The notes under the pieces are model-generated. The model had not been told where the DNA came from. It worked only from the letters and a program-made list of their open reading frames with translations, and did no database searches. This document shows, piece after piece, positions 1-64,000 of a stretch of DNA of 64,000 bases; positions within the stretch are counted from its first letter, which is position 1, and every line of letters starts with the position of its first letter. Location of the stretch: positions 2,769,466 to 2,833,465 of the forward strand of contig NZ_JH651379.1 of NCBI RefSeq assembly GCF_000260115.1. The letters are read 5' to 3'. The stretch is from Galbibacter orientalis DSM 19592 (lineage in GTDB: Bacteria > Bacteroidota > Bacteroidia > Flavobacteriales > Flavobacteriaceae). The position numbers and the translations under genes were made by a program.

Positions 1-1
1 C

Positions 2-1183
2 GCAACTGAATTGAATGACAAATTCATCAACGCAAAATCAATCTTTAAAGAATTAGAAAAAGACATAAAACTCTACCAAAACGATTTAGAATTCGTTGAA
101 CTTGGGATTTACGAACCTATTTTTGATTTAGAAACTTCCGAAAAGTATAAAGAAAGAATTAAGCAAATTGTTGCCAGACAAAAGCAATTAATAAAGGGTG
201 GAAACGCCTGTATCTGCCAAACTGAATGGGTTGTGGGAAATAGCCGTAAACAAGGTGAAATAATGACAAGAAGGTATATCAACTTGACGTTAAGAGCTTT
301 TAATGGCGAATGTGATGCACTAATTTCAAAAGTCCGTTGGAATAACGTAAAGCGCTTTGAAGAAAGAATTAAAAAATCATTTAATGCAATAAACAAACTC
401 GGTAAATCCAACAACACCTATATAACAGATCAGTATTTAAATTTGAAGTTGGATGAACTCCATTTAGTCTATGAATTAGCACATAAAAAATATCAGGAAA
501 AAGAAGAAGTAAGAGCAATTCGAGAAGAACAACGAGAGGAAGAAAGAGCGCAACGAGAATTTGAAAAAGCAAGGAAAGAAGCTGAAATTGAGGAAAAGCG
601 TTACCAAAAAGCATTAGAACGAGCAAGAAAAGATTTAGGTTTAGTCAGCGGACAACAATTAGAAGAACTTAATTCTCAAATTGCACAATTAGAACAAAAT
701 TTAAGAGAAGCGCACGAAGCAAAGGAAAGAGCAATATCAAGAGCACAGGAAACAAAATCTGGACACGTTTATATTATTTCAAACCTTGGCTCATTTGGAG
801 AAAATGTTTATAAAATAGGAATGACAAGAAGACTTGAACCATTAGACCGAGTGAAGGAATTAGGAGATGCTTCAGTGCCTTTTACGTTTGATTTACACGC
901 AATGATTTTTTCAGAAAATGCACCTGAACTTGAAAATTTATTACACAGAGAATTTGATGATAGACGTATAAATAAAGTAAACTATCGTAAAGAATATTTT
1001 AGAGTAACTTTAGACGAAATAGAACAAGTAATAATCGATAAATTCGAGAAAGAAGTCGATTTCATTAAAGATATTGAAGCCCAACAATTCAGAGAAACAA
1101 AATCCATTATAAAACAATTAGAGCAAGCTAAAGAAGAACAATCTGAAAAAGAAATTGAGAAATATCCAGATAGCCTGTTCTGA
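2..1183 (+). CDS. DUF4041 / T5orf172 (GIY-YIG-like) protein, 5' end outside window
   Basis: The frame is open to the left edge, so the true start is not visible; a TTG at 11 is in frame but is not convincing as a start. The N-terminal half resembles DUF4041. A long charged coiled coil rich in Glu/Arg/Gln follows (about residues 155-245). The C-terminal ~110 residues resemble the T5orf172/Mug113 branch of GIY-YIG-like domains: HVYIISN, then VYKIGMTRR, then an HREFDDRRINKVNYRKEYF segment. Proteins of this kind occur in phages and defence-rich accessory DNA; a nuclease role is inferred, not shown. The gene is followed directly by an attC-like site and appears to be an integron cassette gene in the same orientation as the array. 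Confidence 0.75.
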   Translation, partial: ATELNDKFINAKSIFKELEKDIKLYQNDLEFVELGIYEPIFDLETSEKYKERIKQIVARQKQLIKGGNACICQTEWVVGNSRKQGEIMTRRYINLTLRAFNGECDALISKVRWNNVKRFEERIKKSFNAINKLGKSNNTYITDQYLNLKLDELHLVYELAHKKYQEKEEVRAIREEQREEERAQREFEKARKEAEIEEKRYQKALERARKDLGLVSGQQLEELNSQIAQLEQNLREAHEAKERAISRAQETKSGHVYIISNLGSFGENVYKIGMTRRLEPLDRVKELGDASVPFTFDLHAMIFSENAPELENLLHREFDDRRINKVNYRKEYFRVTLDEIEQVIIDKFEKEVDFIKDIEAQQFRETKSIIKQLEQAKEEQSEKEIEKYPDSLF

Positions 1184-1193
1184 AAAAGTACTT

Positions 1194-1328
1194 GCTACAA
1201 CACCGTTTATAATTAATGGCTAGGTCGAGCCTACTTACGAAAATCCTCGAGGATTTTCTATTCAGTTTTTATTTGCTAAATTAGGTGCTTAGACAACGCC
1301 ACTAATCATACACAACAACGTTAGAGCC
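1194..1328 (+). other. attC-like recombination site of the DUF4041 cassette
   Basis: R''-like box GCTACAAC lies at 1194-1201 and the R' junction G^TTAGAGCC at 1320-1328. The arms TATAATTAATGGC and GCCACTAATCATA pair with two G-T wobbles, and the interior holds a hairpin GAAAATCC-TCGA-GGATTTTC near 1239-1258. The organisation and the inner hairpin are shared with the site at 5227-5368. If this is a real cassette end, its own cassette should begin upstream of the window with G^TTGTAGC. Confidence 0.6.
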
Positions 1329-2744
1329 AATTAAACCAATATGAGTAACCACATCTTTGCAATAGGAATTGACAACTATAAAAACTGTACAAAACTAAAC
1401 AATGCAGTAAGAGATATAGAAAATATAGTTGATATCCTAACTGATAAATATGATTTTAATAAGTCAAACGTAACTAAACTTTTGAATGAAGAAGCAACAC
1501 TAGAAAATATTACGAATGAACTAGAAAATTACTTAACTTCTCAAGACGAAAGTCAAAATCTGATAATCCTCTTCTCTGGGCACGGAGAATTTGACGATTT
1601 ATTACAAATGGGATATTTAATTCCTCAAGAAGCATTGCCCTATTCAAAGTCAACTTATTTTCCATATTCTACCTTATTTAGCTATATAAAAGCACTTAAA
1701 TCACATCATATATTGCTTGTTTCAGATTCTTGCTTTTCAGGTAGTGTATTTACGCCATATAGAAAAATAGAAACATCTAAAGAAAAGCTTGACAAAATCC
1801 CTTCGAAATGGGCAATTACGTCTGGTAGAATTGAACCTGTATCAGATGGAGAACCAGGAAAAAACAGCCCTTTTGCTGAAGCTTTAATAACCGTTTTGAA
1901 TAAGAATACAGGCTCTTTAAGCATATCAGAAATATCTAACCGAATAGTTTCAGAAGTAGCAGAAAAAGTAGACCAAATTCCAAGAGGAGAACCTTTGCAG
2001 TCATATGGTCATAAAGGGGGAGAATTTATATTCACTAGGAAGATTGATAATAAAGCATCAAACCCTAAAAAGTCTAAAGACTTTTCTGAACGGGAAGAAC
2101 TTCTTAAACTAATAGAATCTAATTATGAGCTTGAAGAAAAAATAGAAGAAGCTGAAAATGAAAACAAAACTGGTACAATTAGAAGATTAACGAAAGAAAA
2201 AGAGAGTTTAACGAATATCTTAAATAAGGAATTACTTAAAGAGCTAGAAATTCAAAGAGTAAATGTTTCTCAAAACATAAAAAATGAAGATAAACTTCCA
2301 AAGAATTATTTTGAAAAATATGAGGAAATAATGGAAGTCAGAAAAAAGAAAAATGCAGTAGTTAAAAAGCAAAAATATCAAGAAGCTGCGATTTTAAGAG
2401 ATGAAGAAAAAAAGCTTGAGAAAGAACTTCAATCCATATTAAATCAAGACCAAGTTTTGGAGAAATTAGATTTAAGCACGGAATCTTTGTATAGTGATTA
2501 TTTTTTAAGTCAACTAATTATGAACATCCAATCTGGAGTGAAATTTGATAGAAGAGATTTGATAGAAAATATTTTCGGTAGATTATTATTTTTCGACCTT
2601 TCATTCAAAAGTGGAAAAATATCACCATTTATCTTTAAGGATACTAGAGCTAAATTAGTTGAAGCATTAAAAACTGAATTAAATAAAACTGGCTCTAATA
2701 ACTAAGCGTTCGTGTGGTCGGTACGACCAAACATGAACGCCGTG
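1321..2744 (+). mobile_element. Integron gene cassette carrying the caspase-like gene
   Basis: The first bases after the junction (TTAGAGCC, 1321-1328) are the exact reverse complement of GGCTCTAA at 2691-2698, just as a cassette start is complementary to its own R'' box. The cassette has one gene with a 20-bp leader, and the stop codon lies inside the terminal attC, as is common in cassettes. No integron integrase is present in the window. Confidence 0.65.
1341..2705 (+). CDS. Caspase-family (C14) protease with C-terminal UVR motif
   Basis: The N-terminal ~230 residues form a caspase/metacaspase-like domain. The catalytic His is at about residue 81 (FSGHGE) and the Cys at about 131 (DSCFSGS), each preceded by the expected hydrophobic strand. 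A charged coiled-coil linker (about 250-330) leads to a UVR-type motif (QKYQEAAILRDEEKKLEKEL, about 340-360), best known from UvrB/UvrC and Clp proteins. A last ~85-residue domain is not recognised. There is no signal peptide, so it should be cytoplasmic. Prokaryotic caspase-like proteins often act in abortive-infection systems; here that is inferred from the accessory, cassette-borne setting. Its substrate and activator are unknown. Confidence 0.85.
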   Translation: MSNHIFAIGIDNYKNCTKLNNAVRDIENIVDILTDKYDFNKSNVTKLLNEEATLENITNELENYLTSQDESQNLIILFSGHGEFDDLLQMGYLIPQEALPYSKSTYFPYSTLFSYIKALKSHHILLVSDSCFSGSVFTPYRKIETSKEKLDKIPSKWAITSGRIEPVSDGEPGKNSPFAEALITVLNKNTGSLSISEISNRIVSEVAEKVDQIPRGEPLQSYGHKGGEFIFTRKIDNKASNPKKSKDFSEREELLKLIESNYELEEKIEEAENENKTGTIRRLTKEKESLTNILNKELLKELEIQRVNVSQNIKNEDKLPKNYFEKYEEIMEVRKKKNAVVKKQKYQEAAILRDEEKKLEKELQSILNQDQVLEKLDLSTESLYSDYFLSQLIMNIQSGVKFDRRDLIENIFGRLLFFDLSFKSGKISPFIFKDTRAKLVEALKTELNKTGSNN

Positions 2745-2752
2745 TTGACTGA
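2691..2752 (+). other. attC-like site of the caspase cassette
   Basis: R'' GGCTCTAATAAC overlaps the end of the caspase gene. A strong hairpin follows (GCGTTCGTGT-GGTCG / CGACC-AACATGAACGC, 2706-2740) with extra bases on one arm, then a G^TTGACTG junction at 2744. The length (~60 bp) and extrahelical bases suit a short attC. It could also serve as a terminator. The match of R' to a following cassette cannot be verified because an IS91-type insertion follows. Confidence 0.5.
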
Positions 2753-2974
2753 ACCGGTAGTTGATCGGTTAGCCTACTATGGGGATTGGTTTATTTTTTA
2801 AGAGGAGTTTAAGGGGGTGTTCCAGATTTATTTTTATTTCGTATGTCACTCAACAATCGTTTTTCTGCCTTTTCAAGATAGCTAAATCAAGTATTCATGT
2901 TTTACAAAGTTTTTTTCTTTCATTAATTTAAAATTTAGCCAATAGCTGCCTGTTACGTGCTTGGCAACGTTATT
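2753..2974. other. Non-coding gap between cassette and IS91-type transposase
   Basis: No gene or small reading frame with a convincing start is visible. A short hairpin (TGCC...GGCA, 2947-2964) sits just beyond the transposase stop and may be part of the IS91 terminus. The exact element boundary is not identifiable. Confidence 0.4.
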
Positions 2975-4096
2975 TTATTGAGGGGTATGTAACTGATCTA
3001 TCCAGTATTTTGGCGGACCTCGAGCTGTAAATGTTGTAATGGTTATTAAGTGTCCTTGTCGGCATTTAGGGCATATATTGTGTAATAACGGTGGTTTTTC
3101 TTTTAACCTTACAGGATCAAGCGTTTTCTTTAATTCAGCTAAATTTTGCCTTTTATGATAAGAGCTCAGCATACCATAATGTCTGATACGGACAAAACCT
3201 TTGGGCAGTATGTGTAAAGCAAAACGTCTGATGAACTCGGCATCTGGTAAGCACATTGAAGAGCGTTTGCCGCCATGCCGGTAATCTTTCATCGAAAAGG
3301 TCACAGAACCATTCCCGACATCCTGTATGCGATGGTTACTAATGGCTATTTTATGGGTGTAGCGCCCTAAGTATTCTATTACTTGTTCGGGACCTAAAAA
3401 GGGACGCTTACAATACACTACCCAGGGCTTTTTAAATAGGCTATTATAAAAACCTGATAACATCTCCAGATTAGGCTCTTTTCGTAATTGTGACACAAAG
3501 CGTGCTCTGAACACCTTACTCATGGCTTTTACAGGGAACAGGTATTTTCCTCTGTGTTTTACTGGTTTCCATCGTCCTGAAGGTGTTAATCCGCCTCCAG
3601 GAACAATACAATGCAGATGCGGATGCAACGATAAATTTTGTCCCCAGGTATGCAGTACTGCAATCATTCCCGATCGAGCGCCTAAAAATTTAGGATTGTT
3701 CCCAAAGTCATGAATCACCTGCCAGGCCACTTTAAAAAGGATGTTATAAAGTGGTTTAGGCATATAAAGGCACAAGCGGTTAAGTTCCTGTGGCAGTGTG
3801 AATACCACATGAAAGTAAGGCACGGGTAACAGTTCAGCTTCGCGAGCCCGTATCCACTGTTCTTTTTGATGTCCCTGGCACTTGGGACAATGACGATTTC
3901 TGCAACTGTTATAGCTTAAGTGTAAGGTGTTACAATCTGGATTATTACAACGGTCTATGTGACCACCCAAAGCTAGGGTTCTACATTTTCGGATGGCATG
4001 TAAAGTCCGATGTTGCCAACTGGTATAGCAATAGGCCTGTAAATGGTCTTGATTGCGTTCTAACACCTGAGCTACTTCGTAGGTAGCACAACGCAT
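2975..4096 (-). CDS. IS91-family rolling-circle transposase (HUH, two-Tyr)
   Basis: The protein (373 aa) begins with a cysteine-rich zinc-binding domain (Cys at about 50, 55, 65, 70 and 73). It carries the metal-binding HUH motif HLH at about 160-162 (LHPHLHCIVPGGG) and the catalytic region EYLGRYTHKIAISN with tyrosines at about 242 and 246, the YxxxY spacing of IS91 enzymes. It catalyses single-strand nicking and rolling-circle transposition without target duplication. It lies 2 bp downstream of a tyrosine recombinase gene on the same strand, a pairing seen in a subgroup of this family. Base composition is richer in G+C than the flanking cassettes, suggesting separate arrival. All core motifs are intact. 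Confidence 0.93.
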   Translation of the reverse strand: MRCATYEVAQVLERNQDHLQAYCYTSWQHRTLHAIRKCRTLALGGHIDRCNNPDCNTLHLSYNSCRNRHCPKCQGHQKEQWIRAREAELLPVPYFHVVFTLPQELNRLCLYMPKPLYNILFKVAWQVIHDFGNNPKFLGARSGMIAVLHTWGQNLSLHPHLHCIVPGGGLTPSGRWKPVKHRGKYLFPVKAMSKVFRARFVSQLRKEPNLEMLSGFYNSLFKKPWVVYCKRPFLGPEQVIEYLGRYTHKIAISNHRIQDVGNGSVTFSMKDYRHGGKRSSMCLPDAEFIRRFALHILPKGFVRIRHYGMLSSYHKRQNLAELKKTLDPVRLKEKPPLLHNICPKCRQGHLITITTFTARGPPKYWIDQLHTPQ

Positions 4097-4098
4097 AG

Positions 4099-4999
4099 CT
4101 ATTCGCTATATAACCGATCTAACGGACTAAAAGGCTTTTGCCTACCTAATTGCGCCACATGAAGGTAAACCAGCGTGGTTTGGATATCGGCATGCCCCAA
4201 CAACTCCTTTATACTAATAATATCCAATCCCATTTCCAGTAAATGGGTAGCATAACTATGCCGAAAACTATGTGTAGTCACCTGTTTTTTAATGCCACTA
4301 TGTTTACGGGCTTCGCGTATAATCCACTGTATACCCCGGGTAGATAACGGCACAGGTGTACCTTCTGAATGATTGCCGTTAAAGCACCAGATACGAGGAT
4401 GTTCGGCTGAGATATAGGTTTTAAGACCTCGAATTTGCAGATCAGATAAAGGAACGTAACGATCCTTGTTACCCTTACCCTGACGGATATGTAGCATCTT
4501 TCGATCGAAATCCAGATCCTTTAACTGAAGGTTACGAAGTTCGAAGCAACGTAGTCCACACCCGTATAGCATAGCCAGTACCAATCGGTGTTTGAGTAGT
4601 TTTGGCGTTTTAAGAAGACGTTTTACCTCTTGACAGCTTAATACTACGGGAAGTCTGTTTGGACGCTTAATGGCTGGAAGTACCACGCGCATCTTCTGTA
4701 ACTCATAGATACGATACAGATACCTTAATCCGTAAACCGTATGTTTAAAAAAACTCTCTGATGGTGTTTTGTTTTTAGATTTTAAAACATGGAGATAATC
4801 TAAAATTTGTTCCTCATCCAAATCTAGTGGACTACAGTTAAAATGCAAGGTGATGTGTGCTAAACAACGTGCATAATTGGTAAGCGTGCTTTGGCTTTTT
4901 CCTGATAACGTTACAGAGCGTTCTAGTTTGCGATATAAATCTGTAAACTCAGGTACAGAATGACACGCTTTTTCAATGAGCGTATGACTTTTTTTTCAT
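4099..4999 (-). CDS. IS91-associated tyrosine recombinase, frame interrupted at A8 run after start
   Basis: The catalytic domain is complete: Arg in YGCGLRCFELR, HSFRHSYATH, LLGHADIQTT and the Tyr in VYLHV. The frame is open up to 4995, giving a normal SAM-like N-terminal core-binding domain (~298 codons), but has no ATG in that frame. The only sensible ATG (4997-4999) is followed by eight A residues and is one base out of frame; with seven A the protein would begin MKKSHTLIEK. So either this copy carries a 1-base insertion, it relies on slippage at the A8 run, or it is a read error. It is probably co-transcribed with the IS91 transposase. Confidence 0.75.
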
Positions 5000-5029
5000 A
5001 ATTTTAATATTTCAAGATTTAATATGACT

Positions 5030-5075
5030 TAAAGGTAGCCAAAAGTGACTTTACTGCACTGGAAAGCTACCTTTA
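5030..5075. repeat. Perfect 10-bp inverted repeat upstream of the IS91 module
   Basis: TAAAGGTAGC and GCTACCTTTA flank a 26-nt loop. It lies upstream of the recombinase start and could be the IS91 terminal hairpin or a promoter-proximal structure. Confidence 0.5.
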
Positions 5076-5099
5076 GGTTTAGTTCAACAATGGTAACCG

Positions 5100-5360
5100 T
5101 TGCACAACTCTAAATTTATAAGAAAAGAGGATTATCCTAAATTTTAATAATAGGTAAGTTGTTGTTTTCTAGGCATATGTTGTTTTAAAGAACTGCTTTT
5201 AATTTGAAAATTGGTTAAAAGAAAGCTTGTGCAACAGCCACAATGGCTATAAGTAATTGCTTGTTCTCGCCTACTTCTGAAAATCCTCGCGGATTTTCAG
5301 TTTGGTGTGTACTTGTAAAGTTAACCTCTAAACCACGCAACTACTCATAGCCGAGACCGT
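5100..5360 (+). mobile_element. Integron cassette without a gene (261 bp)
   Basis: The start GTTGCACAA (5099-5107) is the exact reverse complement of the R'' box TTGTGCAAC (5227-5235). Only ~120 bp precede the attC. They contain no open frame beyond a few codons on either strand; one ATG near 5178 stops after three codons. It may be a spacer, promoter or small-RNA cassette. Confidence 0.65.
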
Positions 5361-5368
5361 TGTGCATA
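5227..5368 (+). other. attC-like site of the gene-less cassette
   Basis: R'' TTGTGCAAC is at 5227-5235 and the R' junction G^TTGTGCAT at 5360-5368. The arms GGCTATAAGTAATTGC and GCAACTACTCATAGCC pair over 16 positions with two G-T wobbles. The centre has a perfect hairpin CTGAAAATCC-TCGC-GGATTTTCAG. Architecture matches the site at 1194-1328. Confidence 0.65.
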
Positions 5369-5383
5369 ATACAGCAACCGACT

Positions 5384-5740
5384 CTAATTTCTATCCTTAT
5401 AAAACAGATAAATCCAAATAGATCTTGATAATTTAAAATTGGTTGTACTGAATAGGAATGCTATTAGAACTATAATGGCAAAAACTCTTAAAGGTGATAT
5501 ATCAATTATATACCAAAATATCACGAGGCTTGTTATCATTTGTGCCGCAGCAAGTGCATAACTTACGAACATAGCACCAAAAAAGAAACCAGTTTCTCTT
5601 TCAAATTTATAATTACATTGCGGGCATCTATCGTTCATTTTAGGAATGTTCAACAGTAAGATATTTCCTTTAGTATTGAAAATCTTTCCCTTTTTACAAT
5701 TCGGACACTTGCATTTCAAAGCATTCAAAACTTTACTCAT
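5384..5740 (-). CDS. DUF983 family small membrane protein
   Basis: The 118-aa protein has an N-terminal zinc-ribbon-like part with two CxxC pairs (CKCPNCKKGKIF at about 9-20 and CPQCNYKF at about 39-46) followed by two membrane segments (about 55-75 and 80-98), the standard DUF983 arrangement. Function is unknown; the family is common in Bacteroidota. It is transcribed against the cassette direction and divergently from the AraC gene, so it needs its own promoter, and the AraC protein is a plausible regulator of it. Confidence 0.85.
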   Translation of the reverse strand: MSKVLNALKCKCPNCKKGKIFNTKGNILLLNIPKMNDRCPQCNYKFERETGFFFGAMFVSYALAAAQMITSLVIFWYIIDISPLRVFAIIVLIAFLFSTTNFKLSRSIWIYLFYKDRN

Positions 5741-5834
5741 TTCACAATATTATTTGTACTGCAAAATTAAGTCAGTTAATCAGTTTTAATCATATAGTAT
5801 GTTCGCTATTTTTTGTACTTTTAGGACATAAACG
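5741..5834. promoter_or_regulatory. Divergent promoter region DUF983 / AraC
   Basis: A TAnnTTTG-like element (TATTTTTTG near 5809-5817) precedes the AraC gene, and on the other strand TACAAATAATATTG precedes the DUF983 gene. A shared 94-bp region between divergent genes is the usual place for an AraC operator; no clear repeat was found in it. Confidence 0.4.
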
Positions 5835-6707
5835 ATGAAAATACCAGTTCTAAATATTAATCAATTTGAAGAATCTGTACCTCTCAATGATGTGTATATA
5901 AATTCTTTTTCGAATCACATACAGCGTAATAAGGATTTAATTAACAAACCGCATAGTCATAATTTCTATCTATGTGTACTATTTACCGAAGGTAAAGGTA
6001 CACACGAAATTGATTTTAATTCTTATAGTATAAACCCTGGCAAGGTATTTTTTTTAAAACCAGGACAAACACATTTTTGGAAATTTGAAACACAACCTCA
6101 AGGATTTATCTTTTTTCATTCTCAAGAATTTTATGAATTAAAGTTTTTACAACATAAACTCCATTCATTTCCTTTTTTTTATTCCAGTCAGAATCCTCCT
6201 GTTTTAGAATTAGCTCCTAAAAAACTTTACGAATTAAATCTTAAGTTTCAGGAAGCTTATACCGAATATTTACAAAACAATCTTTTAAGAGAATTAAAAA
6301 TAGTAAATTCAATAAACAACATTTACATAGAATTAACAAGGATATATACAGTTGATATCAATTTAGAAAAGCTTAATTCTCAAAACTATTCTAATATACT
6401 TGAAGCTTTAGAGAATTTAATTAACGCACATTTTTATAGTCAAAAATTTCCTAAATTTTATGCTGACAAATTAAATATAAGTACCAAGCATCTAAATAGA
6501 GTAGTAAACAAAACATTAAATAAAACGACAAGCCAATTAATATCTGAAAGGATAATTCTAGAAGCAAAAAGATTGATTGTACATTCTCAAGACAATTTGG
6601 CCAATATAGCCAATACACTCAAATTCTCGGACTATTCTTATTTTTCCAAGTTTTTTAAATCAAAAACAGGTATGACACCATTGGATTTTAGAAAAAAATA
6701 TTATTGA
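5835..6707 (+). CDS. AraC-family transcriptional regulator
   Basis: The protein (290 aa) has an N-terminal cupin-like sensor domain with the HSHNFYLCVLFTEGKGTHEID segment and LKPGQTHFW (about 40-95). The C-terminal double helix-turn-helix (about 190-290) ends with the family signature FSDYSYFSKFFKSKTGMTPLDFRKKY. It should bind DNA and an unknown small effector. It lies in an integron cassette together with a divergent DUF983 gene. It is intact, unlike the AraC gene split near 12.1/14.7 kb. Confidence 0.9.
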   Translation: MKIPVLNINQFEESVPLNDVYINSFSNHIQRNKDLINKPHSHNFYLCVLFTEGKGTHEIDFNSYSINPGKVFFLKPGQTHFWKFETQPQGFIFFHSQEFYELKFLQHKLHSFPFFYSSQNPPVLELAPKKLYELNLKFQEAYTEYLQNNLLRELKIVNSINNIYIELTRIYTVDINLEKLNSQNYSNILEALENLINAHFYSQKFPKFYADKLNISTKHLNRVVNKTLNKTTSQLISERIILEAKRLIVHSQDNLANIANTLKFSDYSYFSKFFKSKTGMTPLDFRKKYY

Positions 6708-6733
6708 TTAAATTATGATTATTTAAAAGTACT

Positions 6734-6918
6734 ATGCACAACAAAGACGTATATAACTCATAGCTAGTGTTTTGCTTAATCGAAGTTAAAGCATATTTGG
6801 AAAGGCGCCAAATTTTTAAATTTGACGATTTCCAATAAAAAGATAAATAGTAAAATTTAAAAATCTGGCTTGTGCCTAACCGAAAAATAATCGCTAATTT
6901 ACACGCTACGAGCCATAT
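6734..6918 (+). other. attC-like site, 5' part (split by group II intron)
   Basis: R'' ATGCACAAC is followed by arm GACGTATATAACTCATAGC. The opposite arm GCTACGAGCCATAT (6905-6918) stops exactly where the intron begins. Joining it to ACACGACCGTTG (10133 on) restores pairing with the 5' arm, largely through G-T wobbles and A/G transitions. The interior holds further stems, e.g. TTGGAAA/TTTCCAA. Confidence 0.65.
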
Positions 6919-7469
6919 GTGTGCCGAGAGTAACGAACGGCTGAAATTCGTTACGTAACTGTTTATAAGATGGTGGAACCGCCTGTGCTGAGCGCAGTCG
7001 AAGTGACCCACCGGTGCTGTTCTACAGGGGAGAGCATCAAACCCCCATAAGGTGCTTTGGTAAAGAGTCAAGGTATTGAGCGTTATGGAAACGACTGTGC
7101 CATGAGCGTGGTCAGGTATGAATAAAGGAGATGAATGCAAATGAACCTCTGATGAAGTGTCGAAAAAGTGCAACCTTCTGTCAAAAGTGTTTGAAGTATG
7201 ACAAACATGATAAGTTTAGCGGTTACCTGTTTACTGGCTAAGCGGCAGGCGTCATTTAGGAGGCATGACCTTTATTCGGGCTTATAAGCGGAACTCGGGA
7301 ATCTGCTCCAAGATGCAAAGTGAAAAGTACAATAGCGCAAACTAGAGGCTAAATAGCGATGCTTGGTTCAGGGACGGACCAGTCTGTAGTAGTGATGAAA
7401 GTTTTGTAATGAAACTGGAGCAAAGGGACTGGCTTATACAGTTTATCAATTTTTACAACTCGTAAGAGG

Positions 7470-8720
7470 ATGATTCAATTTGAGAAGACAAAATCAGTGC
7501 CTATTACCAAAGAAATGGTATGGGAAGCCTACTTACAGGTAAAGCGAAAAGGAAAAAGCGCAGGGATAGATAATCTAAGTATGTCAGATTATGACAAGCA
7601 AAGACATCGACACTTGTACAAGGTATGGAACCGCTTAGCCTCTGGTAGTTATTACCCACCACCAGTTCTACAAGTTGAAATTCCAAAGAAAAACGGATCC
7701 ATTCGCCAATTAGGGATTCCAACCATTAGCGATAGAGTAGCCCAAACGGTGATAAGAAATCAAATAGAAGAAAGACTGGAAATGATCTTTCATCCAGAAT
7801 CCTATGGTTATCGACCTAAACGCAGTGCTCATCAAGCACTTGAACAGGTACGCAAAAACTGCTGGAAATATGATTGGGTGATTGATTTAGACATCAAGAA
7901 TTTCTTTGATGATATCGACCATGACAAGTTGCTTAAAGCGTTAAAGAAACATGTTGAGGAAAAGTGGGTGCTTAAATACATCGAAAGATGGCTCAAAGCT
8001 CCACTTCAAACCCAAAAAGGTGAAATCGTAGCAAGAACAAAAGGCACACCACAAGGTGGGGTGATAAGTCCACTATTAGCCAATCTGTTTCTGCATTACA
8101 CCTTAGATGTTTGGTATGGAAGAATGAAGCCTGCAATTGAATTTGTACGCTATGCAGATGATATTATAATTCATTGTCAGACACAAAAAGAAGCAGAGCA
8201 AATTTTGCAAAGCATAAAAGTAAGACTGGAATCTTGTGGATTAACATTGCATCCTGATAAAACAAAAATTGTGTATTGTAAGGATTTTAGAAGGCAAGAA
8301 AAGTATGAAAAAGTAAAATTTGACTTTTTAGGATATACATTTCAGCCACGCAGCTCAAAATCGAAGAAATCAGGGAAGCTGTTTCTAGGGTTTGACTGTG
8401 CAATCAGCATCCAATCACGCTCACGAATATTTGAAGTGATTAGGAAGATGAAAATTCCAAGAAAGCAATGTGATAGTATTGTAGGTATAGCACATTATTT
8501 AAATCCTAAACTTAGAGGGTGGATACGTTACTTTGGTAAATACCGAGGTTATAGTTTGTCCAAGGTGTTTTATGTACTTCGTATAAAACTAGTAAGATGG
8601 GCAAGATATCGCTATAAACGGTATAGAAATAATCTAACAAATGCTTATAGATGGTTGGACAGGGTTAGAAAACAATTTCCTAGTCTGTTTTATCACTGGT
8701 ATGTTGGATATTCGAATTAA
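7470..8720 (+). CDS. ltrA: Group II intron-encoded reverse transcriptase/maturase
   Basis: The protein (416 aa) has the RT fingers/palm with SYGYRPKRSAHQAL (about 111-124), TPQGGVISPLLANLFLH (about 193-209) and the catalytic YADD (about 228-231). It ends with a maturase/thumb domain (GIIM-like: YLNPKLRGWIRYFG, about 345-360). No HNH endonuclease follows, so retrohoming would rely on single-stranded or hairpin DNA targets, as in class C introns. It lies in intron domain IV between the 5' ribozyme part and domain V and appears intact. The domain V/VI break by the IS110 insertion may leave the protein without a competent RNA partner. Confidence 0.93.
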   Translation: MIQFEKTKSVPITKEMVWEAYLQVKRKGKSAGIDNLSMSDYDKQRHRHLYKVWNRLASGSYYPPPVLQVEIPKKNGSIRQLGIPTISDRVAQTVIRNQIEERLEMIFHPESYGYRPKRSAHQALEQVRKNCWKYDWVIDLDIKNFFDDIDHDKLLKALKKHVEEKWVLKYIERWLKAPLQTQKGEIVARTKGTPQGGVISPLLANLFLHYTLDVWYGRMKPAIEFVRYADDIIIHCQTQKEAEQILQSIKVRLESCGLTLHPDKTKIVYCKDFRRQEKYEKVKFDFLGYTFQPRSSKSKKSGKLFLGFDCAISIQSRSRIFEVIRKMKIPRKQCDSIVGIAHYLNPKLRGWIRYFGKYRGYSLSKVFYVLRIKLVRWARYRYKRYRNNLTNAYRWLDRVRKQFPSLFYHWYVGYSN

Positions 8721-8741
8721 GTGTATAGATTTGTATAAGAA

Positions 8742-8775
8742 GAGCCGTATGATGGGAGACTATCACGTACGGTTC
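8742..8775 (+). ncRNA. Group II intron domain V (catalytic core)
   Basis: The 34-nt hairpin starts GAGCCGTATGATGG and ends CACGTACGGTTC, pairing over the expected stem with the GAGA-like loop. It has the form of a standard domain V. Its 3' strand GTACGGTTC is the sequence matched by the IS110 target guide. Confidence 0.93.
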
Positions 8776-8824
8776 CCTTTAGATTTGAAATAAGAAACAA
8801 TCCATAATTATATTATTGATATTG

Positions 8825-9030
8825 TTGAAAAGAGGGGGTCTGGGGGAGACTAATAACTTATTAAAATTGTTCATATTTTTATCAGGAAGAGTGGGGTGAA
8901 CTTTGTACGGTTCTAGAGCTTAAATCTCTAATCACAGTATTAGTCCCCGCTTTTTTATTCACGGTTACAAAGGACCAGATAGAATACTAATTAGTAATAA
9001 TTACTAAAGGTTTTAGTCAAAGTAACCATT
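8825..9030 (+). ncRNA. Predicted IS110 bridge RNA (target and donor loops)
   Basis: A 5' hairpin GTCT-GGGGG-AGAC (8839-8851) is followed by two stem-bounded loops. Target loop: stem GTGGGG (8891-8896) with CCCCGC (8945-8950). It holds left guide GTACGGTTC (8905-8913), identical to the left target flank 8767-8775, and right guide TCTCTAA (8925-8931), reverse complement of right flank TTAGAGA (10093-10099). Donor loop: stem GGTTAC (8963-8968) with GTAACC (9022-9027). It holds left guide ATAGAATAC (8979-8987), identical to the element's right end 10082-10090, and right guide CTAAAGG (9004-9010), reverse complement of left end CCTTTAG (8776-8782). Guide sense and order agree with the published IS621 bridge RNA model. 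Confidence 0.85.
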
Positions 9031-9048
9031 AATTTAAAAATTTGAAAT

Positions 9049-10044
9049 ATGGAAATTTTAGAAACCCTTGGTGTTGATATCAGCAAAAAAGTAATCGATA
9101 CCCATCTTCACAAAGAAAACCTATTTCAGCAATTTGAAAACAATAAAAAAGGTTTTAAGCAAATGGTTAAGTGGTTAGAAAAGAGTAGTAAAGTCCCTAC
9201 GGAAAACCTTCTGTTCGCTATGGAACATACTGGGATATACTGTCACAGTATATCTCTCTTTCTGTTTGAAGAAAACTTTAATTATGTGATATTGCCTGGC
9301 TTGGAAATTAAACAATCCATGGGAATGACCAGAGGGAAAAATGACAAAGCAGATGCTAAAAGAATAGCTCTTTATTCCTATGAAAAACGGGATCGGCTAA
9401 AATCTAATATTCCAAGTTCTGAGAGCATTGTTAAATTAAAACGCTTGTTCTCGCTACGTGAACGCATGGTAAAACAAAGAGCTGGCTACAAAATGAGTTT
9501 AAAGGAGCAATCGGAAATACTGTCAAAAAGTAAAAATAAACTACTTCTAAAAATTCAGAAAAGACTTATTAAATGTCTCACTAAAGAAATAGATATTCTT
9601 GAAACAGAAATAGAAACTATTATTTCGGAAGACGACAATCTTAAATTCCAGTATGATTTAATAATCACCATTAAAGGTGTAGGTAAACAAACTGCACTTT
9701 ATATGATAGTATTTACAGAGGGTTTTAGAAAGTTTGACAGTTGGAGGAAATTTGCTTCTTATTGCGGTATAGCTCCTTTTCCTAATACCTCTGGTTCAAG
9801 TATAAGAGGAAGAACCAAAGTAAGCCATTTAGCAAATAAAAAATTGAAGAGCTTGTTGGATTTATGTGCTAAATCTTCTATCCAATACAACGAAGAGATG
9901 AAATTATATTACCAGAAAAGAATCGCCTTGGGAAAAAACAAGATGTCTACAATAAATATTATCAGGAATAAAATACTGGCTAGAATCTTTGCTGTTATTA
10001 ACAGAAAATCCCCTTATGTAGATTTAATGAAATATGCAGCATAA
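9049..10044 (+). CDS. IS110-family DEDD recombinase (transposase)
   Basis: The N-terminal RuvC-like DEDD domain shows Asp at about 10 (LGVDISKKVID), Glu at about 59 (FAMEHTGIY) and two Asp at about 99 and 102 (RGKNDKADAKR). The C-terminal Transposase_20 domain contains the helix-hairpin motif TIKGVGKQTA (about 207-216) and the catalytic serine region NTSGSSIRGRTKVSH (about 246-260). The length (331 aa) is normal. It should act with the bridge RNA encoded just upstream to recombine the element's circular junction with its target. All motifs look intact, so the copy may still be active. Confidence 0.93.
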   Translation: MEILETLGVDISKKVIDTHLHKENLFQQFENNKKGFKQMVKWLEKSSKVPTENLLFAMEHTGIYCHSISLFLFEENFNYVILPGLEIKQSMGMTRGKNDKADAKRIALYSYEKRDRLKSNIPSSESIVKLKRLFSLRERMVKQRAGYKMSLKEQSEILSKSKNKLLLKIQKRLIKCLTKEIDILETEIETIISEDDNLKFQYDLIITIKGVGKQTALYMIVFTEGFRKFDSWRKFASYCGIAPFPNTSGSSIRGRTKVSHLANKKLKSLLDLCAKSSIQYNEEMKLYYQKRIALGKNKMSTINIIRNKILARIFAVINRKSPYVDLMKYAA

Positions 10045-10092
10045 ACTAATTAAAAAATATGAAATATAATTTGTTTTAGTCATAGAATACCT

Positions 10093-10132
10093 TTAGAGAG
10101 GCTCGGGGTGAAACTCCCCTTGTCTACTCGAC
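10093..10132 (+). ncRNA. Group II intron domain VI and 3' end
   Basis: GAGAGGCTCGGGGTGAAACT continues into CCCCTTGTCTACTCGAC, the typical domain VI hairpin (CGGGG/CCCCTTG) and an AC 3' terminus. It is displaced 1.3 kb from domain V by the IS110 element. Confidence 0.8.
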
Positions 10133-10149
10133 ACACGACCGTTGGCAAC
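10133..10149 (+). other. attC-like site, 3' part with next cassette junction
   Basis: ACACGACC followed by G^TTGGCAAC completes the attC begun at 6734. The next cassette starts at 10142; no complementary R'' box (GTTGCCAA) is seen downstream, so this may be the eroded end of the array. Confidence 0.5.
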
Positions 10150-10188
10150 AAGCTTGACCCGTCCTGAAATATGTATACACTAAAACAA

Positions 10189-10287
10189 ATGTATATGTAT
10201 AAAAATGATGGATATGTAAGACGCTATAGTGAAAGTTTTAAGCTCAAAGTCCTTGAAGCCTTCAAAAAAAAGAATGCACTAATGTAA
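10189..10287 (+). pseudogene. IS3-family orfA remnant
   Basis: The 32-codon fragment reads GYVRRYSESFKLKVLEAFKK before a stop, the N-terminal helix-turn-helix start of IS3-family OrfA proteins. The preceding TGACCCGTCCTGAAAT stretch looks like an IS terminus. The rest of the element is missing. Confidence 0.6.
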
Positions 10288-10617
10288 TTCTACTTTTGAT
10301 TGTAAATATAAATAATTGTGAAAAATTGATTTACCATAGTCCTCTGTATGTTTATCCCTAGAAAAATTCAAATGCTATTTACTGAATTACAATCACTTAA
10401 TTTATACGTTGCAAAAAATTAATTTATTTTATTGTTTTATTCAAAAACCTCATTATATTTGCACCGCTTTACGGATAAAGCAATACAAAAGGAAAGTTCT
10501 TTACTAAATGAGTTACCGATTCGGTTACCTGAATATTTTAAACTAGGATAACTCATTGATTTTAAATAATATACTGTTGGGTTCAGGCAGGCTGCCACCC
10601 CGACAAAATAGAGTTAC
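10288..10617. other. Non-coding stretch before tRNA-Arg
   Basis: No gene is visible. It contains the tRNA promoter at 10432-10461 and a short inverted repeat GAGTTA (10510-10515) / TAACTC (10549-10554) in the transcribed leader. Confidence 0.5.
10432..10461 (+). promoter_or_regulatory. Bacteroidota-type promoter for tRNA-Arg
   Basis: A -33 TTG (10432-10434) is separated by 19 bp from a -7 TATATTTG (10454-10461), matching the TAnnTTTG consensus of Bacteroidota sigma-ABfr. Confidence 0.65.
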
Positions 10618-10691
10618 GGGCTCGTAGCTCAGCTGGATAGAGCACCTCCCTTCTAAGGAGGCGGTCATAGGTTCGAATCCTATCGGGCTCA
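10618..10691 (+). tRNA. tRNA-Arg (anticodon TCT)
   Basis: The acceptor stem GGGCTCG pairs with CGGGCTC through two G-T wobbles. D-stem GCTC/GAGC, anticodon stem CCTCC/GGAGG with loop CTTCTAA (anticodon TCT) and T-arm ATAGG-TTCGAAT-CCTAT are all present. CCA is not encoded. It reads AGA codons. Confidence 0.95.
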
Positions 10692-10692
10692 C

Positions 10693-10725
10693 AAAAAGCT
10701 TCACTTGTAAAAGTGGAGCTTTTTT
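10693..10725 (+). terminator. Rho-independent terminator after tRNA-Arg
   Basis: AAAAAGCTTCACTT and AAGTGGAGCTTTTTT form a stem with a GTAA loop and a terminal T run. Confidence 0.8.
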
Positions 10726-10943
10726 GTTTTATGTTAGTTATAATTATTAATTTTTTAAATATTCTTACACACTATTCAAATAAAAAGTAACTGTAGGGAG
10801 GTAGATTTAATGTGTTGATTTTATAAACCTTTAGTTCTCTTAAAAATAAGAAGTGTTTTTAAAAGTAAAAAAAGTAGTTTCTATGCTCCTAAAATACATT
10901 CTTATAGACCAATTTTTTTACTTTTTTATTATGATTTTAAAGT

Positions 10944-11447
10944 GTGAAGCTATCAATTAAAAGTTATATTTTTGAAAAAAAATTAAGCGTGATTTTAGAT
11001 ATTCTTATTGCTATGTTGTGGAGTGTATCTCCGTTTGGAGAAGCAAAGGTGGGAATTCCCTATGCAATATTTAATAATGTAAATATGTATGTGTCTTTCT
11101 TGACATGTTTCTTAGCAAATGTGCTTGTTTTTCCTATAATGACTTTTTTCCTAGATTACTTAAATAAACATTTATTGCGTTGGAATTTTTACAAAAGAAG
11201 CGCCATAAAGATAGCTAGAAGAGTAAAAACTGGTGCTGGATCTAATATTGGTAAATTTGGCTTTTGGGGAATTATACTTTTTGTAATGCTCCCAATACCA
11301 GGAACTGGTGTTTATGCTGGTAGTATAGCGTCCTATCTTTTTAGAATGCCGTATAAGCAAGCTTTTCTAGCAAATACTATAGGAATTTTCTTTTCTTGTG
11401 TAATGGTGATGGCTATGACAATGGCTACATATCATGGTATAAATTAA
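10944..11447 (+). CDS. Small multidrug export (Sm_multidrug_ex / YqaA-like) membrane protein
   Basis: The 167-aa protein has about four hydrophobic segments and the family signatures SPFGEAKVGIPYAI (about 30-43) and GIILFVMLPIPGTGVYAGS (about 111-129). The family is named after a small-multidrug-export annotation, but its transport role is poorly established. The start is a GTG at 10944 since the nearby ATG at 10931 is in another frame. Its end overlaps by 4 bp the convergent end of the broken AraC gene. Confidence 0.75.
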   Translation: MKLSIKSYIFEKKLSVILDILIAMLWSVSPFGEAKVGIPYAIFNNVNMYVSFLTCFLANVLVFPIMTFFLDYLNKHLLRWNFYKRSAIKIARRVKTGAGSNIGKFGFWGIILFVMLPIPGTGVYAGSIASYLFRMPYKQAFLANTIGIFFSCVMVMAMTMATYHGIN

Positions 11448-12130
11448 TGTTTTAATTTGCTAGGTACAAATCCAAATTTCTTTTTGAAAGCTGTTGAGAA
11501 ATGTTGCGGGTTTTTATAGCCTATTATTTCTGAAACTTGAGTCACCGATAAATTTTTATCAGTTAGCAACTTTTTGGCTTTTGTCATTTTTAAATTATTG
11601 ACGCAACAAAAAATTGTTTCTCCGTAGAGGGTTTTAAATCCTTTTTTAAGTGTAAATTCATTTGTACCAACAATTTTAGATAATTTTTGAATGGTAATAG
11701 GCTCTTTATAATGTTTTAATAAATATTCTTTGGCCTTTTTAATTTTCATGGTGTCTATAACAGAAATATCACTTTCCTTTTTTGTTTTCAAGGAATTATA
11801 TTGATCAAGCTGTAATAATAACAATTCTAATATTTTTGAGTGAAGAAATAACTTCCTATACTCTCCTTCCCATGGGGAATTTATAATGTCTTCAATAACA
11901 ATTTTCATAGCGGAATGAATAGCATTATTTTCTTTGCTGATGCACCCCGTTTTATTCTCATTAATAAGCTCTTTAAAGTCGTTAAAATTTGCTTCAGAAG
12001 GAATTAGATTTTTAAAGAATTTGGTGTTTAGTTGGATGATTAAAAAATGAGACTTTGTATCCTTAAATTCAATTTCAGTAGAATCATTTTTACAATGGAA
12101 TATAGTATGTGTATTGCTCGTAAATAGGTG
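11444..12130 (-). pseudogene. PchR-like AraC regulator, C-terminal fragment (cut by IS21)
   Basis: This fragment holds the linker and the double helix-turn-helix DNA-binding domain, ending QHFSTAFKKKFGFVPSKLK. Joined at the shared CACCTATTT to the fragment at 14664-14966, the frame is continuous (...NTPHLF-TSNTHTIF...), giving a normal ~330-residue regulator. The layout resembles PchR-type regulators of siderophore uptake. The fragment alone lacks the sensor half; any translation would begin inside the IS end. Confidence 0.88.
12122..12130. repeat. Target-site duplication, IS21 left side
   Basis: AAATAGGTG here is repeated at 14664-14672, directly flanking the IS21 element. A 9-bp duplication restores the araC reading frame when one copy and the element are removed. 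Confidence 0.85.
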
Positions 12131-12282
12131 CAAAAAACGGGCATAGTATACCACCCACAGCGGATTAAATTGAGCATAGTGCGGCGGGTGAAAGTGAACC
12201 ACCTACAGCGGACGAAAGTGAACCACTAAAAAATCGATTCTATTTGTAAAGCTTTAAATATCTTTTTTTATAAAAAGATATT

Positions 12283-13827
12283 ATGGCCAACAAACAAATA
12301 GATATGCGAAAAATAAAACAGATTTTCAAACTCTTCAGTGAAGGAATCAGTAAGCGCCAAATAAGCCTAATCACAGGGCTGTCGCGTAATACCATCACTA
12401 AGTACATTGACTTTTTTAAGCGCTATCGGCTTACCGATTACGAAGTGTCCGCCATGACGCTCGAGGAGCTGAACAGACTTTTTAAAACCAACCAAAAAGG
12501 TAAGAGCCAGCAACTATTGACCCTAGAGACGTATTTTCCCTATTTTGACAAAGAACTGCGCAAAACAGGGGTAACCAAAGAGTTGCTTTGGCAAGAGTAC
12601 CTTTCCAAACATCCAGATGGCTACAAACTTTCCCAGTTTAGGTATTGGTATCGTGAGTGGGTTAAAGAAGTGTCTCCAGTGATGCATTTTACACACAAAG
12701 CGGGCGATAAACTTTTCATTGATTTTACGGGCAAGAAGCTTTCCATAGTAGATCGTTACACAGGTGAAATACAAGATCTAGAGGTCTTTGTCTGTGTATT
12801 GGGCAGTAGCCAATATACTTATGTTGAGGCCTGTGAGAGTCAAAAGAAAGAAGATTTTATAGCTTGTATAGAAAACGCACTTTGGTTTTATGGCGGTGTA
12901 CCACAGGCTTTAGTGCCCGATAACTTGAGGGCAGCAGTCACTAAAAGCAGTCGTTACGAACCAAAAGTAAATGAAACTTTTATTGATTTTTCTGAGTATT
13001 ATGAAACCTCGGTACTTCCAACCAGGGCCTACAGGCCTAGGGACAAGGCCATCGTCGAAAATGCCGTGCGTATTATATATACACGGGTCTTTGCGCCACT
13101 GCGCAACCAAACTTTTCATACTAAAGCTGCACTGAATAAGGCTATATTAGAACTTCTTAAAACCCATAACAACACATCTTTTAGGGGGCGTGAATATTCT
13201 CGCTATTCGTTATTTGAAGAGATTGAAAAACATCAGCTTAAACCATTGCCAGCAAAACGCTATGAGATTAAACGTTACGCTAATGCAACGGTTCATAAAA
13301 ACAGCCACATTTATTTTAGCAAAGACAAACACTATTATAGTTTGCCCTATCAGCATATAGGCAAACGTATTAAAGTGGTTTACTCAGATAGCACCATAGA
13401 GATGTTCTACCAACAGGAACTACTTACAGTCCATCCAAGAAACAAACAAAAATATGGGTATAGCACGATAAAGGAACACATGCCTTCCCGTCACCGCTTT
13501 ATCAGCGAGTGGAGCAGTGAAAAATTCATTGCCTGGGCAGAGCAGGTTGGTAAACATTGCAAGGTGCTAATCATTAACATATTAGAAAAGAAACAACACC
13601 CAGAGCAATCCTATAAATCATGTCTGGGCATATTGCACCTCACTAAGAAGGTAGGCAATACGAGGTTGGACAATGCCTGCAAGCGTGCCTTGGACTATGG
13701 TGCTCATAACTATAATATCATAGAACGTATCCTTAAAAACGGCTGGGACACTTTAGATGAAAATATCGAAGACCAACCAGATATCCCAAACCATAGCAAT
13801 ATTAGGGGAAGTCATTATTACAAATAA
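12283..13827 (+). CDS. istA: IS21 transposase IstA
   Basis: The protein (514 aa) has an N-terminal helix-turn-helix (ISKRQISLITGLSRNTITKY, about 19-38) and an RNase H-like integrase core. The acidic residues are visible in KLFIDFTGKKL, ALVPDNLRAAV and DKAIVENAVRI, followed by a C-terminal beta domain. It performs DNA cleavage and strand transfer with the IstB ATPase. Appears intact. Its 3' end overlaps the untranslated lead of istB. Confidence 0.95.
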   Translation: MANKQIDMRKIKQIFKLFSEGISKRQISLITGLSRNTITKYIDFFKRYRLTDYEVSAMTLEELNRLFKTNQKGKSQQLLTLETYFPYFDKELRKTGVTKELLWQEYLSKHPDGYKLSQFRYWYREWVKEVSPVMHFTHKAGDKLFIDFTGKKLSIVDRYTGEIQDLEVFVCVLGSSQYTYVEACESQKKEDFIACIENALWFYGGVPQALVPDNLRAAVTKSSRYEPKVNETFIDFSEYYETSVLPTRAYRPRDKAIVENAVRIIYTRVFAPLRNQTFHTKAALNKAILELLKTHNNTSFRGREYSRYSLFEEIEKHQLKPLPAKRYEIKRYANATVHKNSHIYFSKDKHYYSLPYQHIGKRIKVVYSDSTIEMFYQQELLTVHPRNKQKYGYSTIKEHMPSRHRFISEWSSEKFIAWAEQVGKHCKVLIINILEKKQHPEQSYKSCLGILHLTKKVGNTRLDNACKRALDYGAHNYNIIERILKNGWDTLDENIEDQPDIPNHSNIRGSHYYK

Positions 13828-13843
13828 ATTTAAGCCAAAAACA

Positions 13844-14574
13844 ATGAATAAACAGACATTGGAACACATGAAACAACTAAGGCTATACGGTATGTACAGA
13901 GCCTTTGACAGCAGTTTATCGCCACAAAGTATAAACTACACCAATGATGAACTCATCGCATATCTGCTCCAAAGCGAATGGGATGATCGTCAAAACAGAA
14001 AAATAGAACGGTTAACAAAAGCGGCGCGTTTTAGGTACAGTGCCGTTATGGAAGCTATCGATTTTGATGCTTCAAGACATCTGGATAAAAATCAAATACA
14101 ACGCTTTGCTAGCTGTGAGTTTATAAAGCAAAAACAGAATATCCTTATCACGGGAAGTACAGGTGCTGGAAAAAGCTATATGGCATCAGCTATCGGTCAT
14201 CAGGCGTGTTCATTGGGATATAAGGTCATGTATTATAACACGAATAAACTTTTTACCATGCTTAAAACATCAAAAGCAGATGGCTCTTATCTAAAACAAA
14301 TCAATAAACTAGAAAACAAGACCTACTGATTATTGATGATTTTGGACTTAAAGCTTTAGATGCCATAAATAGGCATTCCTTTATGGAAATTATCGAAGAT
14401 AGGCACGGAGAACACAGTATTATTATCGCTTCACAATTACCAGTGGAAGCATGGCATGAAATTATAGGAGAACAAACCATCGCAGATGCCATTTTAGACC
14501 GTCTTGTACATAATGCACACAGAATAGATATTAAAGGAGAATCTATGCGTAAAAAAATGAAAAATAAAGACTAA
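13844..14574 (+). pseudogene. istB: IS21 helper ATPase IstB, frameshifted
   Basis: The start MNKQTLEHMKQLRLYGMYRAF is at 13844, 16 bp after istA. Walker A GSTGAGKS is intact. Near 14313-14316 an A run is one base short: the frame reads KLENKTY and stops, whereas adding one A gives KLEKQDLLIIDDFGL (Walker B) and continues cleanly to 14574, ending MRKKMKNKD. The AAA+ ATPase is therefore split just before Walker B. Unless frameshifting or a sequence error is involved, this IS21 copy should lack its target-selection ATPase. Confidence 0.88.
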
Positions 14575-14663
14575 ATTTAACCACAAATGAATCGATTTTG
14601 AGCACTTACTTTGCTATGCTCACTTTCATCCGCTGTAGGTGGTTCACTTTGCCCGCCCTATCC

Positions 14664-14966
14664 AAATAGGTGAGGGGTGTTATTTTTATTAAAATATACT
14701 TTTGAATACCCTTCTAAAACAAAAATCATTTCAATAACTCTCTCCGAATAATTGCAGACAATTCTTGAATTTTTAGTTGTTGAATAGTTTCCATGTCCTA
14801 TTCTAAATTCTTCAAAATTAGATTCTTTATACCATCCTTTTATGCTTGATTCATCAAATACAGTTTGAGTTTCAATAGTGTTTTTCTCGTCTATTTGGAT
14901 ATTTGTGTCTCCAAAATTAAATTGAGTAGGCTTTGTATTATTTATGTTAATTTCAAGTGTTCTCAT
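14664..14966 (-). pseudogene. PchR-like AraC regulator, N-terminal fragment (cut by IS21)
   Basis: The ~100-residue sensor half begins MRTLEININNTKPTQFNFGD and runs to NKNNTPHLF, where the IS21 target duplication starts. It keeps the native promoter and the GCGTA operator pair at 14978-15003 just upstream, so a short inactive peptide could still be made. The DNA-binding half is at 11444-12130. Confidence 0.88.
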
Positions 14967-14972
14967 TATTCC

Positions 14973-15003
14973 TAATTGCGTAGGTTTTATTCCTTAAAGC
15001 GTA
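14973..15003. promoter_or_regulatory. 21-bp-spaced direct repeat operator (copy 1, araC promoter)
   Basis: GCGTA at 14978-14982 and 14999-15003, each preceded at the same distance by TTCC (TTCC-N5-GCGTA). It lies between the AraC regulator and the divergent gene at 15113. The same pair recurs at 15774/15795 and 19200/19221. Confidence 0.7.
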
Positions 15004-15050
15004 GGTTGTAGCTTTATAGGATGGTTTATTTTTGACTGTAAAAATAGTTA

Positions 15051-15075
15051 TTTAAAATAAATCTAAATAAATATA
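15051..15075. promoter_or_regulatory. Fur-like AT-rich box (copy 1)
   Basis: AATAAATCTAAATAAATATA, near-identical to boxes upstream of 15889 and 19295. Iron-locus context suggests a Fur-type site; the protein is not identified here. Confidence 0.4.
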
Positions 15076-15112
15076 GGCTGTTTTTTTATTTGATATATAA
15101 AATAGAAGGGGA

Positions 15113-15721
15113 ATGAAAGTTTTAGAAAGAACTGAAAATATTGACACTGAAAAGTATTTAAATATCTCATCATCTGCGGGGGTAACTTCTAATGTGGTTA
15201 CTTATGATAGGTATATTGAATTGATTATTGATTCTCTAGAGTTGAGATCAAAAGATCGGTTATTAGATTTATATTTTGGGATGAATCCTATAACATCTTT
15301 CATTCTAGACGAAGCAAAAGTTAATTATTTTGCTTTAGAAACATCTCATAAACTGGTAGAAAATGCTATAAATCGTTTTAAAAGAAGTATAGCTAAAAGA
15401 AAAGCTCTTTTTAGTGTTTTTGAAGATAATGATATTCCTTATGTAAACAACTTTTTCAATAAGATATTGAGTATCAATCCTCGTATTAATAATTTTGAGC
15501 TGCTAGAATATTTAAATTTAACATATCAAAAGCTTTCCGAACAAGGGTTAATGAGTCTTGCCTTTACGATAAAATCTTATGAAGAATCATTAAAGCTATT
15601 AGAATGTATCAACGTATCTCCATTTGCAATTAATGATTTTATGATTTTTGATGTTAGTATGTATCACAAATCTTCAGAAAATCATATAAAATCTGTATTA
15701 TTTAAACTTTCAAAAAATTAA
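15113..15721 (+). CDS. Small SAM-methyltransferase-like protein of the iron locus
   Basis: The 202-aa soluble protein has a pattern weakly reminiscent of class I methyltransferases: a motif-I-like strand and turn RLLDLYFGMNP (about 53-63), an acidic end to strand 2 (YFALETS, about 77-83) and an amphipathic C-terminal sheet. The glycine-rich GxGxG loop is absent, so cofactor binding is doubtful. It is divergent from the AraC regulator and shares its operator region, so it is probably in the same regulon. Function unknown. Confidence 0.5.
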   Translation: MKVLERTENIDTEKYLNISSSAGVTSNVVTYDRYIELIIDSLELRSKDRLLDLYFGMNPITSFILDEAKVNYFALETSHKLVENAINRFKRSIAKRKALFSVFEDNDIPYVNNFFNKILSINPRINNFELLEYLNLTYQKLSEQGLMSLAFTIKSYEESLKLLECINVSPFAINDFMIFDVSMYHKSSENHIKSVLFKLSKN

Positions 15722-15768
15722 GGTTCATTCTTAAAACCTTTCCATGGTTTTTAAAACGCAGTTTCTCC

Positions 15769-15799
15769 GTATTGCGTACAAACAGTTCCGTTTAGCGTA
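15769..15799. promoter_or_regulatory. 21-bp-spaced direct repeat operator (copy 2, flavoprotein promoter)
   Basis: GCGTA at 15774-15778 and 15795-15799, preceded by TCTCC and GTTCC at the same offset. Located ~90 bp before the flavoprotein start. Confidence 0.7.
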
Positions 15800-15840
15800 G
15801 GTTTAATTAGCTTCTTATAAAATACATTTGCATTATTTAT

Positions 15841-15868
15841 AATAAGTCTTAATAAATATTATATTTGT
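15841..15868 (+). promoter_or_regulatory. Fur-like box (copy 2) overlapping a TAnnTTTG -7 element
   Basis: AATAAGTCTTAATAAATATT (15841-15860) abuts TATATTTG (15860-15867), so a repressor bound there would cover the promoter of the flavoprotein operon. Confidence 0.45.
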
Positions 15869-15888
15869 TAGACATAAGAATTTTTAAA

Positions 15889-16944
15889 ATGATTAAAACA
15901 GATATACTAATAATAGGAGCAGGGCCAACGGGATTATTCACTGTTTTTGAAGCGGGATTATTAAAATTGAAGTGCCATTTAATTGATGCCTTACCACAAC
16001 CAGGAGGGCAATGTTCTGAGATTTATCCAAAAAAGCCAATTTATGATATTCCTGGTTTCCCAGAGATTTTGGCTGGCGATTTGGTGAAAAATCTTTTAGA
16101 GCAAATTAAATCTTTTGAACCTACTTATACCTTGGGAGAAAGAGCGGAAACGATTGAAAAATTAGAAGACGAAAGCTTTATTGTAACTACCAATAAAGGA
16201 ACAAAACACCATGCGCCAGTAGTTGTAATTGCTGGAGGATTAGGGAGTTTTGAGCCTAGAAAGCCACAGTTAGAAAATATAGATAAGTATGAAGATAATG
16301 GGGTTTCTTATATTATAAAAGACCCAGAAGTTTACAGAGATAAAAAAGTATTGATAGCTGGAGGTGGAGATTCTGCCTTGGATTGGTCTATTTATTTAGC
16401 CGATGTTGCTTCGGAAGTTTATTTAGTACACCGAAGAAATGAATTTAGAGGTGCCTTAGATTCTGTTGAAAAAGTAGCAGAGCTTTCTAAAAAAGGAAAA
16501 GTAGAGTTAATTACCGAAGCAGAGGTAACGCAGCTACATGGAGAAGATACATTGGAAGCGGTAACCGTAAAACATCTTAAAAATGGCGAATCTCATGTGG
16601 AGGTAGATAATTTTATTCCACTTTTTGGATTGTCACCAAAGTTAGGGCCAATTGCAAATTGGGGCTTGGAGATAGAAAAGAATGCTATAAAGGTGAATAA
16701 TGCGTATGATTATTCTACCAATATTCCGGGGGTTTATGCTATTGGCGATGTAAATACATACCCTGGGAAATTAAAGTTAATTCTTTCTGGTTTCCATGAA
16801 GCAGCAGTAATGTGTCAGAGTGCTTACCAGCGTATTTTTCCAGACAAAAAATATGTAATGAAATATACAACTGTTGGTGGAGTTCAAGGATTTGATGGAA
16901 CTAAAAAAGAAGCTAAAAAAGAAGTGATTAAAAGTATAAACTAA
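15889..16944 (+). CDS. NAD(P)/FAD-dependent oxidoreductase, ferredoxin-NADP reductase type
   Basis: It has the two-Rossmann thioredoxin-reductase-like fold: FAD motif GAGPTGLFTVFEAG near the N-terminus, NADPH motif IAGGGDSALDW (about 160-170) and GVYAIGDVNTYPG (about 280-292). The redox CxxC of thioredoxin reductases is missing, as in YumC-type ferredoxin/flavodoxin-NADP reductases. ATG 15889 is preferred over an upstream in-frame TTG (15865) that lies in the -7 element. In an iron-uptake operon it may supply electrons for siderophore-iron release; this is inferred. Confidence 0.88.
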   Translation: MIKTDILIIGAGPTGLFTVFEAGLLKLKCHLIDALPQPGGQCSEIYPKKPIYDIPGFPEILAGDLVKNLLEQIKSFEPTYTLGERAETIEKLEDESFIVTTNKGTKHHAPVVVIAGGLGSFEPRKPQLENIDKYEDNGVSYIIKDPEVYRDKKVLIAGGGDSALDWSIYLADVASEVYLVHRRNEFRGALDSVEKVAELSKKGKVELITEAEVTQLHGEDTLEAVTVKHLKNGESHVEVDNFIPLFGLSPKLGPIANWGLEIEKNAIKVNNAYDYSTNIPGVYAIGDVNTYPGKLKLILSGFHEAAVMCQSAYQRIFPDKKYVMKYTTVGGVQGFDGTKKEAKKEVIKSIN

Positions 16945-16954
16945 CCTCCAATTC

Positions 16955-17287
16955 ATGCTTACAGTATCTATTTTTTTAATCTTTATCGGATTTTACTTTT
17001 TATATATCACCTCCAAAAGAGCAGATTATAGGAGTGAATTAGGTATCTATAAATGGGGACACGCTAACGCCTCTCAATCAAAATATATAGGAGTATTATT
17101 AATTGTTTTAGGGCTTCTATTAGATATTTATCTGTTAGGGTGGGGAAGTGGAATCTTTTCATTTTTTGTTGTTTTGATGACATTAGCTAGTCTGATAATT
17201 TTAATTAGTCCTATAAGGTTTTTCTCACTTAAGAGTATTGTAGTTATTGGAATTTTAGCCCTTTTGTTAGAAATAAACATTTTATAG
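16955..17287 (+). CDS. Four-TM membrane protein, DUF3325-like
   Basis: The 110-aa protein is almost entirely hydrophobic, with about four membrane helices and a GWGSGIFSF turn. It resembles DUF3325 proteins that accompany PepSY membrane proteins in iron-uptake operons of Proteobacteria; this is by pattern only. It lies 10 bp after the flavoprotein gene and 1 bp before the next membrane protein. Confidence 0.5.
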   Translation: MLTVSIFLIFIGFYFLYITSKRADYRSELGIYKWGHANASQSKYIGVLLIVLGLLLDIYLLGWGSGIFSFFVVLMTLASLIILISPIRFFSLKSIVVIGILALLLEINIL

Positions 17288-17288
17288 T

Positions 17289-17585
17289 ATGCCTGCAAAT
17301 AAAAAATATTTAACTCAGTCTCCTCTTCAACGATTTTTAAAAATAACTGCTGGTTTTGTGGGTGGTTTTATTATAACAGAGGCATTCCATATGGTTTTAG
17401 CGCTTTGGTTTGACTTTGGAGCTATTATGTTTACAATTCGTTATGCAGGTTTTATGCTTTGGGCTGCATTAATGATTGTTGCTTTTTTAGCAAAAAGCGG
17501 ATGGAAAATATGGGGGATTTATCTGTCAATTACCCTTATTCTTTCCGTAATAATATACTTCAGCTCAAATATTAATTCATTATAA
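17289..17585 (+). CDS. Three-TM membrane protein, DUF3649-like
   Basis: The 98-aa protein has an N-terminal cytoplasmic stretch and three hydrophobic segments. Size, topology and position between a DUF3325-like gene and a PepSY gene match the DUF3649 iron-uptake accessory family, but sequence identity cannot be judged by eye. Translationally close to both neighbours (1 bp and 8 bp). Confidence 0.45.
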   Translation: MPANKKYLTQSPLQRFLKITAGFVGGFIITEAFHMVLALWFDFGAIMFTIRYAGFMLWAALMIVAFLAKSGWKIWGIYLSITLILSVIIYFSSNINSL

Positions 17586-17593
17586 TTTTTTAC

Positions 17594-19165
17594 ATGTCGA
17601 ATAGAATTTACAATGTTCTTTTTCATACGCATACCATCAGTGGTATTTTTATAAGCGCCTTATTATACCTTATTTTTTTTACGGGTTCTATTTCTTTCTT
17701 AAGAGATGAAATAAATGCGTGGGAGCGGAATGAACCAATAGCAGAAGGCTATTTTGAGCATATAGATTTTGATTCGGCTTTAAATTCATTAAAGCAGCAT
17801 GATACGCTTTATAGTAGAGATATAACTTTTTCTCAGCGTTTTTTTGAAAGAAGAATAGGTGTTTTTATGACGCCACCAAAAGATACAACCATAGTAACCG
17901 AAAAAGGAGGTGGAAGAAGAAGAGGTTTCTTTTATTTGGATATGGATAATTATTCCAAAACCGATTATGCATCTGGATATTCTCTGGGAGAGTTTTTTTA
18001 TAGGCTTCACTTTTTTGCACAATTAAACTTCTTTGGGAGGTCTGGATATTTTTTAGCAGGAATAGTTGCCTTCTTTTTCCTGTTTGCAGTGGTTACGGGG
18101 GTACTTGTTCATTGGAAAAAAATAGTATCTAGTTTTTATGTGTTCCGTCCAAAGGCTAAGTTAAAAACTATTTGGACAGATGCTCATGTTGCTTTAGGGT
18201 TAATAGGATTACCGTATCAATTTATTTTTGCCGTTACCGGAGCTTTTTTAATTATAGGTTATACAGTAATGTTGCCTCCTGTACAAAAAGTACTTTTTGA
18301 TGATAATCCTCGGGAAATGCAAAAAGCAATGGAGAGTCAGAAAGTAGAGGAATATGCATTTTATGGAAGTCCTTTACAAAAGGATTTTTCTCTTAACGAA
18401 TTTGTAAAACGAACAAAGCAAGAATGGCCAAATCTTGAAATTAATGGCTTTAAAGTTTTTAATTACGGAAATGAAAATATGCATGTTCAAGTAATGGGGT
18501 CTCCTAAGTTTACCGATGGCTTTGTAGGAACGGGATATCAAACTTTTAACGTGAACGACGGAAAACTGGTAAGTACAAAAGATCCCTACAATGATATTTC
18601 CTACGTAGAAGGCGCAAATGATGTTATAAAAAGACTTCATTTTGGAGATTATGGAGGGTATGGAATGAAATTGATTTATTTAATCCTTGGTTTTATAACC
18701 TGTTTTGTAATTATTTCTGGGGTTCTTATCTGGCTTGTTGCTAGAGATAAAAAGAATGTAGCCGAACATAAAAAGCGTTTCAATACTTGGCTGGTTAAAA
18801 TATATATGGTAGGCTGTTTAAGTTTATTTCCAGTTACTGCACTCACTTTTGTAATTGTTAAGCTATTTGCAGACGACTTTGATGGGGCTCGAAATAGCTT
18901 TATCAATAAAACGTTCTTTTGGACATGGCTTATTTTTAGTGTTTTACTACTTCTTAAAAAGAGTAATTATTTTACCAATAAGGTATGCCTAATTACTGGT
19001 GCAGCTTTTAGTTTACTTATTCCAATCTCTAATGGTATTAAGACAGGAAATTGGCCTTGGGTGTCTTATGCTAATGGGTATTCTCAAATATTAATAATAG
19101 ACCTTTTCTGGCTTATTGTGGCATTAATTTCTATAACTGTTGTGTTTAAAATGAAAAGGAAATAA
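17594..19165 (+). CDS. PepSY-associated transmembrane protein (PiuB-like)
   Basis: The protein (523 aa) starts with a membrane helix (FHTHTISGIFISALLYLIFF), has a large periplasmic loop, then the helix pair YFLAGIVAFFFLFAVVTGVL / WTDAHVALGLIGLPYQFIFA typical of PepSY_TM proteins. A second periplasmic domain and four more C-terminal helices follow. Such proteins are iron-repressed inner-membrane components thought to reduce or release iron from siderophores. The operon with the flavoprotein and two small membrane proteins supports this. Confidence 0.85.
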   Translation: MSNRIYNVLFHTHTISGIFISALLYLIFFTGSISFLRDEINAWERNEPIAEGYFEHIDFDSALNSLKQHDTLYSRDITFSQRFFERRIGVFMTPPKDTTIVTEKGGGRRRGFFYLDMDNYSKTDYASGYSLGEFFYRLHFFAQLNFFGRSGYFLAGIVAFFFLFAVVTGVLVHWKKIVSSFYVFRPKAKLKTIWTDAHVALGLIGLPYQFIFAVTGAFLIIGYTVMLPPVQKVLFDDNPREMQKAMESQKVEEYAFYGSPLQKDFSLNEFVKRTKQEWPNLEINGFKVFNYGNENMHVQVMGSPKFTDGFVGTGYQTFNVNDGKLVSTKDPYNDISYVEGANDVIKRLHFGDYGGYGMKLIYLILGFITCFVIISGVLIWLVARDKKNVAEHKKRFNTWLVKIYMVGCLSLFPVTALTFVIVKLFADDFDGARNSFINKTFFWTWLIFSVLLLLKKSNYFTNKVCLITGAAFSLLIPISNGIKTGNWPWVSYANGYSQILIIDLFWLIVALISITVVFKMKRK

Positions 19166-19194
19166 CACTTTCTTCAACCAAATTTAATTATTCC

Positions 19195-19225
19195 CTTTTG
19201 CGTAGATATTAATCCGTTTTGCGTA
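19195..19225. promoter_or_regulatory. 21-bp-spaced direct repeat operator (copy 3, TonB receptor promoter)
   Basis: GCGTA at 19200-19204 and 19221-19225, preceded by ATTCC and AATCC at the same offset as in the other two copies. Confidence 0.7.
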
Positions 19226-19272
19226 TTAATTTCAGTAGCTCATATAGGTACTTTTGCGCAAATTATATTTTT

Positions 19273-19292
19273 AATAAGTCTAAATAAGAATA
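19273..19292. promoter_or_regulatory. Fur-like box (copy 3)
   Basis: AATAAGTCTAAATAAGAATA ends 2 bp before the first possible receptor start, so it lies in the leader. Confidence 0.4.
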
Positions 19293-19309
19293 ATATGCGA
19301 ATTGTTTGC

Positions 19310-21670
19310 ATGAACAAAATACTGCTTTTGTCTTTATTAATTTGCTCCTTAACGGCATTTTCACAAAGTAATAATATAAATGTTACAGGAACAATATACG
19401 ATAGTGAGGGAGCTCCAATAGCTGGTGCTACTGTTGTGATTGAAGAACTGTTAAAAGGGGTGACTACTAATGTTGATGGGGTTTACAACTTAAGTACAAA
19501 TGCAAAGAGTGGAAGCTATACTTTGAAAGTTTCTTATTTAGGATTTGAAGCAAAGGAAATTTCAGTCAATTTAAAACAAGGAGAAACGGTAAATGTAGCT
19601 CTACAGTTAGAGGAATCTTCTTACGATTTAGATGAGGTTGTTGTTTCTGGACAAAGTATAGTAAATCAAGTTAGAGAAAAGGCTTTTAATGTAAGTGTGG
19701 TAGATGCAAAAGAACTGCATAATACAACTTTAGATTTGGGGCACGCTTTGGATAGGGTGTCGGGAATTAGAGTTAGAGAAAGTGGAGGAGTAGGGTCTCA
19801 GATGAATTTTTCGATTAATGGTTTTAGAGGAAAGCAAGTTCGTTTTTTTATAGATGGAGTCCCAATGGATAACTTCGGAAGCTCATTTCAATTAAATAAT
19901 ATCCCTATAAATCTTGCGGAAAGAATAGAAGTTTATAAAGGAGTTGTTCCAGTAGGTTTAGGGTCTGATGCTTTAGGAGGTGCCGTAAATATTATTACAA
20001 ATGCGTACAGCAAAAATCATTTAGATGCTTCGTATTCGTATGGGTCTTTTAATACTCATAGGTCAATGGTCAATGCTATTTATGTTGCTAAAAACGGATT
20101 TACAGCACAATTAAATGCGTATCAAAACTTTTCGGACAATTCATATAAAGTAAATGTGGATGTAGCCGATATAAATACAGGGCAGTATTACCCAAATCAA
20201 ACAGTAAAACGTTTTCACGATCAATATCATAACGAAACAGTGATAGCAAATTTTGGGGTTGTAAATAAATCGTATGCAGACCAATTGTTATTCGGAATAA
20301 CACTAGGGAATAATTATAGAGAAATTCAAACAGGAGCTCGAATTGTTAGTGTATTTGGGGGATGGCATAGAAGAGGGAATGTAATTATGCCAAGTGTAAA
20401 GTATAAAAAGAAGAATTTTTTAGTAGAAGGATTAAATGTTAGAATCAATGCTAATTACAATTTAGGACAAGAAAAAAATATAGATACGCTCCATAGAAGG
20501 TATAATTGGTTTGGGGAGTATAAAGAGTATGAAGGGCCAGGAGGAGAAAGATCATATTCTTTATATAAATATAGAAATAATAATGGGGTTGGAGCCGCTG
20601 CTTTTGATTATACAATTGCAGAAAAACACCGAATATCTTTAGGGAATACTTTAAATACTTTTAATAGAGAAGGAGAAGATGAGTTAAATCCGAATAACGA
20701 TACTTACCAACAGCCTAGAAAAACATTAAAAAATATTCTAGGATTGAGTTATGCATATGAAACGGAAAATTGGAATGCATCTGCCTTTACGAAACAGTAT
20801 TTTCAGCAAAATAAATTTTCACAATCCTATAACCCTACTGGAGATTATGGTGATGTAGCTTATAGAGACCAAATTAATATTTATAATTTCTTCGGATATG
20901 GCTTGGCAGTTTCTCACTTTTTTAATGAAAACTTTCAAATGAAAGCTTCTTTTGAAAAGAGTTATCGTCTTCCAGATTCAGAAGAATTATACGGAGATGT
21001 TATCAACCTTCAAGGAAATATCGACCTAAAACCTGAGCACAGTTATAACTATAATTTAGGAGCTAGCTATTGGTTGGCTTTACATAACGAGCATCAAATA
21101 AATTTCAATCTAAATGGATTTTATAGAGATGCGAGCGATTTTATCCGTCCACGACTTAATAATAACCAAACCATGCAAGTTATGGATAATTTAGGGAGTG
21201 TAATCAATTTAGGTGTAGAGGCTGAAGTTAGATACCAAAGCGCTAGACATTTTAATGCAGGGGTTAATTTAACATATCAAGATTTAAGAAATAATACCAA
21301 ATACGAAGAAGGACAAACTACCGAAAGCATAGTGTATCGAGACAGAATTCCAAACATGCCCTATCTCTATGGAAATGCAGATGCAAGCTACACTTTCGAG
21401 AATGTAGGAGGAAAGGGTAATTTATTGAGTATAGGTTATAATATGCTTTATGTGCATGCTTTTTACTTGTATTGGCCAAGCTTAGGCTCGGATAAACTTG
21501 ATATTCCTGAACAACTTTCACACGATTTAAATGCAACCTATACATACAACGAAAAACTGCAATTTACGCTAGAGTGTAGAAATATTTTTGATGCCGAATT
21601 GTATGATAATTTTAGTTTACAAAAGCCAGGAAGAAGCATTACAGGAAAAATAAAATACACTTTTTTATAA
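19310..21670 (+). CDS. TonB-dependent outer-membrane receptor (siderophore/iron type)
   Basis: The start at 19310 is preferred because it gives a clean signal peptide (MNKILLLSLLICSLTAFSQ); an in-frame ATG at 19295 would add MRIVC. A carboxypeptidase-regulatory-like domain (about 20-110) leads to the plug (VVVSGQSIVNQVREKAFNVSV; GGAVNIIT) and a ~560-residue beta barrel ending in Phe-Leu. The absence of a SusD partner, together with the PepSY and flavoprotein genes upstream, argues for iron-chelate rather than glycan uptake. Its promoter carries the GCGTA direct repeat and a Fur-like box. Confidence 0.93.
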   Translation: MNKILLLSLLICSLTAFSQSNNINVTGTIYDSEGAPIAGATVVIEELLKGVTTNVDGVYNLSTNAKSGSYTLKVSYLGFEAKEISVNLKQGETVNVALQLEESSYDLDEVVVSGQSIVNQVREKAFNVSVVDAKELHNTTLDLGHALDRVSGIRVRESGGVGSQMNFSINGFRGKQVRFFIDGVPMDNFGSSFQLNNIPINLAERIEVYKGVVPVGLGSDALGGAVNIITNAYSKNHLDASYSYGSFNTHRSMVNAIYVAKNGFTAQLNAYQNFSDNSYKVNVDVADINTGQYYPNQTVKRFHDQYHNETVIANFGVVNKSYADQLLFGITLGNNYREIQTGARIVSVFGGWHRRGNVIMPSVKYKKKNFLVEGLNVRINANYNLGQEKNIDTLHRRYNWFGEYKEYEGPGGERSYSLYKYRNNNGVGAAAFDYTIAEKHRISLGNTLNTFNREGEDELNPNNDTYQQPRKTLKNILGLSYAYETENWNASAFTKQYFQQNKFSQSYNPTGDYGDVAYRDQINIYNFFGYGLAVSHFFNENFQMKASFEKSYRLPDSEELYGDVINLQGNIDLKPEHSYNYNLGASYWLALHNEHQINFNLNGFYRDASDFIRPRLNNNQTMQVMDNLGSVINLGVEAEVRYQSARHFNAGVNLTYQDLRNNTKYEEGQTTESIVYRDRIPNMPYLYGNADASYTFENVGGKGNLLSIGYNMLYVHAFYLYWPSLGSDKLDIPEQLSHDLNATYTYNEKLQFTLECRNIFDAELYDNFSLQKPGRSITGKIKYTFL

Positions 21671-21786
21671 GAAAACAGTGGCGTTATAACCGCTATTAGC
21701 ATTATAAATACAGATAAACTATTTAAGTGCATTATAACAATTAAACAATAGAGTTAAGTATAAATTTTAGTTTAAAATTATTTAAA

Positions 21787-23046
21787 ATGATCAAAAAATC
21801 AACTTATTTTTTCAGTCTATTATTTGCTGGAACTTCACTATTAATAGGATGTAGTGATGACGATTCTGGAAATCCAGATGGAGAAACAGAGAATCCAGAT
21901 GCAACATCAAAGTACATTATAACCGCAACTCCAACAGCTTCGGAAGGGGTGGCAGATTATATTTTAACAGCAGACGATTTATCTCAAGGGAGCATTACTA
22001 CAGAAGGAAATGGAATAGAACAAGATGGAACGTACCGTTACTATTTAACTACAAATAATAAGTTTTTTAGTTTGTTATATGGGCAAGGAAATCCAGGAGC
22101 AGTTACCACGTATGAATTAAGTGGGGAAAGTACTTTGGAAAAAATATCCGATTTTCAGTCGGAAACAGTACAAGCTTTTGGAGCTGTTAATGATGATGTG
22201 TTAATGATTAAAATATCAAGAAGTGCCGAGTCTCCAATTGCTTATTGGTATCAATTAGATACAGAAACTTCTCAATTTACTACAGAAGGGCAAATCAACA
22301 CTCAAGAGCTAGCTAATAAAGAAAATGATGAAATAGCATTTTTCTCTTGGATTACACAAGTGGGAGATAAGGTGTATCTTCCTTATTTTACAGTTAAAGG
22401 ATGTTGTAATGATACTTTTGGAACTGAGTATCCAAACGAAGCTAATATTGCAGTGTATTCATATCCAGAAATGGAATTAGAAACGGTTATTCACGACGAT
22501 CGTACAAGTTATATAGGAAGATATTTTGATAACGGACTTTCTGTTGATGAAAATGGAGATGCTTATGCTTTCTCAGCAGCAGTTGCCACTACTAATGGAG
22601 AGTTAACTTCTACAAAACCATCTGCAATTACTAGAATTAAAAGTGGTACCACAGCTTTTGACGATTATTATTTTGATATAGAAGCAGCGGCTGGTGGTGC
22701 TTATATTGCAGATCATAAGTATGTTGGAAATGGTAAAGCAATAGGGATTTTAAGAGATGAAAAAACATCTGCTTATGAAACAGGTAATTTATTTTATGTG
22801 ATAGATTTATACAACAAAACGCTAACATTTGTAAGTGGAATGCCAGCAGCTGATGCCATATTAAATGTAACAAAAGGAATGGATATTTTAGTTTCTGAAG
22901 ATAAAAGTACAGTGCATGTTGGAGTTACCACAGAAACTGGAAGTGCTATTTATAATATAGATGTAGCAAGTGCTACTGCAACAAAAGGATTAGAAGTAAA
23001 TGGGGGAGTAATTACTGCAATAAGTAAACTTGACCCTGCGGAATAA
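21787..23046 (+). CDS. DUF4374 lipoprotein
   Basis: The lipoprotein signal ends LLIGCSDDD (Cys at about 22). The ~390-residue mature part is rich in repeated beta segments, suggesting a propeller. DUF4374 proteins regularly sit next to TonB receptors of iron-related loci in Bacteroidota and may be surface-exposed partners. It lies 116 bp after the receptor gene with no terminator between them and is closed by a strong terminator at 23071-23110. Confidence 0.85.
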   Translation: MIKKSTYFFSLLFAGTSLLIGCSDDDSGNPDGETENPDATSKYIITATPTASEGVADYILTADDLSQGSITTEGNGIEQDGTYRYYLTTNNKFFSLLYGQGNPGAVTTYELSGESTLEKISDFQSETVQAFGAVNDDVLMIKISRSAESPIAYWYQLDTETSQFTTEGQINTQELANKENDEIAFFSWITQVGDKVYLPYFTVKGCCNDTFGTEYPNEANIAVYSYPEMELETVIHDDRTSYIGRYFDNGLSVDENGDAYAFSAAVATTNGELTSTKPSAITRIKSGTTAFDDYYFDIEAAAGGAYIADHKYVGNGKAIGILRDEKTSAYETGNLFYVIDLYNKTLTFVSGMPAADAILNVTKGMDILVSEDKSTVHVGVTTETGSAIYNIDVASATATKGLEVNGGVITAISKLDPAE

Positions 23047-23070
23047 TTAATTAGTTTGAAATTTGATTTT

Positions 23071-23110
23071 AAAAGTCGTCTGAAGAATATTCTTCCAGAC
23101 GACTTTTTTT
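23071..23110. terminator. Bidirectional rho-independent terminator
   Basis: AAAAGTCGTCTG...CAGACGACTTTTTTT forms a perfect stem between the convergent DUF4374 gene and the gene at 23119. Confidence 0.88.
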
Positions 23111-23118
23111 ATAGTTAA

Positions 23119-23658
23119 TTATATTTTGGAATTAATAATTCTATTCCATTTTTCAGCAAAAAGAACCTCAGGAATAAGTTGAGTAGATTCTTGAAGGTCA
23201 AAAATTACTAGCTTTTTTATTGCTGAAGTTTTAAAATGTAATTCAAGAAAAACCTTTACAATAGCAGCGTTACTTTTTCTATTTTCACTTTTTCTTATAA
23301 TCTCTATTTTACAATTTTCAACCTCGTTCAAATTGAAGCTTTTTAATTCTTCAATTTCTTTTGTAGATCTATAATAGTAGAGTGTATTTTGCTTTTCATC
23401 TAACGCAAAACATACATCAGAAATCATTTCATGAACAGAGATTACGCCATTATTATTTTTAGCTTCTTCCAAAATTGGAATTAATAATTTTCTAGAGGCT
23501 TTTTTTATTTGTTTTCCTAAAAGCAATAAAGGAACAAGGCAAACAGTTAATGTAACTGTTCCCCATAGGATGGAAGATGTATCCATTGCTATTAATTTAA
23601 ATTTTATATAAAAGATTATAGCCAATATTAATGCGTTAACTAATAGTGACAAGATCAA
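23119..23658 (-). CDS. Hypothetical membrane-anchored protein
   Basis: 179 aa with two N-terminal hydrophobic segments (about 1-20 and 28-48) and a soluble C-terminal domain rich in Lys/Glu. No known motif is seen. Stand-alone gene, convergent with DUF4374. Confidence 0.6.
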   Translation of the reverse strand: MILSLLVNALILAIIFYIKFKLIAMDTSSILWGTVTLTVCLVPLLLLGKQIKKASRKLLIPILEEAKNNNGVISVHEMISDVCFALDEKQNTLYYYRSTKEIEELKSFNLNEVENCKIEIIRKSENRKSNAAIVKVFLELHFKTSAIKKLVIFDLQESTQLIPEVLFAEKWNRIINSKI

Positions 23659-23690
23659 TTGTTTTAGTGTTTTTTAGATAAAAACAATTG

Positions 23691-23767
23691 AATCCCTCAT
23701 TGAGGGTTTTATTTCCCAGAGCCTGTCCTGAGTTTACCGAAGGGCTCTAAGTCGAAATGGATTAAAA
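23691..23767. repeat. Dispersed intergenic repeat (copy 1)
   Basis: CCTCATTGAGGGTTTTATTT, then CCAGAGCCTGTCCTGA...GTCGAAATGGATTAA. Closely matched at 54531-54606 and more loosely at 47031-47106. Confidence 0.7.
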
Positions 23768-23781
23768 CTTTATATAAAACT

Positions 23782-24138
23782 TCACCAATGGTAATGGAAA
23801 GGGTAAATAATAACTTTTATTAAGAAGTGTGATAGGTTAAATTTAGCTCCAATGTATAAAGGATTAAATTTTGCAACACTTATTCCGAGAGTTATATAGT
23901 TTAAAAATATAAACTTGAGTTTGTGTAATTTAATATTAAGGTTTTCAAAAAACTCAATATTGTTTCTTGTTTGGAGTGTAGCAACGCCTTGGTATTTAAT
24001 GCCTACCGCTATATTTTCTGTAGAATTTTGAGATAACGGAAGTTGAATTTTCTCAAAATGATCAATATCAGTTTTAGAAGAATTTAAATAAATAATTCCT
24101 CCTAAAATAAAAAGCGATATAATTTTCCAAATTTTCAC
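23782..24138 (-). CDS. Hypothetical protein with N-terminal membrane anchor
   Basis: 118 aa, one N-terminal hydrophobic helix (IISLFILGGIIYLNSS), the rest beta-rich. No family recognised. The start MKIWKI at 24138 is plausible; it may be a small periplasmic protein. Confidence 0.45.
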   Translation of the reverse strand: MKIWKIISLFILGGIIYLNSSKTDIDHFEKIQLPLSQNSTENIAVGIKYQGVATLQTRNNIEFFENLNIKLHKLKFIFLNYITLGISVAKFNPLYIGAKFNLSHFLIKVIIYPFHYHW

Positions 24139-24307
24139 AATGGCAAAGGTACTTTATTCATCAGTTTTGCAAACATTTTTCTTATTATTTTTAGCGGCTT
24201 GTTTCTGTTTATAGATATAGAAATACTATTTTAGTTGAAATGTGTGAATGGAATATTCACTTTCAAATGATTGTGGAATTTCTTAACTTGTAGAGAAAAT
24301 TTATAAG

Positions 24308-24865
24308 ATGAAAAATACTACTATTTTTTTGAGCTCTTGTATTTTGTTGCTTTTAATTGCTTGTGGTGGAGCGCAAGACTCGGCAACTACTGCTAAGGAA
24401 TTTACAGAAGTAGAAACTTTAATTAAAGATAAAAAATTTAAAGTAGAGAATCAATGGGCTATGCCGCAAGTGAGTTCTAGTATGGTTCAGTTGGGAAATA
24501 GCGGAATTTTAGGCCCAGGAAACAATATGCAACGCATCAGTTTAATTGGAAACACAAATTATTTGGAGATAAAAGGAGATTCTGCAAAAGCATTTTTGCC
24601 GTATTATGGAGAACGCCAAATGGGAGGCGGATATAATTCTGACGGGGAAGGAATCCAGTTTGAGCAAGAAATTACAGATATGCAAGTAGATTTTATTGAA
24701 AATAAACAACGTTATAAAATCCAATTCACAGCCAATAACGGCGCAGAATCTTTTAATGTTACACTTTTAGTTTTTCCAAATAAGAAAACCTCACTCTCTG
24801 TAAATAGTTCTCAAAGAGATTTTATTACCTATGATGGAACAATTTCTGAGCTTTCTAAAGAATAA
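24308..24865 (+). CDS. DUF4251 lipoprotein
   Basis: A lipoprotein signal (CILLLLIACGG, lipobox Cys at about 19) is followed by a DUF4251-type domain with the conserved GNTNYLEIKGDSAKAFLPYYG and GGGYNSDGEGIQF segments. The family is restricted to Bacteroidota, with unknown function; periplasmic or outer-membrane attachment is expected. Monocistronic by appearance. Confidence 0.85.
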   Translation: MKNTTIFLSSCILLLLIACGGAQDSATTAKEFTEVETLIKDKKFKVENQWAMPQVSSSMVQLGNSGILGPGNNMQRISLIGNTNYLEIKGDSAKAFLPYYGERQMGGGYNSDGEGIQFEQEITDMQVDFIENKQRYKIQFTANNGAESFNVTLLVFPNKKTSLSVNSSQRDFITYDGTISELSKE

Positions 24866-24995
24866 ATTAATTCTAATTACTAATTTTATAAATCTATTCC
24901 CCTTTACAAACCTCATTAGATTTTCTTTTTTAAGAGTACAATTAAAAGGTATTGGCAATGTGTAGAAATACACATTTATAATTTTAGAAAAACGA

Positions 24996-26207
24996 ATGAT
25001 AAAAAGTTTCAGATTACTTCTTCTAACTAGTTTTTTTCTCTTTTTTTTCAGCAAAATAAATGCTCAAGAAGTAGAAAGAGATTCCATTCGGAAATGGAAA
25101 ATAGATTATGGATTTAAGGGTTTTGAATTTAAATCTACAGACAATAGGTATTTATTACAAATCCAGAGTAGGCTACAATTCCGTTTTGCTACTCCAGACG
25201 ATCAGGACCCTGTTACTTTTGATGATTATGATGATGAGAATACAAATTTGTTTAAAATAAATAGAGCACGTTTAAAAGTAGGTGGAAACGCCTATCAAAC
25301 GTGGCTTAAATACTATTGGGAATACGAACTAAGTAGGTCTAATTTACTCGATTTTAGAATTATGATTGAAAAATGGGAGTGGCTTAATCTTAAAGTAGGA
25401 CAATGGAAAATAGAATATTCTAGGGAACGTAGAATAAGTAGTGGAGAATAGCAAACCATGGATCGTTCTATTCTAAATAGACCATTTACGGTAGATAGGC
25501 AGCAAGGTGTAGAATTGTATGGAAGACTTAGAGGAGGGAAGGAATTATTAGATTTTAGTTATTGGGCGGCAGTACTAACAGGTTCTGGAAGAGGCGTAAC
25601 TGTTAATGACGATGAGCATTTAATGTATTTTGGAAGATTTCAATGGAACTTATTAGGGGAAGATTTGGGTTTTGAAGGAAGTGATATAGAACTGCATGAA
25701 AAGCCTGCAGCCATTATAGCTATTGCTGGAGTAACAAATAGGAGTCCGTATACTAGGTTTTCGCAATCTGGAGGAGGTTCTTTAGTTGGTTTTGAGGAGG
25801 AAGAGGTTGGAGAATATCGTGTTAATCAATATAATATAGAAACTGCATTTGTTTACAAAGGTTTTAGTTGGCAATCAGAATGGCATCATAAAAATATAAT
25901 TAATAAACTTGACAATGATGCCGAGACTAAGTTAGAAGGCTTTTATTTACAAGCGGGATATTTAGCACATACAAGTATTAATTGGTGGCCAAAACCTTTA
26001 GAGGTAGCTGCTAGATATGCTAGATATCAACCTGATACTAGTTTAGATACTAATTTTCAGCATGAAAAAACGTTGGCTTTTAATTGGTTTTTCACCAAGC
26101 ATAAAAACAAACTAACATTAGAGGTAAGTCATTTTGATTATGAAACCGCAGATGGGAATGTAGATGATAAAATCCGATTTAGATTGCAGTGGGATATATC
26201 ATTATAG
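24996..26207 (+). pseudogene. Phosphate-selective porin O/P-like protein with in-frame stop
   Basis: A signal peptide (LFFFSKINAQ) and N-terminal porin strands run to SSGE, where a TAG at 25449-25451 interrupts. The same frame continues without shift as QTMDRSILNRPFTVDRQQGVELYGRL and on to a C-terminal barrel ending WDISL. Porins of this family read SSGKQQTMDRSI or similar here, so the TAG replaces one sense codon. The total (~403 codons) is full-length for the family. Read-through, recent inactivation or a base-call error are possible. Confidence 0.85.
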
Positions 26208-26213
26208 CTTTAG

Positions 26214-26933
26214 TTACATTTCAAAATTGAAGCCTTTTTCCGTCAGTTTATTATATATTTCAGGGTCAAACTTATATAGTTTTGCGGCTCTATGAGACAC
26301 ATCTTGTTGTTTTTCTTTAAGGTCAACAAGAAGTTTCATCTTTAAAATCTTTCTTCTAAAATTAGGTTTATCAAGTTCTACTCCTAGAATCTCTTGATAC
26401 AATTGCATTAAATGCAGTAATGTAAATTTTTCTGGTAGTAGGTTAAAACCAATAGGCGCATTTCGTACTCTATTTCTTAGATGGTGGAGGCTGTAAGTTA
26501 GAATTTCATTGTGGTCATAAATCAAGTTTGGAATCTCATCAATTTTATACCACTTAGCGTCAGAAGCTGTAAAACCAGCTCTTACATCATAATCTTCCTT
26601 TTTTATTAGTGCGTAATATCCAATAGTAATTACTCTTCCAAGAGGAAAACGCTTGGGGTCGCCAAAGGCTTTTAACTGTTCCAAATAAAGGTCGGAAATT
26701 CCAGTTAACTCTCTCAACAATCTATGTGCGGCATTGTCTATGCTTTCATCTTCTTTTATCCAGCCTCCAGGGAGTCCCCATTTTCCTTTGCTAATTCCTT
26801 CTGCGTGTTGAATAAGTAATACTTCTAACTTTCCTTGTTCAAATCCAAAAATAGCACAGTCAATAGTAATAGCATTCATTACTTTTTCTTCTACTATTTT
26901 CCCCGATTCTTCATCAATAAATTTCTTAACCAT
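26214..26933 (-). CDS. NUDIX-type transcriptional regulator of pentose genes (AraR/NrtR-like)
   Basis: An N-terminal NUDIX domain (about 20-150) has the partial Nudix box GGWIKEDESIDNAAHRLLRELTGI; the essential REXXEE is degenerate (LRELTG), suggesting ligand binding rather than hydrolysis. A C-terminal winged-helix-like domain (about 160-239, FRRKILKMKLLVDL) completes the NrtR/AraR architecture. In Bacteroidota, regulators of this kind control arabinose/xylose genes. It is divergent from the xylose transporter-kinase-isomerase operon, with a palindrome in the shared region. Confidence 0.85.
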   Translation of the reverse strand: MVKKFIDEESGKIVEEKVMNAITIDCAIFGFEQGKLEVLLIQHAEGISKGKWGLPGGWIKEDESIDNAAHRLLRELTGISDLYLEQLKAFGDPKRFPLGRVITIGYYALIKKEDYDVRAGFTASDAKWYKIDEIPNLIYDHNEILTYSLHHLRNRVRNAPIGFNLLPEKFTLLHLMQLYQEILGVELDKPNFRRKILKMKLLVDLKEKQQDVSHRAAKLYKFDPEIYNKLTEKGFNFEM

Positions 26934-27077
26934 CTTTAAATAGGTCGATTAGTTTTAAGTGCATATATACAAAATAATTTCTATATGGCATCTTATCATA
27001 AAAATTATTACCAATTATTCACTTTTGATAACATTTTTTTGATAAAATAAAAATATTTAATTAGTATTGTAGTCAAA

Positions 27078-27099
27078 TTAACTATAAGATATAGTTTAA
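27078..27099. promoter_or_regulatory. Palindrome upstream of the xylose operon, candidate NUDIX-regulator operator
   Basis: TTAACTAT and ATAGTTTAA face each other across AAGAT, ending immediately before the transporter start region. Placement suits repression with sugar-induced release. Confidence 0.5.
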
Positions 27100-27109
27100 A
27101 TGACCATTA

Positions 27110-28741
27110 ATGAACAATCAAACTAACCTAAAACCTAGCAATGTATACTTAATTACCGCGGTAGCTAGTCTTGGTGGATTACTTTTTGGGTATGATACTG
27201 CAGTAATTTCTGGAGCGGTAGGAGGGCTAAGAAGCTATTTTGTAAGTCCGCTATCAGAAAATATAAATATAGCCACAGAGGCTATTGTGGAATTTAAAGG
27301 ATTAATAACTATATGTACTTTAGTTATTTTTGCATTATTTAGTTCTTTCATCTTTAAATTCTTTAAAAAAGTAACCGCTATCGGTATAATGGTAGTCTCT
27401 ATTTTATTAATAGGGAGTTTACTTTATTCTAATTTTTTATCAGATTCTAATGAGCTATCAGAAAATCTAGGAAATTCTATCTTAGGTTTTATGGTTAGTA
27501 GTGCATTAGTAGGATGTATTATAGGGGCTGCTGTAGGAGACCGAATTGCAAATTCAATAGGAAGAAGAAATGGTTTAATTGTAGCGGCACTTTTGTTTAT
27601 TATCTCTGCTCTTGGTTCTGCATATCCAGAAAAGCTACCATTTTTAATGGCTGGAAACCTTACTACATTTATTATTTACAGAATTATTGGTGGAATTGGA
27701 GTAGGGTTGGCAAGTATGCTAGCGCCACTTTATATTGCAGAAATGGCACCAGCCAACATGAGAGGAAAACTTGTTTCTTGTAATCAGCTCGCAATCGTTA
27801 GCGGGATGTTGGTAGTATATTTTGTAAACTATTTTATAATTAAAGGACAAGCAGATGATTGGATTAATAATATTGGTTGGAGGTATATGTTTTTATCTGA
27901 ATGTATTCCTGCAATTCTCTTTTTCTTCTTTTTACTGATAGTTCCAAAAACGCCACGTTTTCAAGTTTTAAAAGGAAATGAAGATGCAGCTATTGCTGTA
28001 TTAACAAAGTACAACGGTTCTTCAAGAGCTTCAGAAATTTTAGAGGATATAAAAAAATCATTTAAAACAAAGAAGGCTCCATGGCTTAGTTATGGTTGGG
28101 CTATTATAATAATAGGATTGTTACTGTCTGTTTTTCAGCAATTTGTAGGGATTAATGTAGTGCTATATTATGCTCCTGAAATTTTTAAAGGAATGGGGAT
28201 GGAAACAGATGCTTCAATGATGCAAACTATTATAGTTGGAGCTATAAACCTACTATTTACGGTGGTTGCAATGTTTACAGTTGACAAGTTTGGGAGAAAA
28301 ATATTAATGATTATTGGGAGTATTTTTATGGCAATTAGTATGCTCGGATTAGGAACGGTATTGTATGCAGATAGTAGTGGGATTGTCGCATTACTCCTAA
28401 TGTTACTTTATATTGCTGCTTTTGCAATTTCTTGGGGTCCTGTTACATGGGTCTTACTTTCGGAGATTTTCCCTAACAAAATAAAAGGAGTAATGGCTGT
28501 AGCTGTTGCAGTGCAATGGTTGGCAAATCTTGTAGTTTCTTGGACCTTCCCAATGATGAATAATAATTCCCATTTAAACGAACTCTTTAATCATGGGTTT
28601 GCCTATTGGATTTATGGTATTATGGCGGTCTTATCGGCTTTCTTTATTTGGAAATTTGTTCCAGAAACAAAAGGAAAAACATTAGAAGAAATGGAAAGTA
28701 TTTGGGAGGCAGAGGGTACTTTAGAATCAAAAATAAATTAA
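27110..28741 (+). CDS. xylE: MFS sugar porter, D-xylose:H+ symporter type
   Basis: The protein (543 aa) shows sugar-porter signatures: GGLLFGYDTAVISGA (TM1), GDRIANSIGRRNG, RIIGGIGVGLASMLAPLYIAE, QQFVGINVVLYYAPEIF and PETKGKTLEEME. It is longer than E. coli XylE because ~70 extra residues with two additional hydrophobic segments lie between TM1 and the DRIANSIGRR loop. Immediately followed (4 bp) by xylulokinase. Substrate assignment rests on this operon. Confidence 0.88.
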   Translation: MNNQTNLKPSNVYLITAVASLGGLLFGYDTAVISGAVGGLRSYFVSPLSENINIATEAIVEFKGLITICTLVIFALFSSFIFKFFKKVTAIGIMVVSILLIGSLLYSNFLSDSNELSENLGNSILGFMVSSALVGCIIGAAVGDRIANSIGRRNGLIVAALLFIISALGSAYPEKLPFLMAGNLTTFIIYRIIGGIGVGLASMLAPLYIAEMAPANMRGKLVSCNQLAIVSGMLVVYFVNYFIIKGQADDWINNIGWRYMFLSECIPAILFFFFLLIVPKTPRFQVLKGNEDAAIAVLTKYNGSSRASEILEDIKKSFKTKKAPWLSYGWAIIIIGLLLSVFQQFVGINVVLYYAPEIFKGMGMETDASMMQTIIVGAINLLFTVVAMFTVDKFGRKILMIIGSIFMAISMLGLGTVLYADSSGIVALLLMLLYIAAFAISWGPVTWVLLSEIFPNKIKGVMAVAVAVQWLANLVVSWTFPMMNNNSHLNELFNHGFAYWIYGIMAVLSAFFIWKFVPETKGKTLEEMESIWEAEGTLESKIN

Positions 28742-28745
28742 AGCT

Positions 28746-30230
28746 ATGTATTTTTTAGGGATAGATTTAGGAAGTTCTTCAATTAAGCTATCGGTTTTAA
28801 ATGCTGAAACCGAAAAATGTATGGCATCAATATCGGTACCCGATTTTGAATTAGAGATGAAAGCTCCAAGGCATGGTTGGGCTGAACAAGAACCCGAAAT
28901 GTGGTGGCAGTATGTAAAAGAAGGGATTGCTAAGTTAAAAGAAGTACATCAAATTGAAATTGAAAAAATAAAAGGAATTGGAATAGCATACCAAATGCAT
29001 GGATTGGTTTTAACTGATGAAAATTTAAATCCTGTTCGGTCTTCTATTATTTGGTGTGATAGCAGAGCTGCATCAATTGGCGAGTCTATTTATAATAAAA
29101 TAGGAGCAGAAGCTTGTCAGGAACAAATTCTAGGAAGTCCTGGTAATTTTACAGCCTCTAAGCTAAAATGGGTGAAAGATAATCAGCCAGAAGTGTATGC
29201 TAAAGCAAAGTATATGATGCTTCCAGGCGATTTTATTGCTGCAAAATTTTCGGGAGTTGCGCAAACAAGTACTTCAGGATTATCGGAAGCAGCTTTATGG
29301 AATTTTAAAGAAAATAGACTAGCAACCGAAATATTAGAAGCGATGGATATTTCAGAAGAAATTATTCCAGAGATAGTTTCAAATTTCGGAAAGCAAGCAA
29401 TTATAGATAAAGAAATAGCAGCAGCATTAGGACTGTCTAAAGATGTTCAGATAAATTATAGAGCAGGAGATCAACCAAACAATGCTTTGTCTTTAAATGT
29501 TTTAAATCCGGGAGAGATTGCTGCAACGGCTGGGACTTCTGCAGTAGTGTATGGGGTTAGTAATACAGATGATTACGATGCAAATAACCGAATTAACACA
29601 TTTTTACATGTAAATAATACTCCTGAAGAAAAACGAAATGGAGTAATGGTTTGTATAAATGGTTCAGGGATTTTATACCAATGGCTACGAAAAACATTGT
29701 CTGAAGATTCGAAGAACCTTATGGATTATGACAAATTAAATGAGCTAGCATCGCAAAGCGAAATAGGAAGTAAAGGACTTCGATTTTATCCATTTGGAAA
29801 TGGTGTGGAGCGTATTTTTAATAATAAGCCAGCTTTTTCTGGAATTGAAGGGATGAATTTTAATATTCATCAGAAAACAGATATGGTAAGGGCTGCTTGT
29901 GAAGGAATTGTTTTTGCGCTGAATTATGGTTTCGAAATCATGCGTAATGTAGGGGTGGAAGGAAAAGTGGTCAAAGCAGGAAAAGCAAATTTATTTCTGA
30001 ATCCAGTTTTTAGAGAAATTTTTGCAAATACAACAAATACAACAGTAGAATTATACAATACTTCTGGTGCTGAGGGCGCTGCAAGAGGAGCAGCCTATGG
30101 ATATGGTTATTTTTCAACCATAGAAGCTGCTTTTAAAGGATTAGAATGTTTAGAAAAAATAGAACCTAATGCAACTTTAGTAGCTCAATATCAGGAAATA
30201 TATCAAGATTGGAAAAAAAATATAAAATAG
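28746..30230 (+). CDS. xylB: Xylulokinase
   Basis: FGGY-family kinase, 494 aa. The N-terminal phosphate loop reads LGIDLGSSSIKLSV; AYQMHGLVLTD and GDQPNNALSLN carry substrate contacts and the catalytic Asp. ATP-binding GAEGAARGAAYGYG is near the C-terminus. It phosphorylates D-xylulose to xylulose-5-phosphate in the cytoplasm. Lies between transporter and isomerase in one operon. Confidence 0.93.
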   Translation: MYFLGIDLGSSSIKLSVLNAETEKCMASISVPDFELEMKAPRHGWAEQEPEMWWQYVKEGIAKLKEVHQIEIEKIKGIGIAYQMHGLVLTDENLNPVRSSIIWCDSRAASIGESIYNKIGAEACQEQILGSPGNFTASKLKWVKDNQPEVYAKAKYMMLPGDFIAAKFSGVAQTSTSGLSEAALWNFKENRLATEILEAMDISEEIIPEIVSNFGKQAIIDKEIAAALGLSKDVQINYRAGDQPNNALSLNVLNPGEIAATAGTSAVVYGVSNTDDYDANNRINTFLHVNNTPEEKRNGVMVCINGSGILYQWLRKTLSEDSKNLMDYDKLNELASQSEIGSKGLRFYPFGNGVERIFNNKPAFSGIEGMNFNIHQKTDMVRAACEGIVFALNYGFEIMRNVGVEGKVVKAGKANLFLNPVFREIFANTTNTTVELYNTSGAEGAARGAAYGYGYFSTIEAAFKGLECLEKIEPNATLVAQYQEIYQDWKKNIK

Positions 30231-30256
30231 ATTATCAACATTAAAAGTAAGCACAT

Positions 30257-31570
30257 ATGAAATCAACATTTTTTAAGAACATAGACAAAATTAAGTTTGA
30301 AGGAAGAGAAAGTGACAACCCTTTAGCGTTTAAATGGTATGACGAAAATAGAGTTGTAGGAGGAAAAACCCTAAAAGAACACTTAAGATTTGCAACTGCA
30401 TATTGGCATACTTTTAATAATAAAGGAGGCGATCCTTTTGGAGCTCCAACCGAAACTTTTGCTTGGGATAAAAAGGAAGATGCTATTGGAAGAGCTAAAG
30501 ATAAAATGGATGCTGCTTTTGAGTTTATGAGTAAACTAGGCACTCCATACTATTGTTTTCATGATGTAGATGTTGTAGATGAAGCGCCAACACTTGCAGC
30601 GTTTGAAGATAGAATTCAAGAAATGGTAGCCTATGCAAAACAAAAACAACAGGATACGGGAATAAAATTATTGTGGGGAACTTCTAATCTATTTAGTAAT
30701 CCTCGCTATATGAATGGAGCTGCTACCAATCCAAATTTTGATGTACTAGCTTATGCAGGAGCGCAAGCTAAAATTGCCATAGATGCTACAATAGCGCTTG
30801 GAGGAGAGAATTATGTTTTCTGGGGAGGCCGAGAAGGATATATGAGTCTTCTAAACACCGATATGGGTCGTGAGTTAGATCATTTAGGAAACTTCCTTAA
30901 CATTTGTAAAGATTATGCTAGAAAGCAAGGCTTTACAGGAACTTTCTTAATTGAACCAAAACCTATGGAACCAACAAAACATCAGTATGATTTTGATTCG
31001 GCTACTTCCATTGGTTTTATTAATAAATATGGTCTTCAAGACGATTTCAAACTGAATATAGAAGTAAACCATGCTACTTTAGCGGGACACACTTTTGAGC
31101 ACGAACTTCAAGTGGCAGTAGATAATGGAATGTTAGGGAGTATAGATGCTAACAGAGGAGATTATCAAAACGGTTGGGATACCGACCAATTCCCATTAAA
31201 TCTTTACGAAATAACAGAAGCCATGTTAGTAATTCTTCAAGGAGGAGGAATTCAAGGAGGAGGAATCAACTTTGATGCAAAAGTTAGAAGAAATTCAACA
31301 GATTTAGAAGATAAGTTTATAGCCCATATTTCTGGAATGGATGCTTTTGCACGTGGTTTAATTTGTGCGGATCATGTTTTAGAAAATACAGATTTTAAAA
31401 AATTACGCAAACAGCGTTACGAAAGTTTTGACACTGGTAACGGTGCAAAATTTGAAAATAAAGAGCTTTCATTAGAGCAGCTAAGTGAAATAGCAAAAGC
31501 TAATGGAGAGCCAAAACAAATAAGTGGGAAGCAAGAATTATTTGAACAAATTCTAGCCAACGCTTTTTAA
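30257..31570 (+). CDS. xylA: Xylose isomerase
   Basis: 437-aa TIM barrel with YCFHDVDV (catalytic His region), VFWGGREGY, the metal-binding [16 protein letters not shown] and [17 protein letters not shown]. It converts D-xylose to D-xylulose. 26 bp after xylB; followed by a hairpin at 31611-31642. Confidence 0.96.
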
Positions 31571-31610
31571 AAAAAAAGTCTATATAGCTATTAAATAGTT
31601 AGTTAAATTA

Positions 31611-31642
31611 ACATACAGATGGGAAATTTTCCGTCTGTATGT
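31611..31642 (+). terminator. Hairpin after xylA
   Basis: ACATACAGATGG and CCGTCTGTATGT form a 12-bp stem with one G-T pair, with only a short T stretch after it. It may attenuate rather than stop transcription into the glycosidase genes. Confidence 0.55.
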
Positions 31643-31656
31643 TTAATGTAAAATAG

Positions 31657-34146
31657 ATGAATTTTACTTCATATTTTAAGTTAGTTTTATTTGTTGCATG
31701 CATTGGATTTTTCAGTGCATGCAATTCTTCATTGAAAAATGAAAGCATACTACAAAGCAGAAAAATCAATTTTAATGAAGGATGGTCTTTTCATTTAAAT
31801 GATAGTCTTCAAGACAATGACACCATCTCCAATATAACCAAATGGCAGGATGTTAAAGTTCCGCACGATTGGAGTATCGGAATGGAATTCGATGAGAAAA
31901 GTCCTACAGGTCACGGAGGCGCTTATCTTGTTGGTGGCTTAGGATGGTACAAAAAATCTTTTAAAGTTGCAGAAGAAAAAAAAGATAAACGCATTGCTAT
32001 TGTTTTTGATGGGGTGTATTGCAATAGTGAAGTTTGGGTGAATAACCATTATTTGGGAAAACGTCCAAATGGATATATTGGTTTTGAATATAATATTACT
32101 CCTTATTTAAATTATGGGGATGTTCCAAACGAAATTTTGGTTAAAGTAAATAACAAAAATCAACCTAATTCTAGATGGTATTCTGGTTCTGGAATTTATA
32201 GAAACGTATGGTTAAAAACTACTCATAAGCTTCATGTAGGGCAATGGGGAACTTATATAACTACTCCAAAGGTCTCAAAAGAAACAGCAGAAGTACGTAT
32301 AGAAACAACTATTAATAATGAAACCCTTCAGCAGCAATCGGCAACTCTTGTTAATACAATTTATTATAAAGGGGAAACGATTACAACTTCAGAAAATGAA
32401 ATAAATGTTGAAAAAGGGTCGCATAAAAATGTAGTTCAAAATCTTAAAATAACAAATCCAAAATTATGGTCGGATGTAAATCCTACGCTTTATAAAGCAG
32501 TAACAGAAATTAAAGTTGAAGGAGAAACTATAGATACTTACAAAACTACTTTTGGAGTTCGAGCGTTTGAATTCGATTTAAATAAAGGTTTTATTTTAAA
32601 TGGTAAGCCAGTAAAAATAAAAGGAGTTTGCCTACATCATGATTTAGGACCTCTTGGAGCAGCAGTAAATACACGTGCTATAGAGCGTCAATTAGAGATT
32701 ATGAAAGAAATGGGAGTGAACGGTATTCGTACGGCTCATAACCCACCAGCACCAGAACTTCTAGCTTTATGTGATGAAATGGGCTTTATAGTAATGGATG
32801 AAGCTTTTGATATTTGGGAAAAAAGTAAAACTAAATTTGATTACGGAAACGATTGGGAACTTTGGCATAAAAAAGACCTAGAAGATCAGATTTTAAGAGA
32901 CCGAAATCATGCTAGTATTTTTATGTGGAGTATCGGAAATGAAATTCCTGAACAATGGAGTGAGCGTGGTGCAGAAATTGGACGGGAACTTTCTAAAATA
33001 GTAAAGGATTTAGATACTACCCGTTTGGTAACTGCCGCTATGAATCCTCCAATTCATATTCAAAATAAAGAGGTAACTCTTCAGTTTGAAGATGTAGCAG
33101 CCCAACCAAATGCTTTGGCCGGATCTGGGGCATTAGATATTATTGGGTATAACTATGCGCATCAAACGTATGAAGATCATCAGAAAAATTTTCCAAAAAC
33201 TCCGTTTATAGCTACCGAAACTACCTCTGGATTACAAACTCGTGGATATTACGATTTCCCTTCAGATACTACCAAAATATGGCCAGTTCGATGGGATAAA
33301 GTTTTTACAGAAGGAAATGCTGACAATACAGTTTCTGCCTTTGATCAAGTAAGGACTCCATGGGGGTCTTTGCACGAAACGACTTGGAAGATTATTAAGA
33401 GAAACGATTATTTATCTGGTTTTTATATCTGGACAGGCTTCGATTATTTAGGAGAGCCTACTCCATATGTTTGGCCTTCTAGAAGTTCTTATTTCGGAAT
33501 TGTAGACTTGGCAGGTTTTCCAAAAGATGTTTACTATATGTATAAAAGTGAGTGGACCGAGGAGCCTGTGCTTCATTTGTTACCACATTGGAATTGGAAA
33601 AAAGGACAGTTAGTAGATGTTTGGGCATATTATAATAATGCAGATGAGGTAGAACTGTTCTTAAATGATAAGTCTTTAGGAGTCAAACAAAAAGAAGGAG
33701 AAGACTTACATGTTATGTGGCGACTTCCGTTTGAAGCTGGAACTTTAAAAGCTGTTTCTAGAAAAGATGGAAATGTAGTTTTAGAAAGAGAAATTAAAAC
33801 AGCTGGAGCAGCAGCACAATTACAATTAACTGCCGATAGAACTACAATAAATGCTGATAGAAATGATCTTTCGTTTATAACAGTTGATATTCTTGATAAA
33901 AACGGAAATTTTGTGCCTACAGCCAATAATTTAGTAAAGTTTTCTCTTGATGAAGGGAATGGGGAAATTGTGGCAGTAGCTAATGGAGACCCTACAAATC
34001 ATGAATCATTTAAAGGCAAACAGCATAAAGCTCTAAATGGTAAATGCTTGGTAGTTGTACAAGCAGGTAAAACAAAAGGAAGTATAAAACTTTCGGCAGC
34101 TTCAGAAGGGATGGAAACAGAGACTATAACGCTTCAATTAAAATAA
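31657..34146 (+). CDS. GH2 family beta-galactosidase-like lipoprotein
   Basis: The lipoprotein signal is FFSACNSS. Sugar-binding jelly-roll, Ig-like and TIM-barrel domains follow in GH2 order. The acid/base Glu is in MWSIGNEIPEQW (about 429) and the likely nucleophile Glu in FIATETTSG (about 519). Two C-terminal Ig-like domains (DUF4982-like) are present. Length 829 aa is normal. In this cluster removal of galactose from xyloglucan side chains is a reasonable role; beta-mannosidase or beta-glucuronidase activity cannot be excluded from sequence alone. Confidence 0.88.
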   Translation: MNFTSYFKLVLFVACIGFFSACNSSLKNESILQSRKINFNEGWSFHLNDSLQDNDTISNITKWQDVKVPHDWSIGMEFDEKSPTGHGGAYLVGGLGWYKKSFKVAEEKKDKRIAIVFDGVYCNSEVWVNNHYLGKRPNGYIGFEYNITPYLNYGDVPNEILVKVNNKNQPNSRWYSGSGIYRNVWLKTTHKLHVGQWGTYITTPKVSKETAEVRIETTINNETLQQQSATLVNTIYYKGETITTSENEINVEKGSHKNVVQNLKITNPKLWSDVNPTLYKAVTEIKVEGETIDTYKTTFGVRAFEFDLNKGFILNGKPVKIKGVCLHHDLGPLGAAVNTRAIERQLEIMKEMGVNGIRTAHNPPAPELLALCDEMGFIVMDEAFDIWEKSKTKFDYGNDWELWHKKDLEDQILRDRNHASIFMWSIGNEIPEQWSERGAEIGRELSKIVKDLDTTRLVTAAMNPPIHIQNKEVTLQFEDVAAQPNALAGSGALDIIGYNYAHQTYEDHQKNFPKTPFIATETTSGLQTRGYYDFPSDTTKIWPVRWDKVFTEGNADNTVSAFDQVRTPWGSLHETTWKIIKRNDYLSGFYIWTGFDYLGEPTPYVWPSRSSYFGIVDLAGFPKDVYYMYKSEWTEEPVLHLLPHWNWKKGQLVDVWAYYNNADEVELFLNDKSLGVKQKEGEDLHVMWRLPFEAGTLKAVSRKDGNVVLEREIKTAGAAAQLQLTADRTTINADRNDLSFITVDILDKNGNFVPTANNLVKFSLDEGNGEIVAVANGDPTNHESFKGKQHKALNGKCLVVVQAGKTKGSIKLSAASEGMETETITLQLK

Positions 34147-34393
34147 ATGGAAGTAGACTTAATTTTTTCATATAAAAAATTAATGTTGTCCGATAAAAGT
34201 TAACGGGATTTATTGTATTCCACATATATTAAGGGGTAATAGAGATTTTTAAAATAGCCTCCTTGCTATTAAGAAGAATGAATAAAAAGAGGAGTTTAGT
34301 AATGTTGTTTTCTCTTACAGCGAAGTGGTCTTGTATTTTTACTCGGACATTAATGATAAAAAATAGAAAAATTAGTTTGAAAACGATAAAAAA
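34147..34393. other. Intergenic gap before GH31 gene
   Basis: 247 bp with no reading frame. It probably holds a promoter for the GH31-GH97-GH3-GH29 run; no clear TAnnTTTG element was singled out. Confidence 0.4.
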
Positions 34394-36787
34394 ATGAAAA
34401 AACGAAACTTAATTAAATATTCAATAGGAGCTTTATTTCTGTTATTGATAATAAAACAAGGGAAAGCTCAAATACAAAATGCAGATGTTTTAAATGCACC
34501 TGTGGATGTAAGTGAATATTTTTACGACTACCAAAACACTTTTTATTTTGCTGATAAATTAGCAGATTTTGATCCAAAAACTGGAAAAGGAAAAGTGGAA
34601 TATAAAAGATATCAATATCAAAGCAGACAGGCTTTTAATAATATGCTGATGAAACCAGATACGGTTCCAGCAAATGAGTTTCCTGCAACAGAGTATGAGG
34701 TGTCGCCAAATTTACCTTTTGAAATTCAGTTTATTTCTGATAGAACTGTTAGAATTAAAATGACATCAGGGCCACAATTTAATCCAGAAAAGGAATCTTT
34801 GATGTTGGTAGATGGGGTAGCTCCACAAAATCCAGATCAATGGAAGTATAGTAAAATAAAAGAAGGACATAAGTATACAAGTGCGCACGGAACTGTAGAA
34901 ATTCAGACCAATCCGTGGCATGTAAAAATATTTGATGAAAACGGGAAACTACTTACAAGTACATTACATACTAATGATGTAGCTAATACGTACACTCCTG
35001 TTTTACCTTTTTCTTATGTTCGAAAAAATAGTGATTATTCCAGAAGTTTTTCAGCGGCATTTACACTGCAACCAGATGAAAAAATATTTGGTTGTGGGGA
35101 ATCTTTTACGCAATTTAATAAACGAGGACAAAAGGTGGTTTTATATACAGATGATGCCAATGGAGTTCAGAATGAGACCATGTATAAACCAATTCCTTTC
35201 TATATGAGTAGTAGAGGGTATGGTGTGTTTATGCATCATTCTACACCAATTACTGTGGATTTTGGGAAGTATTTTAGTGGCGCTAATGAAATGATGATAG
35301 GAGATGATGAAGCTGATATTTTTATCTTTTTAGGAGAGCCAAAAGATATTTTAGATGAATACACTAATCTTACAGGGAAGTCGGAAATGCCTCCACTTTG
35401 GTCTTTCGGGTTTTGGATGAGTAGGATTACATATTTTTCAGAAAAAGAAGGAAGAAATGTGGCTAAAGAATTACGAAAAAATAAAATACCTAGTGATGTA
35501 ATTCATTTTGACACAGGATGGTTTGATGTTGATTGGCGTAATAATTATGAATTTGCAGGAGATAGATTTGACGATCCAAAAAAAATGCTCTCAGATTTAA
35601 AGGATGAAGGTTTTGAAGTTTGCCTATGGCAATTGCCTTATTTTACTCCTAAAAACACTTTATTTAATGAAATTGTTGAAAACGACCTAGCTGTAAAAGA
35701 CAGAAAAGGCAACATTCCTTATGAAGATGCTGTGTTAGATTTTTCCAATCCAGCAACCGTAACTTGGTACCAAAACAAACTAAAACATTTGTTTGATTTA
35801 GGGGTAAGTGTTTTTAAAGTAGATTTTGGAGAGGCAGCTCCTGCCAACGGAATATACCATTCTGGAAGAACAGGTTTTTACGAACATAACTTATACCCAC
35901 TTCGATATAATAAAGCAGTAGCAGAAATTACTAAAAAAGAAAAAGGATATACCCTTATTTGGGCTAGAAGTACATGGGCTGGAAGTCAGCGCTACCCATT
36001 ACATTGGGGAGGAGATGCAGCTACTACCAATACGGCAATGTCGGCAACCTTACGTGGCGGACTTTCTTTAGGGTTGAGTGGTTTTAGCTTTTGGAGTCAT
36101 GATGTGGGAGGATTTGTAACAAAATCTCCAGAAGATTTATACCGTAGATGGACACCATTTGGAATGTTATCATCTCATGTTAGAAGTCACGGAGAACCAC
36201 CAACAGAACCTTGGTTATACAACAAAAGTTTTTTAGAAGCTTTTAGAAAAGCTGATAATATGCGTTATAAATTAATGCCGTATATCTATGCACAAGCAAA
36301 GGAGAGTTCAGAAAAAGGACTGCCAATGATGCGTGCTTTATTTGTAGAATTCCCAGAAGATGCTGGTTCTTGGTTGGTAGATAACGAATACTTATTTGGT
36401 TCGAGTATGTTGGTAGCTCCTCTTTTTGAAAATGGAACGTCTAGAGATGTATACTTGCCAAAAGGAACTTGGATAGATTACCAAACAGGAAAAGCATATG
36501 AGGGGGGATGGCACCATATAGAAGCAGGAGATATTCCAATAATAGCATTATTTAAAAACGGAACTGTAATTCCACATATCGATTTAGCACAGTCTACAAA
36601 AGATATGGATTGGAGTAATTTAAAACTAAAAGTATTTGCTTCTTCTGAAACTACAACAGCAAAAGGCCTTGTTTATCTTCCGAAGGGAGAAAAAATAGAA
36701 ACCATAGAAGTAACTAAAGAAGGGAATAATTTTAAACTGAAAAATAATCCACTTCAAGGGAAAACATCTTTCAGTATTATAAAATAA
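34394..36787 (+). CDS. GH31 alpha-xylosidase
   Basis: A signal peptide (about 1-26, ending GKAQ) precedes the N-terminal beta domains and a GH31 barrel. The nucleophile Asp is in VFKVDFGEAAPANG (about 476), matching the FGE pattern of YicI-like alpha-xylosidases rather than the WNDMNE pattern of alpha-glucosidases. The acid/base Asp lies in HWGGDAATT (about 541). It should remove non-reducing alpha-1,6-xylose from xyloglucan oligosaccharides in the periplasm, feeding the xylose operon upstream. Confidence 0.9.
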   Translation: MKKRNLIKYSIGALFLLLIIKQGKAQIQNADVLNAPVDVSEYFYDYQNTFYFADKLADFDPKTGKGKVEYKRYQYQSRQAFNNMLMKPDTVPANEFPATEYEVSPNLPFEIQFISDRTVRIKMTSGPQFNPEKESLMLVDGVAPQNPDQWKYSKIKEGHKYTSAHGTVEIQTNPWHVKIFDENGKLLTSTLHTNDVANTYTPVLPFSYVRKNSDYSRSFSAAFTLQPDEKIFGCGESFTQFNKRGQKVVLYTDDANGVQNETMYKPIPFYMSSRGYGVFMHHSTPITVDFGKYFSGANEMMIGDDEADIFIFLGEPKDILDEYTNLTGKSEMPPLWSFGFWMSRITYFSEKEGRNVAKELRKNKIPSDVIHFDTGWFDVDWRNNYEFAGDRFDDPKKMLSDLKDEGFEVCLWQLPYFTPKNTLFNEIVENDLAVKDRKGNIPYEDAVLDFSNPATVTWYQNKLKHLFDLGVSVFKVDFGEAAPANGIYHSGRTGFYEHNLYPLRYNKAVAEITKKEKGYTLIWARSTWAGSQRYPLHWGGDAATTNTAMSATLRGGLSLGLSGFSFWSHDVGGFVTKSPEDLYRRWTPFGMLSSHVRSHGEPPTEPWLYNKSFLEAFRKADNMRYKLMPYIYAQAKESSEKGLPMMRALFVEFPEDAGSWLVDNEYLFGSSMLVAPLFENGTSRDVYLPKGTWIDYQTGKAYEGGWHHIEAGDIPIIALFKNGTVIPHIDLAQSTKDMDWSNLKLKVFASSETTTAKGLVYLPKGEKIETIEVTKEGNNFKLKNNPLQGKTSFSIIK

Positions 36788-36796
36788 AAGAAATAT

Positions 36797-38803
36797 ATGA
36801 AAACTAAATTTTTTATAGCATCGGCGGTAGCTCTTGTTACTATAGCTTGCCAAAAAGAGCAGCCTACACAATTTGAAGTAGCTTCTCCAGAAGGGGTAAA
36901 CAAGATTTCTTTTTCTCTAGAAAATGGAGCGCCAAGTTATAGCGTTACACATGGAGAAAAAACAGTTTTAAATCCTTCGAAATTGGGATTTGTTTTTAAA
37001 AATGCAGATTCGTTGAATACTAATTTTGAAATAGCTGGTATTAAAGAACGCACCTTTGATGATACTTGGGAACAGGTCTGGGGAGAGAAAAAAGAAATTC
37101 GTAATAATTATAACGAATTGGTTGTTGAATTGCAGGAAAAAGATGAAGCTAAGCGTAAGTTAAATATTGAATTTAGAGCTTTTGATGATGGAGTTGCTTT
37201 TCGATATGTTTTTCCTGAGCAAGGAATTAAAGACAGCATTTTCATTATGGACGAGTTAACAACTTTTAACTTGAAAGACGACGGGAAAGCATGGTGGATT
37301 CCAGCTTATGGGGAACAGCGTTATGAATATTTATTCAATAACGACCCTGTAAGTACGTTGGATACAGTGCATACACCGTTAACTATTGAGAGTAAAAGTG
37401 GATTGTCATTGAGTTTTCATGAGGCAAATTTGGTAGATTTTGCAAGTACAACATTAGCGCATACCGAGGGAACAACTTTAAAAACCGATTTAGTGCCTTG
37501 GGCAGATGGAGTAAAAGTTCGAACTACAGAATCGTTTAAAACACCTTGGAGAACTATTCAAATAGGAGAAAAACCAACCGATTTAATTACTTCATATTTA
37601 ATTTTAAACTTGAATGAACCTAATAAAATAGAGGATACAAGTTGGATTAAGCCTTTTAAATATTTAGGAATTTGGTGGGCAATGCACATTGGAAAATATA
37701 CCTTTTGGGAAGGTGAAAAACAAGGAGCTACCACTAAACATGCAAAAGAGTATATAGATTTTGCTGAAAAAGTTGATATAGATCATCTTTTAATTGAAGG
37801 TTGGAATAAAGGATGGACTCCAGATTGGTATAAAAATGCAATGCATCAGTTTAGTTTTACCAAAGAAGCCGATAATTTTGATTTAGAAGAAGTTACCGAT
37901 TATGCCAAAAGGCACAATGTTAGAATTATTGGATACCATGAAACGGGTTCCAATATAGATAACTATTTAAAGCAAATAGATAGCGCATTTGCGTTGTACA
38001 ATAAAGTTGGAATACACGATGTTAAGATTGGTCATGTAGGTTCACTACTTAAAATGAAAGAATGGCATCATGGTCAGTTTGGGGTGAATTACTTTAGATA
38101 TGTACTTAAAAAAGCTGCAGAATACCATTTAACAGTATTGTTTCATGAGCCAATAAAAGACACTGGAGAGCGTAGGACTTACCCAAACATGATGGCTAGA
38201 GAGGGTGCAAGAGGACAAGAATATAACGCTTGGAGTGATGGGAATCCTCCTAATTATACTACAATTTTACCTTTTACAAGATTTCTTTCAGGGCCTATGG
38301 ATTTCACTGCTGGAATTTTAGATGTTGAGGTTAAACAAGGATATCCAGGCAGACGTGTGCACAGCACAGCAGCCAAACAATTAGCTTTATTAGTAACCGT
38401 ATTTTCTCCAATCCAAATGTTGGCAGATCTACCAGAAAATTATGAAGGGCAACCAGCATTTGAGTTTTTACATGATGTTCCTACCAATTGGGAAGATACT
38501 AAAGTATTGAATGGAGAAGTAGGAGAATATATTACAACCGTTCGTAAGGATGTTGCTAGTGATGATTGGTACCTAGGGAGTATGACCAATGAAAAGGCTA
38601 GAGATTTTGAAATTTCATTATCCTTTTTAGAGGAAGGAGCTACTTATGAAGCAAAAATATATGCTGATGCAGAAGGAACAGATGAGACTCACAATCCTTC
38701 TTCAGTAGCTATATCTACTAAAGAAGTAAAAGCTTCAGATTCGTTAAACTTACATCTTGGAGCTAGCGGAGGTGTTGCTATTAGATTTAAAAAAATAGAT
38801 TAG
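36797..38803 (+). CDS. GH97 alpha-glycosidase
   Basis: Lipoprotein signal (VTIACQKE), N-terminal beta-sandwich (GH97_N), a TIM barrel with GWNKGWTPDW, GYHETGSNIDNY, LFHEPIKDTG (Glu about 450) and MAREGARGQEY, and a small C-terminal beta domain. The Glu residues in the HET, HEP and REGARG segments match the calcium/catalytic Glu set of inverting SusB-type enzymes, favouring alpha-glucosidase; the retaining alpha-galactosidase branch is the alternative. 9 bp after GH31. Confidence 0.85.
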   Translation: MKTKFFIASAVALVTIACQKEQPTQFEVASPEGVNKISFSLENGAPSYSVTHGEKTVLNPSKLGFVFKNADSLNTNFEIAGIKERTFDDTWEQVWGEKKEIRNNYNELVVELQEKDEAKRKLNIEFRAFDDGVAFRYVFPEQGIKDSIFIMDELTTFNLKDDGKAWWIPAYGEQRYEYLFNNDPVSTLDTVHTPLTIESKSGLSLSFHEANLVDFASTTLAHTEGTTLKTDLVPWADGVKVRTTESFKTPWRTIQIGEKPTDLITSYLILNLNEPNKIEDTSWIKPFKYLGIWWAMHIGKYTFWEGEKQGATTKHAKEYIDFAEKVDIDHLLIEGWNKGWTPDWYKNAMHQFSFTKEADNFDLEEVTDYAKRHNVRIIGYHETGSNIDNYLKQIDSAFALYNKVGIHDVKIGHVGSLLKMKEWHHGQFGVNYFRYVLKKAAEYHLTVLFHEPIKDTGERRTYPNMMAREGARGQEYNAWSDGNPPNYTTILPFTRFLSGPMDFTAGILDVEVKQGYPGRRVHSTAAKQLALLVTVFSPIQMLADLPENYEGQPAFEFLHDVPTNWEDTKVLNGEVGEYITTVRKDVASDDWYLGSMTNEKARDFEISLSFLEEGATYEAKIYADAEGTDETHNPSSVAISTKEVKASDSLNLHLGASGGVAIRFKKID

Positions 38804-38812
38804 CCATTTGAT

Positions 38813-40990
38813 ATGCAAAAGAAACCTTTCAAAAATATTTTTTTATATATAACTTTTGGGCTTGTAGTATCTTTATTACAAGCTCAAAAGTCTTATGACT
38901 ACCCGTTTCAAAACCCTAAAATAGCTACAGAGAAACGGGTTGATAACTTATTGTCTTTAATGACAATAGATGAAAAAGTAAATGCTTTAAGCACCAATCC
39001 AGAAGTTCCTAGGTTAGGGGTAAAAGGGACAGGACATGTTGAAGGATTACATGGCTTAGCTCTAGGAGGCCCAGCAGGATGGGGTGGAAAAGGAAAAGAA
39101 CCTTTGCCTACAACTACCTTTCCACAAGCATATGGTTTAGGAGAAACTTGGGATACAGAATTACTAAAAGAAATTGCAAAGATAGAAGGTTATGAAGCCC
39201 GATATGCCTTACAAAAATATGGGAGAGGTGGACTCGTGATTAGAGCTCCTAATGCAGATTTGGCTCGCGATCCACGTTGGGGGCGTACCGAAGAAAGCTA
39301 TGGAGAAGATGCCTTTTTTAATGGAAAAATGACAGTAGCTTTTGTAAAAGGATTACAAGGTTCTGATAAAACATATTGGCAAACAGCTTCTTTGATGAAG
39401 CACTTTTTGGCGAATAGTAATGAGGATGGACGGACGTATACTTCCTCAGATTTTGACGAAAGGTTATGGAGAGAATATTATGCCTTGCCTTTTAAAATGG
39501 GAGTAGTAGAAGGTGGATCTCGCGCATATATGGCAGCGTATAATAAAGTAAATGGGATTCCTGCAATGGTGCATCCAATGCTAAAAGATATTACTGTAGA
39601 TGAGTGGGGACAAAATGGAATTATTTGCACAGATGGAGGTGCATATAAACTATTATTGTCCGATCATAAGTATTATAAAGATAAATATTTAGGGGCTGCA
39701 GCTACTATAAAAGCAGGAATTAATCAGTTTTTAGACGATTTTACAGAAGGGGTTTACGGAGCTTTAGCTAACGGATATTTAACGGAAGCCGATTTAGATG
39801 AAGTTTTAAGAGGGAATTATCGGGTCATGATAAAACTAGGAATGCTTGATTCTTCTGCTAACAATCCGTATGCTAAAATTGGTGCAGAAGCAGATAGTAT
39901 GGATCCATGGGAATTGGAGGCTCATAAAAAACTAGCTTTAGAAGCAACCGAGAAATCGATTGTATTACTTAAAAATGATCCAGCTAAGAGATTGCTGCCT
40001 CTTCAAAAAAAGAAAGTAAAAAAGATTGCTATTATTGGAGAATATGCAGATGCTGTTTTGTTAGACTGGTATAGTGGGACTCCGCCATATACAATTTCTC
40101 CTTTACAAGGAATAAAAAATAAAGTAGGGGAAAATGTTGAAGTACTGTTTGCAAAAAATAATGCTGATGGCAAAGCTGTAGAAATAGCTAAAAATGCAGA
40201 TGTAGCCATTGTTTTTATAGGAAATCATCCTACTTGTAATGCTGGTTGGGCGCAATGTCCCGTGCCAAGTAATGGAAAAGAAGCTGTAGATAGACAGGCA
40301 TTAAATTCGGAATATGAAGATTTAGTAAAATTAGTTTACAAGGCTAATCCTAATACGGTTGTAGGATTGATTAGCAGTTTTCCTTATACAATCAATTGGA
40401 CTCAAGAAAATATTCCTGCTATTTTCCATGTAACCCAAAATAGTCAAGAATTAGGAACAGCTATTGCAAATGTGCTTTTTGGAGCATACAACCCTGCGGG
40501 GAGACTTACACAAACTTGGGTTAAAGATATTAGTGATTTACCGCCTTTAATGGATTATAACATCCGTAATGGTCGTACTTATATGTATTTTAAAGGAAAA
40601 CCTTTATATGCTTTCGGACACGGATTAAGCTATACTACTTTTAAATATAAGGATATGGAAATTCCGAAGCAAATTAAAGAAAATGAGGAAGTATCAGTAA
40701 AGGTAAATATTACAAATGCAGGAGAAGTGGATGGAGATGAGGTTGTTCAGCTTTATGTTAAACACATAAACTCGACTGTAGAGAGACCCATTAAAGAACT
40801 AAAAAGCTTTAAACGAATTCACATTAAAGCAGGAGAAACTAAAACTGTGAGCTTGCTATTAAATCCGAAAGATATGAAGTATTGGAATAAAGAAAAGCAA
40901 GATTTTATTTTAGAAAAAGATACTATTGAAGTTCAGATAGGGAGTGCTTCAAATAAAATATTTCTTTCAGAAAAAGTAGCTGTTAAGTAA
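38813..40990 (+). CDS. GH3 beta-glucosidase/beta-xylosidase
   Basis: 725 aa with a signal peptide (VVSLLQAQ), GH3 N-terminal barrel (RAPNADLARDPRWGRTEESYGED at about 139-161), nucleophile Asp in IICTDGGAY (about 273), GH3_C sandwich and a fibronectin-III-like C-terminal domain (NAGEVDGDEVVQLYVK). The general acid cannot be pinned by eye. It would release glucose from de-branched backbone or xylose from xylo-oligosaccharides. 9 bp after GH97. Confidence 0.9.
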   Translation: MQKKPFKNIFLYITFGLVVSLLQAQKSYDYPFQNPKIATEKRVDNLLSLMTIDEKVNALSTNPEVPRLGVKGTGHVEGLHGLALGGPAGWGGKGKEPLPTTTFPQAYGLGETWDTELLKEIAKIEGYEARYALQKYGRGGLVIRAPNADLARDPRWGRTEESYGEDAFFNGKMTVAFVKGLQGSDKTYWQTASLMKHFLANSNEDGRTYTSSDFDERLWREYYALPFKMGVVEGGSRAYMAAYNKVNGIPAMVHPMLKDITVDEWGQNGIICTDGGAYKLLLSDHKYYKDKYLGAAATIKAGINQFLDDFTEGVYGALANGYLTEADLDEVLRGNYRVMIKLGMLDSSANNPYAKIGAEADSMDPWELEAHKKLALEATEKSIVLLKNDPAKRLLPLQKKKVKKIAIIGEYADAVLLDWYSGTPPYTISPLQGIKNKVGENVEVLFAKNNADGKAVEIAKNADVAIVFIGNHPTCNAGWAQCPVPSNGKEAVDRQALNSEYEDLVKLVYKANPNTVVGLISSFPYTINWTQENIPAIFHVTQNSQELGTAIANVLFGAYNPAGRLTQTWVKDISDLPPLMDYNIRNGRTYMYFKGKPLYAFGHGLSYTTFKYKDMEIPKQIKENEEVSVKVNITNAGEVDGDEVVQLYVKHINSTVERPIKELKSFKRIHIKAGETKTVSLLLNPKDMKYWNKEKQDFILEKDTIEVQIGSASNKIFLSEKVAVK

Positions 40991-41031
40991 GAGCATACAA
41001 GTTGTGAGATACAATAATTTAAAATATATAA

Positions 41032-42531
41032 ATGAAGAAAATAGGATTTACATTATTTATAGTGTCAGTACTTTTAATGTCTTGTAATTCGGAAAAGAAG
41101 TCGGCCACATTAAAAGAAGAACCAGTTTATGAAGCTAATTGGGATTCTTTAGCCAAATATGAGGAAACTGCAGAGTGGTTTAAAGATGCAAAATTCGGAA
41201 TTTATGCCCATTGGGGAGTTCTTTCGGTTCCTTCTTATGCAAATGATTGGTATCCTAGGAATATGCATATTGTGGGTTCAAATGAATATAAGTACCATGT
41301 AAAAACGTATGGAGAGCCTAAGGAATTTGGATACCACGATTTTGTACCTATGTTTAAAGCTGAAAAATTTAATGCAGAACAATGGGCTTCTCTCTTTAAA
41401 AAAGCTGGTGCTAAATTTGGAGGAATTGTAGCAGAGCATCACGATGGTTGGTCAAATTGGAAGAGTAGCATTAATCCATGGAATTCCTTTGAAAAGGGGC
41501 CTCACAAAGATATTGTTGGTCAGCTAGCAAAGGCTATAAAAGCCCAAGATATGAAGTTTGTAACTTCTTTTCATAAAGCTAGAAATCTTCAGCTTTTTCA
41601 GAAAGATTCTACAAAATGGTTAGACGACACCTCATATTTCCCCTACAATCCAGAAATGCCAACTTCTTCTGAAGATTCAGAAATAAGCATTATGTATGGA
41701 AATATTTCTCCTGAAAAATTCTATCAAAACTGGTTTGGAGAACTTAAAGAAGTGATAGATAGTTACAGTCCAGATTTAATTTATTTTGATAGTAAACTGA
41801 CTAAAATTCCTGATACTTATAAAAAAGAATTTACAGCCTATTATTTTAATAATTCAGTAAAAGAAAACAAACAAGTTGTAATTACACATAAAGAAGGAGA
41901 GCTTCCAAAATCTGTTAGTATTGAAGATTTTGAAAAGGGAAGAATGAATAAAAAGACCGAAGAATTCTGGTTAACAGATGAAACTGTTTCTGTAGGAAGT
42001 TGGAGCTATACAAATACTTTAGGATTAAAATCGGCTAACGAAATAATAGATTTATTAGCAGATATTGTTAGTAAAAATGGTGCTTTGATGCTAAATGTTT
42101 CTCCAAAACCAGATGGCGAGATTCCAGTAGATCAACAAGAAGTTTTATTACAAATAGGAGCGTGGTTGGCAGTAAATGGAGAGGCTATTTATGGTACTAG
42201 AACTTGGGAGATTTTTGGAGAAGGTCCTACGAAGCAAGAGAAGTCGGGGATGTTTTTAGATAAACTTACCTATACAGCTAAGGATATTCGTTATACTAAA
42301 AAAGGGAATACGGTGTATGCTATTGTTTTAGGATGGCCTGGAGAGAGTGCAAAAGTGGATTTAACTAGTTTTACTAAAGAGGAATTAGGGAGTCTAAAAA
42401 TTCAAAGCCTAAGTATTTTAGGAACGGATAGCAAAATTGATTATAATTGGGACGATAGCGGTTTACACATTATAACTCCTAATAAAAAAGTTGATGATAG
42501 AGCATTTGTAATTAAAATTGAAATGAAGTAA
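41032..42531 (+). CDS. GH29 alpha-L-fucosidase
   Basis: The lipoprotein signal is VLLMSCNSEKK. The barrel begins WFKDAKFGIYAHWGVLSVPSY, has EHHDGWSNWKS, and the nucleophile Asp in PDLIYFDSKLT (about 245). C-terminal beta-sandwich follows. It removes alpha-linked fucose. Together with GH2 and GH31 this covers the fucose-galactose-xylose side chain of xyloglucan. Last gene of the rightward run; ends before a large hairpin region. Confidence 0.92.
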   Translation: MKKIGFTLFIVSVLLMSCNSEKKSATLKEEPVYEANWDSLAKYEETAEWFKDAKFGIYAHWGVLSVPSYANDWYPRNMHIVGSNEYKYHVKTYGEPKEFGYHDFVPMFKAEKFNAEQWASLFKKAGAKFGGIVAEHHDGWSNWKSSINPWNSFEKGPHKDIVGQLAKAIKAQDMKFVTSFHKARNLQLFQKDSTKWLDDTSYFPYNPEMPTSSEDSEISIMYGNISPEKFYQNWFGELKEVIDSYSPDLIYFDSKLTKIPDTYKKEFTAYYFNNSVKENKQVVITHKEGELPKSVSIEDFEKGRMNKKTEEFWLTDETVSVGSWSYTNTLGLKSANEIIDLLADIVSKNGALMLNVSPKPDGEIPVDQQEVLLQIGAWLAVNGEAIYGTRTWEIFGEGPTKQEKSGMFLDKLTYTAKDIRYTKKGNTVYAIVLGWPGESAKVDLTSFTKEELGSLKIQSLSILGTDSKIDYNWDDSGLHIITPNKKVDDRAFVIKIEMK

Positions 42532-42550
42532 TTCTATCAGAAATAAAAAT

Positions 42551-42739
42551 AAAACGTGGTTGTATAAAAAGTAATTAAACTCTAAATGTCATTCTGAGCT
42601 TGTCGAAGGATTATTTTTGAGTGTTCATTGTTTGAAACTTCGACAAGCTCAGTTAGATTTGTCATAGAAATCAGTTATCAAACTATGCGAAAAGCCTAGT
42701 TCGATAACTACATATTGCTTTTTTAAACAACCACGTTTT
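42551..42739. repeat. Nested palindrome between convergent GH29 and pgl genes
   Basis: Outer arms AAAACGTGGTTGT (42551-42563) and ACAACCACGTTTT (42727-42739) are a perfect 13-bp inverted repeat. Inside are CTGAGCTTGTCGAAG / CTTCGACAAGCTCAG (15-bp stem) and AGTTATC/GATAACT. Part of it (42570-42612) is a near-exact inverted copy of 54627-54690. It may act as a bidirectional terminator. Confidence 0.8.
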
Positions 42740-42758
42740 TTATAATAGTGTAATTTTT

Positions 42759-43484
42759 TTATAAGCTTAGCTTACTCGCAGCTGCTTTATCTACCATCCA
42801 AGTTACGTTGCCGTCGTCTTCATTTATAAGCTGAGAAGGGTATAAGTTGCTATTTCGTTCTCCTTGAAGAACTTCATAAAGAGCATTAGATTTTTTCTCT
42901 CCAAAAACAATAAAAACAATTTGTTTTGCTTTATTAATTAATGGTACTGTAAGTGTAATTCGGTACATGTCTTGAGGAGCTAAGAAATAAGCAGCAACCT
43001 TCTTTTCTTTTTCTTTTAAAATAATTTCTTGATTAGGGAATAAAGAGGCTGTATGTCCGTCGTCTCCCATTCCAAGTATAATAAGGTCAAAAATATCTCC
43101 TAATTCTAAATGATCTTCTAAAATAGCTTCGTATTCCTTAGCATAGACTTGAGGTTCAATGCCTTCTTTCCACATAGGAAAGATGTTTTCTTTAGGAATA
43201 GGAATATGGTTTAAAAAATTTTTTATAGCCGCTCCAGCATTACTTTTTTCATCATTTAAAGGAACCCAGCGCTCATCGCCCCAAAAAACAAATACTTTAT
43301 TCCAATTTATTTTGTTTTTATAAGCATCAGAGGCAAGTAAACGATGAAGTTCAGCAGGAGAAGAACCTCCAGTTAATGCAACTGTAAATTTACCTTTTGT
43401 TTTAATAGCGTTTGTAGCTTTTTCAACAAATAAATCGGCTAATTGGGTATTTAAATTATCTGTATTTTCAAAAACTTGAATCAT
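42759..43484 (-). CDS. pgl: 6-phosphogluconolactonase
   Basis: 241 aa of the DevB/Pgl family: VALTGGSSPAELHRLLAS, VFVFWGDERWVPLNDEKSN and LGMGDDGHTASLFP (catalytic His) are all present. It hydrolyses 6-phosphogluconolactone. Its start overlaps the zwf stop by 1 bp. Last gene of rpiB-gnd-zwf-pgl. Confidence 0.95.
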   Translation of the reverse strand: MIQVFENTDNLNTQLADLFVEKATNAIKTKGKFTVALTGGSSPAELHRLLASDAYKNKINWNKVFVFWGDERWVPLNDEKSNAGAAIKNFLNHIPIPKENIFPMWKEGIEPQVYAKEYEAILEDHLELGDIFDLIILGMGDDGHTASLFPNQEIILKEKEKKVAAYFLAPQDMYRITLTVPLINKAKQIVFIVFGEKKSNALYEVLQGERNSNLYPSQLINEDDGNVTWMVDKAAASKLSL

Positions 43485-44998
43485 TATTTTTTGTCGTTTG
43501 AATGTTTATTTACTGCCCAAACATGTCCATTTCGAGCAATTAATGCTTCGGCTGTTTCTGGTCCCCAGCTTCCTGCAGGATAATCAGGGAAATCTAGAGA
43601 ATCTCTATTTTTCCAAGCTTCCTGAATAGTAGAGATAACATCCCAAGCTTCTTCAATTTGATCAGATCTCATAAAAAGAGTGGTATCTCCAACCATAGCA
43701 TCTAGGAGTAAAGTTTCGTAGGCTTCTGGAGTTTGATTTGACCCTGTGTCGTAGTCAAAAATCATTTCCGAAGGATTCAAATTCATTTCTAAACCAGTTC
43801 TTTTAGTCATAAAACGTAATCTAATATCCATTTGTGGTTGGATATTAATGGTAAGTCTATTAGGTTTAATGCTATCTACTTGCGTTGCCGGAAAGGACGC
43901 ATGAGGAACAGGTTTAAACTGAATGGTAATAGAAGATGTTTTTTCTTGCATGCGTTTTCCTGTTCTTAGGTAGAAAGGAACATTTTGCCATCTCCAGTTA
44001 TCTAGGTAAAACTTTATAGCAGCATACGTCTCGGTATTGGAGTTTTTGTCTACCCCATTTTCGTTTCTATATCCTGGAGCTTTCTCGCCTTTTATCCAAC
44101 CCTCTCCATATTGTCCACGAACTGCGTAATGATGTACTTCTTCGGGTTTTATTCTTCGGATGGCTTTTAAGGCATCGTACTTTCTACTACGGATTTCCTC
44201 TGCATCAAAAGAAGCAGGCGGCTCCATAGCTACCATACAAAGTATTTGCAATAAATGATTTTGAATCATATCTCGCAAGGCTCCAGCACCTTCATAATAT
44301 CCGCCTCGATCTTCCACACCAACTTCTTCGGCTACTGTAATTTGTACAGAATCGATATAGTTTCTGTTCCAAAGCGGTTCGAATAAGGTATTAGCAAAAC
44401 GGAAAGCAAGAATATTTTGTACAGTTTCTTTACCAAGGTAATGGTCAATTCTAAAAATCTGTTCTTCATCAAATGTTTTAGTAAGCATTTGATTAAGTTC
44501 TACAGCCGATGCTTTATCGTATCCAAAAGGTTTTTCAACAATAATTCTATCTTTTGTTTTATCGCAGGCTAGACCAGAACCACTAATATTTTGAGTTGCA
44601 GTTTCTATAAATCTAGGCGAAACAGACAAGTAAAATAATCGGTTAGCTCTTACTCCCCAAGTATCATCATATGCTTCGATTTCTTTAAGTAAATCTGTAT
44701 AAGATTGAGCATCGTTAATATTGGAAGTGAAATAATGAAGCGATTCTTTAAATGTATTCCATTGTTTATCTTCTGGAGCACCGCTTCTCGAAAATTCAGC
44801 GAGTCCTTCATGTAGATTATCTCTATACTCATCGTTGCTTAATTCTGTTCTTCCTAACCCGTAAATCGCAAAATTTTCAGGCATCCAATTTTCTATAAAA
44901 AGATTGTAAAATGCAGGAATAAGTTTTCTTTTAGCAAGATCGCCAGTACCACCAAATATTACAATAACTGTAGGGGTTACCTTTTTATTCGTTTTCAT
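43484..44998 (-). CDS. zwf: Glucose-6-phosphate 1-dehydrogenase
   Basis: 504 aa with NADP-binding [20 protein letters not shown] and the active-site peptide [14 protein letters not shown], plus [11 protein letters not shown]-like [10 protein letters not shown]. It makes 6-phosphogluconolactone and NADPH. 22 bp after gnd. Confidence 0.96.
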
Positions 44999-45020
44999 AT
45001 TTTTATTAATTTACAGAATG

Positions 45021-46433
45021 CTATTTTTCATCCCATTCTGTGTGGAAAATACCTTCTTGATCTATTCGTTCGTAGGTGTGTGCACCAAAATAATCTCTTT
45101 GCGCCTGTATAAGGTTGGTAGGTAATACTTCACTTCTATACGCATCAAAATAAGCAAGGGTTGTATTGTAAACAGACATAGGGATTCCTTTGTCGATTCC
45201 AATTTTTACTACTTCTCTTATTGCTTTTTGCTGTGTATTTAAAGTAGAAGCAAGACTACTGTCGAGCAATAAGTTTGGTAAGTTTTTATCTGCTTTATAT
45301 GCTTTTCTAAAATCTTCTAAAACGGCAGCACGTATAATACATCCACCACGCCAAATTTTAGCAACTTCTTCTAAATTTAAGCCATAATTAAACTCTTTGG
45401 AAGCAATAGTTAATTGTGCCATTCCTTGTGCATAAATGGTTACCATAGCAAAATGGAAAGCATCTTTAAATAGCGCTACTAGATTTTGATTGCTAACATC
45501 TTTTGCGTCTCCATTCCATGGATACATAGTAGCTGCTTTAACACGCTCTTCTTTATATTTAGATATATCTCGCATAGTTACAGCCAAATCTATAGATGGC
45601 ACTGGAGCTTGAATATCCATTGCATTTTGTGAGGTCCATTTTCCAGTTCCTTTAGATTTTGCAGTATCAGAAATAAGACTAACTAAACGTTTTCCGGTAA
45701 TAGTGTCTTCTTTTTTAAGAATTGCAGCTGTAATTTCTATGAGGTACGATTGTAGCGCTCCTTGATTCCAAGTTTCAAACACCTGTTGAAGCTCGTTATC
45801 TTCAAAATTATATCCACGTTTTAAAACATCATAAGTTTCGGCGATAAGCTGCATAATAGCGTACTCAATACCGTTATGAACCATTTTAACATAGTTTCCT
45901 GCCGAGCCACTTCCGAGGTAAGTAACACAAGGCTCTCCATCTACTTTTGCAGCTACTGCCTCAAAAATAGGGCGTAATCTTTCGTATGCATTTTCATTTC
46001 CACCAGGCATCATACTAGGGCCAAAACGAGCTCCTTTTTCACCTCCAGAAATCCCCATTCCGAAGTAATTAATACCTTTTGCATTTAATTCTTTAACACG
46101 TCTATTGGTATCTTCAAAGTAAGAATTCCCTCCGTCAACAACAATATCACCTTCTTCTAAATGTGGTAAAATTGAATTAATAACGCTGTCTACAGGTTTT
46201 CCTGCTGGAACCAAAAGCATAATAGCTCTTGGTTTTTTTATAAGTTGAATAAACTCTTTAGTATCTGTAGTTCCTTTAATTGTATGTTTTTCGTCGGCTT
46301 CATTTTCAAGGGAAGCTGCTTTTTCGGCATCTAGGTCTAAACCTGCAACAGAGAAACCATGATCTGCCATATTTAGCAAAAGATTTCTTCCCATAACACC
46401 AAGACCAACCATACCAAAATCAAAATTTTCCAT
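45021..46433 (-). CDS. gnd: 6-phosphogluconate dehydrogenase (decarboxylating)
   Basis: 470 aa, dimeric long form. NADP motif GLGVMGRNLLLNMADHGF, substrate motif GMGISGGEKGARFGPSMMPGG, catalytic Lys/His region NYVKMVHNGIEYAIMQ. It converts 6-phosphogluconate to ribulose-5-phosphate. 12 bp after rpiB. Confidence 0.96.
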   Translation of the reverse strand: MENFDFGMVGLGVMGRNLLLNMADHGFSVAGLDLDAEKAASLENEADEKHTIKGTTDTKEFIQLIKKPRAIMLLVPAGKPVDSVINSILPHLEEGDIVVDGGNSYFEDTNRRVKELNAKGINYFGMGISGGEKGARFGPSMMPGGNENAYERLRPIFEAVAAKVDGEPCVTYLGSGSAGNYVKMVHNGIEYAIMQLIAETYDVLKRGYNFEDNELQQVFETWNQGALQSYLIEITAAILKKEDTITGKRLVSLISDTAKSKGTGKWTSQNAMDIQAPVPSIDLAVTMRDISKYKEERVKAATMYPWNGDAKDVSNQNLVALFKDAFHFAMVTIYAQGMAQLTIASKEFNYGLNLEEVAKIWRGGCIIRAAVLEDFRKAYKADKNLPNLLLDSSLASTLNTQQKAIREVVKIGIDKGIPMSVYNTTLAYFDAYRSEVLPTNLIQAQRDYFGAHTYERIDQEGIFHTEWDEK

Positions 46434-46445
46434 AACCTACTATTG

Positions 46446-46910
46446 TTAATTTATTTCTTTAAAGTTATTTTTTTCAATTTCTAAAACCTTATTTAATCTT
46501 CTTTTAAAGCGTTCTTCTTCATGGAAGGTGGCATTTAAAAAAGTTTCTGTGAGCTCCCAAATTAAAGCAGAACCAATTACACGTCCTCCAAGGCACATAA
46601 GATTCATGTTGTCATGCTCAACACCTTGATGAGCAGAATAATTTTCGGTAATTAACGTAGCACGAACCCCCGAAAATTTATTAGCAGCAATAGAAACCCC
46701 AACCCCGCTTCCACAGATGGCAATTCCTCTTTCTATTTTTCCTTCTGAAATAGCTTTGGCTAAAGGAATAATAATATCAGAATAATCATCAGTAGCATCG
46801 TAAGAAAAAGCGCCGAAATCTTCAAAAGAATACTTATTGTCCTTTAAAAGTTGTTTTAATTCTTCTTTTTTCTCAAATCCTGCATGGTCGGCTGTTATTC
46901 CTATTTTCAC
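46446..46910 (-). CDS. rpiB: Ribose-5-phosphate isomerase B / RpiB-LacAB family
   Basis: 154 aa with TADHAGFEKKEELK, the catalytic Cys in AICGSGVGVSIAANK and the anion-binding HDNMNLMCLGGRVIG. First gene of a four-gene operon covering the whole oxidative branch, so it interconverts ribulose- and ribose-5-phosphate. Family members acting on allose or galactose phosphates exist, but the operon argues against that. Confidence 0.93.
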   Translation of the reverse strand: MKIGITADHAGFEKKEELKQLLKDNKYSFEDFGAFSYDATDDYSDIIIPLAKAISEGKIERGIAICGSGVGVSIAANKFSGVRATLITENYSAHQGVEHDNMNLMCLGGRVIGSALIWELTETFLNATFHEEERFKRRLNKVLEIEKNNFKEIN

Positions 46911-47030
46911 TTAAAAATATTTATGAATTTCAAAAAGACGTTAGAAAGTATAAAATTAAGTATTTCTAGATGATTAGCGTAATTTTATTTAGTTATATAA
47001 CGATAGTTTAATCAAATAGTGATTTATTTA

Positions 47031-47106
47031 AATCCTTCACAGAGGGTTTAATTCTCCGAAGTTTGTTTTGAGCTTGTCCAAGAGCTCTGCGTTAAAATGA
47101 GTTAAA
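47031..47106. repeat. Dispersed intergenic repeat (divergent copy 2)
   Basis: CAGAGGGTTTAATTCTCCGA and AGCTTGTCCAAGAGCTCTGC echo the elements at 23691 and 54531 with many changes. The rest of the 46911-47206 gap shows no gene. Confidence 0.45.
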
Positions 47107-47206
47107 AGTTTTTCGAGAGAATACCTAGTGGCTTCTCTGAGATAGTTTACTTCTTGGTTGTGTTATATAAAAAGGTTAGCTAATTTTATGGCTTTAATTT
47201 TTTATA

Positions 47207-47686
47207 ATGAATAAGAAGCACGAATACAAAGCATCAATATTGTGGCCTGTAGCGCAGGGAGGGAGTACAAAAGATTATAAATCTTATTCCCGAAATCATA
47301 TAGTATCGATTGAAGGGAAACCTACTATTTTAGCCTCTTCGGATGTTGCTTTTAGGGGAGATATGGAACGGCATAATCCTGAAGATTTGTTTCTATCGTC
47401 TATAGCTAGTTGCCATATGCTTTGGTATTTACATTTTTGTGCCACTTCTGGGATTGAAGTGTTGAATTATACTGATACTGCTTATGGAGTTATGGAAGAA
47501 GAAAAAAATGGTAGTGGAAAATTTACCAAGGTAATTCTGAATCCTATTGTTACAGTTTCCGACATTTCTATAAAAGAAAAAGCTATAAAACTACATCATA
47601 AAGCAAATGAATATTGTTTTATAGCTAATTCTTGTAATTTCATTATTGAGCATAAGCCCATTATTAAAATTAAAGAAATAGAATAA
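47207..47686 (+). CDS. OsmC-family protein
   Basis: 159 aa with the two reactive cysteines of Ohr/OsmC proteins: SSIASCHMLWYLHF (about 64-77) and ANEYCFIANSCNF (about 134-146). It probably reduces organic hydroperoxides. The His at the end of SCH replaces the usual SGCF-type context, placing it in the YhfA/OsmC subgroup rather than Ohr. Stand-alone gene. Confidence 0.85.
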   Translation: MNKKHEYKASILWPVAQGGSTKDYKSYSRNHIVSIEGKPTILASSDVAFRGDMERHNPEDLFLSSIASCHMLWYLHFCATSGIEVLNYTDTAYGVMEEEKNGSGKFTKVILNPIVTVSDISIKEKAIKLHHKANEYCFIANSCNFIIEHKPIIKIKEIE

Positions 47687-47690
47687 TTTC

Positions 47691-48794
47691 TTATTTTGTT
47701 TTTAACATTTCTGGAGTAGCAACAGTTCTAAAACCAAGGTGCTCCTGTCCAGAATCTAGGGCTGTAGCCATTCTTGCAGAAATGCGGTAACTAGAACAGT
47801 ACGTATCGCTACATAAAAAAGACCCTCCTTTAATTACTTTTTCCTGAACATAACGATTGTTTGGGTTGTAGGCTTTAGTTGCTCCTTGAGGATTTACAAC
47901 AAGACCTTGTTCTAACATTTCTCCGTAATAGTTTACATTAAACCAATCTTGAGTCCATTCCCAAACATTTCCAGACATTTCATAAAGTCCATATGCGTTT
48001 GGAGGAAAAGATTTTACGGGTGCTTTGTTTTCATAACCGTCAGCTTTGTTGTTAGTTGTAGGAAATTCTCCATTCCATGTATTTGCTTGAGCGGTTAATT
48101 TTGATTTATCTTCTCCCCAAGCATACATTGAGTTATTAACCCCTCCATGAGCGGCTAATTCCCATTCCGATTCTGTAGGAAGTCTTCTTCCTGCCCATTC
48201 ACAATAGGCTATTGCATCTTCATAAGCTATATGTACTACAGGGTAATCTCCTTTTCCTTCAATAGAACTATCAGGGCCTTTAGGATGCTTCCAATCGGCA
48301 CCAATTTTCCATTCCCACCATTGAGAAAAATCGTATAAATTAGGCACACTTGTTTTTGTTTTTTTGAAGATAAGTGAACCCGGTTGGAGAATAGAATCGT
48401 GAGGCTTAGGAGTTCCAGGAGGAACTTGTTTCTTTATCTCTTCCCATTCAATTGCTCTTTCCGCTACAGTTTTGTATCCGGTAGCGGCTACAAACTTTGC
48501 ATATTCATCATTTGTAACTTCGGTAACATCCATAAAAAAGCCATCTACTTCCACAGGATGCGCAGGTTTTTCATGATTTAAAGCAAACTTATCATCACTT
48601 CTTGCACCTTGGGTATAACTGCCTCCAGGAATCCAAACCATGCCTTCTGGAGTTTTAATATCCTTAGGTTTTTCAATAGCAATAGTAGCGGTTTCTTTAG
48701 ATTCAAGAACTTCAGAAGTTGCTGTTTTATTTTCTTTACATTGTGTAGTTAAAATTCCAATATAAAGAATGGAAAGGAAACGAAATACCTTCAT
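47691..48794 (-). CDS. Formylglycine-generating-enzyme-like lipoprotein (SUMF1 family)
   Basis: Lipoprotein signal (LTTQCKEN) then an FGE-sulfatase domain: GMVWIPGGSYTQGA, VTNDEYAKFVAATGYKT, GRRLPTESEWELAAHGG, GNVWEWTQDWF, and GGSFLCSDTYCSSYRISARM. The last motif carries the Cys pair (CxxxxC) that binds copper in true FGEs, whereas many SUMF1-like proteins lack it. It may activate sulfatases in the periplasm by converting Cys/Ser to formylglycine. No sulfatase gene is in the window. Confidence 0.88.
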   Translation of the reverse strand: MKVFRFLSILYIGILTTQCKENKTATSEVLESKETATIAIEKPKDIKTPEGMVWIPGGSYTQGARSDDKFALNHEKPAHPVEVDGFFMDVTEVTNDEYAKFVAATGYKTVAERAIEWEEIKKQVPPGTPKPHDSILQPGSLIFKKTKTSVPNLYDFSQWWEWKIGADWKHPKGPDSSIEGKGDYPVVHIAYEDAIAYCEWAGRRLPTESEWELAAHGGVNNSMYAWGEDKSKLTAQANTWNGEFPTTNNKADGYENKAPVKSFPPNAYGLYEMSGNVWEWTQDWFNVNYYGEMLEQGLVVNPQGATKAYNPNNRYVQEKVIKGGSFLCSDTYCSSYRISARMATALDSGQEHLGFRTVATPEMLKTK

Positions 48795-48919
48795 TTTTTA
48801 CTTTTTAAGTTGAATTATACCAAACTTACGAAAGTCTTTTTTAAAAATACTTATGTTTTTAGTAGTGTTGTAAGATTTATTTTACGCCCAAGCTATTAAC
48901 GATACTATGTTTGTAATAA

Positions 48920-50224
48920 CTATAAAGGTAAACTTCCAGATAGGGCTTTTAAAGCTATTTCTGATAGTTTAGCTTGAAAATTAGCATTGCTAAATCGTAA
49001 TTGTGCATTTATATAATTAAGCTGAGCTGTTCTAAATTCTATAGTAGGAATAGCTCCAATACGATATTTCTGCATTGTTATTTCCAAGTTTTCTTTTGCA
49101 ATGGCTTCATTATTTTGCTCTAATTCTATAAGGTCTAAATTAGTTTGATAGGTTTGGTAAGCTATGCTTAGTTGAGATAATAAAGCTTTTTCTTGTTGTT
49201 CAATAAGAAGTTTGCTGTTATCTATTTTCAGTTTAGCTATTTTTTCACTTCTGTTTTGATTGAAACCATCAAATACATTTACATTCACTCTAAAACCATA
49301 ATTTAATCCATGAGCAGAAGAACTCGTTGTAAATCCTAAACTAGATTCAGAATCGCTAAAATTATACCCAGTAGTTGCAACTAGGGTAGGGTATCTTAAT
49401 GCACGAGTCTGCTTTAAATCGAGTTCTGCAATTCGTTTATTTATAACCTGAGCCATCAACTCTGGATTGTTTTCTTTTGCTGTGGTTTCAAGATTAGGGA
49501 GAAACAAACTATTATCAACAAGAATTTCATCAACTACTTTAAATGCGGTTTTTTCATCACGAGCTAGAAGTTGATTTAGTTCTACTTTTGTATTTGCATA
49601 AAGCTCTTTTTGACGGAGCATTAATGTTTGGTCTGTATTTAAATCTACTTTTGCATTTAAAACTTCTAGTTTAGAAGCTTTTCCAATGGTAAATCTATTT
49701 TGGGCAAGATCCACACGTTGCTGAGAGATCACTAGCGTGCTATCCAAAGCAGAAAGCTGTTGCTGTTGCTGAACAAGATCGTAATACGTTATTAAAACAT
49801 TACTAACATTGGTGAGGATTGATTTTTGTAGTTCAACATCTCCAAGCTTTTTATTTTCTTTGAGTTGGTCATACTTTGCAAACATTTTAAAACCATCAAA
49901 AAGAGTCCAATCCATAGCAACTCCATAGCTTAAGCTATTATTTTTTGCATCTTCTAATGAGTTTTCAGTTCCGTCTGAACGTACTTGCGATAAATTCTGA
50001 ATGCTATTATTGTCGTTTAGGGTACCATATACTTGAGGCAACATTCCAGCAAAACCTAGAGAAGTACTAATTTCATCAATTTCTAAATCGTTTTTTGCAA
50101 GTCTAATTTCGTAATTGTTTTCTAGCGCAATTTGTATAGCATTTTCTGCGGAAAGAGTTTCTTGTGCCCTTCCGTAGCATACAATAAAAACTAAAAGTAA
50201 TAATATGGAAAATTGTTTGTTCAT
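48920..50224 (-). CDS. TolC-family outer-membrane efflux protein
   Basis: 434 aa, signal peptide ending CYGRAQ, two repeats of the coiled-coil hairpin plus barrel strands (ENNYEIRLAKNDLEIDEIS; KENLEITMQKYRIGAIPTIEFRTAQLNYINAQ). Forms the outer-membrane duct of the tripartite pump encoded just upstream. 3 bp after the RND gene. Confidence 0.92.
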   Translation of the reverse strand: MNKQFSILLLLVFIVCYGRAQETLSAENAIQIALENNYEIRLAKNDLEIDEISTSLGFAGMLPQVYGTLNDNNSIQNLSQVRSDGTENSLEDAKNNSLSYGVAMDWTLFDGFKMFAKYDQLKENKKLGDVELQKSILTNVSNVLITYYDLVQQQQQLSALDSTLVISQQRVDLAQNRFTIGKASKLEVLNAKVDLNTDQTLMLRQKELYANTKVELNQLLARDEKTAFKVVDEILVDNSLFLPNLETTAKENNPELMAQVINKRIAELDLKQTRALRYPTLVATTGYNFSDSESSLGFTTSSSAHGLNYGFRVNVNVFDGFNQNRSEKIAKLKIDNSKLLIEQQEKALLSQLSIAYQTYQTNLDLIELEQNNEAIAKENLEITMQKYRIGAIPTIEFRTAQLNYINAQLRFSNANFQAKLSEIALKALSGSLPL

Positions 50225-50226
50225 TT

Positions 50227-53200
50227 TTATAGGTTTTCTAGCGCATCAAATTCAGGTCTATGTTTTTTATTTCTGGACCACATGGAATAAATAGCAGGAA
50301 TAATAAATAATGTTAGAACTAAGGAAAACATAGTTCCTCCAATAATAACAACTCCCATTCCAATTCTACTAGTAGAAGCAGCTCCAAGCGATAAAGCAAT
50401 AGGCAATGCACCTAAGGCAATTGTAAGACTCGTCATTAAAATAGGGCGTAGTCTCGATTCTGCAGCTTGGATAATAGCCTCGCCTTTTGGAATCCCTTCT
50501 TCTCTTAATTGATTGGCAAATTCAACAATTAGAATTCCGTTTTTGGTAACTAATCCAATAAGCATAATAGTTCCTATTTGGCTAAAAATATTCCAAGTTT
50601 GACCGAAAATCCATAAGGAGAACATAGCTCCAGCAACTGCCATTGGAACTGTAAGAATTATAATTAATGGGTCTATAAAACTCTCAAATTGGGCTGCCAA
50701 AATCAAGAAAATTAATAATAAAGCCAATCCAAAAGCATACATAGTATTGGAGCTACTTTCAACAAAATCTCTAGATTCTCCACCCAAATCGGTAGTAAAC
50801 GACTCATCCAATACTTTTTCTTTAATAGAATTCATAGCGTCAATCCCATCACTAATACTCATTCCGGGAGCTAAATTAGCAGACACTGTAGCAGATAAAT
50901 ATCTATTGTTATGGAATAATTGTGGCGGACTACTATGCTCTGATGTGGTTACTAAATTATCAAGCTGAATTAAAAGGCCATCTTTATTTTTAACAAAGAT
51001 TGAAGTTAAATCTGTAGGTGCATTTCTATCTTTTTTATCAAATTGACCTATTACCTGATATTGTTTTCCATTCATCAAAAAATATCCGAAGCGTTGTCCA
51101 CTAAGAGAGAGTTGTAATGTTTGAGCAACATCTCTAACAGAAACTCCTAAGCTTTCTGCTTTTTCTCTATTAATGGTTACATAAATTTCGGGTTTATTAA
51201 ATTTAAGGTCAACATCGGTATATGAAAAAGTAGGGTTTTTTTCGGCTTCCTTCATAAATTCAGGAATCTTTTCTTCTAACTTTTCAAAATTTGGTGCTTG
51301 AATAATATATTGAATAGGAGGACCGCCTCTTCTGTTAACAGAAATGGTAGGTTTTTCGGAAACATTTGTTTTTGCTCCAACATAACTTTTGGTCCAATCT
51401 CCAAGATTATCTGCAATTTCATGTTGAGAGCGCTCTCTTTCATGAATATCCTTTAAAGCTATAAACGCTCTTCCACTATTTACAGAAGAAGATCCAAAAC
51501 CAGGAGAGGTAAGAATTAAACTCACTTTTTTTTCTGGAACAGAATCGTTTATAAGCTTAGTAATATGGGTCATATATTGATCCATATATTCATAAGAAGA
51601 ACCTTCTGGAGCTGTAATACTTAAACTTACAAAACCACGGTCTTCATAAGGAGCTGTTTCTTTTTGCAGGATGTTGTAAAAAAGGCCAATCATTCCAATG
51701 CAGACTAATAAGATCGGAAAACTCAACCATTTACGTTTCATAAAACTACTTAAAGAACTGGCATAGCTTTTATTCATCTGAATAAAATAAGGCTCGGTAA
51801 GATTGTAGAATTTAGTATGTTTTTGTTTTCCACCTTTCATTAAATACGCATTCAGCATCGGGGTAAGAGTTAACGATACAAATGCCGATACTAAAACAGC
51901 TGCAGCAAGTACAACCCCAAACTCTCTAAATAAGCGACCAACAAAGCCTTCAAGGAAAATAACAGGAAGAAAAACAGCAGCTAAGGTTACAGAGATAGAA
52001 ATTACAGCAAAGAAAATTTCATTAGAACCTTTTATAGCAGCTTCTATAGGACTCATCCCTTCTTCCACCTTTTTATAAATGTTTTCGGTAACTACAATTC
52101 CGTCATCTACCACCAATCCAGTTGCTAAAACAATAGCTAAAAGGGTGAGTACATTTATGGAATATCCTAATGCCCACATTATAAAAAATGTAGCAATTAA
52201 AGAAACAGGAATATCTATTAATGGACGAAGCGCCATTGACCAATTTCTGAAGAATAAGAAAATTACTAAAACAACAAGAATGATAGAAATTAATAGAGTT
52301 TCAGCAACTTCAGTAACCGCTTTTTTCACGAAAACAGTGTCGTCAATTACTACATTCAATTTAAAACCTTCAGGAAGATCTTTTTTAAGCTGTTCGTATT
52401 CTTTATAAAAAGCATCCGCTATATCAAGATAATTTGTACCTGGCTGTGGAATTACAGCTACAGCAACCATAGGCTGACCAGAATCGCTCATTTTGGTCTC
52501 CATATTTTCACCTTCTAAAGTGGCTTTTCCTACATCGCTAAAACGAACTACTTTTTCACCATCAGCTAAAATAATAATATTGTCAAATCCTTCTTCAGTA
52601 GAAAGATTTCCAATAGTTTTTACTGTTAGTTCTGTATTGTTACCAGTTAATTTTCCTGACGGAAGTTCTACATTTTGCGCTAAAAGTGCGGTACGTACAT
52701 CTCCAACTGTAGCACCATAAGATGCAAGTTTTATAGGGTCTATCCATAGGCGCATGGCGTACTTTCTTTGTCCCCAAATTTGTACACTACTTACTCCCTG
52801 AATGGTTTCTATACGTTGTGCAATAACATTTTCTGCATAATCAGAAAGTTCAAGGATGTTTTTAGTATCGCTCTGTACGGTCATTGATAAAATCCGTTGC
52901 GCATCTGCATCCGCTTTTGAAACTACTGGTGGCGCATCTATATCGTCTGGGAGACTACGTACTGCTTGCGATACTTTATCGCGCACATCATTAGCTGCTT
53001 CTTCTAAGTTTTTATCTAAATTGAATTCAATATTTATTCTACTAGAACCTTGAATACTCGAAGAGGTAATATTTCTAATACCATCAATTGAGTTGATAGA
53101 TTTTTCTAGTGGTTCTGTAATCTGAGATTCAATAATATCTGCATTTGCACCAGCATAATTGGTTCTAACAGATACTTGTGCAGGATCAATAGAAGGGAAC

Positions 53201-53307
53201 TCTCGAATCCCTAAAAAAGTATAACCAATTATTCCAAATAGAATAATGGTAATGTTCATTACAATGGTAAGAACAGGCCGTTTTATGCTTAAGGTAGAAA
53301 GATTCAT
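50227..53307 (-). CDS. RND multidrug efflux transporter (AcrB/HAE1 type)
   Basis: 1026 aa, 12 membrane helices with two large periplasmic loops. The TM4 proton-relay Asp pair lies in TGLVVDDGIVVTENIY, and FREFGVVLAAAVLVSAFVSLTLTPML marks the TM5-6 signature. N-terminal SIKRPVLTIVMNITIILFG is typical. Its stop side abuts the TolC gene and its start overlaps the adaptor by 4 bp. Substrates unknown. Confidence 0.94.
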   Translation of the reverse strand: MNLSTLSIKRPVLTIVMNITIILFGIIGYTFLGIREFPSIDPAQVSVRTNYAGANADIIESQITEPLEKSINSIDGIRNITSSSIQGSSRINIEFNLDKNLEEAANDVRDKVSQAVRSLPDDIDAPPVVSKADADAQRILSMTVQSDTKNILELSDYAENVIAQRIETIQGVSSVQIWGQRKYAMRLWIDPIKLASYGATVGDVRTALLAQNVELPSGKLTGNNTELTVKTIGNLSTEEGFDNIIILADGEKVVRFSDVGKATLEGENMETKMSDSGQPMVAVAVIPQPGTNYLDIADAFYKEYEQLKKDLPEGFKLNVVIDDTVFVKKAVTEVAETLLISIILVVLVIFLFFRNWSMALRPLIDIPVSLIATFFIMWALGYSINVLTLLAIVLATGLVVDDGIVVTENIYKKVEEGMSPIEAAIKGSNEIFFAVISISVTLAAVFLPVIFLEGFVGRLFREFGVVLAAAVLVSAFVSLTLTPMLNAYLMKGGKQKHTKFYNLTEPYFIQMNKSYASSLSSFMKRKWLSFPILLVCIGMIGLFYNILQKETAPYEDRGFVSLSITAPEGSSYEYMDQYMTHITKLINDSVPEKKVSLILTSPGFGSSSVNSGRAFIALKDIHERERSQHEIADNLGDWTKSYVGAKTNVSEKPTISVNRRGGPPIQYIIQAPNFEKLEEKIPEFMKEAEKNPTFSYTDVDLKFNKPEIYVTINREKAESLGVSVRDVAQTLQLSLSGQRFGYFLMNGKQYQVIGQFDKKDRNAPTDLTSIFVKNKDGLLIQLDNLVTTSEHSSPPQLFHNNRYLSATVSANLAPGMSISDGIDAMNSIKEKVLDESFTTDLGGESRDFVESSSNTMYAFGLALLLIFLILAAQFESFIDPLIIILTVPMAVAGAMFSLWIFGQTWNIFSQIGTIMLIGLVTKNGILIVEFANQLREEGIPKGEAIIQAAESRLRPILMTSLTIALGALPIALSLGAASTSRIGMGVVIIGGTMFSLVLTLFIIPAIYSMWSRNKKHRPEFDALENL

Positions 53308-54383
53308 GGGGTTTCTGAACTAGCGTCTTGGGTTAAATTAACTTTAATAGGAGTGCCGTTATTAATGGCCATTACTCCATATGTTAAAATGGTATCTCCA
53401 GACTTAAGTCCAGAAATTATTCGGATTGAATTAGCAGTTCGTGATCCCGTTTTAACTTCTATCTCTTGCGCTTTACCATTATGAGCCACAAATATTTTTT
53501 TACCATTCTGAATAGGGATTAATGCTTCGGTGGGAACCATTAATGCATCTGGAACGGTTTCTAAAGGTAAAAGTACATTTACATACATTCCAGGGTATAA
53601 ATTTCCTTCAGAATTATCTGTTATGGCTCGTATTTTTAAAGTTCTGGTAGCAATATCAACTTCTGGTTCTATGGCGTAAATTTCTGCGGTATATTCTTTA
53701 TTAGAACTGGTAGTTGTAAATGTAAATGCTCCATTTAGTCTCATTCTAGAAGCATATTTTTCAGGAATAGAAAATGTAAGTTTTAATTTAGTAGTGTTTA
53801 CTAGTTTAGCAATCATTGTAGTTGGGGTAACATAACTTCCTTTAGAAATAGAGCGTAATCCAATAGTTCCAGAAAATGGAGCTCGGATAGAAGTTTTAGA
53901 AAGTTGCGCGGCTATCAAATCAGATTCGGCTTTGGCAGATTGAAAATCGGCACTAGCTACATCATATTCTTCCTGACTTATGGCTTGTTTTTCTAGGAGA
54001 AGTTTGGCTCTCCTTTCATTTTCTGAAGCTAATTTTTGTGCGGTTTCTACTTTAGATAATTGTGCACGTAATTCAATATCATTAACCTTAATTAATATTT
54101 GTCCTTCGTTAACTTTACTTCCTTCATCAAAATTAATACTTTGAACAACCCCAGTAACCTCACTTCGGATATCTACTTGCTCATTTGCCTCTAAAGAGCC
54201 CGAAAGCGATAAATTATCTTTGAATTCTTGCGGTTTTAAAATCATTCCTTTTACGGTAACAGGGGCGCTGTTTTTAGCTTTGGAATTGCTACCATTTTCA
54301 TTATTGTTTTTATTTATTCGATAGGCAATAAGTCCGCCAATACCAATAAGTAATAGGAGGTAGATAATATGTTTAATTTTCAT
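53304..54383 (-). CDS. RND efflux periplasmic adaptor (membrane fusion protein)
   Basis: 359 aa with an N-terminal anchor (IIYLLLLIGIGGLIAYRI), split lipoyl domain (VDIRSEVTGVVQSINFDEGSKV / TSIRAPFSGTIGLRSISKGSYV), coiled-coil hairpin between (about 95-140), and beta-barrel/MP domains. It bridges the RND pump and TolC. First gene of the operon. Confidence 0.94.
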   Translation of the reverse strand: MKIKHIIYLLLLIGIGGLIAYRINKNNNENGSNSKAKNSAPVTVKGMILKPQEFKDNLSLSGSLEANEQVDIRSEVTGVVQSINFDEGSKVNEGQILIKVNDIELRAQLSKVETAQKLASENERRAKLLLEKQAISQEEYDVASADFQSAKAESDLIAAQLSKTSIRAPFSGTIGLRSISKGSYVTPTTMIAKLVNTTKLKLTFSIPEKYASRMRLNGAFTFTTTSSNKEYTAEIYAIEPEVDIATRTLKIRAITDNSEGNLYPGMYVNVLLPLETVPDALMVPTEALIPIQNGKKIFVAHNGKAQEIEVKTGSRTANSIRIISGLKSGDTILTYGVMAINNGTPIKVNLTQDASSETP

Positions 54384-54530
54384 AAGGAGTACTAATTAGC
54401 AGGTATTTAAATAGGTTTGTTATAAATTTTAGTTATAGGGATTGCTAAGAACTTATAGAATCTTCAAAAAGAATAGTATTTTGTCAATTTGACAAGTTAA
54501 AGTTTGTTAAAGTTTTAATTTTAACTTTTT

Positions 54531-54606
54531 GAATCTCTCATTGAGGGTTTTATTCACCAGAGCCTGTCCTGAATATCTTGAAGGGTTCCACGTCGAAATG
54601 GATTAA
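54531..54606. repeat. Dispersed intergenic repeat (copy 3)
   Basis: CTCATTGAGGGTTTTATTCA, then CCAGAGCCTGTCCTGA and CGTCGAAATGGATTAA, about 80% like 23691-23767 in the same orientation. Confidence 0.7.
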
Positions 54607-54613
54607 GAATAAT

Positions 54614-54703
54614 AAGAGGCTGTCTAAAAAATAATTAAACTCTAAATAATCCTTCGACAAGCTCAGGATGACATTTAGAGTTTAATTACTTTTTAGACCT
54701 CTT
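54614..54703. repeat. 90-bp palindromic element
   Basis: AAGAGG...GTCTAAAAAATAATTAAA and its complement TTTAATTACTTTTTAGAC...CCTCTT flank the core AATCCTTCGACAAGCTCAGG. The stem is over 30 bp with few mismatches. The core and one arm recur in inverted orientation at 42570-42612. Confidence 0.85.
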
Positions 54704-54725
54704 AATGATGTAGTATTGATTATAA

Positions 54726-57700
54726 TTACTTATTATTAAACGACTTATCTGGATATGCGGGCGGATCTGGAACTAAACGTGGATCTTTTTTAATTAATTC
54801 CATTAAATGATTAATAGCAGCCTCTAATTGCGCATCCTTACCGTTAAAAGTAGCATGTGGTAAATTGTTAACTTCAATATCTGGCTCGAAACCATGTCCT
54901 TCTATAACCCATTCACCTTCATTATTATATACTCCCATCATTGGAGCTCTTGCAATTCCGTTATCCGATAGCTGATTGACGCCGCTAAGCCATATTTCTC
55001 CTCCCCATGTTCTGGTTCCAATAGCTTTTCCGAGATTTAATTTTCTAAAACCTTCTGCAAAAGCTTCTCCGTCTGAAGCAGTATTTTCATTAACCAAAAT
55101 TACAATATGACCTCTAAATGCGTATTGCATATTCCAATAGGGTTTTCCAGATCTTTGTTTCCAATACATCCATGCTTTGCGGAGTAGTTTTTCTAAAATA
55201 AAACTTTCTATATTTCCACCTCTATTATTTCTAACATCAATAATGAGTCCTTGTCGGTCAAAAACAGGATAGAATTCTCTATACCATTGGTTAAGATCTG
55301 GCGCAGTCATAGCCTGCAAATGCACATACCCAACCTTGCTATCTGTTTTATTTTCAACTTCTAATCTTCTAGAATATTCCCAGTCTCTGTAACGTAAACT
55401 GTATTCATTTTTAATTGGTTTTACAATTATATCTTTAGTTCCAGATTTACTTTTAACAGTAAGTCTAACTTGCTTTTCTTGCTTATTGCGAATCAAAGCT
55501 CCAATATCTAAAACCTCCAATGCCGCATTCCCATTAACTGCAGTTATAATATCTCCAGTATTAATATTTAAATAAGGATCGTCTAAAGGAGATTTTTCAT
55601 CAGGATAATCTGGATCTGCTTTGTAAATATGTTCAATTCTATATCCGTTATTTTTTGGATCTCTACTAAAAATAGCACCTAAGCTAGCCACCGAAACATC
55701 TTCTTTATCCTCTCTTAAATCGCCTCCTCGAACGCTTGTATGTAAAGCAGAAAGCTCTCCAACATACCTTCCAATTAAGTCTGAAAGTTCTTCTCTAGTA
55801 GTAATTCTTTCCAGTAGTGGAGCGTACTTTTTATGCATAGCGTCCCAATTTACACCATGCATATTTTGATCATAGAAATAGTCTCTTTCCATTCTCCAAG
55901 CATCTGTAAAAATTTGTTTCCAGTCTTCTTTTGGAGAGATAGGAAATTTCCAATTACTTAGGTCTATTTCATTCTCGCTTAAATCACTTACTTTTTTTGT
56001 AGTAGCTTCAAACATATAGTATTTGTTGCTTTTTTTTAGTAAGATTTTAGACTTATCTCCAGATAACTTAAAGTTCTGAATATCATTTATAATAACGTCT
56101 ACTTTCTGAGTTTCGTTGCTTATTTTTACTGAAGCCAAATGAGTTTTGGCGTCTACACCAGTTTCTCTTACAGTAAAATATAAAGCATTTTTTGTAACCG
56201 CTAAATTGCTATAATTTCCAGGTTTTATAGGAAGCTCATAGACTCTATTTATAATATTTTGAGTATCTATTTTAACGCTCAATTCAGTTTCTTTCTCTTT
56301 CTCTTTCTCTTCCTCTTCCTTTTTCTCTGAATCAACAGTTAACTCATTCTCTTCGGCAAAAGCAGTTTTAGTATCTTTTTGTAAAGGAATACAATATATT
56401 TTTTCGCTCGCATCAAAATACGGCTCTGGTTGTCTGGTGCCCCATGGAGAACCAACTAAGGAAGTAAAGCTTCTATCGGAAAGGAAATATATGTATTTTC
56501 CGTCATCACTCCATTGTGGGTTTTTATCATTAGCTCTATCAGTAGTAATTGGAAAGTTATCTTTTGAGCTTATATTATAAATGTATAGTTGATTCATGGT
56601 GTTATAAGCTGTTTGCACGTATGCCAAATACTTACTGTCTGGCGACCATGAGAAAGAGCCAATTCCTTCATGTTTAGTAGGAATTTCAACACTTTCTCCA
56701 GAAGAGATATTTAAAATAAAAAGTCTGTTTTCTAAATCATCGTAGGCTATAAATTTACCATCGGGAGAAGGAATACCGGCATAGCGTAAAACGCTTCCGT
56801 TTTTTGTAATTTGTTTTGCTTCTCCAATGCCATTTGCGGGTAATGAAACAAATTCAAATTCTTCAGATTCATCAGATAAAGCATATATATTTTTACCATC
56901 AGTAGAAAAAACAGCATCTCTATATCTAACATTACTTTTATTAGTAAAATCTATAGTTCTTCCGCTTTTAGTAGGAAAAACAAAGATCCTTCCCCTAGAA
57001 GTAACCACAATTTTTTCTCCAGAATAATCTGGTTCTACAGCTGTAATATATTTTTTAGGATTTTCTTCCCATTTTTCTTGAAGTTGCTCTAAATCTGATA
57101 CAATTTTTATATTGATTTTTTTATCGGTGTTTTCTTTAATATTGTATACCCATATATCTGCTCCTCTTTGATAAACAATATTTCCTTGGTTTTGTTTTGC
57201 ATACCTAATGTCAAAATCTTTATGAAAAGTATGCTGTTGTAGGTCTTTTCCATTAAGGTTTACAGACCAAATATTCATTGTTCCATCTCGATCTGTAATA
57301 TGGTAAACTCGATTATTAAAAAACATAGGATGATGACTTTCTCCTAGATAATCTGTAGTTAGTTTGATGGCTTCTGGTGCTCCTTCTGTATACTTCCAAA
57401 CCTGTCTTGCTGTTCCACCTTTGTATCTTTTGGTAACATTACCATGATAGGCTGGAGTAACAAAAAAAACGGTTTTTCCGTCATCACTAAAAGAAGCTTC
57501 ACTTGCCTGACTTAATTGGATAACTTTTTTCTCTTTTGAAGTTAAGTTAATAGCAACTAGTTGTCTGTTAGGTAAGGTAGAGTAGGCTCTGGTATCATAA
57601 ACTAACTCTTGATTAGGAGTCCACCCATTTACTAAAGAAAAATCACTTTCGTAAGTCCATCGTGTAGGAATTCCACCATCTATAGGAATTGTATAAACTT

Positions 57701-57998
57701 CTGTTGGACCTTCATAACTAGCAGAATATGCAATTAACTTTCCGTCTGGAGAAATTGCAGGAGCTATTTCTTCCTCCAAATGTGAAGTAATTTTTTGAGC
57801 CAATCCTCCTTGGATAGAAACTTTCCATAAATCTCCTTCCGCAGTAAAAATAATAGTATTGTTATGTATGTTTGGGTATCTATAATAACCTTCAAACCCT
57901 TGGGCTTGAACTTTAATTGAAAAAAATACTAACCATAAAATACTTGTGAGAAAAACATACTTACTTAATGCTTTTTTTGAGGGTAAATGTGGATCCAT
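54726..57998 (-). CDS. Tricorn-protease-like S41 peptidase
   Basis: 1090 aa. A signal/anchor (FLTSILWLVFFSIKVQAQ) leads to two TolB/WD-like beta-propeller regions (about 35-570, repeats such as AISPDGKLIAYSAS and WSPDSKYLAYVQ). A charged linker, a C1 helical domain, PDZ (LDDPYLNINTGDIITAVNG) and an S41 catalytic domain follow. The nucleophile Ser is in NENTASDGEAFAEGF and the oxyanion Gly segment in DVRNNRGGNIESF. Unlike archaeal tricorn, it would be exported. Processes peptides delivered through the propellers; substrate unknown. Confidence 0.93.
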   Translation of the reverse strand: MDPHLPSKKALSKYVFLTSILWLVFFSIKVQAQGFEGYYRYPNIHNNTIIFTAEGDLWKVSIQGGLAQKITSHLEEEIAPAISPDGKLIAYSASYEGPTEVYTIPIDGGIPTRWTYESDFSLVNGWTPNQELVYDTRAYSTLPNRQLVAINLTSKEKKVIQLSQASEASFSDDGKTVFFVTPAYHGNVTKRYKGGTARQVWKYTEGAPEAIKLTTDYLGESHHPMFFNNRVYHITDRDGTMNIWSVNLNGKDLQQHTFHKDFDIRYAKQNQGNIVYQRGADIWVYNIKENTDKKINIKIVSDLEQLQEKWEENPKKYITAVEPDYSGEKIVVTSRGRIFVFPTKSGRTIDFTNKSNVRYRDAVFSTDGKNIYALSDESEEFEFVSLPANGIGEAKQITKNGSVLRYAGIPSPDGKFIAYDDLENRLFILNISSGESVEIPTKHEGIGSFSWSPDSKYLAYVQTAYNTMNQLYIYNISSKDNFPITTDRANDKNPQWSDDGKYIYFLSDRSFTSLVGSPWGTRQPEPYFDASEKIYCIPLQKDTKTAFAEENELTVDSEKKEEEEKEKEKETELSVKIDTQNIINRVYELPIKPGNYSNLAVTKNALYFTVRETGVDAKTHLASVKISNETQKVDVIINDIQNFKLSGDKSKILLKKSNKYYMFEATTKKVSDLSENEIDLSNWKFPISPKEDWKQIFTDAWRMERDYFYDQNMHGVNWDAMHKKYAPLLERITTREELSDLIGRYVGELSALHTSVRGGDLREDKEDVSVASLGAIFSRDPKNNGYRIEHIYKADPDYPDEKSPLDDPYLNINTGDIITAVNGNAALEVLDIGALIRNKQEKQVRLTVKSKSGTKDIIVKPIKNEYSLRYRDWEYSRRLEVENKTDSKVGYVHLQAMTAPDLNQWYREFYPVFDRQGLIIDVRNNRGGNIESFILEKLLRKAWMYWKQRSGKPYWNMQYAFRGHIVILVNENTASDGEAFAEGFRKLNLGKAIGTRTWGGEIWLSGVNQLSDNGIARAPMMGVYNNEGEWVIEGHGFEPDIEVNNLPHATFNGKDAQLEAAINHLMELIKKDPRLVPDPPAYPDKSFNNK

Positions 57999-58263
57999 TT
58001 AAATTGGTTTAAAGTGAGAAAAATAATGAAAGTAAGGTAATAATTTTATTTAATTGAAAAAGTATAGTTTCGCTTCTAAGTTAAATTTACTTCCTTTGAA
58101 TACCTTGTGGGCTTGTCCTGAGGTAGTTACTTAGTATAACATACTTTTTTATAGAATTCGCAATAACTATAAATTATTATTATATAAAAATAACATATCG
58201 ATAGTATTTTTCTATTTATAGCTTATCAAGTATCTTGCATACAGAAAAATAAACAGATATAAA
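57999..58263. promoter_or_regulatory. Upstream region of dps with an ATAG-N7-CTAT motif
   Basis: ATAGTATTTTTCTAT (58201-58215) has the half-site form of OxyR-binding DNA (ATAG-N7-CTAT), about 50 bp before the Dps gene. A degenerate fragment of the dispersed repeat lies at 58091-58125. No gene is seen. Confidence 0.35.
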
Positions 58264-58746
58264 ATGAATTTACAAGAGTTAAATAAAATAGGATTAACCC
58301 ATGAAGGGTCTAAAAATACAGCAGAAAAGTTAAATGAGCTTTTAGCAAACTATCAAATATTTTATATGAACGTGAGAGGTTTGCATTGGAATATTAAAGG
58401 GAAAGATTTTTTTGTATTACATGAAAAGTTTGAGGAGTTGTATAATGGTTCTTTAGAAAATATAGATGAAGTTGCGGAGCGTATTTTAACTTTAGGGGTA
58501 ACACCATTACATTCTTATAAAGTCTATACTAAAATTTCAAAAATAGAAGAAGTTGAAAATGTTTTTGATAGTGTTGCGGCTGTTAATACTGTTTTAGACG
58601 GATTGAGGCAGCTACTTATTATAGAACGAGAAATTTTAGCAGTTGCTTCCGAAATAAATGATGAAGGAACAGTATCTTTAATGAGTGATTATATTACTGA
58701 GCAAGAAAAATTGGTTTGGATGTTTTCTGCAGTAGTAGCAAAATAA
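58264..58746 (+). CDS. dps: Dps-family ferritin-like protein
   Basis: 160 aa four-helix protein. The ferroxidase site is visible as NVRGLHWNIKGKDFFVLHEKFEELYNGSLENIDEVAERIL with the expected His, His, Asp and Glu. It oxidises and stores iron and protects DNA against peroxide. Stand-alone, with an OxyR-like motif upstream. Confidence 0.95.
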   Translation: MNLQELNKIGLTHEGSKNTAEKLNELLANYQIFYMNVRGLHWNIKGKDFFVLHEKFEELYNGSLENIDEVAERILTLGVTPLHSYKVYTKISKIEEVENVFDSVAAVNTVLDGLRQLLIIEREILAVASEINDEGTVSLMSDYITEQEKLVWMFSAVVAK

Positions 58747-58773
58747 TTATTAATATTTTTAGAAAAAATAACA

Positions 58774-59160
58774 ATGAGGTTTCATACTAGAAAATGGGTA
58801 AAACCAGAAGATTTAAATGCCAATGAAACCCTTTTTGGAGGGAAATTATTAGCATGGATAGATGAAGAAGCTGCACTATATAGTATTATTCAGCTTGAGA
58901 ATAATTATGTGGTAACTAAATATATGTCTGAAATAAATTTTATCTCTTCTGCTAGAAAAGGAGATATTATTGAAATAGGGATAGAGGTTAAAAAATTTGG
59001 AAAAACATCCTTAACATTGAGTTGTGAGGTTCGTAATAAAATGACTAGACAAACCATAATTACAATTGATAAAATTATTATGGTAAATCTGGATGAAGAT
59101 GGAAAACCACTGCCACATTATAAAACGGAAATAGAATATGTTAAAGACCGATTAAAGTAA
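58774..59160 (+). CDS. Acyl-CoA thioesterase, hotdog fold (YciA-like)
   Basis: 128 aa. NANETLFGGKLLAWIDEEAALYS contains the hotdog helix with the conserved GG-x4-D residues, and INFISSARKGDIIEIG the following strands. It hydrolyses acyl-CoA thioesters; chain-length preference cannot be read. 27 bp after dps, followed by a terminator at 59177-59207. Confidence 0.88.
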   Translation: MRFHTRKWVKPEDLNANETLFGGKLLAWIDEEAALYSIIQLENNYVVTKYMSEINFISSARKGDIIEIGIEVKKFGKTSLTLSCEVRNKMTRQTIITIDKIIMVNLDEDGKPLPHYKTEIEYVKDRLK

Positions 59161-59176
59161 TTATAAAATCATGCAT

Positions 59177-59207
59177 AAAAGCGCTCAAGAAATGGAGCGC
59201 TTTTTTT
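59177..59207 (+). terminator. Rho-independent terminator
   Basis: AAAAGCGCTC and GAGCGCTTTTTTT pair around AAGAAATG. Confidence 0.85.
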
Positions 59208-59426
59208 ATTTGGTATGCCTAGAAAAGGCAAATACGTACTGTTTTTTCGTTTAAACGTGAGCGCTAAATTAATATTATTGTATCCACAGATATTACTGTT
59301 AGTTTTTTCCATATTTTTTCTTGAATAGTAGATTGTATGGAATAATCTTGGAATACACTAATTTTCTGAATACGCCTCGTTAATAGAGGTTTGAATATTC
59401 CTACACTAGTTACTGGTTAAAAGAGT

Positions 59427-60134
59427 TTACTTCAGTAGAAAAATAAACAATAGAGAAATAACAATGGCTATTCCAAAACTAAGGAGGGTTCCAATTAATA
59501 TATACTCGGTAAGTTTTCGATCTTTAGCCTCTGTGAGATCGCTAAATCTAAAAATCGATTTGGCTGCAATTAAAAAACCTACTCCTTCCCAATGGTTTGT
59601 AGCAATAAAAGTAAAAACAAGTAAACGCTCTAGCATCCCAATATATTTTCCTGCATTTTCTAAGGAATCTCCTTTATCCATTTCTGTTTTAGGAGTGTAA
59701 ATTGAGATTAATGTTTTTATTAAAATTGAAGTAGGCTGTGTTAGAAATAATATAGCCGTAATAACAAGTAATGTTTGTGTGCTGCTTAAAATATCTAAGT
59801 TGAAATTTAAGGATCCTTGTAATTTACTGATAATGAAAATTACTAATATGTGTAAAATTTGATCAATAAAAAATAAAAGTCTTTTAGATTTTTCGGTTTG
59901 AAATAAAAGCTTTCCAGCATCAATAAAAAAGTGTGAAACTCCTATAATTAAAGGGATATACCATAAACTTAGATCCCAAATAAATAAAAAAGCTAGCAGC
60001 GTATGGAGGAGTATATGTAAATAAAGTTTTCCTGAAGTTAGTTTCTTTTCTTCTTTTTCTACGACCCATTTTTTTGATTGAAATGTAAAGTCTCCTAATA
60101 GATGCGCTAAGAATAGTTTTAAAAATAACTCCAT
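59427..60134 (-). CDS. DUF3307 membrane protein
   Basis: 235 aa, about six to seven hydrophobic helices. The N-terminus MELFLKLFLAHLLGDFTFQS and GVSHFFIDAGKLLF are DUF3307 hallmarks. Function unknown. It follows the SatD gene by 10 bp, a conserved pairing in which the SatD-like protein is presumed to regulate the membrane protein. Confidence 0.88.
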   Translation of the reverse strand: MELFLKLFLAHLLGDFTFQSKKWVVEKEEKKLTSGKLYLHILLHTLLAFLFIWDLSLWYIPLIIGVSHFFIDAGKLLFQTEKSKRLLFFIDQILHILVIFIISKLQGSLNFNLDILSSTQTLLVITAILFLTQPTSILIKTLISIYTPKTEMDKGDSLENAGKYIGMLERLLVFTFIATNHWEGVGFLIAAKSIFRFSDLTEAKDRKLTEYILIGTLLSFGIAIVISLLFIFLLK

Positions 60135-60144
60135 TTTTGCTGTT

Positions 60145-60756
60145 TTATAAAGTGCTTATTTTATGGCGATACATTTTATCAACTTCCATAATTTCTTCAA
60201 ACGATGCTCTTTTTAAATGTTCGCTCACAGTATTTTGCTTAATTCCTATAATATTCCCTAATTCCTCTTGAGGCAATTCAGGATTTTTGATGGAAAGTGT
60301 TACAATTTCTGCCGATTTTTTTGTCCAATTATCCATGGCAATTAAAGCAAGTTTAAAATATAGATTTAACTCTTTATTTAACTCGTTATTAGCCGTTTTT
60401 ATTGCCAAATTGACCTTATTTTGTTTTAGTTTTTCAAACTCTTCTCCAGAATAAATAAAAGCACTTCCATTAGATTCAGAAATACGTTTGGCTTTGTGTG
60501 TTTTCTCTCCAACTCCAATTGCCATACGTACATCTAGCGCCTTTATACTTTTTATAGTAGCTTTTATCAATACAGCCATTTCAAAAGCTTGATACCAATC
60601 TCTTATTTCTATTTGAAAACTGTCTCCTCTATAAATTTCCCAATACTTATTTGAAGAATCGATGTTATAAAAAATTTCTTTTAAGGGTGCTAACCATTCT
60701 TCGGGATTTTTTATTTCCCTAGAATTAATAATATCTCCTGTTATAATACTTGTCAT
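60145..60756 (-). CDS. SatD-family putative DNA-binding regulator
   Basis: 203 aa. The N-terminal ~130 residues resemble the SatD family (SIITGDIINSREI; YRGDSFQIEI; RMAIGVGEK). The C-terminal part reads as a sigma-70-region-4/LuxR-like helix-turn-helix: PQEELGNIIGIKQNTVSEHLKRAS (about 167-190). The upstream array of four palindromes is the probable operator. It would autoregulate itself and DUF3307. Confidence 0.85.
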   Translation of the reverse strand: MTSIITGDIINSREIKNPEEWLAPLKEIFYNIDSSNKYWEIYRGDSFQIEIRDWYQAFEMAVLIKATIKSIKALDVRMAIGVGEKTHKAKRISESNGSAFIYSGEEFEKLKQNKVNLAIKTANNELNKELNLYFKLALIAMDNWTKKSAEIVTLSIKNPELPQEELGNIIGIKQNTVSEHLKRASFEEIMEVDKMYRHKISTL

Positions 60757-60788
60757 AATATATTGGGTTTTTACCCGGGAGCATCAAA

Positions 60789-60892
60789 TATCGTGTTTTT
60801 TAACGATATATACAAATATCGTCTATTTTAACGATAATTAATCTTATCGCTTATTTAAACGATAAACAGAGATATCGTTTTTTAAATCGATA
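60789..60892. promoter_or_regulatory. Four tandem palindromic operators at exact 28-bp spacing
   Basis: TATCG-N10-CGATA occurs at 60789-60808, 60817-60836, 60845-60864 and 60873-60892. All four half-site pairs are perfect; the N10 cores are T/A-rich but differ. They fill the gap between the SatD start and the end of the thioesterase gene upstream. Confidence 0.88.
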
Positions 60893-60894
60893 AA

Positions 60895-61440
60895 TTACAA
60901 ATCTATTTGAACATTATAACCTTCTAATTCATGGATCAGTTGGTTAACTGTATAATCCAATTTATTAGCATAGTCATGGCGCTCTTTTCTCAGTTGGTTT
61001 CGTTTGATACTCTTAAAAAAACGTTTTAAATCGTTTTCTGTCTTTAAAATAAGACCTGGTACTTTTACACTTTTACCATCGTCATCTTTGGCAACCATTG
61101 TAAAATAAGAAGAATTACAATGTTTGATTTCTCCAGTTCTAATATTTTCAGCTTCAACACGAATTCCAATAACGATAGATGTATTTCCGACAAAATTAAC
61201 GGAAGCTTTCATGGTTACTAATTCGCCAATTTCTATCGGCATTAAAAAATCTACAGTATCTACAGAGGCTGTAACACAATAAGATCCTGAATGTTTTGAA
61301 GCACATGCAAATGCTATTTGGTCTAGAAGAGAAAGTATGAATCCCCCATGGATTTTCCCACTAAAATTAGAGTGGGAGGGAAGCATGAGTTCAGATATTT
61401 CAACAGTGGAAGCGCTTACGGGCTTGAATTTTGGAGTCAT
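60895..61440 (-). CDS. Acyl-CoA thioesterase, hotdog fold
   Basis: 181 aa with HSNFSGKIHGGFILSLLDQIAFACASKHS (hotdog helix, HGG-x4-LD) and TASVDTVDFLMPIEIGELVTM. A C-terminal helical extension (about 135-181) is lysine/arginine-rich and unlike the short thioesterase at 58774. Its stop lies 2 bp beyond the fourth palindrome. Confidence 0.85.
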   Translation of the reverse strand: MTPKFKPVSASTVEISELMLPSHSNFSGKIHGGFILSLLDQIAFACASKHSGSYCVTASVDTVDFLMPIEIGELVTMKASVNFVGNTSIVIGIRVEAENIRTGEIKHCNSSYFTMVAKDDDGKSVKVPGLILKTENDLKRFFKSIKRNQLRKERHDYANKLDYTVNQLIHELEGYNVQIDL

Positions 61441-61484
61441 TTTAAGATAATTAGTTATTCAAATTTAAAAATTGGTAGGTGGTT

Positions 61485-62849
61485 TTATAGTAATTTATTT
61501 TGATCAGAAGCAGGGAGTTCATCCAATTCGTCTTGCTCGTCTGAAACTCGATTTAGCCATTTCTGGTCTATTTGCTTACTTGCTTTGGCTCCTAACTTTT
61601 TAAGTTTTTCTACACGTCCAAGCAGATTCCCTTTTCCTGTAAGTTTAGTCATAGAACTTGCGTAGGAAGTTTGAACAGTATTAAGCTGTTTCCCTACTTT
61701 TTCTAAATCGTCTAAAAGGTTTTTAAATTGATCGTACAGCCGTCCGGCTTGGATAGCAATATCTAGTGCATTTTTATGTTGTTTATCGTTTTGCCACATG
61801 CTGTCAATGGTGCGTAGTGTTGCCAAAAGGGTGGAAGGGGTAACAATAACTATATTTTTTTCAAAAGCAATATTGTACAATTGTGGTTCTTGTTGGGATG
61901 CTATGGCAAAGGCAGGTTCCATAGGGATAAAGAGTAATACAAAATCAGGACTTTCAATTTTGTATAAGTCGTGATAATTCTTTGCACTTAATTGCTCTAC
62001 GTGTTTTTTAATAGAATTTACATGCTCTTTTAATAAAGCAGGCCTTAAATCTTCATCTTCTTCATTTACATAACGTTCATAAGCAATTAACGAAACTTTT
62101 GAATCGACAATCATTTTTTTATTATCTGGTAAATGAATAATTACATCAGGCAATACACGTTTACCTTCATCCGTAGTAAAACTATTTTGCACCGTATATT
62201 CACTTCCTTTTTCTAGACCCGATTTTTCGAGGACGCGCTCAAGCACCAATTCTCCCCAATTTCCTTGCATTTTTGTATCGCCTTTTAGCGCTTTGGTAAG
62301 GTTGGAAGCCTCTTTTGTAATTTGCTGATTTAAGTCTTTTAAGTTTCTTAATTGTTCTTGTAAAGCAGAATGGCGGGTAATACTTTCCTTATTACTGTCT
62401 TCTACTCGTTTCTCAAAATGTTGAATTTTCTCCTGAAGAGGTGTTAAAATATTTGTTATATTTTCTTTATTCTGAAGTGTAAATTTCTGAGATTTCTCTT
62501 CTAAAATTTTATTAGCTAAAACCTGAAATTTTTCTTCAAACTTTACTTGGAGTTGTTCTACTTCTGCTTTTTGCTCTTTATTTCGCTCTAATAAATTATC
62601 AAAATCTACTTCTTTTCTAGATAGCCGAATTGCAAGGGAATCTTTTTCTTGTCTAATAGCTTCTTTTGCTAAAACTTCTTTTTCTATACTGTTTTTTAAC
62701 TGTGCTATTTGCTCTAATAATTGGGCTTCTTGGGCGTCAAAAGCCCCTTGGGTATTATTGTTTTTTAATTTCTGAATATAGATACCCAAAAAGATCCCAC
62801 CAATGGCAAATATAAATGCGACAATTATTAAAAGAAGATTTTCAGTCAT
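61485..62849 (-). CDS. rmuC: DNA recombination protein RmuC
   Basis: 454 aa: N-terminal membrane helix (LLLIIVAFIFAIGGIFLGIYI), a long coiled coil (about 35-190), then the nuclease-like RmuC domain with GNWGELVLERVLEKSGL, PDVIIHLPDNKKMIVDSKVSL and FIPMEPAFAIA. It limits DNA inversions at short repeats in E. coli. Stand-alone gene. Confidence 0.93.
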   Translation of the reverse strand: MTENLLLIIVAFIFAIGGIFLGIYIQKLKNNNTQGAFDAQEAQLLEQIAQLKNSIEKEVLAKEAIRQEKDSLAIRLSRKEVDFDNLLERNKEQKAEVEQLQVKFEEKFQVLANKILEEKSQKFTLQNKENITNILTPLQEKIQHFEKRVEDSNKESITRHSALQEQLRNLKDLNQQITKEASNLTKALKGDTKMQGNWGELVLERVLEKSGLEKGSEYTVQNSFTTDEGKRVLPDVIIHLPDNKKMIVDSKVSLIAYERYVNEEDEDLRPALLKEHVNSIKKHVEQLSAKNYHDLYKIESPDFVLLFIPMEPAFAIASQQEPQLYNIAFEKNIVIVTPSTLLATLRTIDSMWQNDKQHKNALDIAIQAGRLYDQFKNLLDDLEKVGKQLNTVQTSYASSMTKLTGKGNLLGRVEKLKKLGAKASKQIDQKWLNRVSDEQDELDELPASDQNKLL

Positions 62850-62989
62850 TATGTGTATTTTCGTTGAAAATTTTAAATTGAAATTTAGTTGTAAAGATAA
62901 AAGAATAGCTTCAATTTAAAACTTTCAAGAATAACAATTACGATTCCTTTTTTAGGATTTTAGTATTTTAAAAGAAATTTTCGCAAAGC

Positions 62990-64000
62990 ATGAGCTTCTA
63001 TCAACGCTACCATAAATTTAGTATTCTAGCAATTCTACTTTGTTCTTTCCTATTAAATGGACAGCGGAGACCACCTATTCATAACTTTAATGTAGGAGAT
63101 TATCAGGCTGGAATCCAGAACTGGGGTATTGCATATGGAGACAAGAATTTATATGTAGCTAATAATGAAGGTTTGCTAGAGTTTGATGGCAATACTTGGC
63201 GATTTTATGAATTGCCTAATAAAACAATTGTTCGCTCTGTAGCTTATTTTGATAATAAAATTTACACTGGGTCTTATGAGGAGTTTGGATTTTGGGAAAA
63301 AACATCCACCGGAGAGTTGCAATATACTAGTTTGAGTAATCAATTAGCAGCAACTAATATTGAAACGGAATCTATTTGGTCTATTTACAAATTAAAAGAC
63401 GCTATAATTTTTAAATCCTTCAGTGGCATATTTATTTATAAAAATGAAAAAATAAATGTACTAAAATCTGAAACCACCATTTTAGGTGCTAATGTAGTTA
63501 ATGGCGAATTTTTTGTTTTTGGAAGGAATAAAGGGATCTATAAATTAATAGATGATGAATTAATACTTCAGCAGCAAACAACACTTTTAAAAGATTATAA
63601 AGTACAATCTATTGCTTCTTTTGAAGGCAATAAAATTATAATAGGAACATCTCTTAACGGTTGTTTTATATGGGATAATAATAGTTTAAAACCTTGGAAG
63701 CATCCTCTTAATGAGTTGATGAAGCATAATCAGCTCAATAAAATAACTATAAACAAGGATTATATTTTCTTGGGAACTATTAAAAATGGAATGTATGTTT
63801 TTAATCGTAAGACAGAACAGTTTTACAATTTAAATGTTCAAAATGGACTTCAAAACAACACCATTCTTGGAAGCTTATTTACAGATAGAGGAATTTTATG
63901 GCTCTCATTAGACAATGGAGTCTCTGCAATTCCAATACATTTTGATGCGTATTATTTAAACCCTTCTAAACTCGATATTGGCGGTGTTTATGATATGGTT
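62990..64000 (+). CDS. Propeller-type sensor/regulator, N-terminal part (runs off window)
   Basis: An open frame begins ATGAGCTTCTATCAACG with a signal peptide (FSILAILLCSFLLNGQ) and continues unbroken for 337 codons to the window end. Repeats such as KNLYVANNEGLLEFDGNTW and GILWLSLDNGVSAIPI are two-component-regulator propeller (Reg_prop) blades. In Flavobacteriaceae such N-termini are usually followed by a Y_Y_Y domain, a membrane helix and a LuxR-type helix-turn-helix, which would lie to the right. Confidence 0.8.
   Translation, partial: MSFYQRYHKFSILAILLCSFLLNGQRRPPIHNFNVGDYQAGIQNWGIAYGDKNLYVANNEGLLEFDGNTWRFYELPNKTIVRSVAYFDNKIYTGSYEEFGFWEKTSTGELQYTSLSNQLAATNIETESIWSIYKLKDAIIFKSFSGIFIYKNEKINVLKSETTILGANVVNGEFFVFGRNKGIYKLIDDELILQQQTTLLKDYKVQSIASFEGNKIIIGTSLNGCFIWDNNSLKPWKHPLNELMKHNQLNKITINKDYIFLGTIKNGMYVFNRKTEQFYNLNVQNGLQNNTILGSLFTDRGILWLSLDNGVSAIPIHFDAYYLNPSKLDIGGVYDMV

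What the first reader, a model, noticed from the sequence alone, without database searches (positions are those of the whole stretch)
8779..10099. IS110 element whose bridge RNA is aimed at group II intron domain V
All four guide-like segments in the non-coding left end fit the bridge RNA model. Target guides: GTACGGTTC (8905-8913) equals the left target flank 8767-8775, and TCTCTAA (8925-8931) is the reverse complement of the right flank 10093-10099. Donor guides: ATAGAATAC (8979-8987) equals the element's right end 10082-10090, and CTAAAGG (9004-9010) is the reverse complement of its left end 8776-8782. Each pair sits in its own stem-bounded loop (GTGGGG/CCCCGC, GGTTAC/GTAACC) in the order target then donor. 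The targeted GTACGGTTC is the conserved 3' strand of domain V, shared by many group II introns, so one guide could give access to a whole class of retroelements. I know of no described IS110 lineage with this target; novelty is not verified.
Basis: partly seen in the sequence, partly recalled or inferred. Interest (0 to 1): 0.93.

Follow-up and report, generated by a model that had tools for sequence, protein, structure and literature searches.

The report
Jumping gene aimed at group-II introns
A small bacterial jumping gene of the RNA-guided IS110 family carries a guide RNA that appears to read the junction next to the catalytic heart (domain V) of group II introns, and it sits at that spot in two different bacteria; the machinery is of a known kind, the target may be new.

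Summary
The window holds an intact IS110-family element (8777-10090) inside a group II intron, between domain V (DV) and domain VI. Its left end encodes a two-loop bridge RNA supported by covariation in relatives. The fourth is misassigned: TCTCTAA belongs to a hairpin that stays constant while targets change; the real right target guide is TCACAGT, 8932-8938. The corrected guides predict the target GTACGGTTC|TGTGA, the DV-DVI linker at 44 of 49 listed DV places in the window's bacterial family. An 85%-identical element in Arenibacter nanhaiticus sits exactly there in a different intron. Across 18 distinct guide pairs in relatives, guides match their own flanks far above permutation. It is a new target specificity of a known mechanism; DV-targeting may be ancestral to this small clade.

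The parts
6919..10132 (+). group II intron (boundaries approximate) interrupted by the element
   Evidence: D1-D4 (RF01999, 6996-7117) and DV (RF00029) matches; a sister copy with 20 differences in 1776 bases at G000:C1:3893820-3895595; 5' end inferred from where identity to the sister copy starts and a GTGTG start; 3' end from the CTACTCGAC shared with other copies
7470..8720 (+). intron reverse transcriptase/maturase, 416 aa, open frame intact
   Evidence: TIGR04416 417 bits against a cut-off of 300; PF00078 and PF08388; ORF
8742..8775 (+). domain V; its last nine bases GTACGGTTC (8767-8775) are the left half of the target
   Evidence: RF00029 49.2 bits; sequence
8777..10090 (+). IS110-family element, 1314 bp; C8776 is an extra base explained by neither donor nor target
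   Evidence: left end CTTTAG and right end ATAGAATAC shared with close relatives; empty sister site
8888..8953 (+). [quoted passage not shown]
   Evidence: 7 of 9 pairs show changes on both sides, 96.3% of cells paired, 18 sequences including the window
8905..8913 (+). left target guide GTACGGTTC
   Evidence: same offset after TGAACT as in relatives, where it matches their left flanks
   Evidence: stem TAGAG/CTCTA identical in L010, L023 and L030, whose right flanks differ from the window's
8932..8938 (+). right target guide TCACAGT (reads ACTGTGA on the target top strand)
   Evidence: directly 5' of ATTAGT as in relatives; fits the right flank ACTGTGAG of L010
8963..9027 (+). donor-binding loop (outer stem GGTTAC 8963-8968 with GTAACC 9022-9027)
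   Evidence: five outer pairs form in 15 of 18 rows, with compensatory pair types; the script took the best of 12 spacings per row; the single-sequence fold shows the same stem
8979..8987 (+). left donor guide ATAGAATAC, equal to the right end 10082-10090
   Evidence: sequence
9004..9011 (+). right donor guide CTAAAGGT, reverse complement of AC + CTTTAG (right end + left end)
   Evidence: sequence
9049..10044 (+). IS110 recombinase, 331 aa; putative catalytic D10, E59, D99, D102, S248
   Evidence: aligned to IS621 (8wt6), E 7e-19, residues counted by hand
10091..10101 (+). right flank CTTTAGAGAGG, running into domain VI; repeats the element's left end
10096..10132 (+). domain VI and intron 3' end (approximate)
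   Evidence: same letters in the sister copy and in a copy of another genome (L080)

Best explanation
This is an IS110-family insertion sequence, apparently autonomous, whose bridge RNA pairs its left target guide with the 3' strand of group II intron domain V (GTACGGTTC) and its right target guide with the DV-DVI linker that follows (TGTGA). The recombinase joins the circular element (ATAGAATAC|CTTTAG) to that site after the shared C. The consensus target GTACGGTTC|TGTGA occurs in introns of many genera of the family, so one guide reaches many copies. Shown by sequence: anatomy, guides, two insertions at DV in different introns, agreement of guides with flanks in relatives. Inferred: that the RNA is made, that it guides the recombinase, and the strand-exchange chemistry (by analogy with IS621).
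For: Intact recombinase frame with IS621's catalytic positions. Two-loop RNA with 7 of 9 compensated pairs in the target stem and a compensated donor stem in 15 of 18 rows. Guides match own flanks over 18 distinct guide pairs, 0 of 20,000 permutations as good. L010 (Arenibacter nanhaiticus, 85% aa) sits at GTACGGTTC|element|TGTGAGAGG, left guide 8/8 and right guide 5/6, beside a DV that Rfam recognises, in an intron whose DV and DVI differ from the window's. Window and L010 share 84% nt identity in the gene yet an identical left guide. The linker is TGT at 44 of 49 distinct DV places listed, in 17 of the 19 genomes with a match, of 397 searched.
Against: Only two DV insertions are known. The window copy carries an extra C at 8776, and its right flank matches the right guide at 2 of 6. 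Close kin L023, L030 and L110 lie outside introns, and G705, host of L023 and L030, has no RF00029 match. The clade is rare: none of the 17 sampled genomes with the consensus target holds a close relative. The fold of the window's left end alone is not better than shuffles (z -0.89). No expression or activity data.
Confidence: 0.85

Rival explanations
1. The DV location is an accident of two off-target insertions: the lineage's real target is elsewhere (something like GTTTGGTTC|TGTGA as in G705) and introns are merely hit.
For: Three close kin lie outside introns; the window copy's right flank fits its guide poorly; no third DV insertion was found.
Against: The left guide of the window and of L010 is a perfect copy of the DV strand, 9/9, and the right guide equals the linker consensus; an off-target insertion would not change a guide. 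In the tree L010 branches first and the window next, with G705/G1153 nested (91/85, not strongly supported), so the DV guide is more simply ancestral. G705's own insertions fit its guides imperfectly (L023 7/8 and 4/6; L030 left flank GTTCAGTTC against guide GTTTGGTTC).
Confidence: 0.08
2. One reading: right guide TCTCTAA recognises TTAGAGA in this intron.
For: Exact 7/7 match of 8925-8931 to 10093-10099.
Against: TCTCTA is constant in L010, L023 and L030, whose right flanks are TGTGAGAGG, TGTGGGATA and TGTGAGGCT; in relatives the segment directly 5' of ATTAGT matches the right flank instead. The flank's TTAGA repeats the element's own left end.
Confidence: 0.03
3. Compatible with the best explanation, about this copy only: the odd junctions record an earlier element at the same site. 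A first copy was lost by deletion between GA of its left end (CTTTA-GA-TTTG) and GA of the linker (TGT-GA-GAGG), leaving CTTTAGAGAGG, into or beside which the present copy went.
For: The right flank CTTTAGAGAGG is exactly that join; in this genome the three copies with exact GTACGGTTC all have linkers other than TGT (window; CTT in L095/L003; CCTGT in L097/L005), while three copies with one change in GTACGGTTC keep TGT and copies of the same DVI type in other genomes (L065, L070, L080) keep TGT.
Against: Three sites, two of them sister copies; the extra C is not explained; CTT differs from TGT by just two substitutions, so point changes would also do.
Confidence: 0.35

Closest known systems
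IS621 and IS110-family bridge RNA systems (PMC11208160, PMC11208158; passages read)
   Same: DEDD recombinase with a Tnp-domain serine (aligned to 8wt6); two-loop RNA with left and right target and donor guides
   Different: IS621 targets REP sequences (PMC1525189, passages) and uses a CT core; here the shared core base is a C (in L010 target TC, donor AC), and the target is the DV-DVI junction of group II introns. Sequence kinship to IS621 is distant (E 7e-19)
IS1111-type elements aimed at other mobile elements: IS4321/IS5075 at Tn21-family terminal repeats, and attC-targeting elements (reference titles seen in PMC11187229)
   Same: Target lies in a conserved part of another mobile element
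   Different: Those targets are DNA transposon ends and integron sites; here a ribozyme domain of a retroelement. 'Intron' occurs 0 times in the main texts of PMC11187229, PMC11208160 and PMC11208158
REP-targeting IS110 elements ISPa11, ISPpu9, ISPpu10 (PMC1525189; passages read)
   Same: IS110 elements specialised on a dispersed repeat
   Different: Target is REP, not an intron

Membership tests
IS110 family | DEDD (RuvC-like) domain and Transposase_20 domain in one recombinase | tested here: met
   PF01548 70 bits, PF02371 69.9 bits; NF033542 151 bits, cut-off 140
IS110 family | catalytic D/E/D/D and serine conserved | tested here: met
   D10, E59, D99, D102, S248 align with IS621 D11, E60, D102, D105, S241 (numbering counted by hand; IS621 residues from PMC11208158 passages)
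IS110 bridge RNA systems | two-loop non-coding RNA in the element's end | tested here: met
   compensated stems in the window plus 17 relatives; window's single-sequence fold alone not significant
IS110 bridge RNA systems | target guides match own flanks | tested here: met
   met for the group: 18 distinct guide pairs of relatives, 0 of 20,000 permutations. Window alone: left 8/8 if C8776 is skipped, right 2/6
IS110 bridge RNA systems | donor guides match own ends | tested here: met
   ATAGAATAC and CTAAAGGT in the window
IS110 bridge RNA systems | same core dinucleotide in donor and target | tested here: inconclusive
   in L010 only the second base (C) is shared: target TC, donor AC
IS110 bridge RNA systems | RNA is expressed and guides recombination | not testable with these tools
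   needs small-RNA data and a recombination assay
group II intron (host of the element) | DV, D1-D4 and an intron reverse transcriptase | tested here: met

The most novel reading that the evidence does not exclude
A lineage of IS110 elements has specialised on the catalytic junction of group II introns and has lived on them long enough that the left guide is held fixed while the gene diverged by 16% (window against Arenibacter). In this genome it has cycled in and out of intron copies and left scars, so the linker variation of the three best-matching copies is a record of past attacks or of escape. In the G705 branch the left half of the guide has been retargeted while the right half still reads the intron linker.
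Probability: 0.35. Interest if true: 0.72.

Novelty: new member of a known kind. Interest (0 to 1): 0.58.

Why it matters
It is a natural case of one RNA-guided mobile element apparently programmed against the most conserved part of another class of mobile element, and two insertions in different introns make the target testable. It raises direct questions: does an intron with 1.3 kb between DV and DVI still splice, does the element ride with the intron, or does it kill it? The corrected guide layout and the 18 guide-flank pairs also give a compact data set for an IS110 branch far from IS621, with a core in which, in L010, only one base is shared.

Tried and rejected
Rejected: TCTCTAA as right target guide (constant hairpin strand). 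Rejected: that most relatives target DV (1 of 53 relative loci with RF00029 at gathering score). Tried without result: plasmids by protein, no match at 1e-40, and by DNA, one weak match covering 5%; viral contigs by protein and by the DV-left end join, both empty. The one scan of genome contigs gave L010 alone. More close kin: 2 of 375 relatives including the own genome, the other being G705; 1 of 18 in the genus of L010's genome, that genome itself; 2 of 6 in the genus of G705. The genome samples overlap.

Literature: no held paper has 'IS110', 'group II intron' and 'bridge RNA' together; five have 'IS110', 'group II intron' and 'insertion site'. Further searches. I read matching passages in PMC11208160, PMC11208158, PMC4496777, PMC1525189 and PMC11187229, PMC3706429, PMC9229058, PMC8919778; of all other papers I saw the search listing only. 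None of those passages describes an IS110 element targeting DV. Preprints, most subscription papers, supplements and ISfinder were not searchable, so novelty of the target is not proven.

Weak points of the counts: I entered the left ends by hand, chosen by eye from the CTTTA/CTTTG candidates, mostly at the conserved CTTTAG or CTTTAC; this could favour matches. One search used 32 of the 52 loci L010-L061, plus the window; the other 20 gave no target loop or no left end with the pattern (L015, L025 and L049 did show a loop but were not carried into the count). One search then dropped the window, L045 and L047 (no right end found) and 12 repeats of an already counted guide pair, leaving 18. Low scorers kept: L026 left 1/8, L038 left 2/8, L046 left 3/8, L024 right 1/6, L012 right 2/6. 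The alignment holds the window and 17 relatives picked by me; the GC-core group (L026-L029, L031-L036) was left out. One search left 3 of 18 rows unresolved. In some searches the pattern demands GA with G or T within 9 bases after GTACGGTTC, so longer linkers or interruptions by other elements would be missed, and only the first places of each genome are listed.

Full report
What is there. Window 9049-10044 encodes a 331-aa IS110-family recombinase. It aligns over most of its length with IS621 (8wt6, E 7e-19) and ISCro4 (9t56, E 2e-18), and D10, E59, D99, D102 and S248 fall on the catalytic positions of IS621 (residues counted by hand, IS621 roles from passages of PMC11208158). Upstream lies a group II intron with an intact reverse transcriptase frame (7470-8720), D1-D4 and domain V. 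The element lies between DV (ending 8775) and DVI (from about 10096), in the orientation of the intron. The host family is unnamed by the tools; that it is close to Arenibacter (Flavobacteriaceae) is an inference from kin elements.

Own genome. The recombinase is single copy. A sister copy of the intron, 20 differences in 1776 bases, stands empty at G000:C1:3893820-3895595 and reads GTACGGTTC-CTT-GAGAGGCTCGGGG across the junction. So the element is an insertion. One search found eight RF00029 places in the own genome. One (L103) is a different intron type. Of the other seven, three have an exact GTACGGTTC (window, L095, L097), and all three have a linker other than TGT; three have one change in those nine bases (L091, L093, L099) and keep TGT; the copy on contig 2 (L105) has lost part of the linker.

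Bridge RNA. In relatives the target loop reads TGAACT - left guide - hairpin - right guide - ATTAGT or ATCAGT, closed by a stem. On an alignment of 18 left ends, window included, the target stem has 96.3% of cells paired and 7 of 9 pairs with changes on both sides; four of five measures are reached by 0 of 500 shuffles, the fifth (further pair types) by 11; sliding the partner by 1 to 3 columns drops pairing to 35-68%. The donor loop's outer stem pairs 5 of 5 in 15 of 18 rows with several pair types, the best of 12 spacings being taken per row. The window's left end alone does not fold better than shuffles (z -0.89); the case rests on covariation.

Guides. The offset of the left guide (third to eleventh base after TGAACT) and the place of the right guide (last bases before ATTAGT) were read from relatives and then scored. 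For 18 distinct guide pairs the left guide matches its own flank at 108 of 144 positions (permutation mean 41, sd 7) and the right guide at 80 of 108 (mean 30, sd 5); 0 of 20,000 permutations reach either. Examples: L040 8/8 and 6/6, L044 7/8 and 6/6, L037 8/8 and 5/6. Poor cases exist (L026 left 1/8, L038 left 2/8, L024 right 1/6). What was dropped before this count is told under Tried and rejected.

Correction of the right guide. By this layout the window's right guide is TCACAGT (8932-8938), which reads ACTGTGA on the target. That stem is the same in L010 and in L023/L030, whose right flanks differ from the window's.

Target. Joined, the guides predict GTACGGTTC|TGTGA. A DV pattern search of 397 genomes of the family matched in 19; among 49 distinct places listed, the bases between GTACGGTTC and GA are TGT in 44 (17 genomes), TTA in 2, TGC in 1, and in the own genome CCTTTA (occupied) and CTT (duplicates of a place merged by hand; the listing is capped per genome and the pattern would miss long linkers). 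Copies with the window's DVI type in other genomes (L065, L070, L080) have TGT. So the bridge RNA is programmed for the usual letters of this junction. But the element is rare: none of those 17 genomes had a close relative of the recombinase; G729 and G1083 hold 51% and 40% relatives, not beside DV.

Second case. Arenibacter nanhaiticus (L010; 85% aa) has the element at GTACGGTTC|CTTTAG...ATAGAATAC|TGTGAGAGG, beside a DV that Rfam recognises (46 bits). Its DV arm and DVI differ from the window's, so I take it as a separate insertion. The stretch upstream of that DV holds two ORFs that look like an IS3-type transposase (recalled, not searched); no intron reverse transcriptase was seen in the 1.4 kb available.

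Close kin elsewhere. G705 has two copies (88% aa; L023, L030) with left guide GTTTGGTTC and right guide TCACAGT; they lie at GTTTGGTAC|TGTGGG and GTTCAGTTC|TGTGAGG, with no DV nearby, and G705 has no RF00029 match. G1153 has a relative truncated on the left, with right flank TGTGAA and no DV nearby; its guides are lost. In a protein tree the four form one clade (99/100), L010 branching first, then the window, then G705/G1153 (91/85 and 84/84; the inner forks are not strongly supported). On that tree the DV guide is more simply ancestral, with the left guide changed in the G705 branch. Of 53 relative loci scanned only L010 shows DV.

The imperfect window copy. The left junction has one C more (8776) than donor plus target would give, and the right flank CTTTAGAGAGG fits the right guide at 2 of 6. 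CCTTTAGA stands at both ends. One reading is that an earlier copy was lost by a short deletion and the present copy sits at the scar; this explains the right flank but not the extra C. I hold it at about one in three. The clean example of the specificity is L010, not the window.

Known or new. The mechanism is that of IS110/IS621 bridge RNAs (PMC11208160, PMC11208158) or seekRNAs (PMC11187229), of which I read passages. IS110 and IS1111 elements aimed at repeats or at other mobile elements are known: REP (PMC1525189, passages), Tn21-family ends and attC (reference titles in PMC11187229). I found no description of DV as target in the searches; ISfinder, preprints, supplements and most subscription papers could not be searched. 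One small difference from IS621 is that in L010 donor (AC) and target (TC) share only the second core base. I therefore rate it a new member of a known kind, with an unusual target.

Noticed in passing
window 8776-8783 and 10090-10097: Exact 8-bp direct repeat CCTTTAGA at both ends of the element; looks like a target duplication, but the left one is nearly all the element's own end.
   Followed up: partly
L095 (=L003) and L097 (=L005), own genome: The two empty intron copies with exact GTACGGTTC have altered linkers (CTT, CCTGT) where other genomes mostly have TGT; possible footprints or escape variants.
   Followed up: partly
window 6850-6920 and 10130-10160: The window intron and its sister L003 share ACGCTACGAGCCATAT just upstream, and several intron copies of this genome are followed by a CCGTTG-like motif; a stretch like the upstream one, inverted, borders the unrelated element in L025. 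Perhaps a dispersed repeat that serves as intron target.
   Followed up: no
window 12283-14329: ORFs of 514 and 190 aa that look like an IS21-type IstA/IstB pair (recalled resemblance, not searched).
   Followed up: no
L030, downstream of the element: Right next to this G705 copy lies another IS110-like gene (read from the sequence, not searched).
   Followed up: no
L024, left of the recombinase: The element in G729 seems to carry two successive target-loop-like stretches (AGGTGAACTTCGGCGACGGC... and GGGGTGAACTTTTGCGACGGC...), as if the loop had been duplicated (seen).
   Followed up: no
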